A stretch of 40,464 nt of DNA from positions 1-40,464 of the forward strand of contig JACMQI010000023.1 in NCBI GenBank assembly GCA_014377045.1. Direction: 5' to 3'. Numbering within the stretch: the first letter of the stretch is position 1; each line of letters starts with the position of its first letter. The translations under genes and the position numbers were made by a program. The notes under the pieces are model-generated. The model made no database searches. It saw only the letters and a program-made list of their open reading frames with translations, and was not told the origin of the DNA. Shown here piece by piece: positions 1-40,464 of the stretch. Source of the stretch: a candidate division SR1 bacterium. GTDB lineage: Bacteria; Patescibacteriota; JACMRA01.

Positions 1-3000
1 AAACTACTTGGTGCAGTTACGTTACTAGGGAAAGTACCAGAACATGTTGTAGTAGAACTAGAGAGAACACTAGATGGATTACAAGTTAGTCCTGTAAGAT
101 TAGTTAGTATAGGTAAATCATTAGCTGGATCAAATGGTCTAATAACTGATATACCAAAACTAGCTATGTTAGGACTTATATTAGTAATGTTAGCCGTATT
201 AGCTAAAATAGCTGCTTTGTATGCACTGTTTATCTTAGTTTTAAAACAAACTTGTGGATAATCTCCATTAAATGAGGTCACGGTTCGCTTGCCTACTAAA
301 TTAGCAAGGCCTGATGTGGTTCCATAGCCAGTAGTCTCTACCTGAATCTCAGTGGTATCAAGACCAGTAAGACTGTTATACGATACACTGTTACCATAAG
401 GAATATCAGAAATAGATAAACTAAAAGTACTAAGTACAGATCCTTGCTTTAAGAAAATACCGTTTTTGTCATATACTTTGGTTATGATATCATTAAGTCC
501 AGTTGTTGAGAAAGTATCCACAACGTTAGATTTGCTCCAAGTTATAGTGTGACTTTGGCCATCACAGTAATATCCACTAGGCTTGATCACTGTTGAAGCA
601 GAGCTGGTAGTGCAAGGGGTAGCTCCTGTATCTGGATTAAATGACCAGAGAATGCCTGCGTCTCCAAGACCTAGCATACAACCGTTGAAATATGAGAAGC
701 CGTAGGTTCGTGGACCATCAGCACCATTATTGATAGATACACCTTGAGTATATGGTTCTACAAAACCGTCATTGCCAAATCCAGCACAGCGAGCATTGGT
801 ATCAAAATCAAAACAGACTACGGCACCACTTTTACGGTTATTAGAAGTTGTATCTGGTTCTACGATATATCCTACACCATATAAAGGTATATATATTTTA
901 TTTCGAATAGCAGTATTTCTAAACAATACCGTATATGAAAGATTAGTACTGATCGTGCTTGCTGGTAAGTTAGTAAAAATAGGAGGGATAGCGATACTGG
1001 CCCCTGTGTCTTTATTGAAACAAAATGTATTACCAGTGACTTCTAATCTACCTGTCGTACAGATACCCGTAATTTGATTGATTGAGTTTTGTATTGGATA
1101 CAGTGAAGATACCCAGCTAAAAGTACCAGGAGATTCAAACCAGTTTACACTATTTGGTACATCGATTAGGCTAAAACTGGTACAGGCAACATTGGTAGAA
1201 GGATCAAAACAGCTAATTTTAGTATTAGCATTTACACCACTCCGATTAAAATTTGCATCAGTACTATCATAGTTTTGAGCATGATAAATTTTGCCGTTCG
1301 TAGTAAATATTGGTGATGTGCTTTGACCATAGCTATTATTTCCAACTCCTGGATTACTAGCAGTAGCAAGATTATATGGCTGACTAGCACAAGGAGTAAG
1401 ACTAGTAATATTAAGACAATAAAATTGTACATCGTTACCAACTGTATATAGTTTGTCTCCTGATCTCACAAGGCCTGTTTGTGATGAATAAAACTGAATG
1501 TTGGCTGGATTAGCTCCAGCGGGTACTCTAGGAAGTATACCTAGTTGATAGTATCCACAGTTTCTACCTGCTTCCATATCAAAACAGCCAATACCATTTG
1601 AAGCATCTGTTTGAGCTGCGTAAAATACTTTATTACCAACAGTTTCAGTAAAATTTGTCCAACTAGTTGAAATATCATGTGGCCCAGTATTATCTGAGCT
1701 ATTGGTGGTACTAAAATATTTTGGATATCCAGGACAAATAGAACTAGAGGAAACTACAATACAGTTGATATTAAAAGCTTTTTCTTGCTGTTGATGATGG
1801 TAAATAGTATACACTCTGCTTCCAGTACTATGTTCAAAAGGAATAGGAAAAGTTCCATCACCACCTGTACTTGTATTTGCTAGTGTAGTCAGTACTGGCC
1901 CAAATCCTTGTACTTGACCATTAGTATCATTTGGTATATTAACTCCACTTGCTTTAATGCTTGTTGTATTACTTGTAGGTGTTGGTTCTGTAGTTGAGTA
2001 ACTTGTGCCTGAATCTGTACTGTAGTTAGCAGTAAAGTTTGGCGGTACCTTGAGGGAACCTGCCACTAATTCAGTTCCTGAAGGGACAGTATCAGTAATA
2101 TCAACAGTGGGTTGAATAGATCCCGTACCATTATTGAATGCTAAAGTCCAGTCAATAGTGTTACCTGGAACGGTAGAAGTAGTAGAGTTAGTTGTACTAT
2201 CTTTACCAATTTTACTAAAAGCTGAGGATATTGTTGTAAGTGTGCTACTACCATAAGAAACAATCGAACCAGTTAGATAAAAATAGATATAGTTACTTCC
2301 AAGCACTTTTCCTGTTGGTACACCACCACAAGTGACATTAATAGTTTTATTGTAATCGATACCATTTTGATTACAAGTTCCACCTCCTAAAGCTTGATTA
2401 TTAGCATCCAAAATATCAACACGTAAAGTCAAATTAGAACCTGTGATAGTAGTGTCTGGTGGTAAGTCAAAACGGCAGATAGTAGTACTTTCTACAGTTG
2501 CAGTGTCACAAGTAGCAATCAAAGTATATGGATTAGAAGTTGATGGTGCTACTAAAATCTTAATATCTACACAGCTATAACTAGTAGTATTAAAATATTG
2601 GCTTAATCCACAGATAACTTCAGCAATATATCTAACACAAGGAGGGTTTCCTCCATCATCAGTATACCCACTTGGACAAACAAGAGGGACTGCTATCTTT
2701 GCTGTTCTTTGTTCACATAGAATAGTGTTGGAATTGTAGGAGTAGCCTGAAGGACAGGAGTAAGTTGCTGGTTGTAATGCGTAGCATGGAGGGGTGTTAG
2801 TATCTTCCGTATATCCATTTGGGCAAGAAGTGGTTGTGTTAGCTGTTGCGGAGTAAGCGACGTTGTTGGGGACGCAAAAAGAAGCGACAACAGGATAAAT
2901 TGGATTGTAATAATTTGAGTCACAGCCTTTGTTTGGATAATTTATTAAACTAAAGTTAGCTGAAATTAACCCAGGATAAATATTAGGAGCACACATGTAC

Positions 3001-3647
3001 AAAGTGTTTTGACCTACATTAGGAACAAGGTAATGGTTAGCGTCACAAGAAGATCCTTGACGAGTTTGAAAGTCTGGTAATGAGTTGGGAATACAATAGT
3101 ATTCGTCATAATTTGGATTATTATATAAGGTTGTTATATATTTAACTGAATAATGATTTGAATCACAATTTGCTGTCTGATAGGGAGCATAATAAATTCC
3201 ACCCATGTTTACATTACAGGTAGACCCACTTAAACTCCCACCACTTGGACAACTATAACTAGTATTAGAAACTTTATTTACCCTACTTTCACATTTATCT
3301 AATCCTGAATTATACACCCAACCACTTGGACAAATAGGAGTTCTTGCTGTGGTTGCAATACAAGGAGGATTACCTCCATCATCAGTATACCCACTAGGAC
3401 AAATAGGTGTACCTGATACTTTTACTGTTCTTTGTTCACACTGTGTTCCGTTCCATGTATATCCAGCAGGACAATTATTTGCTAGTGCTGGTTTTGATGG
3501 AATAACGTTTTTAAGAGTATTTAATAATTGAAAACAAGTTACTCCAAAAAGAAGAGCCATGACAATAAAACTAGAAACACGGACAAAAACTTTTTTCTTA
3601 AACAGACGAGAAGATATAATTTGGTTTGTTTTTGGTTTATTAGGCAT
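1..3647 (-). CDS. Giant exported cysteine-rich surface protein, 3' end outside the window
   Basis: The frame is open without a stop from an ATG at 3647 to the left edge, so at least 1,215 codons are present and the C-terminus is missing. A basic N-terminus leads into one hydrophobic segment (about residues 24-45), consistent with a signal anchor. Residues 59-340 carry Cys-rich modules of the CPxGY...C type, including two near-identical copies of CPSGYTDDGGNPPC 241 residues apart. Residues about 486-555 resemble a DUF11-type repeat (VPGNTIDWTL, then VDITDTVPSGTELV). Next come about six repeats with a core such as CFDxxTxxxC, spaced like beta-propeller blades (inference). There is no clear Shine-Dalgarno. 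It lies 42 bases downstream of the next large surface gene and is probably co-transcribed with it. Function unknown; adhesion or cell contact is a guess. Confidence 0.85.
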   Translation of the reverse strand, partial: MPNKPKTNQIISSRLFKKKVFVRVSSFIVMALLFGVTCFQLLNTLKNVIPSKPALANNCPAGYTWNGTQCEQRTVKVSGTPICPSGYTDDGGNPPCIATTARTPICPSGWVYNSGLDKCESRVNKVSNTSYSCPSGGSLSGSTCNVNMGGIYYAPYQTANCDSNHYSVKYITTLYNNPNYDEYYCIPNSLPDFQTRQGSSCDANHYLVPNVGQNTLYMCAPNIYPGLISANFSLINYPNKGCDSNYYNPIYPVVASFCVPNNVAYSATANTTTSCPNGYTEDTNTPPCYALQPATYSCPSGYSYNSNTILCEQRTAKIAVPLVCPSGYTDDGGNPPCVRYIAEVICGLSQYFNTTSYSCVDIKILVAPSTSNPYTLIATCDTATVESTTICRFDLPPDTTITGSNLTLRVDILDANNQALGGGTCNQNGIDYNKTINVTCGGVPTGKVLGSNYIYFYLTGSIVSYGSSTLTTISSAFSKIGKDSTTNSTTSTVPGNTIDWTLAFNNGTGSIQPTVDITDTVPSGTELVAGSLKVPPNFTANYSTDSGTSYSTTEPTPTSNTTSIKASGVNIPNDTNGQVQGFGPVLTTLANTSTGGDGTFPIPFEHSTGSRVYTIYHHQQQEKAFNINCIVVSSSSICPGYPKYFSTTNSSDNTGPHDISTSWTNFTETVGNKVFYAAQTDASNGIGCFDMEAGRNCGYYQLGILPRVPAGANPANIQFYSSQTGLVRSGDKLYTVGNDVQFYCLNITSLTPCASQPYNLATASNPGVGNNSYGQSTSPIFTTNGKIYHAQNYDSTDANFNRSGVNANTKISCFDPSTNVACTSFSLIDVPNSVNWFESPGTFSWVSSLYPIQNSINQITGICTTGRLEVTGNTFCFNKDTGASIAIPPIFTNLPASTISTNLSYTVLFRNTAIRNKIYIPLYGVGYIVEPDTTSNNRKSGAVVCFDFDTNARCAGFGNDGFVEPYTQGVSINNGADGPRTYGFSYFNGCMLGLGDAGILWSFNPDTGATPCTTSSASTVIKPSGYYCDGQSHTITWSKSNVVDTFSTTGLNDIITKVYDKNGIFLKQGSVLSTFSLSISDIPYGNSVSYNSLTGLDTTEIQVETTGYGTTSGLANLVGKRTVTSFNGDYPQVCFKTKINSAYKAAILANTANITNISPNIASFGISVIRPFDPANDLPILTNLTGLTCNPSSVLSSSTTTCSGTFPSNVTAPSS
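2638..2717 (-). repeat. Intragenic direct repeat, copy 2
   Basis: This 80-base stretch matches 3361-3440 without gaps at an offset of 723 bases, which is 241 codons. It encodes a CEQRTxK segment followed by CPSGYTDDGGNPPC. The conserved blocks are 2647-2680 and 2703-2717. Duplication of a Cys-rich module inside the surface gene is the simplest reading. Confidence 0.8.
3361..3440 (-). repeat. Intragenic direct repeat, copy 1
   Basis: Partner of the repeat at 2638-2717, with the same frame and no indels. It encodes residues about 70-96 of the giant surface protein, starting at CEQRTVK and ending at NPPC. Confidence 0.8.
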
Positions 3648-3689
3648 TGTTTTGTTTTTGTTTTAATATTTTAATAGTATAAATATTTA

Positions 3690-6600
3690 CTATTTGATGA
3701 GCTTTTCTCCACTTATTGTTCTTATGTGTGAGACTTGATTACTATTTTTATCTGTATATTTTAGCTCAACTAGATAGTCTTTGATAGGATTTAAACCGTT
3801 TTGTTCAACTTTAATTCCTAAATTATTTTCTTTGTTTGAGAACTTGAATTGGTTTTCTCCATCATATACTATTACTTGTTCATCTCCTTTAGTTTCTCCA
3901 ATTACTTCAGCTATCAGCGGTTTACTGTAAGACCAATTTACTTTTGCAGTTTGAGCTACAATCTTAAGGTCGTATACAAATTTTTCAAAGCCATTTTCTT
4001 CAAATACAAGAGAATAATTTCCTTCTTCTCCAAGTACTTGAGCATAGCATGTTTCCCCTTGTTGATGAGTTTTTACAGGAGTTACCTTATTGTCGTCTCC
4101 TACCATATTTACATTACAAATATTGCTAACAAATCCAAAAATATAAGGAGTTCCTGCTTCTATCTGGTTCTGAGTAAATTTAGGTTTAATATCTGTCTTA
4201 AAGCTCGTCACATCTTTTTTACCAAGAAATACACTTAAATTATTTGTTTTGCTGATAGATGACACACTCGCTTTAGCATTGATGTTAAATTCTAAAAACT
4301 TTTGGTCTAATTTTGTATTGATATCCTTTGCATCTAATTTACTAGAGTCAATTTCAAGTTTTGCTAGTCCTTTTTTAATATGTAACTCTTCTATTTTGCC
4401 ATTATACTGAATTTTTACTTTACCGTTAACCACATACTTTCCTTGTTTGTCTACAACTGGTGATGTAAGTAAGTTTAAGTTTAGTTCATTTTTTGCGACT
4501 TGTTGTATTTGAGGGGTTACTACAAATAAATTTGATGGATCTCCACTTTCTAGATCAACAGTATTATTGTATATTGATTCTCCAACTTGAAATCTCAAAA
4601 GTGCTGTGGAATTATTTCTAAAAGTATCTAAGTCAAACTCAACTACACATTGCTTTTTATCGCTATTGTATTTACTGGTTCCATCAAAATAGTCAACATT
4701 ACTACGGATAAATGTTAGTTTGCACTCTACATCATCATTTGCATTTGGCACGTTATCCATAGTTACTTTGATTTTTTCATTGCTATTTATAATATTGGGA
4801 AATGATGGAACAAATAGTTTTTCTTCGGTTTTAATAACAGTGATAACTTTGGTTGTAAGTGTCGTATTTGCCTCATCATTGTCGTGTAAGCTTAGTGTAA
4901 TTTCTCCTTGATTTAAGATACTTCCAGGAATGGATATTTTTGCAAAACCGTTTTGAATATCAATAGAATTAAATTCTCTTATAATACTATCTGCTGATTT
5001 TATTTGAAGTTTTTTACCAATTGCATTTACCAAGTTTCCTTTTTGATCTGTAACAGGACCGATAATCACGTTATTTGCGTATCCTGATCTTGCTGGTTCG
5101 TACTCTAAATTCAAGTAACCATAACTATTTACACTTCCAGGTTTAATAATAAATTGGCGACTTTGATTGATTTTATTTATAATATTATCTCCTGTAAAAG
5201 AAACCAATATTGGACCTTCTTGAACAATTTTATCTGGATCGACTTTTGCACTGCAAGTACCATCTTTAATCTCTCCTTTAGTAAGAATTGGTGTTGTTGT
5301 ATTTGTTGCTGTATAAATATCAGCACCACACTCTCCAGCTGCGATCTGGTTTCCATTTCTATCAGTAATGCCTTGAACTTTAAAAATCATTGTACTCCCA
5401 ACTCGCAAGTTATCAGGGCTATCTACAAGAACATTTGTTGAACTAAATCCAACTTCCCTATCGTCAAGCGAGATTGTAATAAAATCTGAAACTTGGCCAT
5501 CTTCAGTTTTCATAAATAAGGAATAAAGACCACCTTTTATAAATGTCTGTCCAGGTAGTGCAACACTAAAATTACCATTATTAACTTTAAAAACTTCACC
5601 ATTACTATTATTTATTTCTTGATACTCACCTGAAGCTTGGTGTAATATTCCAAGCATTACTTTCATATCATTTAGTGGAACTGGAGTAGAGGTGTTCAGG
5701 GCTTGAATATTTTTTGCTTCAAAACTAATTGGTTTATTTCTAGCTAAAACTAAATTTTTATTTTCAAATTGAATAAATTTGTCACCTTTTTTGACAATTG
5801 AGATATCTTTTTGTTGATTTGTACCATTAAGCTTTACCGTGTAGATACCATTATCAGGAACTTGAGCAGCACTTAGCAATGTATGACAAGTTCCGTCAGC
5901 ATCGACTTGAGTTTTTGCAATTGCAATTGATTTTTTCTCTTGAAGAATTTCAAAATTACAAGTATCTCCTTCCTTGACCGTGCTGTTTAAACTTATTACT
6001 TTTCTTGCGTAAACTGAAACCACGCCATTGATAGATTTTTCGCCAAATGGAAACTCTAAAGTACTACCTTCATCTGGTTGAAACTCACCATTTCTTCCTA
6101 AAACTTTAAACTGACTTATTAAACTGATTTTTTTGTCATCTTTGCTTATGTAAATAGTACTATAATTTCCAACTGGCAAAGCATCTATAATATTATGACA
6201 GGAACCTGTTTCATCAATTGTACAAGTATCTTCACGAACTATTTCTTTTGTAGTTTTGTTTGTCACATATATCTTACCAACTATATTGCTTTGCTCATTG
6301 TCTTCTAAATGACCTTTTGAAGTCACGGTAAGATTTATTTTTTCATCTAACTTATATGCATTTTTATCAGAATTTATATCTATTACACTATTAATAACTG
6401 CTTTTGATTCTTTGGCATTAACTAAAATTTTATTTGTTGTGATATTTTGTAAGCCTTCTTGATTGATAAATGACATCTTTCCTATAACCGTTGATAGTGG
6501 TATCTGATTATCACTTAAAATACCAGACACAGTATATTCCGATCTTTCTCCACTAGAAAGAAGATCTAGTTTAAACCGATTTTTATTAATTGTATGATTC

Positions 6601-6986
6601 TTTATCGACAAGTCTTTATTAGTGTATTCTATATTATTCCAGTGGATAATATCTTTTGTAGATAACAAATCTAAATTAATATCATTTATTGTTTGATCAG
6701 AGCTTGTATTTTGTACAGTAATATTAATATTTACAGTGTCACCAATAGCAAACTCTTTATCTTCATAAAGCGATATAGTTGAACTAATTAATGCAGGCTC
6801 ATACGCTGCAGCTGGCTGCTCTGTACGACTAAACATAGTAAAGGCAACAAGACCACCTACAAGAGTATAAATACTCAAAATCGATATGATAAGTTGACGT
6901 TTTTTTGGATTGTGTAATATTTTAGCTAGTATATTACGCTGACGCCTCGGAGTAGAGATAATTTTGTAAAAACTATTTTGTGACAT
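3690..6986 (-). CDS. Large membrane-anchored exported protein with Ig-like domains and paired cysteines
   Basis: A 1,098-residue protein of unknown function. A basic N-terminus (RRQR, KKR) precedes a single membrane segment at about 31-52. The rest is extracytoplasmic, beta-rich and built from roughly 100-residue units typical of bacterial Ig-like or CARDB-type repeats; for example, residues 70-90 read DTVNINITVQNTS. Five cysteine pairs recur at about residues 252/263, 342/367, 552/578, 755/779 and 958/980, often as DGTC or TGSC for the second Cys, suggesting one disulfide per domain. There is no sortase motif or lipobox. It is the first gene of a two-gene operon with the giant protein downstream. 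A well-formed promoter lies upstream and leaves a leader of about 56 bases. Confidence 0.85.
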   Translation of the reverse strand: MSQNSFYKIISTPRRQRNILAKILHNPKKRQLIISILSIYTLVGGLVAFTMFSRTEQPAAAYEPALISSTISLYEDKEFAIGDTVNINITVQNTSSDQTINDINLDLLSTKDIIHWNNIEYTNKDLSIKNHTINKNRFKLDLLSSGERSEYTVSGILSDNQIPLSTVIGKMSFINQEGLQNITTNKILVNAKESKAVINSVIDINSDKNAYKLDEKINLTVTSKGHLEDNEQSNIVGKIYVTNKTTKEIVREDTCTIDETGSCHNIIDALPVGNYSTIYISKDDKKISLISQFKVLGRNGEFQPDEGSTLEFPFGEKSINGVVSVYARKVISLNSTVKEGDTCNFEILQEKKSIAIAKTQVDADGTCHTLLSAAQVPDNGIYTVKLNGTNQQKDISIVKKGDKFIQFENKNLVLARNKPISFEAKNIQALNTSTPVPLNDMKVMLGILHQASGEYQEINNSNGEVFKVNNGNFSVALPGQTFIKGGLYSLFMKTEDGQVSDFITISLDDREVGFSSTNVLVDSPDNLRVGSTMIFKVQGITDRNGNQIAAGECGADIYTATNTTTPILTKGEIKDGTCSAKVDPDKIVQEGPILVSFTGDNIINKINQSRQFIIKPGSVNSYGYLNLEYEPARSGYANNVIIGPVTDQKGNLVNAIGKKLQIKSADSIIREFNSIDIQNGFAKISIPGSILNQGEITLSLHDNDEANTTLTTKVITVIKTEEKLFVPSFPNIINSNEKIKVTMDNVPNANDDVECKLTFIRSNVDYFDGTSKYNSDKKQCVVEFDLDTFRNNSTALLRFQVGESIYNNTVDLESGDPSNLFVVTPQIQQVAKNELNLNLLTSPVVDKQGKYVVNGKVKIQYNGKIEELHIKKGLAKLEIDSSKLDAKDINTKLDQKFLEFNINAKASVSSISKTNNLSVFLGKKDVTSFKTDIKPKFTQNQIEAGTPYIFGFVSNICNVNMVGDDNKVTPVKTHQQGETCYAQVLGEEGNYSLVFEENGFEKFVYDLKIVAQTAKVNWSYSKPLIAEVIGETKGDEQVIVYDGENQFKFSNKENNLGIKVEQNGLNPIKDYLVELKYTDKNSNQVSHIRTISGEKLIK

Positions 6987-7048
6987 AAATTTTTTTGTTT
7001 TTGTATCTTTTTTTGTTTCTAAAATATGATGTTTTTTTGTTTACTAAT

Positions 7049-7077
7049 AGTATACACTATGTTTTCGGTTTATGCAA
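7049..7077 (-). promoter_or_regulatory. Sigma70-type promoter of the surface-protein operon
   Basis: On the minus strand TTGCAT (7072-7077) and TATACT (7049-7054) are separated by exactly 17 bases. The predicted start near 7042 gives a leader of about 56 bases before the ATG at 6986, long compared with other genes here. Confidence 0.6.
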
Positions 7078-7084
7078 ATTTAGG

Positions 7085-7115
7085 AAAAAAATCCACCAAT
7101 ATTATTATGATGGAT
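7085..7115 (-). terminator. Rho-independent terminator of the 178-residue membrane protein gene
   Basis: On the minus strand an 8-bp stem, ATCCATCA with TGGTGGAT (one G-T pair), closes a 9-base loop and is followed by seven T. It begins 17 bases after the stop codon at 7132. Confidence 0.75.
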
Positions 7116-7131
7116 ATTTAAAATAACCAAA

Positions 7132-7668
7132 TTAAGAATTTTTAGAACTAGGCAAAAATGATATTTGTGCTATTAGTTTAATAATACTTAGTTTTTGATT
7201 GTGAATTGTTATAAAGTAACCATTCATAGGAATTTTTATTTCATCAACCATATTAGACATTTGGTTTATAAATTCACCATAAGTTGTAGGTTCTACAAAA
7301 TTTACTTTTTCCAAATCTGCAATTACTTTATTTAAGGAATTAATTAGCATTTCTGACGTTAATTTATCATTAAAAGCAGCATAATGTAAACTATTTAAGA
7401 TTAAGATAATAAGTATTGTATAAACAAAAAAAAGATAAGCTATTGAATTTAACCAGCTAATTTTAATTTCTTTTTTGCAACCAAGCTTTTTTATGGAGTA
7501 TGCTTTAGGAGTTAAGAAATAATTACTTGTAAAAATTATACTAAAGGGTACAATCATAGAAATTAACCATACTACTATTGTTGTAGTCCAAGGCTTTTCT
7601 TTTTGGCGATTAGTAATGTTTTTTAAATGAAAATAAGCACTATTTATATAATCTACACTGGTACTCAT
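7132..7668 (-). CDS. Hypothetical two-TM membrane protein
   Basis: A 178-residue protein that I do not recognise. A short soluble N-terminus is followed by hydrophobic segments at about 28-51 and 72-94, with a basic stretch between them (KKLGCKKEIK). A C-terminal region of about 80 residues may form helices outside the membrane. Unlike most genes here it has a plausible Shine-Dalgarno, AGAGG, about 9 bases before the ATG. It is a single-gene transcript: promoter at 7701-7729 and terminator at 7085-7115. Nothing in the neighbourhood (surface operon downstream, prfA upstream on the same strand) fixes its role. Confidence 0.75.
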   Translation of the reverse strand: MSTSVDYINSAYFHLKNITNRQKEKPWTTTIVVWLISMIVPFSIIFTSNYFLTPKAYSIKKLGCKKEIKISWLNSIAYLFFVYTILIILILNSLHYAAFNDKLTSEMLINSLNKVIADLEKVNFVEPTTYGEFINQMSNMVDEIKIPMNGYFITIHNQKLSIIKLIAQISFLPSSKNS

Positions 7669-7700
7669 TATTTAAACCTCTATAGCAATCTCTACAAAGA

Positions 7701-7729
7701 GTAGTATCAAAATAATAGTAGTTTGTCAA
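7701..7729 (-). promoter_or_regulatory. Sigma70-type promoter of the 178-residue protein
   Basis: Minus strand TTGACA (7724-7729), 17-base spacer, TACTAC (7701-7706). The predicted start is near 7694, about 25 bases before the ATG at 7668. Confidence 0.6.
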
Positions 7730-7770
7730 TATTTAACTTTGATTAATTTAATTGATGTTTGGAAAATACT

Positions 7771-8844
7771 TTATCCCTGTAGATTCTCAAGAGTTTGCTC
7801 TGCTTCTATTTTTTTTATATCCTCGATTACATTTGCTATTCCTCCGGTCATGATAGTTGGGAGCTGATTCCAGTTATTATTGTACCTGTGGTCAGTTAGG
7901 CGGTCTTGTGGAAAATTATAAGTACGAATTTTTTCGCTTCTATCGGCTTTTCCTACTTGTTCTCTTCTTGCAGCACCTTCTTCAGCTAGACGTTTTTGCT
8001 CATAATAATCAGCAACACGCGATGTAAGTACAGACATGGCTTTAACTTTATTTTGAACCTGGCTTCGTTCATCTTGAGATTGAGCCTCCATACCTGTTGG
8101 AAGATGCTTTAATTTAACAGCAGAATACGTAGTATTTACACTTTGACCTCCTTTTCCTGATGACGTCGAAACAATAAGCTCTACATCTTTGGGATCCAGC
8201 TTAAAGACTCCACTGTCTTCAATTAGCGGCATGATAGCTACAGAAATTGTAGAAGTGTGAATACGACCTTGTTTTTCTGTAAGAGGGACTCTCTGTACAC
8301 GATGAACACCACTTTCATACTTATACCAACTAAAAGCACCCGATCCACGAATTTCGGCATAGACTTCCTTATAACCACCTATTTCGTTAAGTGAAGCGTC
8401 AACAACTTTTAATTTTAAACCAATTTTTTCTGCCATTATGGAGTACGTTTTAAGTAGTTCGGCTGCAAACAAAGCGCTTTCATCACCGCCAGCACCAGCA
8501 CGAATTTCAAGTAAAATATCATTGTCATCACGCGGATCTGATAACACTAGTAACGTGATGAGCTGTCCTTCTAGCTCACTAATTTTTTCTTTAGTTTCTG
8601 TTATTTCTTCAAACATCATTTCTTTCATGTCAGAATCCGTATTAGCGATTTCGATTATCAAAGCTTCATTATCGCTGATAATATTTTCTCCTTTTTGGAT
8701 TTTAGTCGCTAAGTCATATTTTTTTTCAAGCTTACTCTGCTCTTTAGACAACTCTATCATTTCTTTTGTATCAGTTACAATGCTAAGCTTTTGGCTTAAT
8801 TCATCGTATCTTTGAATAATATCTTGTATCGGTAATCGTGACAT
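7771..8844 (-). CDS. prfA: Peptide chain release factor 1
   Basis: RF1 reads UAA and UAG in the ribosomal A site and triggers peptide release. The 357-residue length is normal. The GGQ loop that enters the peptidyl-transferase centre is present (SSGKGGQSVNTTYSAVKL), as is the RF1-type PxT tripeptide that reads the stop codon (HRVQRVPLTEKQGRIHTS). The first third is the usual helical, charged N-terminal domain. An upstream in-frame ATG at 8910 would add 22 unrelated residues; the ATG at 8844 gives MSRLPIQDII and fits the family. The methyltransferase PrmC is not adjacent. TGA also ends genes here (dus, hydrolase), so an RF2 should exist elsewhere. Confidence 0.97.
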   Translation of the reverse strand: MSRLPIQDIIQRYDELSQKLSIVTDTKEMIELSKEQSKLEKKYDLATKIQKGENIISDNEALIIEIANTDSDMKEMMFEEITETKEKISELEGQLITLLVLSDPRDDNDILLEIRAGAGGDESALFAAELLKTYSIMAEKIGLKLKVVDASLNEIGGYKEVYAEIRGSGAFSWYKYESGVHRVQRVPLTEKQGRIHTSTISVAIMPLIEDSGVFKLDPKDVELIVSTSSGKGGQSVNTTYSAVKLKHLPTGMEAQSQDERSQVQNKVKAMSVLTSRVADYYEQKRLAEEGAARREQVGKADRSEKIRTYNFPQDRLTDHRYNNNWNQLPTIMTGGIANVIEDIKKIEAEQTLENLQG

Positions 8845-8886
8845 ATTTATCCTAGATTGTGGTAAAAACAAAAAATAGTCAAGGTG

Positions 8887-8918
8887 TTGACAACAAATAA
8901 TTGATTTCACTCTATATT
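8887..8918 (+). promoter_or_regulatory. Promoter of the alpha/beta hydrolase
   Basis: TTGACA at 8887-8892 and TATATT at 8913-8918, with a longer than usual 20-base spacer. The ATG at 8925 is 7 bases after the -10 box, so the transcript would be leaderless. Confidence 0.45.
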
Positions 8919-8924
8919 AGACTG

Positions 8925-9701
8925 ATGAATAAAGATAGAATCGCTAAAAAAATCTTATTTATAGTCGTATTAATAACTTTAATTTGGTTGATTATTAGTA
9001 TAACAGTTCGTCTCAACGTAAACGAAATCGTATTTCATCCTCTCAAAAGATATTATAGCTATCCTGGTATACCACAGTATACTCAGTATTTTACAGTAAA
9101 CTCACAAAATCAAAAAATAGATTTAAAATATTATCAAGGGCAAAAGCCGGGCAAAATAGTTCTTTACTTTTATGGTAACGGTGGTTTTTCAACTATTTAT
9201 CTCAAAGATTTGATACAACAGGGAAATATATTAGTTCCAAATTATCCTGGATATTTAGAATCCGAAGGTAAACCGACGATCGATAATTTTTATGAAATTG
9301 GAGATATTGCTTATCAAAAAGCTCTTGATTTAGGATATAGAGAAGATCAGATTATTATTTGGGGTCATAGTTTAGGTGGATCAGTAGCTGCATATATAAG
9401 TTCCAAAAATCCAAATCTTAATAAAACTATTTTAGTTAATACTTTTAATAATCTTGAAAACGAATGTGAAAAAAGGTTTTATATTTTTTGTATTTTTGGA
9501 CAAGGCCTGTTACCAAGTGAAGAATATGCAACTAAGATACAAGGAAAGGTGAGACAATTTCATTATAAATATAATACAACTGTGCCTTTAGATTTAGGTC
9601 AAAAGTTATACGAGTCCGTAAGTTCAGATGACAAAAAATTTACTATTTTGGAAATTGGCGACCATAATAATTTTGATATTCCAAAAATATTTGAAGATTG
9701 A
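8925..9701 (+). CDS. Membrane-anchored alpha/beta hydrolase
   Basis: A 258-residue serine-hydrolase-fold protein with an N-terminal membrane anchor (about 9-29). The nucleophile elbow is GHSLGG (Ser near residue 148), the oxyanion region reads FYGNGG, and the C-terminal catalytic His is in GDHNNF. This resembles the ABHD12/13- and YfhR-like group. The usual acid (Asp in an HGxxDxxVP context) is not obvious: the segment reads YKYNTTVPLD, with Asn/Thr where Asp is expected, so the acid may come from elsewhere. Substrate unknown. The start at 8925 is preferred over a TTG at 8901 because it follows the promoter spacing. Its TGA stop lies inside the -35 box of the next gene. Confidence 0.85.
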   Translation: MNKDRIAKKILFIVVLITLIWLIISITVRLNVNEIVFHPLKRYYSYPGIPQYTQYFTVNSQNQKIDLKYYQGQKPGKIVLYFYGNGGFSTIYLKDLIQQGNILVPNYPGYLESEGKPTIDNFYEIGDIAYQKALDLGYREDQIIIWGHSLGGSVAAYISSKNPNLNKTILVNTFNNLENECEKRFYIFCIFGQGLLPSEEYATKIQGKVRQFHYKYNTTVPLDLGQKLYESVSSDDKKFTILEIGDHNNFDIPKIFED

Positions 9702-9727
9702 CATTTTTTACGAAAAACCTATATATT
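9698..9727 (+). promoter_or_regulatory. Promoter of gatD, overlapping the hydrolase stop codon
   Basis: TTGACA (9698-9703) contains the TGA stop of the preceding gene. After 18 bases comes TATATT (9722-9727). The predicted start is at 9734, the A of the ATG chosen for gatD. Confidence 0.55.
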
Positions 9728-9733
9728 ATGACT

Positions 9734-10483
9734 ATGAAACCCCAGTTTTTTATTACACACTTATACCCAGATGAGATGTCTATTTATGGTGATATGGGAA
9801 ATATCATTGCCATGAGGTTTCGGCTCGAAAAATATGGATTTGAGGTTATTTATCAAATTGTAGGACAAGGGCAAGATTTGCCTGAGACCACGGATTGGTA
9901 CTTCATGGGTGGCGGACAAGACAAAGAACAAGAGGTGATTTATCAAGACTTATTAAAAAAGAAAAAAAAGCTAAGTAAAGATATAGAAAATGGTGTAGGG
10001 CTATTAGCTATTTGTGGTGGTTATCAGTTACTTGGTAAGCAATTTATAACAGGAAATGGCGTTGATGTTGAAGGTCTTGGTATATTTAATGTCATAACAA
10101 AAGCCTCAGGAAAAAATGTAAAACAAAGATGTATTGGTAATGTGGTTGAAGAGTGTATGATCGACGAGCTAAAGGGTCAGGTGCTTGTAGGTTTTGAAAA
10201 TCACGGGGGTCAAACAGAGGCAGGCTTAGCTGGCAGCTTCAAGCCACTTGGTAGAGTTATAGCGGGTTTTGGTAACACATATGACAGTGGTTTTGAGGGC
10301 TGTGTTTACAAAAATGCCATAGGTACCTATCTTCATGGATCATGCTTACCGAAGAATCCACAGTTGACAGATTGGTTTATTCACAAAGCTATAGAAAAGC
10401 AAAAACTAGTGATTGATTTACCTAAAATTGACGATATGATCGGTATTAAAGTAAGAGAATGTTTATTGCAGAGGTTTGGATAA
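9734..10483 (+). CDS. gatD: Lipid II isoglutaminyl synthase, glutaminase subunit GatD
   Basis: A class I glutamine amidotransferase of the CobB/CobQ-like GatD family. It hydrolyses glutamine and passes ammonia to MurT, which amidates the D-Glu of the peptidoglycan stem. The 249 residues match the S. aureus protein closely: YGDMGNIIAMR near the N-terminus, ICGGYQLLG with the nucleophile Cys near residue 93, VGFENHGGQT, and GTYLHG with the catalytic His near 199. ATG at 9728 is also in frame, but it abuts the -10 box; 9734 fits a leaderless start. The usual partner murT is not adjacent and not in this window. Confidence 0.93.
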   Translation: MKPQFFITHLYPDEMSIYGDMGNIIAMRFRLEKYGFEVIYQIVGQGQDLPETTDWYFMGGGQDKEQEVIYQDLLKKKKKLSKDIENGVGLLAICGGYQLLGKQFITGNGVDVEGLGIFNVITKASGKNVKQRCIGNVVEECMIDELKGQVLVGFENHGGQTEAGLAGSFKPLGRVIAGFGNTYDSGFEGCVYKNAIGTYLHGSCLPKNPQLTDWFIHKAIEKQKLVIDLPKIDDMIGIKVRECLLQRFG

Positions 10484-10501
10484 ATCAATAGGAATTTATT
10501 C

Positions 10502-10531
10502 TTGCCAAAAAACTATATTTCTGTTTATCTA
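10502..10531 (+). promoter_or_regulatory. Promoter of dus and the YraN-family gene
   Basis: TTGCCA (10502-10507), 18-base spacer, TATCTA (10526-10531). The predicted start at about 10538 coincides with the ATG at 10539, so the mRNA would be leaderless. Confidence 0.5.
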
Positions 10532-10538
10532 AATTCTA

Positions 10539-11633
10539 ATGAATAATTTTTGGGATACTTTGCCCGCTGGGTTTCTTGCCCTTGCTCCTATGGAGGATGT
10601 TACTGATACTGTATTTAGACGGATTGTAGCTTCTTGTGGTCAAAGAGATATTATTTTAGAAGATCAAAGAGGTAAAAAAGCTGGCCAACCCGATGTTTAT
10701 TTTACTGAATTTACTAACTGTGACGGAATTATGAGTATAGGTCAGAGTCGAGTAATTCATAGGCTTAAATATATTGAAAGTGAGCGACCACTTGTGGCAC
10801 AAGTATGGGGTAAAACTCCAGAAAATTATTTCCAAACTGCCAAACTAATTACAGATCTTGGTTTTGATGGAATAGACATAAATATGGGTTGCCCTGAGCG
10901 TAATGTTATTAAGCAAGGTGCTTGTAGTGCGCTTATTAAAAATCAACCCCTTGCTAAAAAGATTGTTGAGGCTGTAAAAGCTGGGGTAGGAGGTAAAATA
11001 CCTGTTAGTATCAAAACTCGCATTGGTTTTAATGAGCTGGATACTGAAAACTGGACTAGTTTTCTTCTTGGCCAAGATATTCAAGCTCTTACACTACATG
11101 GCCGTACAGTAAAAGAGTTATCTGAAGCACCGGTACACTGGGACGAAATTGCAAAAGTAGTCCGCTACCGTAATGATAAAAAGATAGCTACCAAAATTAT
11201 TGGAAACGGAGATATTTTGAGCTGGTCCCAAGCTGATGAAAAAATACAAAATATTGGACTGGATGGTGTGATGATAGGTAGGGGGGTATTTAAAAATCCG
11301 TATATTTTTAATCGATCTGTATTACAAGATGAAAAAGGAAACTTATATCGAAATGGTATATTAATCGAACCAAGAGAAAAATTAACTTTATTATACGAAC
11401 ATACAAAGTTATGGTGTGAAACTTGGAAAGTTGTAGAAGGTGATGGGTTTTATAGGAATAATAAAACTGAATTTCGATACCAGAAGAATATAGCTACACT
11501 CAAAAAGTTTTATAAAATTTATTGTAGTGGATTCGCTGGGGCGGTCGAGCTACGAATAAAGCTTATGGAAACAGAAGATATCAAAGACGTTATAAAAGTA
11601 TTAAATGAATCTGGTCATGTTACTATTATATGA
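10539..11633 (+). CDS. dus: tRNA-dihydrouridine synthase
   Basis: An FMN enzyme that reduces uridines in the tRNA D-loop with NADPH. The 364-residue protein has the family landmarks in order: APMEDVTDTVFRR at the start, QVWGKTPENY, the catalytic-Cys segment INMGCPERNV (near residue 116), KTRIGF, the phosphate-binding region LTLHGRTVKE, and GNGDI...GVMIGRGVF. About 40 residues longer than many Dus proteins because of its C-terminal helical domain. The DusA/B/C subclass cannot be decided by eye. Its TGA stop overlaps the ATG of the next gene by 4 bases, so the two are translationally coupled. Confidence 0.93.
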   Translation: MNNFWDTLPAGFLALAPMEDVTDTVFRRIVASCGQRDIILEDQRGKKAGQPDVYFTEFTNCDGIMSIGQSRVIHRLKYIESERPLVAQVWGKTPENYFQTAKLITDLGFDGIDINMGCPERNVIKQGACSALIKNQPLAKKIVEAVKAGVGGKIPVSIKTRIGFNELDTENWTSFLLGQDIQALTLHGRTVKELSEAPVHWDEIAKVVRYRNDKKIATKIIGNGDILSWSQADEKIQNIGLDGVMIGRGVFKNPYIFNRSVLQDEKGNLYRNGILIEPREKLTLLYEHTKLWCETWKVVEGDGFYRNNKTEFRYQKNIATLKKFYKIYCSGFAGAVELRIKLMETEDIKDVIKVLNESGHVTII

Positions 11634-12004
11634 ATATAAGTAATATAATTGGGAAAGAAGGTGAAGGGCTAGTAAAACAATGGTATCTCATTAATGGATA
11701 CAAATTTGTCGTTGCTAATTTTCAATACTTTCGTAGTGGGATACGCGGACAAAATGGTGAAATAGATCTCATATTCATCAAGCAAAATAAAGTATACTTA
11801 ATAGAAGTTAAGTCTCGTAAGTCACAAGGATTAGGATCTCCACTTGATACGATAAATAAGAGTAAAATGGTATTTTTGTATAAAACCTATCAACATTTTT
11901 TGTTTAAATACCCACAATATCAAAAGCTTTTTGTACAGTTTGATGCCGCTGTGGTTATAGACGGTAAAATTAGTATTCTACCTAACGCTTATCATTATTT
12001 TTAA
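11630..12004 (+). CDS. UPF0102/YraN-family endonuclease-like protein
   Basis: A 124-residue protein with the restriction-endonuclease-like core of the UPF0102 family: an N-terminal KEGEGLVKQWY helix, then GQNGEIDLIF and VYLIEVKSRK, which supply the E...D...ExK metal-site residues. The biochemical role of the family is not settled; a link to DNA processing or repair is usual. It starts inside the dus stop codon (ATGA overlap, 11630-11633), sharing that transcript. It ends 36 bases before the tRNA-Trp gene, which lies on the opposite strand. Confidence 0.88.
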   Translation: MNISNIIGKEGEGLVKQWYLINGYKFVVANFQYFRSGIRGQNGEIDLIFIKQNKVYLIEVKSRKSQGLGSPLDTINKSKMVFLYKTYQHFLFKYPQYQKLFVQFDAAVVIDGKISILPNAYHYF

Positions 12005-12009
12005 AATAC

Positions 12010-12030
12010 AAAAAAAGCTTTCAGTGAAGC
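12010..12030 (-). terminator. Rho-independent terminator after tRNA-Trp
   Basis: On the minus strand GCTTC and GAAAGC form a 5-bp stem with a bulged A and a 3-base loop, followed by seven T (12010-12016). It lies 9 bases past the encoded CCA of tRNA-Trp. Confidence 0.6.
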
Positions 12031-12039
12031 AAAATATTT

Positions 12040-12113
12040 TGGCAGGGATAGTAGGAATCGGACCTACACCAGAGGTTTTGGAGACCCATGTACTACCACT
12101 ATACTATATCCCT
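12040..12113 (-). tRNA. tRNA-Trp (anticodon CCA)
   Basis: The acceptor stem AGGGATA/TATCCCT pairs perfectly; the anticodon loop is CTCCAAA, giving CCA. The 3' CCA is encoded. The A1-U72 pair with discriminator G73 is the bacterial tRNA-Trp identity. The T-loop reads TCCGATT, with C at position 55 where U (pseudouridine) is nearly universal. It follows murG by 26 bases on the same strand and may share its transcript. Confidence 0.93.
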
Positions 12114-12139
12114 ATTTAGCCAATCTGGTTGAAAGTTAG

Positions 12140-13249
12140 CTATTTGTCAAGAATATTTCGAATATCACTAATATAATTAGTCATACTATTTTTAAAATCT
12201 TCAGGCTTTGGGTATACTTTTTGTTCAAAACAAGTTGGATATTTTAGCAGTATTGTTTGTAGCCAATCGGTAGTATTTCTTTGATCTAGTATTTCAAAAT
12301 AATCTTTGACTTGATTGGCATTATTCTCTTGATGAGAGTTTGGAATAGGTACCAAAAAAGCGTTTTTGCTAAGGTATAAAAGTTCACTAATAGAGCTCAT
12401 TCCAGCCCTGCAAAGTACGAGATTAGATTTTTGGATTAAATACGGCATTTCATCATATACTGATGGTAGGCTCAAATATGCAGCTGAATTAACACTTTTA
12501 GGTTTGGTATTTTGTAAATTTCCTGTTAAGTGTATGATAGAAAAATTTCTAAGTAAGCTCTCTTCGTTTTCCCATACCCATTTATTGATAGCTTCTGCGC
12601 CACTTCCACCACCAAAGATCAATAACGTTTTTTGATTTTTATTTTTCTCGAAAAAATTTGCAAATTTATTGTCTATAGTCGCAGTTGAAGCCGTGTCAAA
12701 TTTATTACTATCAATAGGATTATAAATAATTTTTGCTTTTCCAAATAGTGGATCATTTTTTGTAAATTGAAATACACAGGTAAGATAATTAGCAAATTTA
12801 GATGTTATTTTGTTAGTGAGTCCTATATCTGGATCTTGCTGGTGGATTATAATCTTTACGCTAGTGGATTTGGTAACATTAGTTATTTTGGCTGCATAAA
12901 TAGCAGGAACAGCAGTAAACCCACCTGCAGATAAAATGCCTTTTGGTCTAAATCTTATGATAAAAAAAATCATTTTTATGATGTTCAAAAATAAGAGAAT
13001 TATCGAGAATATCAAATTAATATAACTTGCTAGTTTACTTAAAAATGAGCGATTTTTGAAAGAGTGATAACGGGATTTGGCTTCAAACAGATAAATAAAT
13101 AATATATTGTGATCTTTTGCATATTTTTCCTCAAAAGAGTTTTTTATTCCTAAAATAATTGGAGTATAATCTAATAGGCTTTGCGATGTCGCAATCAAAG
13201 GAATAATTGGTCCACCTGTTCTGCCACCAGCGAGAAAAATATAGTTCAT
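12140..13249 (-). CDS. murG: MurG-like GT28 glycosyltransferase
   Basis: Probably the N-acetylglucosaminyltransferase that converts lipid I to lipid II on the inner face of the membrane. The 369 residues cover both GT-B domains: an N-terminal glycine loop, a hydrophobic membrane-contacting stretch (about 75-100), SAGGFTAVPAIYAA, HQQDPDIGLTNKIT (MurG HEQN...GLTNK), then GGGSGAEAIN, CRAGMSSISEL and NSHQENNANQV in the UDP-GlcNAc-binding half. The glycine loop is odd: GGRTGGPIIP replaces the usual GGTGGHxxP, so the conserved His is Pro. The HEQN Glu is Gln. Either the lineage uses a variant active site or this is a related GT28 enzyme; gene symbol given with that caution. Confidence 0.82.
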   Translation of the reverse strand: MNYIFLAGGRTGGPIIPLIATSQSLLDYTPIILGIKNSFEEKYAKDHNILFIYLFEAKSRYHSFKNRSFLSKLASYINLIFSIILLFLNIIKMIFFIIRFRPKGILSAGGFTAVPAIYAAKITNVTKSTSVKIIIHQQDPDIGLTNKITSKFANYLTCVFQFTKNDPLFGKAKIIYNPIDSNKFDTASTATIDNKFANFFEKNKNQKTLLIFGGGSGAEAINKWVWENEESLLRNFSIIHLTGNLQNTKPKSVNSAAYLSLPSVYDEMPYLIQKSNLVLCRAGMSSISELLYLSKNAFLVPIPNSHQENNANQVKDYFEILDQRNTTDWLQTILLKYPTCFEQKVYPKPEDFKNSMTNYISDIRNILDK

Positions 13250-13272
13250 ATACTAAAATAGTAAATAATGTT

Positions 13273-13301
13273 TTGACATCTTTGTCTAATTTTTTTATAA
13301 T
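13273..13301 (+). promoter_or_regulatory. Consensus sigma70 promoter
   Basis: TTGACA (13273-13278), exactly 17 bases, TATAAT (13296-13301): a perfect consensus. The predicted start near 13308 gives a leader of about 13 bases before the ATG at 13321. Confidence 0.85.
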
Positions 13302-13320
13302 TTTACCAAATAGATAAATT

Positions 13321-13890
13321 ATGAATGTTAAAACCCGATTATTTAGTTTGATTCTACTCGCAATATTGATTATACCAGTATTTTTTAATCCACCTAAGTC
13401 AGGTAAAGTACTGGGTATAAGTGAAAAGATTGAGTCCGAACCAGAAACAAAAGCTACAACAACAAATTACGATACTGGTTCAGTTTTTAATTCTACAAAT
13501 ACCAATGAGCAAAAAGCTTCTAATACAATAGATGCGGATGCAAAGCAATCTCAAATATCTGCTGAGCCATCTCAAGTTCCTGAATATAAGCTAAAAGACA
13601 TAAGTAGCGGTATACGTGACAAAAAGAAAAAGGCAAACACTCCCGCTAAAGAATCACAAGGCAAAGTAGTTTGGGATGCCAATTCTACAAATTCTGTTAC
13701 CAGTGATAAATTTGGGCTTGGAAGTGGTATTAAAGTAAAATATGGAAATAAAGAAACAAATATTGTAGTTGCTAATACCCGTATTCTAGCACCAGATGTA
13801 CTATTAGTCGTAGACTCTAAAACTTTTATGCAGCTTGGTGGAGATCTTGAAAAACAAGCAAATATTGATGTAATTATAAGTGTAGATTAA
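13321..13890 (+). CDS. Exported protein with a possible RlpA-like double-psi barrel domain
   Basis: A 189-residue exported protein. A hydrophobic N-terminal segment (about 6-23) acts as a signal or anchor. Residues about 35-110 are a low-complexity polar linker rich in Ser, Thr, Lys and Gln. The last 75 residues resemble a double-psi beta-barrel of the RlpA type (FGLGSGIKVKYGNKE, then VVANTR, then VVDSKTFMQLGG). In RlpA-type lytic transglycosylases the second block contains a catalytic Asp (DRGP); here Thr-Arg occupies that place, so peptidoglycan binding rather than cleavage is likelier. The family call is by eye. It is the first gene of a two-gene operon under the best promoter in the window. 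Confidence 0.65.
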   Translation: MNVKTRLFSLILLAILIIPVFFNPPKSGKVLGISEKIESEPETKATTTNYDTGSVFNSTNTNEQKASNTIDADAKQSQISAEPSQVPEYKLKDISSGIRDKKKKANTPAKESQGKVVWDANSTNSVTSDKFGLGSGIKVKYGNKETNIVVANTRILAPDVLLVVDSKTFMQLGGDLEKQANIDVIISVD

Positions 13891-13904
13891 CCTATTATAA
13901 ATAT

Positions 13905-14408
13905 ATGGAAGATAAAATAACCGCAAAACAAGAATTTAGCAAACTTACTATTGTACTTTTGTTCATTATAATATTTATATTACTAGCGGGAACTTTTGCA
14001 ACCATATATTTTACCTCAAGTCAAACAAAGCAATATGACAAGTTAGTTGTAGACTTAAAAACTGAAATTTCAAATCAAAAAAATGAAAAAAATACAATAA
14101 GGTCGATATGGTTGGATCAAGTAAATGAAAGTGATAAGCTTGTAACAAGTCAAGAGAATGTAATAAATCAACTAAAAAATTACAATTTAGAATTAGCTAA
14201 CACTTTTAAATTTGTAGATAAAAAACCACAAATCTTACCAACAGCAAATGAAGAAAGATTAAAAAGGATTTCTGACCAATTAAATCTAGAGATTAAAAAT
14301 TTGCAAGATACTGCTACAGAAAATAAAAAAATAAAAAATAAAAATAAATCTATTATCGATAATATGTATTTAAATAATGGTGAATTACAATCTAATACCA
14401 CTAAATAG
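13905..14408 (+). CDS. Hypothetical single-TM coiled-coil protein
   Basis: A 167-residue protein that I do not recognise. One strong membrane segment (about 16-36) follows a short charged N-terminus. The remainder is Lys/Asn/Glu/Gln-rich, with predicted coiled-coil stretches at about 45-100 and 115-150. It begins 14 bases after the RlpA-like gene and is probably in its operon, which hints at a cell-wall or division-associated role. The ATG at 13905 is the first start after the upstream stop; there is no strong Shine-Dalgarno. Confidence 0.65.
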   Translation: MEDKITAKQEFSKLTIVLLFIIIFILLAGTFATIYFTSSQTKQYDKLVVDLKTEISNQKNEKNTIRSIWLDQVNESDKLVTSQENVINQLKNYNLELANTFKFVDKKPQILPTANEERLKRISDQLNLEIKNLQDTATENKKIKNKNKSIIDNMYLNNGELQSNTTK

Positions 14409-14461
14409 AGAGATATAGGACATACTTTCGTTTATAAATATTTAAAGATATGTTTTATAAC

Positions 14462-14490
14462 TTGACAAAAAGAAATAAAACATTTTATAT
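14462..14490 (+). promoter_or_regulatory. Promoter of the 5S rRNA gene
   Basis: TTGACA (14462-14467) with TTATAT after 17 bases (14485-14490), inside an extended TA-rich -10 region that also contains TATAAT at 14490-14495. With the 17-base spacing the start falls at about 14497, the first base of helix I. Confidence 0.6.
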
Positions 14491-14496
14491 ATAATA

Positions 14497-14612
14497 GCTG
14501 GTTTTTCAAGGGCTATGGTAAAACAATTCTTCTCGTCAGAACAGAATATTGAAACGTAGTTCCGCTGATGATACTGGAATGCAGATTCCGGGGAAAGTAG
14601 GCCAAGGCCGGC
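14497..14612 (+). rRNA. rrf: 5S ribosomal RNA, solitary gene
   Basis: The central segment GAACAGAATATTGAAACG matches the conserved 5S loop B/C block (GAACTCAGAAGTGAAACG), and CGCTGATGATACTGG matches CGCCGATGGTAGTG. GGGAAAGTAGG matches the GCGAGAGTAGG block of the 3' half. The ends GCTGGTTTT (14497-14505) and AAGGCCGGC (14604-14612) pair as helix I with several G-U pairs. Length about 116. No 16S or 23S gene is nearby; it has its own promoter and terminator. Confidence 0.85.
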
Positions 14613-14624
14613 AATCAGAGAATT

Positions 14625-14645
14625 CTCCCTAAAGGGGAGTTTTTT
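14625..14645 (+). terminator. Rho-independent terminator of 5S rRNA
   Basis: CTCCC (14625-14629) pairs with GGGAG (14635-14639) around a 5-base loop, followed by six T. It lies 12 bases past the mature 5S 3' end. Confidence 0.85.
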
Positions 14646-14654
14646 GTTGTCCAA

Positions 14655-14915
14655 AAATCAAACTATAAAATAAATACAAATTAAAATCGATCTAAAATTT
14701 AGTGTGAGAAAAAGTTATAACTCGCTACACTTTCATAGTAATGGATAGTCTAATCAGCCTAGTGATTAGAAAAGTGTCACTTTATTAATTAATTATAATT
14801 ATTAAGTTGTTTTAACCCTGTTTTAATAGATTTTTCGGTGCATACTACGAATCAATGAGGTTAAAACTCTAATTGTAATTTTGACAAGTATGTCATACTA
14901 GCTTGGATAACTAGT
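14655..14915. other. Gene-free spacer with several inverted repeats
   Basis: No protein gene is visible. Three stem-forming segments are present: ACACTTTC (14727-14734) with GAAAAGTGT (14769-14777), enclosing CTAATCA/TGATTAG (14750-14756 and 14763-14769); GTTTTAACC (14809-14817) with GGTTAAAAC (14859-14867); and TGACA/TGTCA near 14881-14895. It could be the 3' region of the dsbA-xseB transcript or an unrecognised small RNA; it matches no RNA family I know. Confidence 0.4.
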
Positions 14916-15110
14916 TTAATTCTCACTAACTTCACCTTTTTCAGTGAGTGTAATTATTTTATTTTCCATTTCTTGGAGTTCTTTTTCGATTTCCTTTTTT
15001 AGCTTATAAGCCTCTTCAAGTAAGGGAATGCTTTCACTTAGAGTGACAGTTTTTTGCTCTATTTTTTGTTGTATTTCTTGTAATTTGATTAATTTTTCTT
15101 CTAATGTCAT
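14916..15110 (-). CDS. xseB: Exodeoxyribonuclease VII small subunit
   Basis: A 64-residue, highly charged, almost entirely helical protein matching XseB: LEEKLIKLQEIQQKIE, then TVTLSESIPLLEEAYKL, then a final amphipathic helix. XseB subunits bind the catalytic XseA and form the complex that degrades single-stranded DNA. It starts 5 bases after the DsbA-like gene on the same strand, so the two are co-transcribed. The large subunit xseA is not in the window, although the two are often neighbours. Confidence 0.82.
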   Translation of the reverse strand: MTLEEKLIKLQEIQQKIEQKTVTLSESIPLLEEAYKLKKEIEKELQEMENKIITLTEKGEVSEN

Positions 15111-15115
15111 AGATT

Positions 15116-15853
15116 TTATTTCAATAATTCATCTAATTTACTCTTAATCACACTATTTTCTTGCCCACCTGTCCACCAGTCTGTTACTTTGCCATCCTTT
15201 ATAAGAACACTAGTTGGAGTTCCTACACCTTCACCAACTGGTTTAGTAGTTCCTGAGACACTACTTTTGTCAAAGTAGGAATTTTTTAAATCTTCTTGAT
15301 CAAAATTAATGTAGTTTGCAATTTTTTTACTTGAATTATCTGATTTCCATTTTGGAATGTCTAATCCTATATTTTTTGCATATTTTTCTAGTGAATCTGG
15401 ACCTAAGCTGCTTTGATTTGCAAAAGCTTGTTCACCATATTCAATAAATTTTCCTTGTTCACCGGCAGCTTGAACAGCTATAGCGGCTTGCTTGGCATTA
15501 GTATGAATTTGAGTCAATGGATTGTGTTTATATACAAATTGTATTCGATCTTTGTATTCTTGCTTTATCTGCTTAAAACTTTCATCGTTTCCTTTACAGG
15601 CAGGACATTGAAAATCTACAAAATATACATACTTTACTCTTGAATCTTTATTTCCTATAGAGTAGTTATAATCTCTTATAATTTTTGGATCGTATGTATA
15701 ATTACCTGAACTATTTGAACCACCGTCAACTAGACCGTTAAATAGAGTAAAAATAGAAATAATAATACCAATAACAGATAAAGTTTTTATAATTCCTGGA
15801 AAATAGTGCCAAAGAGTGGCGGTAAAGTGTTCTTCATTATATGTATTAGTCAT
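15116..15853 (-). CDS. Membrane-anchored DsbA-like thiol-disulfide oxidoreductase
   Basis: A 245-residue protein: an N-terminal anchor (about 20-40), a short linker, then a thioredoxin-fold domain of the DsbA/Thioredoxin_4 type facing outside. The active site is CPAC (83-86) in VDFQCPACKG, and the cis-Pro loop is GVGTPTSVL (about 209-217). The family oxidises cysteines of exported proteins. Two very large exported proteins with many paired Cys are encoded at 1-6986, and this enzyme is a reasonable candidate to form their disulfides (inference). No DsbB or VKOR partner is in the window. It forms an operon with xseB; the ATG at 15853 lacks a Shine-Dalgarno. Confidence 0.9.
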   Translation of the reverse strand: MTNTYNEEHFTATLWHYFPGIIKTLSVIGIIISIFTLFNGLVDGGSNSSGNYTYDPKIIRDYNYSIGNKDSRVKYVYFVDFQCPACKGNDESFKQIKQEYKDRIQFVYKHNPLTQIHTNAKQAAIAVQAAGEQGKFIEYGEQAFANQSSLGPDSLEKYAKNIGLDIPKWKSDNSSKKIANYINFDQEDLKNSYFDKSSVSGTTKPVGEGVGTPTSVLIKDGKVTDWWTGGQENSVIKSKLDELLK

Positions 15854-15915
15854 AAGATATAAACATATTGACTTTCACCGTTAATTATGTCAAGCAAACT
15901 GGTTTGCAACATCCA

Positions 15916-15944
15916 TTGACAAAAGCTTTTAGGATAGTTTTCAT
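15916..15944 (+). promoter_or_regulatory. Probable promoter of ruvB
   Basis: TTGACA (15916-15921), 17 bases, then a weak -10 TTTCAT (15939-15944). The predicted start is at about 15951, adjacent to the ATG at 15952, again suggesting a leaderless mRNA. Confidence 0.4.
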
Positions 15945-15951
15945 TTACTAT

Positions 15952-17004
15952 ATGATAATCTCTTCCAAAGACATAGATGAGCAAAAAGCTTCGGAGAAAA
16001 AAGTTTCAAAAGCTATTTCAGACTTAGAGTTGATGGTGGAAAAAGACGAAAATGTAAATTTAAGACCAAACTCACTTACAGGATATATAGGACAAGAAAA
16101 AGTTATACGGCAGTTAAAACTTATCATTGATTCGGCTAAAATCCGTAATACTATGCCAGAACATATTTTATTTTATGGTCAGCCTGGGCTTGGTAAGACA
16201 ACTCTTGCATACCTGGTGAGTAGTGAAATAGGTGCAACTCTTAAAACTATTGCGGCTCCAGCTCTTCAAAAAACTGGGGATATAGTGAGCTTATTAGTAA
16301 ATATGGAAGGTAATTCAGTACTTTTTATTGATGAAATTCACAGACTTAAAGCCCCTCTTGAAGAAACACTTTATACCGCTATGGAGGATGGTAGTATTGA
16401 TATTGTAATGGGCAAAGGAAATGGTTTATCAGTAGGTAAAATAGATCTTAATCCATTTATATTAGTCGGAGCAACAACGCAGCTTGGGAGGATATCAAAG
16501 CCACTTAAAGATAGATTCCCAACTATTTTTCAACTTGAACCATATTCTGAATCAGAGATATTAGCATTGTTTGACCGTAACTTAGATATATTAAAAATTA
16601 AGATGAGTGATGAAGCAAAGATTTTGGTTTGCAGGAGGTGTAGGGGAGTTCCTAGAATTGCCAATAATATAATTAAGCGATTTGTAGATTTACAAACAGT
16701 ACATAATATTAAAGAAATCACATTGAAGCACGCCCAAGATTTTCTTCTGGAACTTGGAATTTACGAGCTAGGTTTAACCAAATCAGACCTGCAGTATTTG
16801 AGATCACTTATGTATTCTAGCCTATCGCTAAAGACCCTTGGAGGAATCTTGATGGAGGACTTAGAAACACTGGAAATAGTCACCGAGCCATACTTAATTC
16901 ACCTTGGTTTTATAGATAAAGGTAGCGAGGGTAGAAGATTGACACCCAAAGGTAGAGAATTTATCGAGAAATTTGATAAAAAGAGGAATGCTGGATTGCT
17001 GTAA
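15952..17004 (+). CDS. ruvB: Holliday junction branch-migration ATPase RuvB
   Basis: A hexameric AAA+ motor that, with RuvA, drives Holliday junction migration. In 350 residues it shows LRPNSLTGYIGQ at the start of the ATPase domain, Walker A GQPGLGKTT (near 75), Walker B LFIDEIHRL (near 125), sensor 1 GATTQLGRISKPLKDRF with the arginine-finger region, and a C-terminal winged helix (TPKGREFIEKF). An in-frame ATG at 15868 would add 28 residues without family support. ruvA and ruvC are not nearby. It converges with lspA. Confidence 0.95.
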   Translation: MIISSKDIDEQKASEKKVSKAISDLELMVEKDENVNLRPNSLTGYIGQEKVIRQLKLIIDSAKIRNTMPEHILFYGQPGLGKTTLAYLVSSEIGATLKTIAAPALQKTGDIVSLLVNMEGNSVLFIDEIHRLKAPLEETLYTAMEDGSIDIVMGKGNGLSVGKIDLNPFILVGATTQLGRISKPLKDRFPTIFQLEPYSESEILALFDRNLDILKIKMSDEAKILVCRRCRGVPRIANNIIKRFVDLQTVHNIKEITLKHAQDFLLELGIYELGLTKSDLQYLRSLMYSSLSLKTLGGILMEDLETLEIVTEPYLIHLGFIDKGSEGRRLTPKGREFIEKFDKKRNAGLL

Positions 17005-17065
17005 TTATTTGTAGGCTACGATAAAAGATAAAATAAAAACTTATAATATAATTTTTTTTGTAATT

Positions 17066-17515
17066 TTATAATCCAGTATTAATATTAGGTGTGATTTTTT
17101 TATCTTCTGGTTTCCAAGCAAAATAATTTAGAACTATAGCTCCTAACCAAATCTGTAAATCTGCAAAATTTGCGTATCCAAAGCCTAGGTTAATATAGTC
17201 GGTTACATAACCGTTTATTATTCTTTCTATAATATTGCTCCATACTCCTGATAAAATTAGTATACTAAAAATAGGATATTTTTGAACTAGACTAAATCTA
17301 AATATCCCCCAAGTGACAAATCCTACAATAATAGATAAGCTAATACTATTCATAGCTAATCCAAATGGAAAAATGTTACTAACAAAATAAATATTAGAAC
17401 TTCTTATAACAGACACCAAAAAAAGATTAATAACAAGTAATAGTACAAAAAAACCGAACTGAGCTAGATTGTATCTACACTGGATGCGGTGAATAGTTTG
17501 AAGGGGGGAGTTCAT
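17066..17515 (-). CDS. lspA: Lipoprotein signal peptidase II
   Basis: An aspartyl protease in the membrane that removes signal peptides from diacylglyceryl-modified prolipoproteins. The 149 residues give four membrane segments. The catalytic pair is kept: Asp in NGYVTDYI and Asp in ANFADLQIW (family VVDF and FNxADxxI). The usual GNxxDR signature is SNIIER, a conservative Asp to Glu change. It is divergent from lgt, the enzyme acting one step earlier. The ATG at 17515 lies 6 bases after a TATAAT box, so the message should be leaderless. Confidence 0.87.
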   Translation of the reverse strand: MNSPLQTIHRIQCRYNLAQFGFFVLLLVINLFLVSVIRSSNIYFVSNIFPFGLAMNSISLSIIVGFVTWGIFRFSLVQKYPIFSILILSGVWSNIIERIINGYVTDYINLGFGYANFADLQIWLGAIVLNYFAWKPEDKKITPNINTGL

Positions 17516-17521
17516 AGAGGT

Positions 17522-17550
17522 ATTATACTCATTATTTTAAGTAATGACAA
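17522..17550 (-). promoter_or_regulatory. Promoter of lspA (leaderless)
   Basis: Minus strand TTGTCA (17545-17550), 17-base spacer, TATAAT (17522-17527). The predicted transcription start coincides with the A of the ATG at 17515. Confidence 0.75.
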
Positions 17551-17569
17551 GCTTTGGGTCACATAATTT

Positions 17570-17598
17570 TTGTCATAAATGAAAAGTTTGAATATACT
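17570..17598 (+). promoter_or_regulatory. Promoter of lgt, back-to-back with that of lspA
   Basis: TTGTCA (17570-17575), 17-base spacer, TATACT (17593-17598). Its -35 box lies 19 bases from that of lspA, so the two lipoprotein genes have closely spaced divergent promoters. Confidence 0.7.
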
Positions 17599-17625
17599 AA
17601 GTAGATAACCATTTTTAATTTTAAT

Positions 17626-18627
17626 ATGCCCGTTAACTTTTTTAAAAATTTTAATTTTAAAATCCGTATAAGTAAAATACGATTAATGAGTATATATTTT
17701 TTTATATTTTTTTTGATATCGTCTCTCCTACTATTTTTTCCTATAAAAGAAGTATTTGAGGGTAAATCTAAATTGGAGCAGCAATTCGGTATATCTATTC
17801 CTGAAAATATTCCTTTTTTAAGCAACATTTTAGGTAATACAATAAATATCAGATATTATGCTGTTTGTATTCTTATAGGGGTACTTTCTGGTTATATACT
17901 CACATTAAAGTTGTCAAAAGTATATAAAATTGCAGGTACAGTCATTGATAGACTTTTGCTTGGAATTACAGTTTTTGGCTTAATAGGAGCTCGTTTATTC
18001 TATGTAATATTCAATTTAAAAATCTTTATTTTAGAGCCTATTAGTATACTTTTTGTATGGTTAGGCGGATTAGCTATATTTGGTGCAATATTAGGGTCTG
18101 CACTTTATCTATATTTATATTGTAATCGTTTCAAATTTAATTTTTATGAGTTTTTAGATTTTTTAACTCCAGGATTACTACTTGGTCAGATTTTTGGGAG
18201 GTTTGGAAATTTTTTCAATTATGAAAGTTATGGCGGGCCAACAAGTGCATATTGGAAAATGTATGTACCGCAGACTGCAAAAATATCAGAAAATGTAAAT
18301 CAAGAATATTTTCATCCAACTTTCTTATACGAAGTAATACCAAATATATTTGTATTTCTTTTCATTTTATGGTTTTATGAAAAATTGACATTAAGAAGGT
18401 CTGGTTTGGTATTTGGACTATACTGTATTTGTTATGGTTCAATACGTTTCTGTACAGAATTTTTTAGAATTGATGCTTTAAGATTTGATTTACCAACTCG
18501 TATTACTTTTTCGGTTTTAGATTTTCAAACAGTTTATGTAAGTCAGCTTTGTGCTTCTATAATGTGTATCGTAGGTATCATACTCGTTCAAAAACGAAAA
18601 AATTGGAATACAAGTGTAACACTATAA
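17626..18627 (+). CDS. lgt: Prolipoprotein diacylglyceryl transferase
   Basis: An integral membrane enzyme that transfers diacylglycerol from phosphatidylglycerol to the lipobox Cys. The 333-residue protein has about seven hydrophobic segments and the family motifs NIRYYAVCILIG, GARLFYVIFN, LGQIFGRFGNFFNYESYG (the signature with the essential Arg), HPTFLYE and YGSIRFCTEFFR. The block that normally reads GGxxxHG is GGLAIFG, so the His often considered catalytic is Phe. The N-terminus is about 50 residues longer than usual, with an extra hydrophobic segment near 20-40. Paired divergently with lspA. Confidence 0.92.
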   Translation: MPVNFFKNFNFKIRISKIRLMSIYFFIFFLISSLLLFFPIKEVFEGKSKLEQQFGISIPENIPFLSNILGNTINIRYYAVCILIGVLSGYILTLKLSKVYKIAGTVIDRLLLGITVFGLIGARLFYVIFNLKIFILEPISILFVWLGGLAIFGAILGSALYLYLYCNRFKFNFYEFLDFLTPGLLLGQIFGRFGNFFNYESYGGPTSAYWKMYVPQTAKISENVNQEYFHPTFLYEVIPNIFVFLFILWFYEKLTLRRSGLVFGLYCICYGSIRFCTEFFRIDALRFDLPTRITFSVLDFQTVYVSQLCASIMCIVGIILVQKRKNWNTSVTL

Positions 18628-18764
18628 TCGTGGTTTAGTATTAATCGGAGAGTTAAAACTTTTGATTTAATGTAGATTAAAAAAGTAATTACAGCTTTTT
18701 ACCTTGCCAAAAATAATAATTTTATCTACAACTAGAAGTAATCCTATTAAGTTCATTTTCATGT

Positions 18765-19400
18765 ATGTCTAACAAAAGTTCAAACAGAATTAGTTTATTT
18801 ATCGCCGTAATAGCTATTGCATTAATTTTAGGAGGTGTTTATTTGCTAAATAAAAGCTTTTCAAGCTCAACTAAAGTTGCAGTTGCTAGTAATACTAAGG
18901 TGCAGTCCAAATCTTCTAATACAAATGCATCGTCAAAGATAACTGCTGTAAAAGCTGATTCTGCAGATACTTCAGTTACTGCAAAACCGGTTACATCGAC
19001 AGATGCCGGGAAAGAAGCAAGAAATACTTCTGTCAGTTCATCATCTCCAACAACTACAACTACCACCACCACTGGCAGTACTCCAGCAAATATTACTACA
19101 ACTCAACCAAACTCATCTTTATCTATTAAAAGCGAAGTGTCAAAACCGCTTGAAACAAATGAAATCGTAGCGAAGTTTGTAGGAGAGGGCACAGGAGGTT
19201 TACCAAAATTTGAAATTCAAGAGTGTGGTAATAAAGAGAGTAGGCTTTGCGTCAATCCAAATAAGTTTATTATAAATAATGCAAATAAATTTGATGTAAA
19301 GTTAATAGAAGGTAATAAATATAAGTTTGTTGCCAAGTATAACGAAGATCAAAACTTTATAATTTTTGAGGCGATTCTGTCAATTACAGAAGTTAAGTAA
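18765..19400 (+). CDS. Membrane-anchored protein with Ser/Thr-rich stalk
   Basis: A 211-residue exported protein that I do not recognise. An N-terminal anchor (about 10-28) is followed by a Ser/Thr/Ala-rich stalk of about 100 residues, including a run of eight Thr near residue 95. The compact C-terminal domain of about 75 residues contains two Cys (ECGNKESRLCVNP) that could pair. It follows lgt on the same strand by about 140 bases. A weak promoter, TTGCCA-17-TACAAC, can be placed near 18704. Function unknown; a small surface-exposed domain on a flexible stalk is all the sequence supports. Confidence 0.65.
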   Translation: MSNKSSNRISLFIAVIAIALILGGVYLLNKSFSSSTKVAVASNTKVQSKSSNTNASSKITAVKADSADTSVTAKPVTSTDAGKEARNTSVSSSSPTTTTTTTTGSTPANITTTQPNSSLSIKSEVSKPLETNEIVAKFVGEGTGGLPKFEIQECGNKESRLCVNPNKFIINNANKFDVKLIEGNKYKFVAKYNEDQNFIIFEAILSITEVK

Positions 19401-19412
19401 ATCTGTCTTTTT

Positions 19413-19966
19413 ATTAAAAGATAAACTCTATATAGTTATAAGGTTTTTCTATTGTCTTGCATAATCTTATAACTAATTTTAAAAGTTTCAAGATAGCTAT
19501 TTCTTCAGGTTAAACAGTATTTGAATTAATTAATATTTCACCTGGTTGAATCCAAGATAGTTTATATTTATTTAACTAAACTTTATTTATACCACTTGCT
19601 TTGTGTAAATTAAAGCTATAATAGAACTATTTTGTGGTCTAGTTAAATAAATTTTTAAAATACTATCGAGCAATAAAAAGCGAATCTTTTGATTTCCTTT
19701 TCAACCTAACAAATAAAGTTCAGATTTTCCTTTACTTTTCATGTTATCTTTTGCGCTAATCTAATCAGCTAATCTTGATGTTATTTCAGGACTATAAATA
19801 CAGTTCGCTGTATCAAAAGTATTTTCTTTAAAAATATATGTAAAGACAATAGTTTTTTTTGAATGTCATTCTTCATAAACGCATAAAATTCTTCTCCTTC
19901 TAACTCAAGCATAGTATTGTTGGTGCCAGATTTAAAATCTTGAAATACTAATTGTTTCTCGTTTAA
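19413..19966 (-). pseudogene. Decayed protein gene of unknown family
   Basis: Minus-strand translation gives protein-like text broken by stops and frameshifts. It opens with KQLVFQDFKSGTNN and LEGEEFYAFMKND, then shifts frame near an eight-base homopolymer (19853-19860) into FTYIFKENTFDTANCIYSP. It is interrupted by TAG (19761-19763), TGA (19701-19703) and TAA (19587-19589), and resumes in another frame as LSWIQPGEILINSN and PEEIAILKLLK. The last block is reminiscent of a winged-helix regulator, but that is a guess. It fills the 640-base gap between 19400 and grpE, which holds nothing else I can support. Confidence 0.45.
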
Positions 19967-20040
19967 AATTTGACCTCAATATAACGTACTATACAATAGT
20001 AAAATACTATATAAAAATGTTGTAGTTAGGCAAGATTATT

Positions 20041-20625
20041 TTACCCTACAATCACTGAAATTGGCTGGATCAATTGGTTATCTATTTTGAGACCAATACT
20101 GACAACTTGTTTTACTTTAGGCTCTTCTTGTGAAAAATCAGAGTTTAAGATTTCCATGAATGCTGGATTGAAAATATCTCCAGGATTAGCTGTGATGATT
20201 TCTATATTATTATTTTTAAGATCTAAAACTAATTTATTAAAACTACTTCTAAGTGTTTCTATAAATACATTTATTACTTGATCTTCAGTTTTTGGAGTAT
20301 AAGAAAACGATATATTTAGAGTGTTCAAAAAGGGTAAAATATTTTGAATGGTAGTTTTTTTTGTAATTTTTTTAGTTTGTAGCTGATCAATTTCAGTTTG
20401 TTTCTGAAAATTTTGTAAATCAGCGCTAATGCGAAGCGCTTTATTTTTCCAATCATCTATTTCTAATGATTGGCTATTTATTTGAGATTTTAGATGCGCA
20501 ATTTCTTGCTGTAGTTTTAGTTCAGATATTTTATCTGTTTCAACCGCAGAAGTAGTATTTTTAATTAATTTTTCTTCTATATCTTGATTTATGTTTTGTT
20601 TTTTAGCGTTTTTTTTATCAGCCAT
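20041..20625 (-). CDS. grpE: Nucleotide exchange factor GrpE
   Basis: GrpE releases ADP from DnaK. The 194-residue protein has a charged N-terminus, a long coiled-coil (about 35-90) and a C-terminal beta domain. Family landmarks are WKNKALRISADLQNFQKQTE, ILPFLNTLNISF and PGDIFNPAFMEIL, the last matching GxxFDPxxHEAV; the usual His is Met. dnaK and dnaJ are not adjacent. It starts only 28 bases after the 3' end of tRNA-Gly on the same strand and has no obvious promoter of its own, so it may be expressed from the tRNA transcript. Confidence 0.87.
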   Translation of the reverse strand: MADKKNAKKQNINQDIEEKLIKNTTSAVETDKISELKLQQEIAHLKSQINSQSLEIDDWKNKALRISADLQNFQKQTEIDQLQTKKITKKTTIQNILPFLNTLNISFSYTPKTEDQVINVFIETLRSSFNKLVLDLKNNNIEIITANPGDIFNPAFMEILNSDFSQEEPKVKQVVSIGLKIDNQLIQPISVIVG

Positions 20626-20653
20626 ATATTTTGATAGTTTTAAAAATATGATT

Positions 20654-20728
20654 TGGAGCGGGATAGGGGAATCGGACCCCTCTAGTCAGTTTGGAAAACT
20701 GAAGTAATAACCACTATACCAATCCCGC
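20654..20728 (-). tRNA. tRNA-Gly (anticodon TCC)
   Basis: Acceptor stem GCGGGAT/ATCCCGC, discriminator U, encoded CCA. The anticodon stem TCAGT/ACTGA holds loop TTTCCAA, giving UCC. The T-loop is TCCGATT, with C55 in place of U55, as in the tRNA-Trp of this window. A TATAAT box lies 3 bases before the mature 5' end, so little or no leader is expected. Confidence 0.95.
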
Positions 20729-20970
20729 ATATTATATAGGGTGTGTCATTACCGATTAAACAATACAACGAAGTTCTTAAAATATAGATAAAGAAACTCT
20801 GACTTGTTTGTTTTGAAAATTGGCCATTTAAGCTAGAAAATGAACTTCTCGTCTACCTATATGAAAAATATTTTAAAGGATTGACTTAAGCGCTAGACAC
20901 ACCACCAGTTTTTTATCTGGTCTCAACGCTGAGCTTTAGGCTTTTTGTTGAGATTAATTTTTTGTATTTT

Positions 20971-21048
20971 TGGTCCGGAGTCCTGGATTCGAACCAGGGA
21001 TTTGACAGATTTACAGTCTGTTGCCATTGTCCACTCGGCCAACTCCGG
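20971..21048 (-). tRNA. tRNA-Tyr (anticodon GTA), archaeal-type features
   Basis: Acceptor stem CCGGAGT/ACTCCGG, A73, encoded CCA. The anticodon stem ACAGA/TCTGT holds loop CTGTAAA (GUA). The T-arm CCTGG-TTCGAAT-CCAGG is normal. The variable region is only about 6 bases, not the long class II arm of most bacterial tRNA-Tyr, and the first pair is C1-G72 rather than G1-C72. Both are archaeal/eukaryotic tRNA-Tyr traits. Confidence 0.95.
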
Positions 21049-21077
21049 TTCATGCTTTTCGTTGTTAACGTAGTTAA

Positions 21078-21106
21078 TAAATAATCATTTTAAGAGATTT
21101 TGTCAA
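21078..21106 (-). promoter_or_regulatory. Promoter of tRNA-Tyr
   Basis: Minus strand TTGACA (21101-21106), 17-base spacer, TATTTA (21078-21083), leaving a 5' leader of roughly 23 bases before the tRNA. Confidence 0.6.
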
Positions 21107-21137
21107 GATTAATTTCTGTTTGAATAAAATATAACTA

Positions 21138-21166
21138 TTGACAAATAGTTGAAATGAAGGTATAAC
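21138..21166 (+). promoter_or_regulatory. Promoter of the PEGA-like gene
   Basis: TTGACA (21138-21143), 17-base spacer, TATAAC (21161-21166). The predicted start near 21173 leaves about 13 bases before the ATG at 21186. Confidence 0.7.
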
Positions 21167-21185
21167 AAAGCGATCTGATTTACAT

Positions 21186-22544
21186 ATGAATTCACTTTAT
21201 CGAGCACTATATTTTAGAACTTTTGTACTTTTTTTCCTTATTATACTACCTTTTTTGATATTATTTACGCTTGGATATGATATAAGTCTTAATAAATCTG
21301 GGCTTTCTCAAAGCTTGGTTATTTCAATAGAAACCCTTCCACGAGATTCAAAAGTAATAGAAAATAATAAAACAATCGGCAATACTCCTGCAGAGGTAAG
21401 AGGTGAAAATAACGTTCCTATTACTCTAAACGTAACTCAAAATAACTACTTTCCAGAAAAGTTTATTTTTTTTTCAGCATCTAATACAGTAGCCAATATT
21501 TCAAATTTAGCTTTATTACCTCAAACTCCTATAATATTATCTAAAAATCCTACAAGTCAAACATTAGTAACTATATTAAACGATAGTGTAGTTTTGGTTA
21601 AAGAAGATAACAAATTTTATATTAAAAATTATACATTTGGAGGAATTGAAAATAACCAAATCCCAATTAACAATTCTGAAAATGTGAATCTCTTAAATAA
21701 TTATTTTGTTGATCTTGGTGGTGCATACTATTTTTATGATTCCCAAGTTTTATTAATATCAAAAGATGAAAAATGGATTTTTAAGGATTTAAAAAAACTT
21801 CCTTTAAAAGTAGTTAAAATAGTTAAAAAAAATACCTCATTTTTAATTCAAACAGATAATAGTCAATTGTGGTCTTACGACTCTGAAACAAATTTACTAA
21901 AATTTATTGAGTCAGGTATTTTTGGAATTAGTAAGAATATAAATTCTGACTTTATTTGGATTTTAAAGGGTTCGGAGGTCTATAGAATAGATAGTTCAAA
22001 TGATTTAAATTTTCAGTTTACAGTAAATCGCCAGTATTATAATTTTGATATTATAAAAAAATTAGATAATTCTCTTCCTTCCTTTGACGTTAAAAGTGTT
22101 TTTCAAGGAATTGTTTTAAAGTATAATACTGATATTATCTATATACCCGATTTTGATACGAAACAATCAGTACTAATCACAAATAATGCAGAAAGTTTTG
22201 AAGCGTTTGGGTCATCAGTTTTCTGGTTAAGCGATAATGGTAGTCTTTTTTCTAACAATTTAGAACTAAAGAGTGAAGTTATAATTGACAAAATACCGCT
22301 TAAAAGTGAATCGATAGAAAAAGTTAAAATATCATATTATATTCCCTGGAAACGTTTATTTGTATACTCTGATGATAAAGTAAACACCGTTTGGTTTGAT
22401 AAAAGTGTATTAAACTCATCTATTTTAAAATACTTTTCATATTCTTTTTCTGGAGGTGATTGTTTAGTAGGTATTACTGAAAAAAATCAATTTTGTATCG
22501 AAGGAAATAAACTAGTTTCTTATCGTAATACTAAAATTTGGTAG
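21186..22544 (+). CDS. Membrane-anchored protein with PEGA-like domain
   Basis: A 452-residue exported protein. An N-terminal anchor (about 9-30) precedes a PEGA-like surface domain (about 40-110) with the typical layout of a short strand, then IGNTPAEV, then a second strand ending FPEKFIFF. The rest, about 340 residues, is beta-rich with repeated aromatic/Asp-containing strands (KNYTFGG, YDSETNLLKFI, WLSDNGSLFS) and could be a beta-propeller. Two Cys lie near the C-terminus. Function unknown. It is probably transcribed alone; the next gene has its own promoter. Confidence 0.7.
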   Translation: MNSLYRALYFRTFVLFFLIILPFLILFTLGYDISLNKSGLSQSLVISIETLPRDSKVIENNKTIGNTPAEVRGENNVPITLNVTQNNYFPEKFIFFSASNTVANISNLALLPQTPIILSKNPTSQTLVTILNDSVVLVKEDNKFYIKNYTFGGIENNQIPINNSENVNLLNNYFVDLGGAYYFYDSQVLLISKDEKWIFKDLKKLPLKVVKIVKKNTSFLIQTDNSQLWSYDSETNLLKFIESGIFGISKNINSDFIWILKGSEVYRIDSSNDLNFQFTVNRQYYNFDIIKKLDNSLPSFDVKSVFQGIVLKYNTDIIYIPDFDTKQSVLITNNAESFEAFGSSVFWLSDNGSLFSNNLELKSEVIIDKIPLKSESIEKVKISYYIPWKRLFVYSDDKVNTVWFDKSVLNSSILKYFSYSFSGGDCLVGITEKNQFCIEGNKLVSYRNTKIW

Positions 22545-22629
22545 TTACAAAAGTTATTTACATCATATATGCGGTCAAAATAACATAAGACAATACTATA
22601 TTTATAGGAAAAAATGTCTAAAGGGAGTC

Positions 22630-22658
22630 TTGCCAAAAAAAACTTTATTATTTATTAT
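22630..22658 (+). promoter_or_regulatory. Promoter of the 683-residue exported protein
   Basis: TTGCCA (22630-22635), 17-base spacer, TATTAT (22653-22658). The predicted start near 22665 gives a leader of about 26 bases. Confidence 0.5.
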
Positions 22659-22690
22659 TTATCAATAATTAATTTGTACTCTATAAGTAT

Positions 22691-24742
22691 ATGCCTAACG
22701 ATTTTGAACAAAATAATATTCCTACTCAGCCCAGCTCCCAGTACAACCCAAACAATATTTATTCAACTAACGCCAACTCACAATTTCAAAGTCAAAATGG
22801 GCAAGATAGTCAAAATAATCAGTCACAACAAGTAAATAGTAACTTTGATCCTCAACAAAATAATTACTATCAAAATATACAACAACAACTAGCTGAAAAT
22901 CCCTATTTTGAGGTACTTAAGCCTGTCGAAAATAATAAAAATTTGGATAATGACAAAAAATTAGGGAAAAAACCGTTTTTACCATTTGATATGCTTGGTG
23001 ATTTTTTAATCAAAAGATGGTGGCTGTTAATAGTTATTTCCGTTCTTATAACGCTTATAACAGTAGCTCTATATACATTTGTTTTAAGGCAGGACAAACC
23101 AGGATCAGATTATACCAATGTAGAAGCTCGTATTGAAGGTCCTAAAACACTACCTGCTGGTTCACCTGGTACATGGAAAATTATAATTCAAAATAGAGAA
23201 GCAGTTTCAATCAATCAAATAGAAATAAAACTAAAATTTGATAAATCTTTCAAGTATTTTAAAAAAATTAATCCAGATCCTATAGATATAGGTGGTTCAT
23301 CATACAAACTTGCTAAGCTAGAAGCTGTGGGTAAAGGAACCAGTGATGCTATTATTAGCTTTGAAGGCCTACTTGTTGGAAGTATTGATGAAGACGCTCT
23401 GATGTTAGGGGAAATAAGTTATGTGCCTACGCCGTTGTTAAATAAGCAAAATTCGCGTATAGTCGTACCAATTACGCCACAAAGAACATCAATAACAGCC
23501 TCGGAGATAAAAGCTGATTTATCCACATCACAATCAGTGATTCAAAGTGGGAATGAAATTGAGATTACTTTAAAATTTCAAAACTTTTCTGAAAAAGAAT
23601 TGTCTGATTTACGAATTAAGCTTTCTTATCCCGATAAATCCTTTGTATACTCTAGCTCCGAACTCACACTCACTTCGTCTACTTCACTAAAGCTTAAACC
23701 TGATGACGGAAATAATATTTGGTATATAACCTCTGTTCCTAGATTACAAACTCAAATTCTAAAAGTCAAGGGGGTTATTAATGGTGCAGAAGGTGTAAAG
23801 CAGACGTTTGTTTCTGAAATTGGAATAAAAAATGGTTCTGATTATAGTGTGCTTCAAACTACACCAGCAGGTATCACAATTACATCGCAACCTCTTTTGA
23901 TAACCACATCAGTGGATAATAAAGAAAGCTACCCTTATTTTAGTCCTGGTGAAACTTTAAATTTTAGTCTGGTCTACCAAAATAGATCAAACCAAACACT
24001 TAATAATATAGAAATTTCAGCTTCTATAGATGATCCTTCCGACTTGATTGATTATTCGACGCTAAAATACGGCGATGGTAATTTAAATAACAGAATCGTA
24101 CAATGGAGAGCTAGTGGAGTAAAACAATTAGAAAACTTACCTCCGCAAGCTAAGGGTACGCTAAAATTTACTGCTCAAGTGAAAAAAGAAGGTCAGTTTA
24201 TAAAATCAGGAATTAATCAGACAGCTTATGTATTAAAATTAGTTGTTGATGGAAAAGCTTTAAACCTACCATCTACTAGGTTTGAAAGTAGTGGGTACAA
24301 AGCAACAGCATACATTCACGAAGATCAAAAAATTAAAAGAATTATAGGTGTGTCACTTCCTCCAACACAGAGACTTTACGAAGTAACTTGGACTCTTGAA
24401 ACTGCACAAAATAGAGTAAATGATGTAGTAATAAATACTTCTACTAATTTACCACCAAGTGCTTGGAATCAGAGTTCCGTCTTACCGGCATCTATGTCTA
24501 ATAAGCTAAGCTATAACCCACTTAATGGTAATATAAGCTGGAAGCCTGGAAGTATAGAGTCTTATACAGGAATATCAAATCCATTAGTTTCTGTATCTTT
24601 TAAATTACTTGTAGATATATCGAATGGAGGTAGTTTTAGTGGGCTTCAAATTATCAAACCAGTTTATGGTCAAGGATTGGATGATGTAACTGGAGAAAAA
24701 TACGAAATTAAATTCGATGAATATAAGATCTCCGATCAGTAA
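22691..24742 (+). CDS. Large exported repeat-domain protein with Asn/Gln-rich cytoplasmic tail
   Basis: A 683-residue protein. The first 90 residues are extremely Asn/Gln-rich and disordered. A membrane segment follows at about 110-132, preceded by IKRWW. The outer part holds at least three repeats of a DUF11/CARDB-like beta-sandwich, each with a signature such as WKIIIQNREAVSINQIEIKL, ITLKFQNFSEKELSDLRIKL or FSLVYQNRSNQTLNNIEISA. It contains no cysteines that I can see, unlike the surface proteins at the left end. A structural or scaffold-like envelope protein is the likeliest type. The ATG at 22691 gives MPNDFEQ; another reading frame that starts at 22614 is not this gene. Confidence 0.75.
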   Translation: MPNDFEQNNIPTQPSSQYNPNNIYSTNANSQFQSQNGQDSQNNQSQQVNSNFDPQQNNYYQNIQQQLAENPYFEVLKPVENNKNLDNDKKLGKKPFLPFDMLGDFLIKRWWLLIVISVLITLITVALYTFVLRQDKPGSDYTNVEARIEGPKTLPAGSPGTWKIIIQNREAVSINQIEIKLKFDKSFKYFKKINPDPIDIGGSSYKLAKLEAVGKGTSDAIISFEGLLVGSIDEDALMLGEISYVPTPLLNKQNSRIVVPITPQRTSITASEIKADLSTSQSVIQSGNEIEITLKFQNFSEKELSDLRIKLSYPDKSFVYSSSELTLTSSTSLKLKPDDGNNIWYITSVPRLQTQILKVKGVINGAEGVKQTFVSEIGIKNGSDYSVLQTTPAGITITSQPLLITTSVDNKESYPYFSPGETLNFSLVYQNRSNQTLNNIEISASIDDPSDLIDYSTLKYGDGNLNNRIVQWRASGVKQLENLPPQAKGTLKFTAQVKKEGQFIKSGINQTAYVLKLVVDGKALNLPSTRFESSGYKATAYIHEDQKIKRIIGVSLPPTQRLYEVTWTLETAQNRVNDVVINTSTNLPPSAWNQSSVLPASMSNKLSYNPLNGNISWKPGSIESYTGISNPLVSVSFKLLVDISNGGSFSGLQIIKPVYGQGLDDVTGEKYEIKFDEYKISDQ

Positions 24743-24852
24743 CATTAAATTCGTAAACGTGCTATCCATTTGTATTGAAATTCATGGATACACTATTATG
24801 CTTAATTTAGGTCAAATCGAGATCTTATCAAACTCATTTTTTATTTTAAATC

Positions 24853-24881
24853 TTGACAAAAGTATCAATTATATATAAATG
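24853..24881 (+). promoter_or_regulatory. Probable promoter of the S1 gene
   Basis: TTGACA at 24853-24858. The -10 region is TA-rich and ambiguous: TATAAA at 24874-24879 (15-base spacer) or TAAATG at 24876-24881 (17-base spacer). Confidence 0.45.
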
Positions 24882-24889
24882 TATCATTC

Positions 24890-26050
24890 ATGACTTCTGA
24901 TATAAAAGATTTACAACCAACAATGCGAGATTTGATGAAACATGTATCAAATTACCCAGATATCAACTTAAATGATATGATAAAAGGAATAGTTCTTTTT
25001 GTTGCAAAAAACGAGGTTATACTAAATATTCCTAATGTAGGGCTGGGTTTAGTTCGCGGAAAAGAACTATATAATGAAGAGTATCTGTCAAGCATTAAAT
25101 TGGGCGATGAGCTTGAGGCAATTGTACTAGATTTAGATAACGAAAGACAAATGATCGAATTAAGCTTTAGGGCAATTGGTAGAGACAAGATTTGGACTGC
25201 TATCAAAGCTGAATATGATGGTCGTTCTACAGTCGACGCTAAAGTCAGAGATGCTAATCGAGGTGGATTTTTGGTCCGAGTTCAAGGCGTCGATGGTTTT
25301 TTACCAGCATCGCTTCTTTCTCCAACTCACGCTATAAAACAAGTGGGTATAGAAGACAAAAGCTTGGTAAATCAAATGAAAAAGTACGTTGGTCAAATCT
25401 TTAAAGTAAAGATTATTAGTATAAATGAAGATGCTGATACCTTGATTGTATCTGAAAAAGGTGTATCGGACGAGCTTGCAAAGTTAAAACTTTCACAATA
25501 TAAAGTTGGAACAATTGTCGAAGGTACTGTTGTCGGTGCTGTAGATTTTGGTATTTTTATTAGATTTGATGAAGATTTAGAAGGCTTGGTTCATATCTCA
25601 GAAATCGCTTGGAAAAAAGTCGAAGATCCACGTAGTGAATACAAAATTGGAGATAAAATTAAAGCAAAAATTGTTGAAATTGATAAAGATAATCGTATAA
25701 ACCTTTCAATTAAACAATTGTTGCCTAACCCATGGATAACATTTGCTAAATCTACAAAACCAGGAGATATTTTTAAAGGAAAAGTAAGCAAAATTGTGAG
25801 TTATGGCGCGATCATTGTCAACGATGAAGATATTCAAGGGCTTTGCCATATTAGTCAAATGTCAGAAAGTACAGTTGAAAATCCATCTCAAATACATGAC
25901 ATATTGAAAGTAGGAGAAGAAAGAGATTTTACAGTTCTAGGTGTAGATATTGATGAGAAACTATATCTAACTATTTTACCATTTGAAAAAGCAAAAGTTA
26001 TCCAAGAAGAGCTTAACACAAAGCAAAAAGATAGATCTGCTACAGAATAA
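24890..26050 (+). CDS. rpsA: Ribosomal protein S1-like RNA-binding protein, four S1 domains
   Basis: A 386-residue protein with four tandem S1/OB-fold domains at about 25-95, 108-190, 203-275 and 290-370. The third is the most canonical: GTIVEGTVVGAVDFGIFIRF, then GLVHISEIAW, ending INLSIKQL. The fourth has GDIFKGKVSKIVSYGAIIV and GLCHISQM. Four-domain S1 proteins are common in bacteria outside Proteobacteria and bind mRNA on the 30S subunit. In this window most genes lack a Shine-Dalgarno, so how S1 assists initiation here is unclear. It is a single-gene unit with a probable promoter just upstream. Confidence 0.9.
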   Translation: MTSDIKDLQPTMRDLMKHVSNYPDINLNDMIKGIVLFVAKNEVILNIPNVGLGLVRGKELYNEEYLSSIKLGDELEAIVLDLDNERQMIELSFRAIGRDKIWTAIKAEYDGRSTVDAKVRDANRGGFLVRVQGVDGFLPASLLSPTHAIKQVGIEDKSLVNQMKKYVGQIFKVKIISINEDADTLIVSEKGVSDELAKLKLSQYKVGTIVEGTVVGAVDFGIFIRFDEDLEGLVHISEIAWKKVEDPRSEYKIGDKIKAKIVEIDKDNRINLSIKQLLPNPWITFAKSTKPGDIFKGKVSKIVSYGAIIVNDEDIQGLCHISQMSESTVENPSQIHDILKVGEERDFTVLGVDIDEKLYLTILPFEKAKVIQEELNTKQKDRSATE

Positions 26051-26118
26051 TAAATTAACAGATATTGACTAATCTTTATTTATTATCCATTATTTATCAA
26101 CATTAAATCAATGGTTAT

Positions 26119-27168
26119 ATGAGTCAGAAAGAAAATTTTCATGAAAAAAATAATAAAAGTTTCAAGTTTCAAGTGAAAAATATATATATTCCTTTTTCTG
26201 ATAAACAAAAAACTGACAAGAATAATATAAACAAATTAAATAATAATTTACATCTTATAAAAAAAGATAAAGATGTGAAAGATGATAATTTTTTTGAATT
26301 ACAGAAGAAAAAATTTAATAAAAATTCACTAATATTGTTTGATAAAGAGCAATCACAGAAACAATCTAATAAACATATAAATTCCTTTAGTTCTGTTTTT
26401 AGACGTGATCATGAAGAAATACAGGGTATTAGAAGAGTTTTTAGGAAATCAGTTACTTTTTTTATACTATCTATTATTTCGTTTGGATTATTAGTCAGCC
26501 TAAGCATAAATTTATTTCAATTAAGTATATTAGTGCTATTAGTCACAATAATTGGCTTTATTGTTTTTACTAATATCTTTTATATTATAGTTGCTGATAA
26601 AAGCTACATTTGGTTAAATCTCATAGCACAATTTTTAGTTTTGCTTGCCGCACACTCGTTTTTGAAGCTAAGTTTTGCCCCAATAACACTAATATCAACC
26701 TTATTCATTCTTTTATTATCCTATTTATCCTATACAGAGCTTGAAAAAGTTCAATTAGGTAGCCGATTATTTACTATAGGTCAAATTACGAAAGAGTCAA
26801 TCGCTGTTTTATTGACCATGATTACAATTATTTTATCCTTGGGTTTATACAATTCGATAGTATTTAATGGCGTACAGAAAATATTCACCGAAAATGTGTT
26901 GAATAATCAGACAGTATTCAATAAATATATTATAGGTGAAAAAAAGTCTGACGCTACTTTAAATTCGTTTTTAGGACTTAGCCAGAAAAGTCAAGCAACA
27001 GGTAAATTACTTACTTTTAGTCAGTTTATAACAGAACATTTTAGAAATAATAAAGATGTTATTTTAGATTCTGAAACATCGCAAATAAGAGATAAGTGTG
27101 TTATAGATCTTGGAAAAGATGGTTGTCCTGATGATATAGCTATATCTCGAGATAAAAATAGTAGATAA
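26119..27168 (+). CDS. Multi-TM membrane protein, N-terminal part, ended by an in-frame TAA
   Basis: 349 codons from the ATG at 26119. The first 110 residues are soluble and Lys/Asn-rich. Five hydrophobic segments follow at about 112-133, 136-158, 165-182, 188-205 and 227-246, then an outer domain with a Cys pair near the end (RDKCVIDLGKDGCPDDI). The frame stops at TAA (27166-27168) but the same frame continues open and protein-like to 27615. The two parts look like one roughly 497-residue gene interrupted by a nonsense codon. A promoter TTGACT-17-CATTAT can be placed at 26065-26093. Family not recognised. Confidence 0.7.
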   Translation: MSQKENFHEKNNKSFKFQVKNIYIPFSDKQKTDKNNINKLNNNLHLIKKDKDVKDDNFFELQKKKFNKNSLILFDKEQSQKQSNKHINSFSSVFRRDHEEIQGIRRVFRKSVTFFILSIISFGLLVSLSINLFQLSILVLLVTIIGFIVFTNIFYIIVADKSYIWLNLIAQFLVLLAAHSFLKLSFAPITLISTLFILLLSYLSYTELEKVQLGSRLFTIGQITKESIAVLLTMITIILSLGLYNSIVFNGVQKIFTENVLNNQTVFNKYIIGEKKSDATLNSFLGLSQKSQATGKLLTFSQFITEHFRNNKDVILDSETSQIRDKCVIDLGKDGCPDDIAISRDKNSR

Positions 27169-27615
27169 GAGGAGTGGAGAGCTATAGCATACCCAAAAAT
27201 TAACTACACTTTAGATACTCCTTTAGATGATGCAAAATTTCGAGAAGTTGTAAAACAGTATTATATAAATCAAGTCTGTATAATAGAAAAAGGTGAAGAC
27301 TGTCCTACAAATAAAGAAATTCCTTCATTAAAAACAGATGGAGAAGCTGCTGTAACAACAAAAGCAAAAATATCTGACGCACTTACTAAGGATATTAATA
27401 TATCAGGTGGTTACCTCAAATATTTTTCGTTAGATCGCTCTAATATTCTTCCAATTTTATTAACTTTAGTTTTATTTATTTTTTTAAGCTTACTGAAAGG
27501 AATTTTTGGCTACATCGTCTTAACTGTGTCTTGGATACTATGGCAAATCTTAAAGCTCTTCAAGTTTGTTAAGATAGAGGTTGAAACAGTGGAGGCTGAA
27601 GTAGTAAGTATTTAA
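27169..27615 (+). pseudogene. C-terminal remainder of the interrupted membrane protein
   Basis: Directly after the TAA, the same frame stays open for 148 codons to a TAA at 27613-27615. It encodes a soluble part (YPKINYTLDTPLDDAKF, and two Cys in VCIIEKGEDC) and then two closely spaced membrane segments (LPILLTLVLFIFLSLL and GYIVLTVSWILWQIL) with an acidic tail. There is no ATG, GTG or TTG near its beginning. A purine-rich AAGAGGAG at 27165-27173 resembles a Shine-Dalgarno, but only ATA follows at the right distance. Nonsense mutation, sequencing error or readthrough are the options. Confidence 0.6.
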
Positions 27616-27684
27616 AAATCAATAATTTATCTAATTTTTAGATATAGCTTGACAATGTTTGAATCATCGTGAATCGATTATATC

Positions 27685-29088
27685 ATGATAGAGTGTGATT
27701 ATTTGATTATTGGAGGAGGAGATACTGGAATTTATTTAGCAGAAAATTTAAATAAACTTAGCAAAAGCATAGTATTGGTCGAGTCATATAAATTGGGAGG
27801 TGGAAGCTTAAATAATATAATAATACCAAAAAAAGAGTTTTATAAACAAGTCAAAAGTTTTTCTTATGTCCTTAAGTATTTTACTGATCAAGAGGATCTC
27901 TCTAATGCTTTATACGAAACAAGAAGAGTAATTGCGATAAAAATAAAACAAAATATCAATAAGCAGTTGACTAAAGTTTTTACAAAAGTAGCTAAATTAG
28001 AAAATCTAAAAATTCTTTTTGGTGTAGCATCTTTTCTTACTAAAAATACTGCTCGGGTACTAATAAAAGATAAATATATCACTATAAAATATAAAAAATG
28101 TTTACTTTGTATTGGAAAAGATTTTGTTGAACCTCAGATCATTAAAGGAGCTAATAATGTGCTTTTTTTGACCAAGTATAATATCTTTCACCTTGGACAC
28201 ATACCTCTTCATTTGGGTATAATAGGATTAACACTTGAGTCTATCGAAGTAGCCTCTTTTTATTCTCATCTAGGTGTAAAGGTAAGTATTTTTGAGGAAA
28301 AATTAAAATCCCAAGTTTTACCGTTGATAGATAGAACTATGGCAAGTTTTTTGGTTAATAAACTGATTTTTAGTTACGTAGATATACATTTTGATACTCA
28401 AATTAAAAGTATTGAAGAAAACAATGGTGAGATACTGCTTTATTCGCAAAACCAGGATATTTTTAAAACGTCTGATATTTATCTTCATACTAAAGAAAGA
28501 TTTGATTTAGAGGAAATAAACGGCAAAAGTATTGGCCTGAAATCTACCTATAATGGGATCAACATAAGTTCAGATAACAAAACAAACATAAAAAATATTT
28601 ATGCTTTTGGATCGTGCACAAATAAAAATGAATCAAAAAAAATAGTTAGAGCAAAGATCGAATCATTTATAAACTTAGTCGAAAAATTACACAAGATAAA
28701 GTACAAAACTCTTACTTCCCAATTAATGCTAAATACAGTAAATTTTATTACCTATAAGCCTCAACAAGAACATATAGGAAAAATCATATCGTTTGAAATG
28801 GAATACTTTTTAGATTCCATAGGTGTAGGATTGAGCGAATATAAAGCAGTTGGTCAATATGGACCTAAAATTAAAGTCCTTTTGATTTCAAATAAAAAAC
28901 AAAGCGAATTTTTAAAACTGATCTATTTTGTAAGTTCAAAAAGACTGATCGGTTATTGGGCAACATCATATTTTAAGATACGTTTTCACAGTTTACTCAG
29001 TTTTGCTATGGTTTCAAAATCAAATACTCTAACAATTATTGATATTATACAATCTCATGTTAGCAATTTGGAAAAAAAGATACATTAA
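27685..29088 (+). CDS. Degenerate pyridine nucleotide-disulfide oxidoreductase-like flavoprotein
   Basis: A 467-residue protein with the overall layout of dihydrolipoamide dehydrogenase or mercuric reductase: an N-terminal FAD loop (LIIGGGDTGIYLAENL), a central NAD-type domain, a second FAD motif (IYAFGSC, family IYAxGD) and a C-terminal dimerisation domain (about 345-460). The redox-active CxxxxC of the family (GGTCLNxGCxPSK) reads GGGSLNNIIIPKK, so both cysteines are gone. The NAD loop GxGxxG is degraded (IIGLTLESIEVA), and Asp in the second FAD motif is Ser. Disulfide chemistry is therefore not expected. A TTGACA at 27649-27654 may be its -35 box. What it does is unknown. Confidence 0.75.
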   Translation: MIECDYLIIGGGDTGIYLAENLNKLSKSIVLVESYKLGGGSLNNIIIPKKEFYKQVKSFSYVLKYFTDQEDLSNALYETRRVIAIKIKQNINKQLTKVFTKVAKLENLKILFGVASFLTKNTARVLIKDKYITIKYKKCLLCIGKDFVEPQIIKGANNVLFLTKYNIFHLGHIPLHLGIIGLTLESIEVASFYSHLGVKVSIFEEKLKSQVLPLIDRTMASFLVNKLIFSYVDIHFDTQIKSIEENNGEILLYSQNQDIFKTSDIYLHTKERFDLEEINGKSIGLKSTYNGINISSDNKTNIKNIYAFGSCTNKNESKKIVRAKIESFINLVEKLHKIKYKTLTSQLMLNTVNFITYKPQQEHIGKIISFEMEYFLDSIGVGLSEYKAVGQYGPKIKVLLISNKKQSEFLKLIYFVSSKRLIGYWATSYFKIRFHSLLSFAMVSKSNTLTIIDIIQSHVSNLEKKIH

Positions 29089-29111
29089 AACTTATTTTAA
29101 AGTCAAAGAAC

Positions 29112-29140
29112 TTGACAGTTTTTTATTTAGTCTATAAAAT
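29112..29140 (+). promoter_or_regulatory. Promoter of ppa-secG
   Basis: TTGACA (29112-29117), 17-base spacer, TAAAAT (29135-29140). The predicted start near 29147 leaves only about 6 bases before the ATG at 29153. Confidence 0.7.
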
Positions 29141-29152
29141 AAAAGAATTAAT

Positions 29153-29680
29153 ATGAATTCTAAAAATCTTTATTTTCTAGCTTCTGGAACAATTGATGAG
29201 TTCAAAGTGGTAATTGAAATTCCGTATGGAAGTCAAAATAAATATGAATTAGATCCTGAAACAGGTGCCTTATTTCTTGACAGGGTATTATATTCAAGTG
29301 AATTCTATCCATTCAATTATGGCTTCATTCCTTCTACTAAGGCTGAAGATGGAGATGCTCTTGATGTTGCAGTCTTACTTACAAACCCTGTGCCACCAGC
29401 TACTGTTTTACGTGCAAAGGCTATAGGTATGATCAAAAAAGTCGATAGTGGAGATATAGATAACTGTGTTATAGCAGTTCCTGTAGATGATCCTAGGTTT
29501 TCTGATATTTCTGATATTTCACAATTACCCGCACACAAGCTAAAAGAAATAGAAGATTTTTTTGCTAATTACAAGCGACTCCAAAATAAAGTATCTGTAA
29601 TTGAAGGATTTTTTGATGCTGCTACAGCAAAATCTGAGATTGCAAAATACTTAAATAATTATACTGAATTTAAAAAATAA
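29153..29680 (+). CDS. ppa: Inorganic pyrophosphatase
   Basis: A soluble family I pyrophosphatase that hydrolyses PPi to phosphate and pulls biosynthetic reactions forward. The 175 residues match the family: EIPYGSQNKYELDPETG, VLYSSEFYPFNYGFIPST, the metal-binding signature region EDGDALDVAVLL, then AVPVDDPRF and a C-terminal FFANYKRLQ helix. The signature normally reads DGDPLD; here Pro is Ala, while the three Asp residues are retained. It is followed 14 bases later by secG in an apparent operon. Confidence 0.95.
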   Translation: MNSKNLYFLASGTIDEFKVVIEIPYGSQNKYELDPETGALFLDRVLYSSEFYPFNYGFIPSTKAEDGDALDVAVLLTNPVPPATVLRAKAIGMIKKVDSGDIDNCVIAVPVDDPRFSDISDISQLPAHKLKEIEDFFANYKRLQNKVSVIEGFFDAATAKSEIAKYLNNYTEFKK

Positions 29681-29694
29681 AATTTTATACCATT

Positions 29695-29928
29695 ATGAAT
29701 CTAAATACAACCGATTGGTTATTACTTGCTCAAACGTTTTCATTAACCATGGCAGTTATTCTTATTTTGATGCAGAATCGCGGTGCAGGGCTATCTAGCG
29801 CGTTTGGGGGCGGAGACCAAGTTTATCTTACAAGAAGAGGTTTAGAAAAGTCAGTAGTAACGCTTACAGTGTTTTTTATAGTATCTTTTGTTGTACTGCG
29901 TACTATAGCGCTTTATATACCCTCGTAA
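29695..29928 (+). CDS. secG: Preprotein translocase subunit SecG
   Basis: A 77-residue protein with two membrane segments (about 8-25 and 53-73) joined by the SecG hallmark loop: LMQNRGAGLSSAFGGGDQ. It binds SecYE and aids SecA-driven export, on which the many exported proteins in this window would depend. It lies 14 bases downstream of ppa; no Shine-Dalgarno is visible, so translation may depend on the upstream gene. Confidence 0.92.
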   Translation: MNLNTTDWLLLAQTFSLTMAVILILMQNRGAGLSSAFGGGDQVYLTRRGLEKSVVTLTVFFIVSFVVLRTIALYIPS

Positions 29929-30132
29929 AGTTTCAAAAATATAAGGGATATTATTGAGCTAAGCATAATTTTTTTTAAAATAAAAATGGATTCAATTCTT
30001 TACACACATGCTAATTTGTTTAGTTACAATTGGTTAGAGAAGCATAAAATTAGATAACTTACTTAATTATAAGTAGTAGATTTTATAAAACTGTTTCTAT
30101 ATGATATAATTAATTTATATTAAATTACTAAT

Positions 30133-30477
30133 ATAGAAATAAAAGAACAAAAATTTTCAAACTTAACTGAAGCCCAAAATCAAAGTAAAATTAAAGTAAT
30201 TGCAGCGATTATTAAAAAAACTCAAAAAATAGAAAGTAATAAATACGATGAGGCTATTTAAGAAGTTTTATTTTATATATGAAATTTTACAATGTTAGGG
30301 CAAGTCTTAGTGGTTAGAAATTTTTCAACACTAAGAGATGTCCAGAATTTTGAAATTGGAGATAAAATAAATATCTACACAAAACTATAATTTTTCTATC
30401 TGAAGATGAAATAGTGCTTGATGCTAAAGATGTCTCAGATATTGAATATAACAAAGAATTTGTATTATTTATTGAAT
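30133..30477 (+). pseudogene. Decayed gene of unknown family
   Basis: One frame reads as protein (IEIKEQKFSNLTEAQNQSK, then NFSTLRDVQNFEIGDK) but is cut by TAA, TGA and again TAA (30388-30390). The next frame then continues as FLSEDEIVLDAKDVSD to a final TAA at 30475-30477. This pattern of multiple stops and a shift marks a degraded gene of about 115 codons. The rest of the 592-base gap between secG and htpX holds only a TATAAT-like box near 30104. No family recognised. Confidence 0.4.
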
Positions 30478-30520
30478 AAGTTAAGCTATTGAAAGAAGCT
30501 ATAAATTAAATACTTTAAAT

Positions 30521-31405
30521 TTAACTTAATTTTTTTAAAGCCTCGATTCTTTCTTCGAGTGGTGGATGGGTGCTAAATAGTCCACTAGTTTTCTCCCCCC
30601 ATGTCTTTTTAGGTGGAGATATGAAAAAATGGCTAGTAGCTGTAGAGTAGTGATCTGTAGGTACTGGACTTTCGTATAGCTTTGTGAGGGCGTCCATGAG
30701 TCCTTTTGGATAACGAGTCATAACTACTGCAGAAGCATCTGCCAGGCTCTCCCGTGACCTAGAAATAGCAAGCTGAATCAACAAAGCAACAAATGGTGCT
30801 AAGACTAATGCAATAATATATACTACCATTACAATAGGACTTTTATTGTCACTGTCATCATCGCCTCTGCCCCACCACATTGCACGAAAGGCGAAGTCAC
30901 TAATAAAGCTAATTACACTAGCTAATACCATTGTCACAGTCATCACAAGTATATCACGATTTTTGACATGAGATAGCTCATGTGCGATCACTCCTTCAAG
31001 TTCATTTTTATTAAGTAATTTCAAAATACCTTGATTTAGACAAATATTGGCATGTTCAGGGTCTCTACCACAAGCAAATGCATTTGGAGAGAGGTCAGGA
31101 GATATAAATATTTTTGGTTTTGGTATTCCAGCAATTTTGCTCAAATTTTCTACCATTATGTGGATTTGCGGTGCTTCTTGTTCAGATATTTCTTGCCCAC
31201 CAGCAGACATAATTGCTAATGAACCTCCTGCATAATAAGCAACTAAAGCTTGACCAATAGATATAACTAATCCTAAAATTGCGAAAAACGGCTGATTATA
31301 ATAAGTAGAAAATCCGTAGAAAATGGCACTAACTAATCCTACAAATAGAAATAGTAAAGCTATAGTTTTTCGTTGATTGTGCGATTGATACGAGTAAGCG
31401 GACAT
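30521..31405 (-). CDS. htpX: Membrane zinc metalloprotease HtpX
   Basis: A M48-family protease that degrades damaged membrane proteins, with its active site facing the cytoplasm. The 294-residue protein has two N-terminal membrane segments (about 14-31 and 37-60), the SPDLSPNAFACGR segment, the zinc motif HELSH (about 140-144) and the third ligand region SRESLADASAV, with two more hydrophobic segments between (about 152-172 and 186-210). It ends with the family-typical STHPPLEERI. The promoter is at 31423-31451. It is a single gene on the minus strand, inside a stretch of decayed genes, but is itself fully intact. Confidence 0.95.
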   Translation of the reverse strand: MSAYSYQSHNQRKTIALLFLFVGLVSAIFYGFSTYYNQPFFAILGLVISIGQALVAYYAGGSLAIMSAGGQEISEQEAPQIHIMVENLSKIAGIPKPKIFISPDLSPNAFACGRDPEHANICLNQGILKLLNKNELEGVIAHELSHVKNRDILVMTVTMVLASVISFISDFAFRAMWWGRGDDDSDNKSPIVMVVYIIALVLAPFVALLIQLAISRSRESLADASAVVMTRYPKGLMDALTKLYESPVPTDHYSTATSHFFISPPKKTWGEKTSGLFSTHPPLEERIEALKKLS

Positions 31406-31422
31406 AGAAGGGGTATATCCTA

Positions 31423-31451
31423 TACATAACTATTTTTTATACTATAGTCAA
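31423..31451 (-). promoter_or_regulatory. Promoter of htpX
   Basis: Minus strand TTGACT (31446-31451), 17-base spacer, TATGTA (31423-31428), leaving a leader of about 10 bases. Confidence 0.55.
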
Positions 31452-31614
31452 ATTTTTTAGTAGATACTTTTTCAGTGCTTAGAGTGGAACTACAAGCTCA
31501 ACCCATAGTTTATCAGATAACTATAAACAAATTTGATGATAGACTTTAATGACCATATATAAGGAAAAAATCTTGCTTGATAACTTAATCTAAAATATCA
31601 ATTGTTTGTGTATT

Positions 31615-31963
31615 ATGCAGGACTATTATCATGACGCATTTGATGTTACAGGCTACAAAGCAAGTACTACAAACAAAGATTTTCAATCATGAACTGATAT
31701 CATAGCTGTTTGGAAAAAATGGTGTGAAAAAGATATTTCTAAAACTATTATTGGAAAAGCAAGTGACACTGTCCAGTGTATATTTCAATTATTCCAATCC
31801 CGAGAGCATGAACGAGCGAAATTATGATATATTGATCGGCTACAACATAAATTATGGGGCAGTACAAACCAATCCTGATCTAACAACAATCACAGTACCA
31901 GCTCAGCATTATAAATACGATATAGCTAGTGAAGAGATGCATATGGCCCTTATCAATAAATGA
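31615..31963 (+). pseudogene. Decayed GyrI-like effector-binding domain gene
   Basis: From the ATG at 31615 the text resembles GyrI-like/Cass2-type small-molecule-binding proteins: FDVTGYKASTTN near the start, IIAVWKKW, then after a frameshift near 31775 the core SVYFNYSNPES, YDILIGYNINYG and ITVPAQHYKYDI. A TGA interrupts at 31690-31692 and another ends the second frame at 31961-31963. Homology-like text seems to go on beyond that in a shifted frame to about 32070. A GTG-initiated reading frame at 31724-31963 is only the shifted second part of this gene. No function is expected now. Confidence 0.55.
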
Positions 31964-32206
31964 AAGGAATATTAACGAAGCAAATCTAAGTTATGGATAT
32001 GTATCTCAAAGATGGGAAGTGTAACTATAGCTGTAAGCGTGGAAAAATGATTTTAAGGTATAAAACCTTTTGTATATATGTCAATCACAATCAGATAAAT
32101 ATTAATTCAAAATAAATAAGTATTATTAATAAATTAAAATATGAATGTACAACAAAAACCATTTTACTAGTTTCTAGAAGGATCGGATAAAACTTTCATT
32201 ATTCCT

Positions 32207-34168
32207 GTGTATCAACGTGATTATGCTTGGAAGCATGCAAATTGCCAAAAATTGTGGGATGACATTTGTGATTTAGTGGAAAATAAAAGATCGAATCATT
32301 TTTTAGGAACGCTAGTTACAATCGAAAAAGGTTTCCAAGATTATTCTGTTATTGATGGTCAACAACGACTTACAACCATCTCCTTACTTCTGTTAGCTTT
32401 AAGAAATGTTTTGAAATTAAAAAATAAATTATTAGATGAAGAAAATTTGATGAATATGATTAGCGATTTTCTAATTAACAAATATTCACCTGATCAAAGT
32501 AAAAGAATTAGACTTAAACCAAATAAACAGGATAAACAAAGATTTGAGGATCTTTTTGAGAAGAATGAAATTGAACAAACTGGGTCCAATATCTACTCAA
32601 ATTATAAGTTTTTTTATGACAAAATATATCAAAATAGGCTTACACCACAACAAATTTTTGATGCTTTTCGTAAGCTAAATATTGTATTAATAAATCTTAC
32701 AAGAGGCGTTGATGATCCGCAATTAATTTTTGAAAGTTTAAACTCCACAGGGGTAGATTTAACACCTGCAGACTTAATTCGTAATTATATCCTGATGGAT
32801 CTTGAATACGAAAATCAAGAAGTCTTTTATACAAAATACTGGTTAACAATAGAGCATAATTGTGATGAAGTTGCAGAGTTTATTCGTTATTATCTTAATT
32901 ATAAACTTAAGTTATCAGTAAAAAGGGAGGATATATATACAAAATTTAAGGAATTCGTAAAAACAAAGTATAATAATGACAAAGAGCAGATATTAAAAGA
33001 CTTAGTAAAATATTCTATCTTTTATAGTTATCTTATACAATATCAAAACTACTCTGAAGACGGCGTCAATTTAAGATTAGAAAGATTAAGAAAGCTTGAA
33101 TTTACAGTATGTTACCCATATTTACTAGATGTGTTTTCCGATTTGAAAGAAAATATATTTTCTACTGCAGTAGTTGTTGAGATATTAGAAATAATTGAAT
33201 CATATGCCTTTAGAAAAATTCTTGTGAATAACACGACACAAGATTTAAATAAATTATTTATTACTTTAGCTAGAGATATTAAAAAAGAACCAGATTGGGC
33301 AAGGGACTACTTTGAAATTTTGAAATATATAATTTTGGAAAAGACTCTATCTCAGTCAATCCCAAACGATGAAGAATTTGAAAGTGTTTTAATCTATAAA
33401 GAAGTGTATAGACTACAATCCAAGAACCGTACCTTTTTATTAGCTTCTTTGGAAAATTACAATTCAGCCTACAAAGTTGATTTGAGTAATTTAACAGTTG
33501 AGCATATTATGCCGCAAACTTTAGATATAAAATGGAAAGCAAGGATTGGTGACAATTCTGAAGAAATTCAAAGTAAGTATTTGCATACACTTGGCAATCT
33601 TACATTGACACCTCAGAACAGCAAGTTATCCAATAACGATTATGATAAAAAATTAAAAATCGATTTTCAAACAAGTAAGTTAAAGCTTAATTATAAAATT
33701 GAAGAAGGCGAAGATTGGGGAGAGATACAGATTTTACACAGAGCTAAAATCCTTGCTAAAGGGGCACTTGAGATTTGGAAATACCCAAAAACTTCTTTTT
33801 CAAAAATGGCTAAAGAAGAGCAGGTATTTGATTTATCCGATGACGATGATTTTTCAGGAAAAAAACCAAAATATTTAATACTTGGTAATACAGATTCTCG
33901 ACTTGAGATTAACTCGTGGAAAGAATTTTTGAAAGAAAGTTGTAAATATTTATTTAATTATTCACCTACAGAATTTATCTCATTGGCAGACAAAATAGAG
34001 TATCAATGGTATTTTAAACCTATTAAACCCATGAATAGTCCTGTAGAGTTTGTTTCCAGATATTTTATTGAATCGAATTTAAGTGCAAATGGGATTGTAG
34101 GGTTTTTGAAGAAAACATATGAAGAAATTAGTTTTCCACCAGAGCAAATTCAATTAATTTTAAAATAG
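32207..34168 (+). CDS. GmrSD-type DUF262/DUF1524 protein
   Basis: GmrSD enzymes are nucleotide-dependent restriction endonucleases against modified (glucosylated) phage DNA. The N-terminal DUF262 domain shows YQRDYAW at its start and FLGTLV...VIDGQQRLTT (near residue 50). The C-terminal DUF1524 nuclease has the HNH-like TVEHIMPQTLD (near 430) and LHTLGNLTLTPQNSKLSNNDY. About 130 further residues form an extra C-terminal domain. GTG at 32207 is the first usual start in the open frame, but the domain really begins at an ATG at 32141 (MNVQQKPFY), followed by TAG at 32168-32170 and then FLEGSDKTFIIPV in frame. From 32207 the protein lacks the first DUF262 strand. Active or dying cannot be decided here. 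Confidence 0.82.
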   Translation: MYQRDYAWKHANCQKLWDDICDLVENKRSNHFLGTLVTIEKGFQDYSVIDGQQRLTTISLLLLALRNVLKLKNKLLDEENLMNMISDFLINKYSPDQSKRIRLKPNKQDKQRFEDLFEKNEIEQTGSNIYSNYKFFYDKIYQNRLTPQQIFDAFRKLNIVLINLTRGVDDPQLIFESLNSTGVDLTPADLIRNYILMDLEYENQEVFYTKYWLTIEHNCDEVAEFIRYYLNYKLKLSVKREDIYTKFKEFVKTKYNNDKEQILKDLVKYSIFYSYLIQYQNYSEDGVNLRLERLRKLEFTVCYPYLLDVFSDLKENIFSTAVVVEILEIIESYAFRKILVNNTTQDLNKLFITLARDIKKEPDWARDYFEILKYIILEKTLSQSIPNDEEFESVLIYKEVYRLQSKNRTFLLASLENYNSAYKVDLSNLTVEHIMPQTLDIKWKARIGDNSEEIQSKYLHTLGNLTLTPQNSKLSNNDYDKKLKIDFQTSKLKLNYKIEEGEDWGEIQILHRAKILAKGALEIWKYPKTSFSKMAKEEQVFDLSDDDDFSGKKPKYLILGNTDSRLEINSWKEFLKESCKYLFNYSPTEFISLADKIEYQWYFKPIKPMNSPVEFVSRYFIESNLSANGIVGFLKKTYEEISFPPEQIQLILK

Positions 34169-34213
34169 ATCGGCATAGAAAATTATTACCAAACCGTCAT
34201 CAATTAAATATAA

Positions 34214-34462
34214 AAAAATGTTTGGCATGCACTAAATAACAATGACTTTCCAAAATATTTGAAAAATATGAAATTGGAGAACGCTTGGGTTTTAGGCTCA
34301 TTAATTCAATATTCAGCATTTGGATTCTTTAATATCAATATAAAGTACTGGGAGCAGATAATTATTAAAGCTATTAAATATATTAAAGCGAATTATAAAG
34401 TGGATCAAATCTATTGTCTTAATGACTCTGTTTATCTTTGTGCTTGTGAAGTAATTGAGTGA
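34214..34462 (+). pseudogene. Gene fragment overlapping hpf
   Basis: An open frame without a proper start reads HALNNNDFPKYLKNM, ENAWVLGSLIQYSAFGFF and YWEQIIIKAIKYIK, ending at TGA (34460-34462). It looks like protein but matches no family I know. The only starts are TTG at 34259 and ATG at 34268. Its last 44 bases overlap the 3' end of hpf on the other strand. It may be a remnant of a gene lost beside the GmrSD-type gene, or a small real protein. Confidence 0.3.
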
Positions 34463-34742
34463 CTTTATCAATAGCGGTCCGTGTCGTACCTGCCACATCT
34501 TTACCATGTGCTACTGCTTTATTTTCATTTACTGCTGGAGCAACCACATCGATAGTTACAGAATATGGTTGATCTGACTCTCCCTTAGAATAGTGTACAG
34601 TAATCTCGATTCGATCGATTTGAATATGTAATTTATAGAGCGCAGATAGCTTATCTCTAAAGATAGTCTCGTCGTAACTAACTTCTTTTAAAAAATCTTC
34701 TTTTGAACATCCTATATAACTAAAAATTATGTTTTCCTGCAT
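34419..34742 (-). CDS. hpf: Ribosome hibernation factor, HPF/RaiA family
   Basis: A 107-residue short-form HPF/RaiA-like protein. These proteins bind the 30S decoding region and silence ribosomes under stress. The second half is diagnostic: EITVHYSKGESDQPYSVTID, then ENKAVAHGKDV, then TRTAIDKVTQLLHKHKDK, matching the family beta strand and the last helix of the RaiA fold. The first half is more diverged. There is no long-form C-terminal dimerisation domain. It is transcribed from its own promoter (34752-34780) with almost no leader. Confidence 0.8.
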   Translation of the reverse strand: MQENIIFSYIGCSKEDFLKEVSYDETIFRDKLSALYKLHIQIDRIEITVHYSKGESDQPYSVTIDVVAPAVNENKAVAHGKDVAGTTRTAIDKVTQLLHKHKDKQSH

Positions 34743-34751
34743 ACTGGCACA

Positions 34752-34780
34752 AATCTAAATAATATCTGCGTCACTGTCAA
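34752..34780 (-). promoter_or_regulatory. Promoter of hpf
   Basis: Minus strand TTGACA (34775-34780), 17-base spacer, TAGATT (34752-34757). The predicted start is 2-3 bases before the ATG at 34742. Confidence 0.6.
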
Positions 34781-34798
34781 TTAATATTTGTCACTAAA

Positions 34799-36751
34799 TT
34801 ACTTTCTTACACGCTTGGTTTTAAAACTAATTTGAGAAAAATCTATATTTATATCAGATGGAAGGGTAACTACAATTGGTATATTTTTAACTAAATTAGG
34901 ATCAATTTTTTTAATTCTTTCCGAATAATTTACCTCATATTTACCTCTAAACAAATTTATTGATATGTATTCTTTCTTAAAAAAGTCGGAAAGCTTGTTT
35001 TTGACAGAATCGTCCGTAAAATTAGATGCAACATATTTTTTTAAATTACTTTCCACTTCGTAACTTATTACTTTGTTATTTTGACCAATATTATTTAAAT
35101 TTTGAGCATTTGTTCCATAAATAGAATAGGGGTCTTTACTGGTAAATGTAATAGGCAAGAAAATAGCATTGTAGCTTTTACTTTTTATGGATTCTTCTAG
35201 TTTTGTAGGGTCTTTTATAACGTCAGAAATCTGAAACCCTATGCTTTCAAAAAAGTTTTTAACCTGATCTAAAATTGGTTCACTTTCCTCAACACCAGCA
35301 AGGGATAAAGAGATAGGATCACCATATAAACTTATAGTTTTTTTATTATCTAAAGTTGTTAAACTATAGAATCTTGTATCAAGTATGCTACTAGTATCAT
35401 CTGGACAATCTGAAATATCTGATTGTTGAAATTGAATAGGCAAAAATCTTTTATTTTTTGATAAATTTTCTATACTGTTAGTAAATGGTGCGTTTAAGTT
35501 GAATCTAGCAAACTCACATATTACATATTTTCGAAGAGATTGGTTGATAAAATATTGATCTTTCTTTATATTCAAATATATATTATAAAATGTATTTGAA
35601 GGCACTATGGTTTGATTGAGTCCAATTTTTGCTTTCATATTTTCCGAACTTATTGCTGATGAAGGCAAGATTGACCTAGATAAAATATCTATTTTTCCTT
35701 CTTTTGCAGCTTTTTCAAGAGACCCACCTGGGTTTGTACCAGTATCTTCGAGGGAATAATATGTTTTAATAATGTATTTATCTATGTATATTGGCTTGCT
35801 TATATTTTGTACTGGATTACGATTTAAGATCGCCGTCTTGATAAAATTATTGGCACTATCTTTAACTGGATTTTCTATCATTTGATTTTTGATACTATCT
35901 GGATCTTGTATATTTCCATCATTGAAAGTAAAATACCCAGATGTAACAAGTGGTTTTACACTTCTAATGTCATTATTTAATCGTTCAATATTTAATCCGC
36001 TAAAGTATTCCTTTGAAATAGGAGAAAAATTAGCATTGTAGAGCAGTTGTGGGTTAGGTGATGTGCTTGTAAGCTCAAATTGATAATCATTTAGTACGTT
36101 GAAACTAACTTGCCTGAAAGAGTCTTTAAATTGGGGGTTTCCACCAGGATTAGAATCGGTAGGTTTAAGCAAATCAAATGTGTATTGAATGTCACTCATC
36201 GTTATCGGTTTATCATTTGACCACTTAATATCTTTTCTGAGTGTAAATTTAAGTTTTTTGAAGTTTTCAGTTGGCTTATCATTACTATTTTGCCATTCCG
36301 GTAAATTGGAAAGAAGTTTTGGTTCTATGATTGGATTCGCTTTTGCGTCATAAAGATAATCAGGATAAGATACAGCGTAAAGAGGTAAATACAGGAGACT
36401 ATTAACACGTTGTTCTGCATCGCTAATATATGAAGTTGTAGGGTTAAATAGCGACATTGTACTATCTATCACAGCTTCGCGAATTTCTCCACCTTGATCA
36501 GGTACTTCTTTTGTAGAGATAAGATAAAAACCATAAAAAAGCAGAGAAAAAGAAGACAGTATACCTATTATTGATCCTATAGTAACTACTTTTGCAGCTA
36601 TTGGTGCGGCTGCTAAGGCCTTAATTATAAGCTCAGAATTTTGAAAATTTCTCCATTCGATCGGCCAAGATTGCTTTAAGATAGTATGTGTTTTGAATCG
36701 AATCACTTTTAATGTTTCCTGGAGACTATTTTTGTGCGGGCTATTTTCCAT
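34799..36751 (-). CDS. Membrane-anchored peptide-type ABC substrate-binding protein
   Basis: A 650-residue protein of the SBP_bac_5 (oligopeptide/nickel-binding) family. The family core appears after the anchor: GGEIREAVIDSTMSLFNP, LLYLPLYAVSYPDYLYD, KLKFTLRKDIKWSNDKPITM and SDIQYTFDLLKP, with the C-terminal lobe at about 440-630. It is held by a membrane segment (about 52-78) behind a 50-residue basic cytoplasmic tail, not by a lipobox Cys. No permease or ATPase gene is near, so it may serve a transporter encoded elsewhere or have become a chaperone-like surface protein. The 255-base stretch upstream (36752-37006) contains only a possible promoter. Confidence 0.85.
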   Translation of the reverse strand: MENSPHKNSLQETLKVIRFKTHTILKQSWPIEWRNFQNSELIIKALAAAPIAAKVVTIGSIIGILSSFSLLFYGFYLISTKEVPDQGGEIREAVIDSTMSLFNPTTSYISDAEQRVNSLLYLPLYAVSYPDYLYDAKANPIIEPKLLSNLPEWQNSNDKPTENFKKLKFTLRKDIKWSNDKPITMSDIQYTFDLLKPTDSNPGGNPQFKDSFRQVSFNVLNDYQFELTSTSPNPQLLYNANFSPISKEYFSGLNIERLNNDIRSVKPLVTSGYFTFNDGNIQDPDSIKNQMIENPVKDSANNFIKTAILNRNPVQNISKPIYIDKYIIKTYYSLEDTGTNPGGSLEKAAKEGKIDILSRSILPSSAISSENMKAKIGLNQTIVPSNTFYNIYLNIKKDQYFINQSLRKYVICEFARFNLNAPFTNSIENLSKNKRFLPIQFQQSDISDCPDDTSSILDTRFYSLTTLDNKKTISLYGDPISLSLAGVEESEPILDQVKNFFESIGFQISDVIKDPTKLEESIKSKSYNAIFLPITFTSKDPYSIYGTNAQNLNNIGQNNKVISYEVESNLKKYVASNFTDDSVKNKLSDFFKKEYISINLFRGKYEVNYSERIKKIDPNLVKNIPIVVTLPSDINIDFSQISFKTKRVRK

Positions 36752-37006
36752 ATTCTTGGCATTTATAGTAACTTCATTTAAGTATTTGAAAACAAAATCT
36801 AATGAATAGAATAAAAGACCATCTATAATATTTAGTCAATAGGGATAAATCAATTAAATAACATCATGCAAAAATATTTGGAAATAATGGTTTAAGTAAA
36901 AAATCCACTATTGAAAAAATGCAAGATACTCATTTTCATAGTTTATAACATATATTTAAATTTTAATGCTTGATTTCAAACATATTTTATATTCTAAGAT
37001 TAACAA

Positions 37007-37423
37007 CTAAAATCCAAGTCGACTAAGTAGCTTTTTTTCATACTCTTTTAAATCTAAATTCTCTATATTTTTTATGGAATCTATTACAAAATCTAGGATA
37101 CCTACTTCTTGCTCTTCTTGAATATTTGCAAGAGTCAGTTTTGCCACCTCTGACTGTTTAATGAAATCAATATACCGCTTGGGATCACAAATACGCTTAT
37201 ATTCTAAGACATTTTTAAGAATCCAGTTTTTACGCGTTCTGATGATTTCTATTTCAAGTAAAAAGTTTGGGTTCAGCACATGGTTGAGCTTAAAACTATC
37301 TATTTGTAAGGGGATTTTGATATTTTCAAGAGTAGAATTTGTAAGAAATTTGATATAAGTAAACTTAAATAACTCGTCGCTAAATGTACGTAATACAATA
37401 CCTTTTATTTCTCTCAATTCCAT
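37007..37423 (-). CDS. recO: Short RecO-like protein
   Basis: A 138-residue protein whose start, ELREIKGIVLRTFSDELF, matches the beginning of RecO, the mediator that loads RecA with RecR. Only the N-terminal OB-fold and part of the helical domain seem to be present; typical RecO has about 240 residues and often a zinc site, and no CxxC is seen here. The gene lies 12 bases downstream of infB in an apparent operon. The family call rests on the N-terminal motif and fold-like pattern, so it is moderate. Confidence 0.6.
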   Translation of the reverse strand: MELREIKGIVLRTFSDELFKFTYIKFLTNSTLENIKIPLQIDSFKLNHVLNPNFLLEIEIIRTRKNWILKNVLEYKRICDPKRYIDFIKQSEVAKLTLANIQEEQEVGILDFVIDSIKNIENLDLKEYEKKLLSRLGF

Positions 37424-37435
37424 ACTATAAATAGG

Positions 37436-39352
37436 TTAACGTACAACAGTTTCGTCTATCGACTCTATAGTATCTCCAACTTGGATTTTACCTTTTCCTG
37501 TTACAGAAAGTCCAAACTGCTGACTGATATTTACTTCATTTGTTTTAGCTTTGTTGCGCTGTAATTCAACTATCTCGAGTCTACCAACTTCTTCGCCTCC
37601 GCGTACTAATCTTAGCGGTTTAGTAGCTATAATTTTACCATCTTTTACTTCTGCACCAAATACTTGGATACTAGATTTTTCAGATTTGAATAGTGCCAAA
37701 ACTTCCGCTTTTCCAAGAGTAGTAATTTTGATTTCATGTTTAGTATTTTTAAGTATTTCTTCTTCTACCCATTGTAATAATTCGTAAATGATAGTACTTT
37801 CAACGATATTGATTTTATTCGATTTGATGATTTCTACTATACTATTACCTACTGTAGCATTGAAAGCGAGGATAGAAGAGTTTGTAGTTTTAGCAAAATC
37901 TATGTCATTTGTAGTGAGTGGTCCTACAGATTCGTCTTTTATGACGATATTTACTTTTTCTTGTGGAATTTTTAAGATACTTTCTTTCAGTGCTTCGAGA
38001 GATCCATACACGTCAGCCTTAAGGATCAAATTTATAGTACCGTCGTGGCTCTTGGTGTCCTTAACTTGATTGGTAAAACGTTTCTTAGATTTTCTGAATT
38101 TGACTGAATCTGCAGCTATTTGTGACTCTTTTTGGGTAGCAAAAATATTGATAATTTCACCAACCTCTACTACATCTGGAAGTCCTAGTAGTACAATGGG
38201 TTCTGAAATGATAGCTTTGCCTTTTTCCTTACCGTCACTATTTTCTAAACGCTTAATTTTACCGATTAGTTCTCCACATTGTAAGAAATCACCAACTTTG
38301 ATACTGTCTCGAGTGACGAGGGCAGTGGTGGAAATACCTAGTTTTGGATCTAAATGTGACTCTACGACCACGGCCTGCGCAGGGCAGTCTACCTGTCCTT
38401 TGAGCTCAGCAACTTCTGCGTGGAGTAAAAGTGTTTCGAGGAGTTTATCAATATTTTCATTATTTTTAGCAGAGATAGGTATATACGGTGTATCACCACC
38501 CCAATCTTCAGGTACAAGTCCAAAGGCAGATACGTCAGCTTTGGTTTTTTCAATATCACTATTTGGTAAATCGATTTTGTTTATAGCTACAATAACAGGA
38601 GTCTTGGTAATTTTGGCTCTTTCTATGACTTCTACCGTTTGTGGTTTTGGTCCTTCTACAGCAGAAACAACTAATATGATAAAGTCAGCAATTTTGCTAC
38701 CTCGCGCACGCATCGCAGTAAATGCTTCGTGTCCAGGCGTGTCAATAAAGGTAATTTTATGATCGTTATATTCGATCTGGTAGCTTGAAATATGCTGCGT
38801 GATAGCTCCCGCTTCTCCCGCTACAACGTTTGTGCTTCGAATGGTGTCGAGTAGTGTGGTTTTACCATGATCTACATGTCCCATCACTGTAACAACTGGG
38901 TTTCTATTTACGAGTACTTTTTCTCCCATTTCTTGCTTTTCTTCAACTGTCATTTCACTGCTTGATGAGTCTATGCTATCATACTCTAAAGTGTCAGGAA
39001 ATATTTCTACATTTAGTTCTGATGCTACAAGTGAAGCGGTATCATAGTCTATCTTCTCGTTTAATGTCGCCATTACACCATTCATGACCAAGGTTTTTAC
39101 GACTAATCCAGGCGGGCGACTGATTGCTTCTGCTAAATCTCCTGCTGAAATGAGCTGAGGGATATAAACCTTGTCATCGTTTTGAAGGGTTTGCGATTTG
39201 TCTGGTCTAATAAGTTTAGTTATTTCGACTGCTGCGTTGTAGGGAATACGCGTGTTTCGAGTACCAAATCCGTAGATTTTATTTTCACTGGCTTTTGCTC
39301 GTAAATCTGATATTGATACTCCTAGTATTTTTGCTAAAGTAGATATATTCAT
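37436..39352 (-). CDS. infB: Translation initiation factor IF-2
   Basis: The GTPase that brings initiator tRNA to the 30S subunit and promotes subunit joining. It has 638 residues, short for the family because the long variable N-terminal region is missing. An IF2-N-like helical domain (STLAKILGVSISDLRAKA) opens the protein. The G motifs are GHVDHGKTT (near 158), DTPGHEAF, NKIDLP and SAK, followed by domains II, III and the C-terminal tRNA-binding domain ending GKIQVGDTIE. The promoter overlaps the start so closely that the message should be leaderless. recO follows in the same operon. Confidence 0.97.
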   Translation of the reverse strand: MNISTLAKILGVSISDLRAKASENKIYGFGTRNTRIPYNAAVEITKLIRPDKSQTLQNDDKVYIPQLISAGDLAEAISRPPGLVVKTLVMNGVMATLNEKIDYDTASLVASELNVEIFPDTLEYDSIDSSSSEMTVEEKQEMGEKVLVNRNPVVTVMGHVDHGKTTLLDTIRSTNVVAGEAGAITQHISSYQIEYNDHKITFIDTPGHEAFTAMRARGSKIADFIILVVSAVEGPKPQTVEVIERAKITKTPVIVAINKIDLPNSDIEKTKADVSAFGLVPEDWGGDTPYIPISAKNNENIDKLLETLLLHAEVAELKGQVDCPAQAVVVESHLDPKLGISTTALVTRDSIKVGDFLQCGELIGKIKRLENSDGKEKGKAIISEPIVLLGLPDVVEVGEIINIFATQKESQIAADSVKFRKSKKRFTNQVKDTKSHDGTINLILKADVYGSLEALKESILKIPQEKVNIVIKDESVGPLTTNDIDFAKTTNSSILAFNATVGNSIVEIIKSNKINIVESTIIYELLQWVEEEILKNTKHEIKITTLGKAEVLALFKSEKSSIQVFGAEVKDGKIIATKPLRLVRGGEEVGRLEIVELQRNKAKTNEVNISQQFGLSVTGKGKIQVGDTIESIDETVVR

Positions 39353-39358
39353 AGTAAA

Positions 39359-39387
39359 ATAGTGTAATAAGTATTAGTTTTTGTCAA
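39359..39387 (-). promoter_or_regulatory. Promoter of infB (leaderless)
   Basis: Minus strand TTGACA (39382-39387), 17-base spacer, CACTAT (39359-39364). The predicted start coincides with the A of the ATG at 39352. Confidence 0.6.
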
Positions 39388-39413
39388 TAAGTGGATAAGA
39401 GCTAGGTTTTGGA

Positions 39414-39445
39414 CAAAAAAATATTACCTAATTAGGTAAAATATC
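39414..39445 (-). terminator. Rho-independent terminator after tRNA-Thr
   Basis: On the minus strand ATATT-TTACCT pairs with AGGTAATAT around AATT, followed by a run of seven T (39415-39421). It lies directly after the encoded CCA of tRNA-Thr. Confidence 0.65.
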
Positions 39446-39449
39446 TTGA

Positions 39450-39525
39450 TGGAGCCGAATGTCAGACTCGAACTGACCACCCACAGTTTACAAAACTGTT
39501 GCTCTACCAGATGAGCTAATTCGGC
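39450..39525 (-). tRNA. tRNA-Thr (anticodon TGT)
   Basis: Acceptor stem GCCGAAT/ATTCGGC, U73, encoded CCA. The anticodon stem ACAGT/ACTGT holds loop TTTGTAA, giving UGU. The D-arm has AGCTC...GAGC and the T-arm GTCAG-TTCGAGT-CTGAC is canonical, unlike the T-loops of tRNA-Gly and tRNA-Trp in this window. Confidence 0.96.
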
Positions 39526-39534
39526 ACTAAAATG

Positions 39535-39563
39535 ATTTTAAGGAAATTTACTATTCTTGTCAA
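39535..39563 (-). promoter_or_regulatory. Promoter of tRNA-Thr
   Basis: Minus strand TTGACA (39558-39563), 17-base spacer, TAAAAT (39535-39540). The predicted start lies about 3 bases before the mature tRNA 5' end. Confidence 0.7.
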
Positions 39564-39620
39564 ATAAGTTAGCTTTTTAATTCTAACCCAAGCTATTATC
39601 TTTAAACTTCTTTGATTTCT

Positions 39621-40464
39621 CTAATCACAAGTTTTATTTTTATAGTGTTCACTATTATGATAACTAACAAATTCTTTTTCATTTTCAAGATTTAGATTTT
39701 CTAAAAATATATATATAGTTGTTTTATCTATAGTTTTATATTTTATATATGAATTAACTTTTTCGGTTATAATCCCTCTAGCCTCAATATAAGAATCAAG
39801 ATCATCAAATCGTATATCTAATTCAGACAAATTTACACTAATAAAAATTAAAGAATTTGGGGAATCTTTAATTTTTTCTAAACTGCTTGATGTGTCTTTT
39901 AGTAAACAGGGCTTTCTATACATATCTGTAACCTGCTCATTTAAATATTCATTAAACTTAATTTCAGTTAAATTCTTCTGTTTTCTTAACTTATTAATCC
40001 TATCAAAAAATACAAGAGTGGCATTTTTTTTATAATATTCTATCTGATATTCATTTTTACTTAAATCTAATATTCTAACTGATTCTTTTAAAAATAAATC
40101 TTTCTCTATTTTACATATGGCTTTATTATTGTACTTTCTTATTAATTTACAATTAAGGCCATTTTCTAAAACATAATAGTTAGATTTAGTTTGAATGAAT
40201 GATATATAATAAGGTGTTATTAATTGAATCAATGAAACAAATAAAATAACAGTAGTTAATAATTTAACATAAAATTTTTCATTACTAATTGTTAAGCTTG
40301 CTAAGATTATCAAAATAAAACTATAAAATACTATCGAAGAAAAAGGTTGATATTCCTTATAAAAAGAAATTTTTGCAAAATAACCAAGTTTATAATAATA
40401 TAATGTTAATAAAAATATTATCCATAAAAATATTTGTTTTACTTTTAAATAGTTTAAATGTAGT
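39621..40464 (-). CDS. Membrane protein, 5' end outside the window
   Basis: The frame is open from the stop at 39621 to the right edge (281 codons), so the start is missing; a TTG at 40313 is unlikely to be the real start because coding text continues upstream of it (KISFYKEYQPFSSIVFYSF). At least three hydrophobic segments are present (FLWIIFLLTLYYY, SIVFYSFILIILASL, VILFVSLIQLITPYY). A hydrophilic C-terminal domain of about 185 residues rich in Lys, Asn and Glu follows. It resembles the tail of a multi-pass membrane protein such as an envelope glycosyltransferase, but no motif proves this. Function unknown. Confidence 0.7.
   Translation of the reverse strand, partial: LHLNYLKVKQIFLWIIFLLTLYYYKLGYFAKISFYKEYQPFSSIVFYSFILIILASLTISNEKFYVKLLTTVILFVSLIQLITPYYISFIQTKSNYYVLENGLNCKLIRKYNNKAICKIEKDLFLKESVRILDLSKNEYQIEYYKKNATLVFFDRINKLRKQKNLTEIKFNEYLNEQVTDMYRKPCLLKDTSSSLEKIKDSPNSLIFISVNLSELDIRFDDLDSYIEARGIITEKVNSYIKYKTIDKTTIYIFLENLNLENEKEFVSYHNSEHYKNKTCD

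Follow-up and report, generated by a model that had tools for sequence, protein, structure and literature searches.

A textbook distinction between bacteria and archaea is the 1-72 base pair of tRNA-Tyr, which also underlies a widely used orthogonal pair for genetic code expansion. Together with A73, C1-G72 is a determinant of the archaeal and eukaryal systems, and a long variable region is needed only in bacterial ones (PMC9976931, PMC6310243). The closest described systems are those of Mukai, Reynolds, Crnkovic and Soll (2017), who reported C1-G72 tRNA-Tyr and an archaeal-type tyrosyl-tRNA synthetase (TyrRS) in several CPR groups, many of these tRNAs with a V-arm and at least one, from one Roizmanbacterium, without it (PMC5370408). 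A bacterial origin of the CPR tRNA-Tyr was inferred there from the V-arm-bearing forms, and repeated transfer from archaea, DPANN in particular, was proposed (PMC5370408). No later paper extending this survey was found in the open-access literature, subscription journals being outside the search. The Tyr systems of human mitochondria and of the Plasmodium apicoplast also depart from the bacterial identity rules, at pair 1-72 or in the variable region (PMC9976931, PMC6310243), as in the genome studied here, but in both of them the TyrRS is still of bacterial type and has an S4-like domain, whereas in our genome the enzyme appears to have been replaced.

A sequence-only reading of the window (the whole analysed stretch of 40,464 nucleotides) had proposed a tRNA-Tyr of archaeal identity, with C1-G72 and a variable region of about 6 bases, and had pointed to the 2017 report as a precedent, which indeed exists (PMC5370408). 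ARAGORN, minimum-energy folding and reading of the sequence all led to the same picture of this gene, a tRNA-Tyr(GUA) of class I shape with an encoded CCA at 20971..21048 on the minus strand. Folding of its RNA, CCGGAGUUGGCCGAGUGGACAAUGGCAACAGACUGUAAAUCUGUCAAAUCCCUGGUUCGAAUCCAGGACUCCGGACCA, gives a complete cloverleaf made up of an acceptor stem of 7 bp, a D stem of 3 bp with an 11-base loop, an anticodon stem of 5 bp and a T stem of 5 bp. C1 lies at 21048, G72 at 20975, the discriminator base A73 at 20974 and the anticodon GUA at 21012..21014, while the variable region CAAAUC (20999..21004) has 6 bases, against about 15 in the bacterial long arm of three relatives (see below). Neither G1-C72 nor a long variable arm, the marks of bacterial class II tRNA-Tyr, was present in the fold. 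The Rfam tRNA model gave 59.1 bits, and the E-value of 1e-12 for the genome excludes a chance match. In C1-G72, A73, G34 U35 A36 and the class I variable region the tRNA resembles that of an archaeal or eukaryal pair such as that of Methanocaldococcus jannaschii, as the S4-less enzyme described below resembles the partner enzyme; it differs in its D arm, which is class II-like (stem of 3 bp, loop of 11 bases), and in a body that is bacterial by descent.

The source genome, of 1.04 Mb in 42 contigs and 86% complete, was searched for tyrS and for a second tRNA-Tyr using Rfam, Pfam and pattern searches. Only two PF00579 proteins were detected by Pfam, one TrpRS and one TyrRS. The latter has 394 aa and is encoded on contig 33 (L002:1432-2616, minus strand). 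It passed the NCBIfam model for archaeal-type TyrRS, NF006330, with 308.9 bits (cut-off 220), a threshold that among the control genomes was passed only in the four archaea, and it stayed below the cut-off of the bacterial tyrS model TIGR00234 (55.8 against 113.8). Its best solved relative was 2cyc (E 9e-87). A domain scan found PF00579 as the sole match and no S4 domain, and the protein ends 10 residues past the NF006330 match, leaving an archaeal-type catalytic core and no C-terminal S4. The residues aligned to R174, H283 and D286 of the M. jannaschii enzyme, which contact C1-G72 and the anticodon in the 1J1U complex, are conserved; the M. jannaschii sequence used for the alignment fits in its length and landmark residues. 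The archaeal-type TyrRS that had been predicted from the tRNA is thus encoded in the genome.

That reading had also suggested that only the Tyr system is switched, and the Trp system bears this out: tRNA-Trp(CCA) at 12040..12113 on the minus strand (ARAGORN) carries A1-U72 and G73, a bacterial identity, and the TrpRS is bacterial (TIGR00233, 278.8 bits, cut-off 176.75). In the 86% complete genome no other TyrRS was found, and the 36 tRNAs detected by the whole-genome search included no second tRNA-Tyr; a further copy of either could lie in the absent part.

The family comprises six genomes, G000 (the source genome) and its relatives G001 to G005. All five relatives encode an archaeal TyrRS, with 48-64% identity, the copy of G001 being split over three frames, probably through assembly errors. 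The TyrRS phylogeny, a further check proposed with the sequence-only reading, placed the five intact family copies in a single clade with support 100, apart from the sampled archaea. The ORF adjoining the TyrRS gene of G000 was also found beside TyrRS in G004 and G001. Admixture of DPANN sequence is a known problem of CPR bins (PMC5370408), and the TyrRS contig might be archaeal contamination of the bin; a clade of their own for the enzymes of five family members, the conserved neighbouring ORF and several tRNA genes of the G000 set on the same contig 33 make this extremely improbable. The pair might also be a second, specialised Tyr system, with the main bacterial one in the 14% that the assembly lacks, and the genome G275 described below indeed shows that both systems are able to coexist. 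A bacterial TyrRS or a G1-C72 tRNA-Tyr was detected in none of the six family genomes by any of the searches made, however, and we consider a hidden main system highly unlikely.

The tRNA-Tyr genes of the family were compared to trace the origin of the gene in the window. G001, G002 and G004 have a C1-G72 tRNA-Tyr that retains the bacterial long arm, and G000 and G003 have variable regions of six bases; in G005 no tRNA-Tyr was found and it was counted as unknown. The 5' half of the G000 gene is identical to that of the long-armed G001 and G004 at 43/44 and 42/44 positions, respectively, compared to 26-32/44 for three bacterial-type G1-C72 tRNAs of the phylum and 23/44 for the M. jannaschii tRNA-Tyr. 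In the window, the gene is followed on the minus strand by tRNA-Gly(UCC) (20654..20728, ARAGORN) and an ORF of 194 aa that is GrpE-like by eye (20041..20625), and an ORF of 452 aa runs divergently from it on the plus strand (21186..22544). By tblastn, homologues of the 452-aa and GrpE-like ORFs flank the tRNA-Tyr of G004, and in G001 homologues of the ORFs at 17626 and 18765 lie on one side of the gene and that of the GrpE-like ORF on the other. These shared flanking ORFs indicate that the locus is orthologous in the three genomes, and the nearly identical long-arm tRNAs of three relatives, two of them at this locus, identify the tRNA-Tyr as the resident bacterial gene. The archaeal identity claimed for it therefore holds for the recognition elements and not for the ancestry, since the long-arm relatives, the locus and the 5' half make the body bacterial by descent. 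Import of the tRNA gene from archaea along with the TyrRS could account for the archaeal recognition elements and the lack of a long arm, and a class I D arm seen in tRNA-Tyr of other families (f119 and f125, see below) could reflect such an import. For G000 it is very unlikely, as nearly the same tRNA carries a bacterial long arm in the three relatives and as the D arm and anticodon arm of the family match bacterial class II tRNA-Tyr.

With long- and short-arm forms at one locus, the loss of the arm can be placed after the identity switch; judged from the sequences of the family, C1-G72 preceded arm loss within it. G000 clusters with G001 and G004 in the rpoB tree (100/99), and G003 pairs with G005 in the TyrRS tree (100/99). 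Parsimony gave two changes. Under a constraint that unites G000 and G003, p-AU was 0.00015 for TyrRS, a strong rejection, and 0.042 for rpoB, a marginal one, and because of these two tests the arm was probably lost twice. The T stem CCUGG/CCAGG common to G000 and G003 would also be explained if the tRNA gene had been exchanged. Conversion by another tRNA gene was rejected as a source of the short arm, the TCCCTGGTTCGAA stretch being in no other tRNA of G000. In this family the stretches read (L247, L248, L250, L251) contain no long ORF of the size of rpoC after rpoB, unlike in G008 and G037, where an ORF of 1236-1239 aa adjoins it.

A sample of 380 genomes of the phylum was surveyed, with archaeal TyrRS scored by the NF006330 cut-off. 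Some of these genomes have a TyrRS at zero distance from Daviesbacteria and Andersenbacteria records in the tree, which identifies the phylum as CPR/Patescibacteria. The cut-off was passed in 38/380 genomes, or 39 with the broken G001 copy. The G72 A73 tRNA-Tyr pattern matched 41 genomes, from which G363 and G134 were removed because their arms do not pair and the matches were judged to be chance, leaving 39. A G72 tRNA-Tyr was present in 37 of the 39 genomes with archaeal TyrRS compared to 2 of the 341 others; in G350 the patterns used found no tRNA-Tyr, and it was counted as unknown. The C72 pattern matched 282 genomes, and among the 39 archaeal-TyrRS genomes only G275. Fisher's test on these counts gave 1.6e-46, a descriptive value only, since the genomes are related, a few of the C72 matches are chance and every match was taken as a tRNA. 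Variable regions were short in 21 and long in 16 of the 37 G72 tRNAs; all 21 short-arm forms seen co-occur with archaeal TyrRS, and no short-arm tRNA was seen among the C72 matches listed. In the TyrRS tree the CPR sequences split among several separate clades, in agreement with the repeated-transfer view (PMC5370408).

Two kinds of exception were observed. The first are G006 (L267, L132) and G105 (L268, L361) of family f2, with a long-arm C1-G72 tRNA-Tyr and, besides TrpRS, a bacterial TyrRS only, whose C-terminus is S4-like by eye; two other f2 genomes encode archaeal TyrRS. These mixed pairs reflect either a change of the tRNA first or a return to the bacterial enzyme. C1-G72 alone is therefore no proof of an archaeal TyrRS, and the link between such a tRNA and this enzyme type is not absolute. 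The second is the single-contig G275 with two complete Tyr systems (L359:186-271, L360:199-284, L071, L259). One consists of an archaeal TyrRS and, at a distance of about 1.6 kb, a C1-G72 tRNA, the other of a bacterial TyrRS and a G1-C72 tRNA at another place in the genome, which makes G275 a possible intermediate of the takeover.

Related arrangements were noted in other genomes. In family f10 (L080, L091, L087, L082, L085, L086), the archaeal TyrRS gene and a short-arm tRNA-Tyr are usually no more than about 1.6 kb apart, as though the two had moved or been kept together. The tRNA-Tyr of f119 and f125 (L152, L166) combine a class I D arm (GGTAGCTCA...) with a short variable region, in which they differ from forms with a bacterial body, and perhaps represent a second route, by archaeal import or recruitment of another tRNA. 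Two Omnitrophota-labelled contigs carry a long-arm C1-G72 tRNA-Tyr (L291:5775-5859, L316:5830-5914) with an archaeal-type TyrRS just downstream, from about 6001 onward; the neighbours in L316, ORFs resembling peptide deformylase and formyltransferase, seem bacterial by eye. This occurrence is outside CPR and absent from the 2017 report. Archaeal-type TyrRS was also seen in MAG contigs labelled Chloroflexi (L292, L295, L325) and Dormiibacterota, also spelt Dormibacterota (L299, L349), clustering with the G275 enzyme, and in L299 an ORF resembling a bacterial TrpRS lies close by.

From the gene pair, the lack of a detectable bacterial TyrRS, the shared bacterial tRNA body and the conserved locus, all of them features of the sequences themselves, the gene in the window is very probably a working tRNA-Tyr that is charged by the archaeal-type TyrRS and that arose when the resident bacterial tRNA was remade alongside an exchange of the enzyme and then lost its arm. 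The bacterial TyrRS of the family ancestor would have been replaced by an archaeal-type TyrRS, which would recognise C1-G72, A73 and the GUA anticodon, and the resident tRNA-Tyr would have changed to C1-G72. Lacking the S4-like C-terminal domain, this enzyme would leave the variable arm unread, and with no remaining enzyme reading it the long arm would be free to go, as probably happened in the lineages of G000 and G003. Charging of the G000 tRNA by the G000 TyrRS is predicted from the two genes, the arm loss was presumably neutral, and either the enzyme or the tRNA may have changed first. A wider reading would be that after the gain of an archaeal TyrRS the long arm decays repeatedly, here twice, barring a return to the bacterial enzyme, with G275, G006 and G105 as intermediates or reversals and with a takeover that reached beyond CPR; this is tentative, and we give it slightly less than an even chance.

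The type of switch is already known from 2017, and a CPR bacterium, an archaeal/eukaryal-type TyrRS and a C1-G72 tRNA-Tyr are common to both studies. In contrast to those systems, the family studied here has enzyme and tRNA together, with long and short arms at one locus; Trp is unswitched in G000, and the 380-genome survey gives counts and exceptions. Added are thus, for one family, the succession of events and a placed locus, and further the survey counts, two kinds of exception and non-CPR cases. A family with both arm forms at one locus and an archaeal-type enzyme makes the order of steps in the replacement of a tRNA identity readable and testable.
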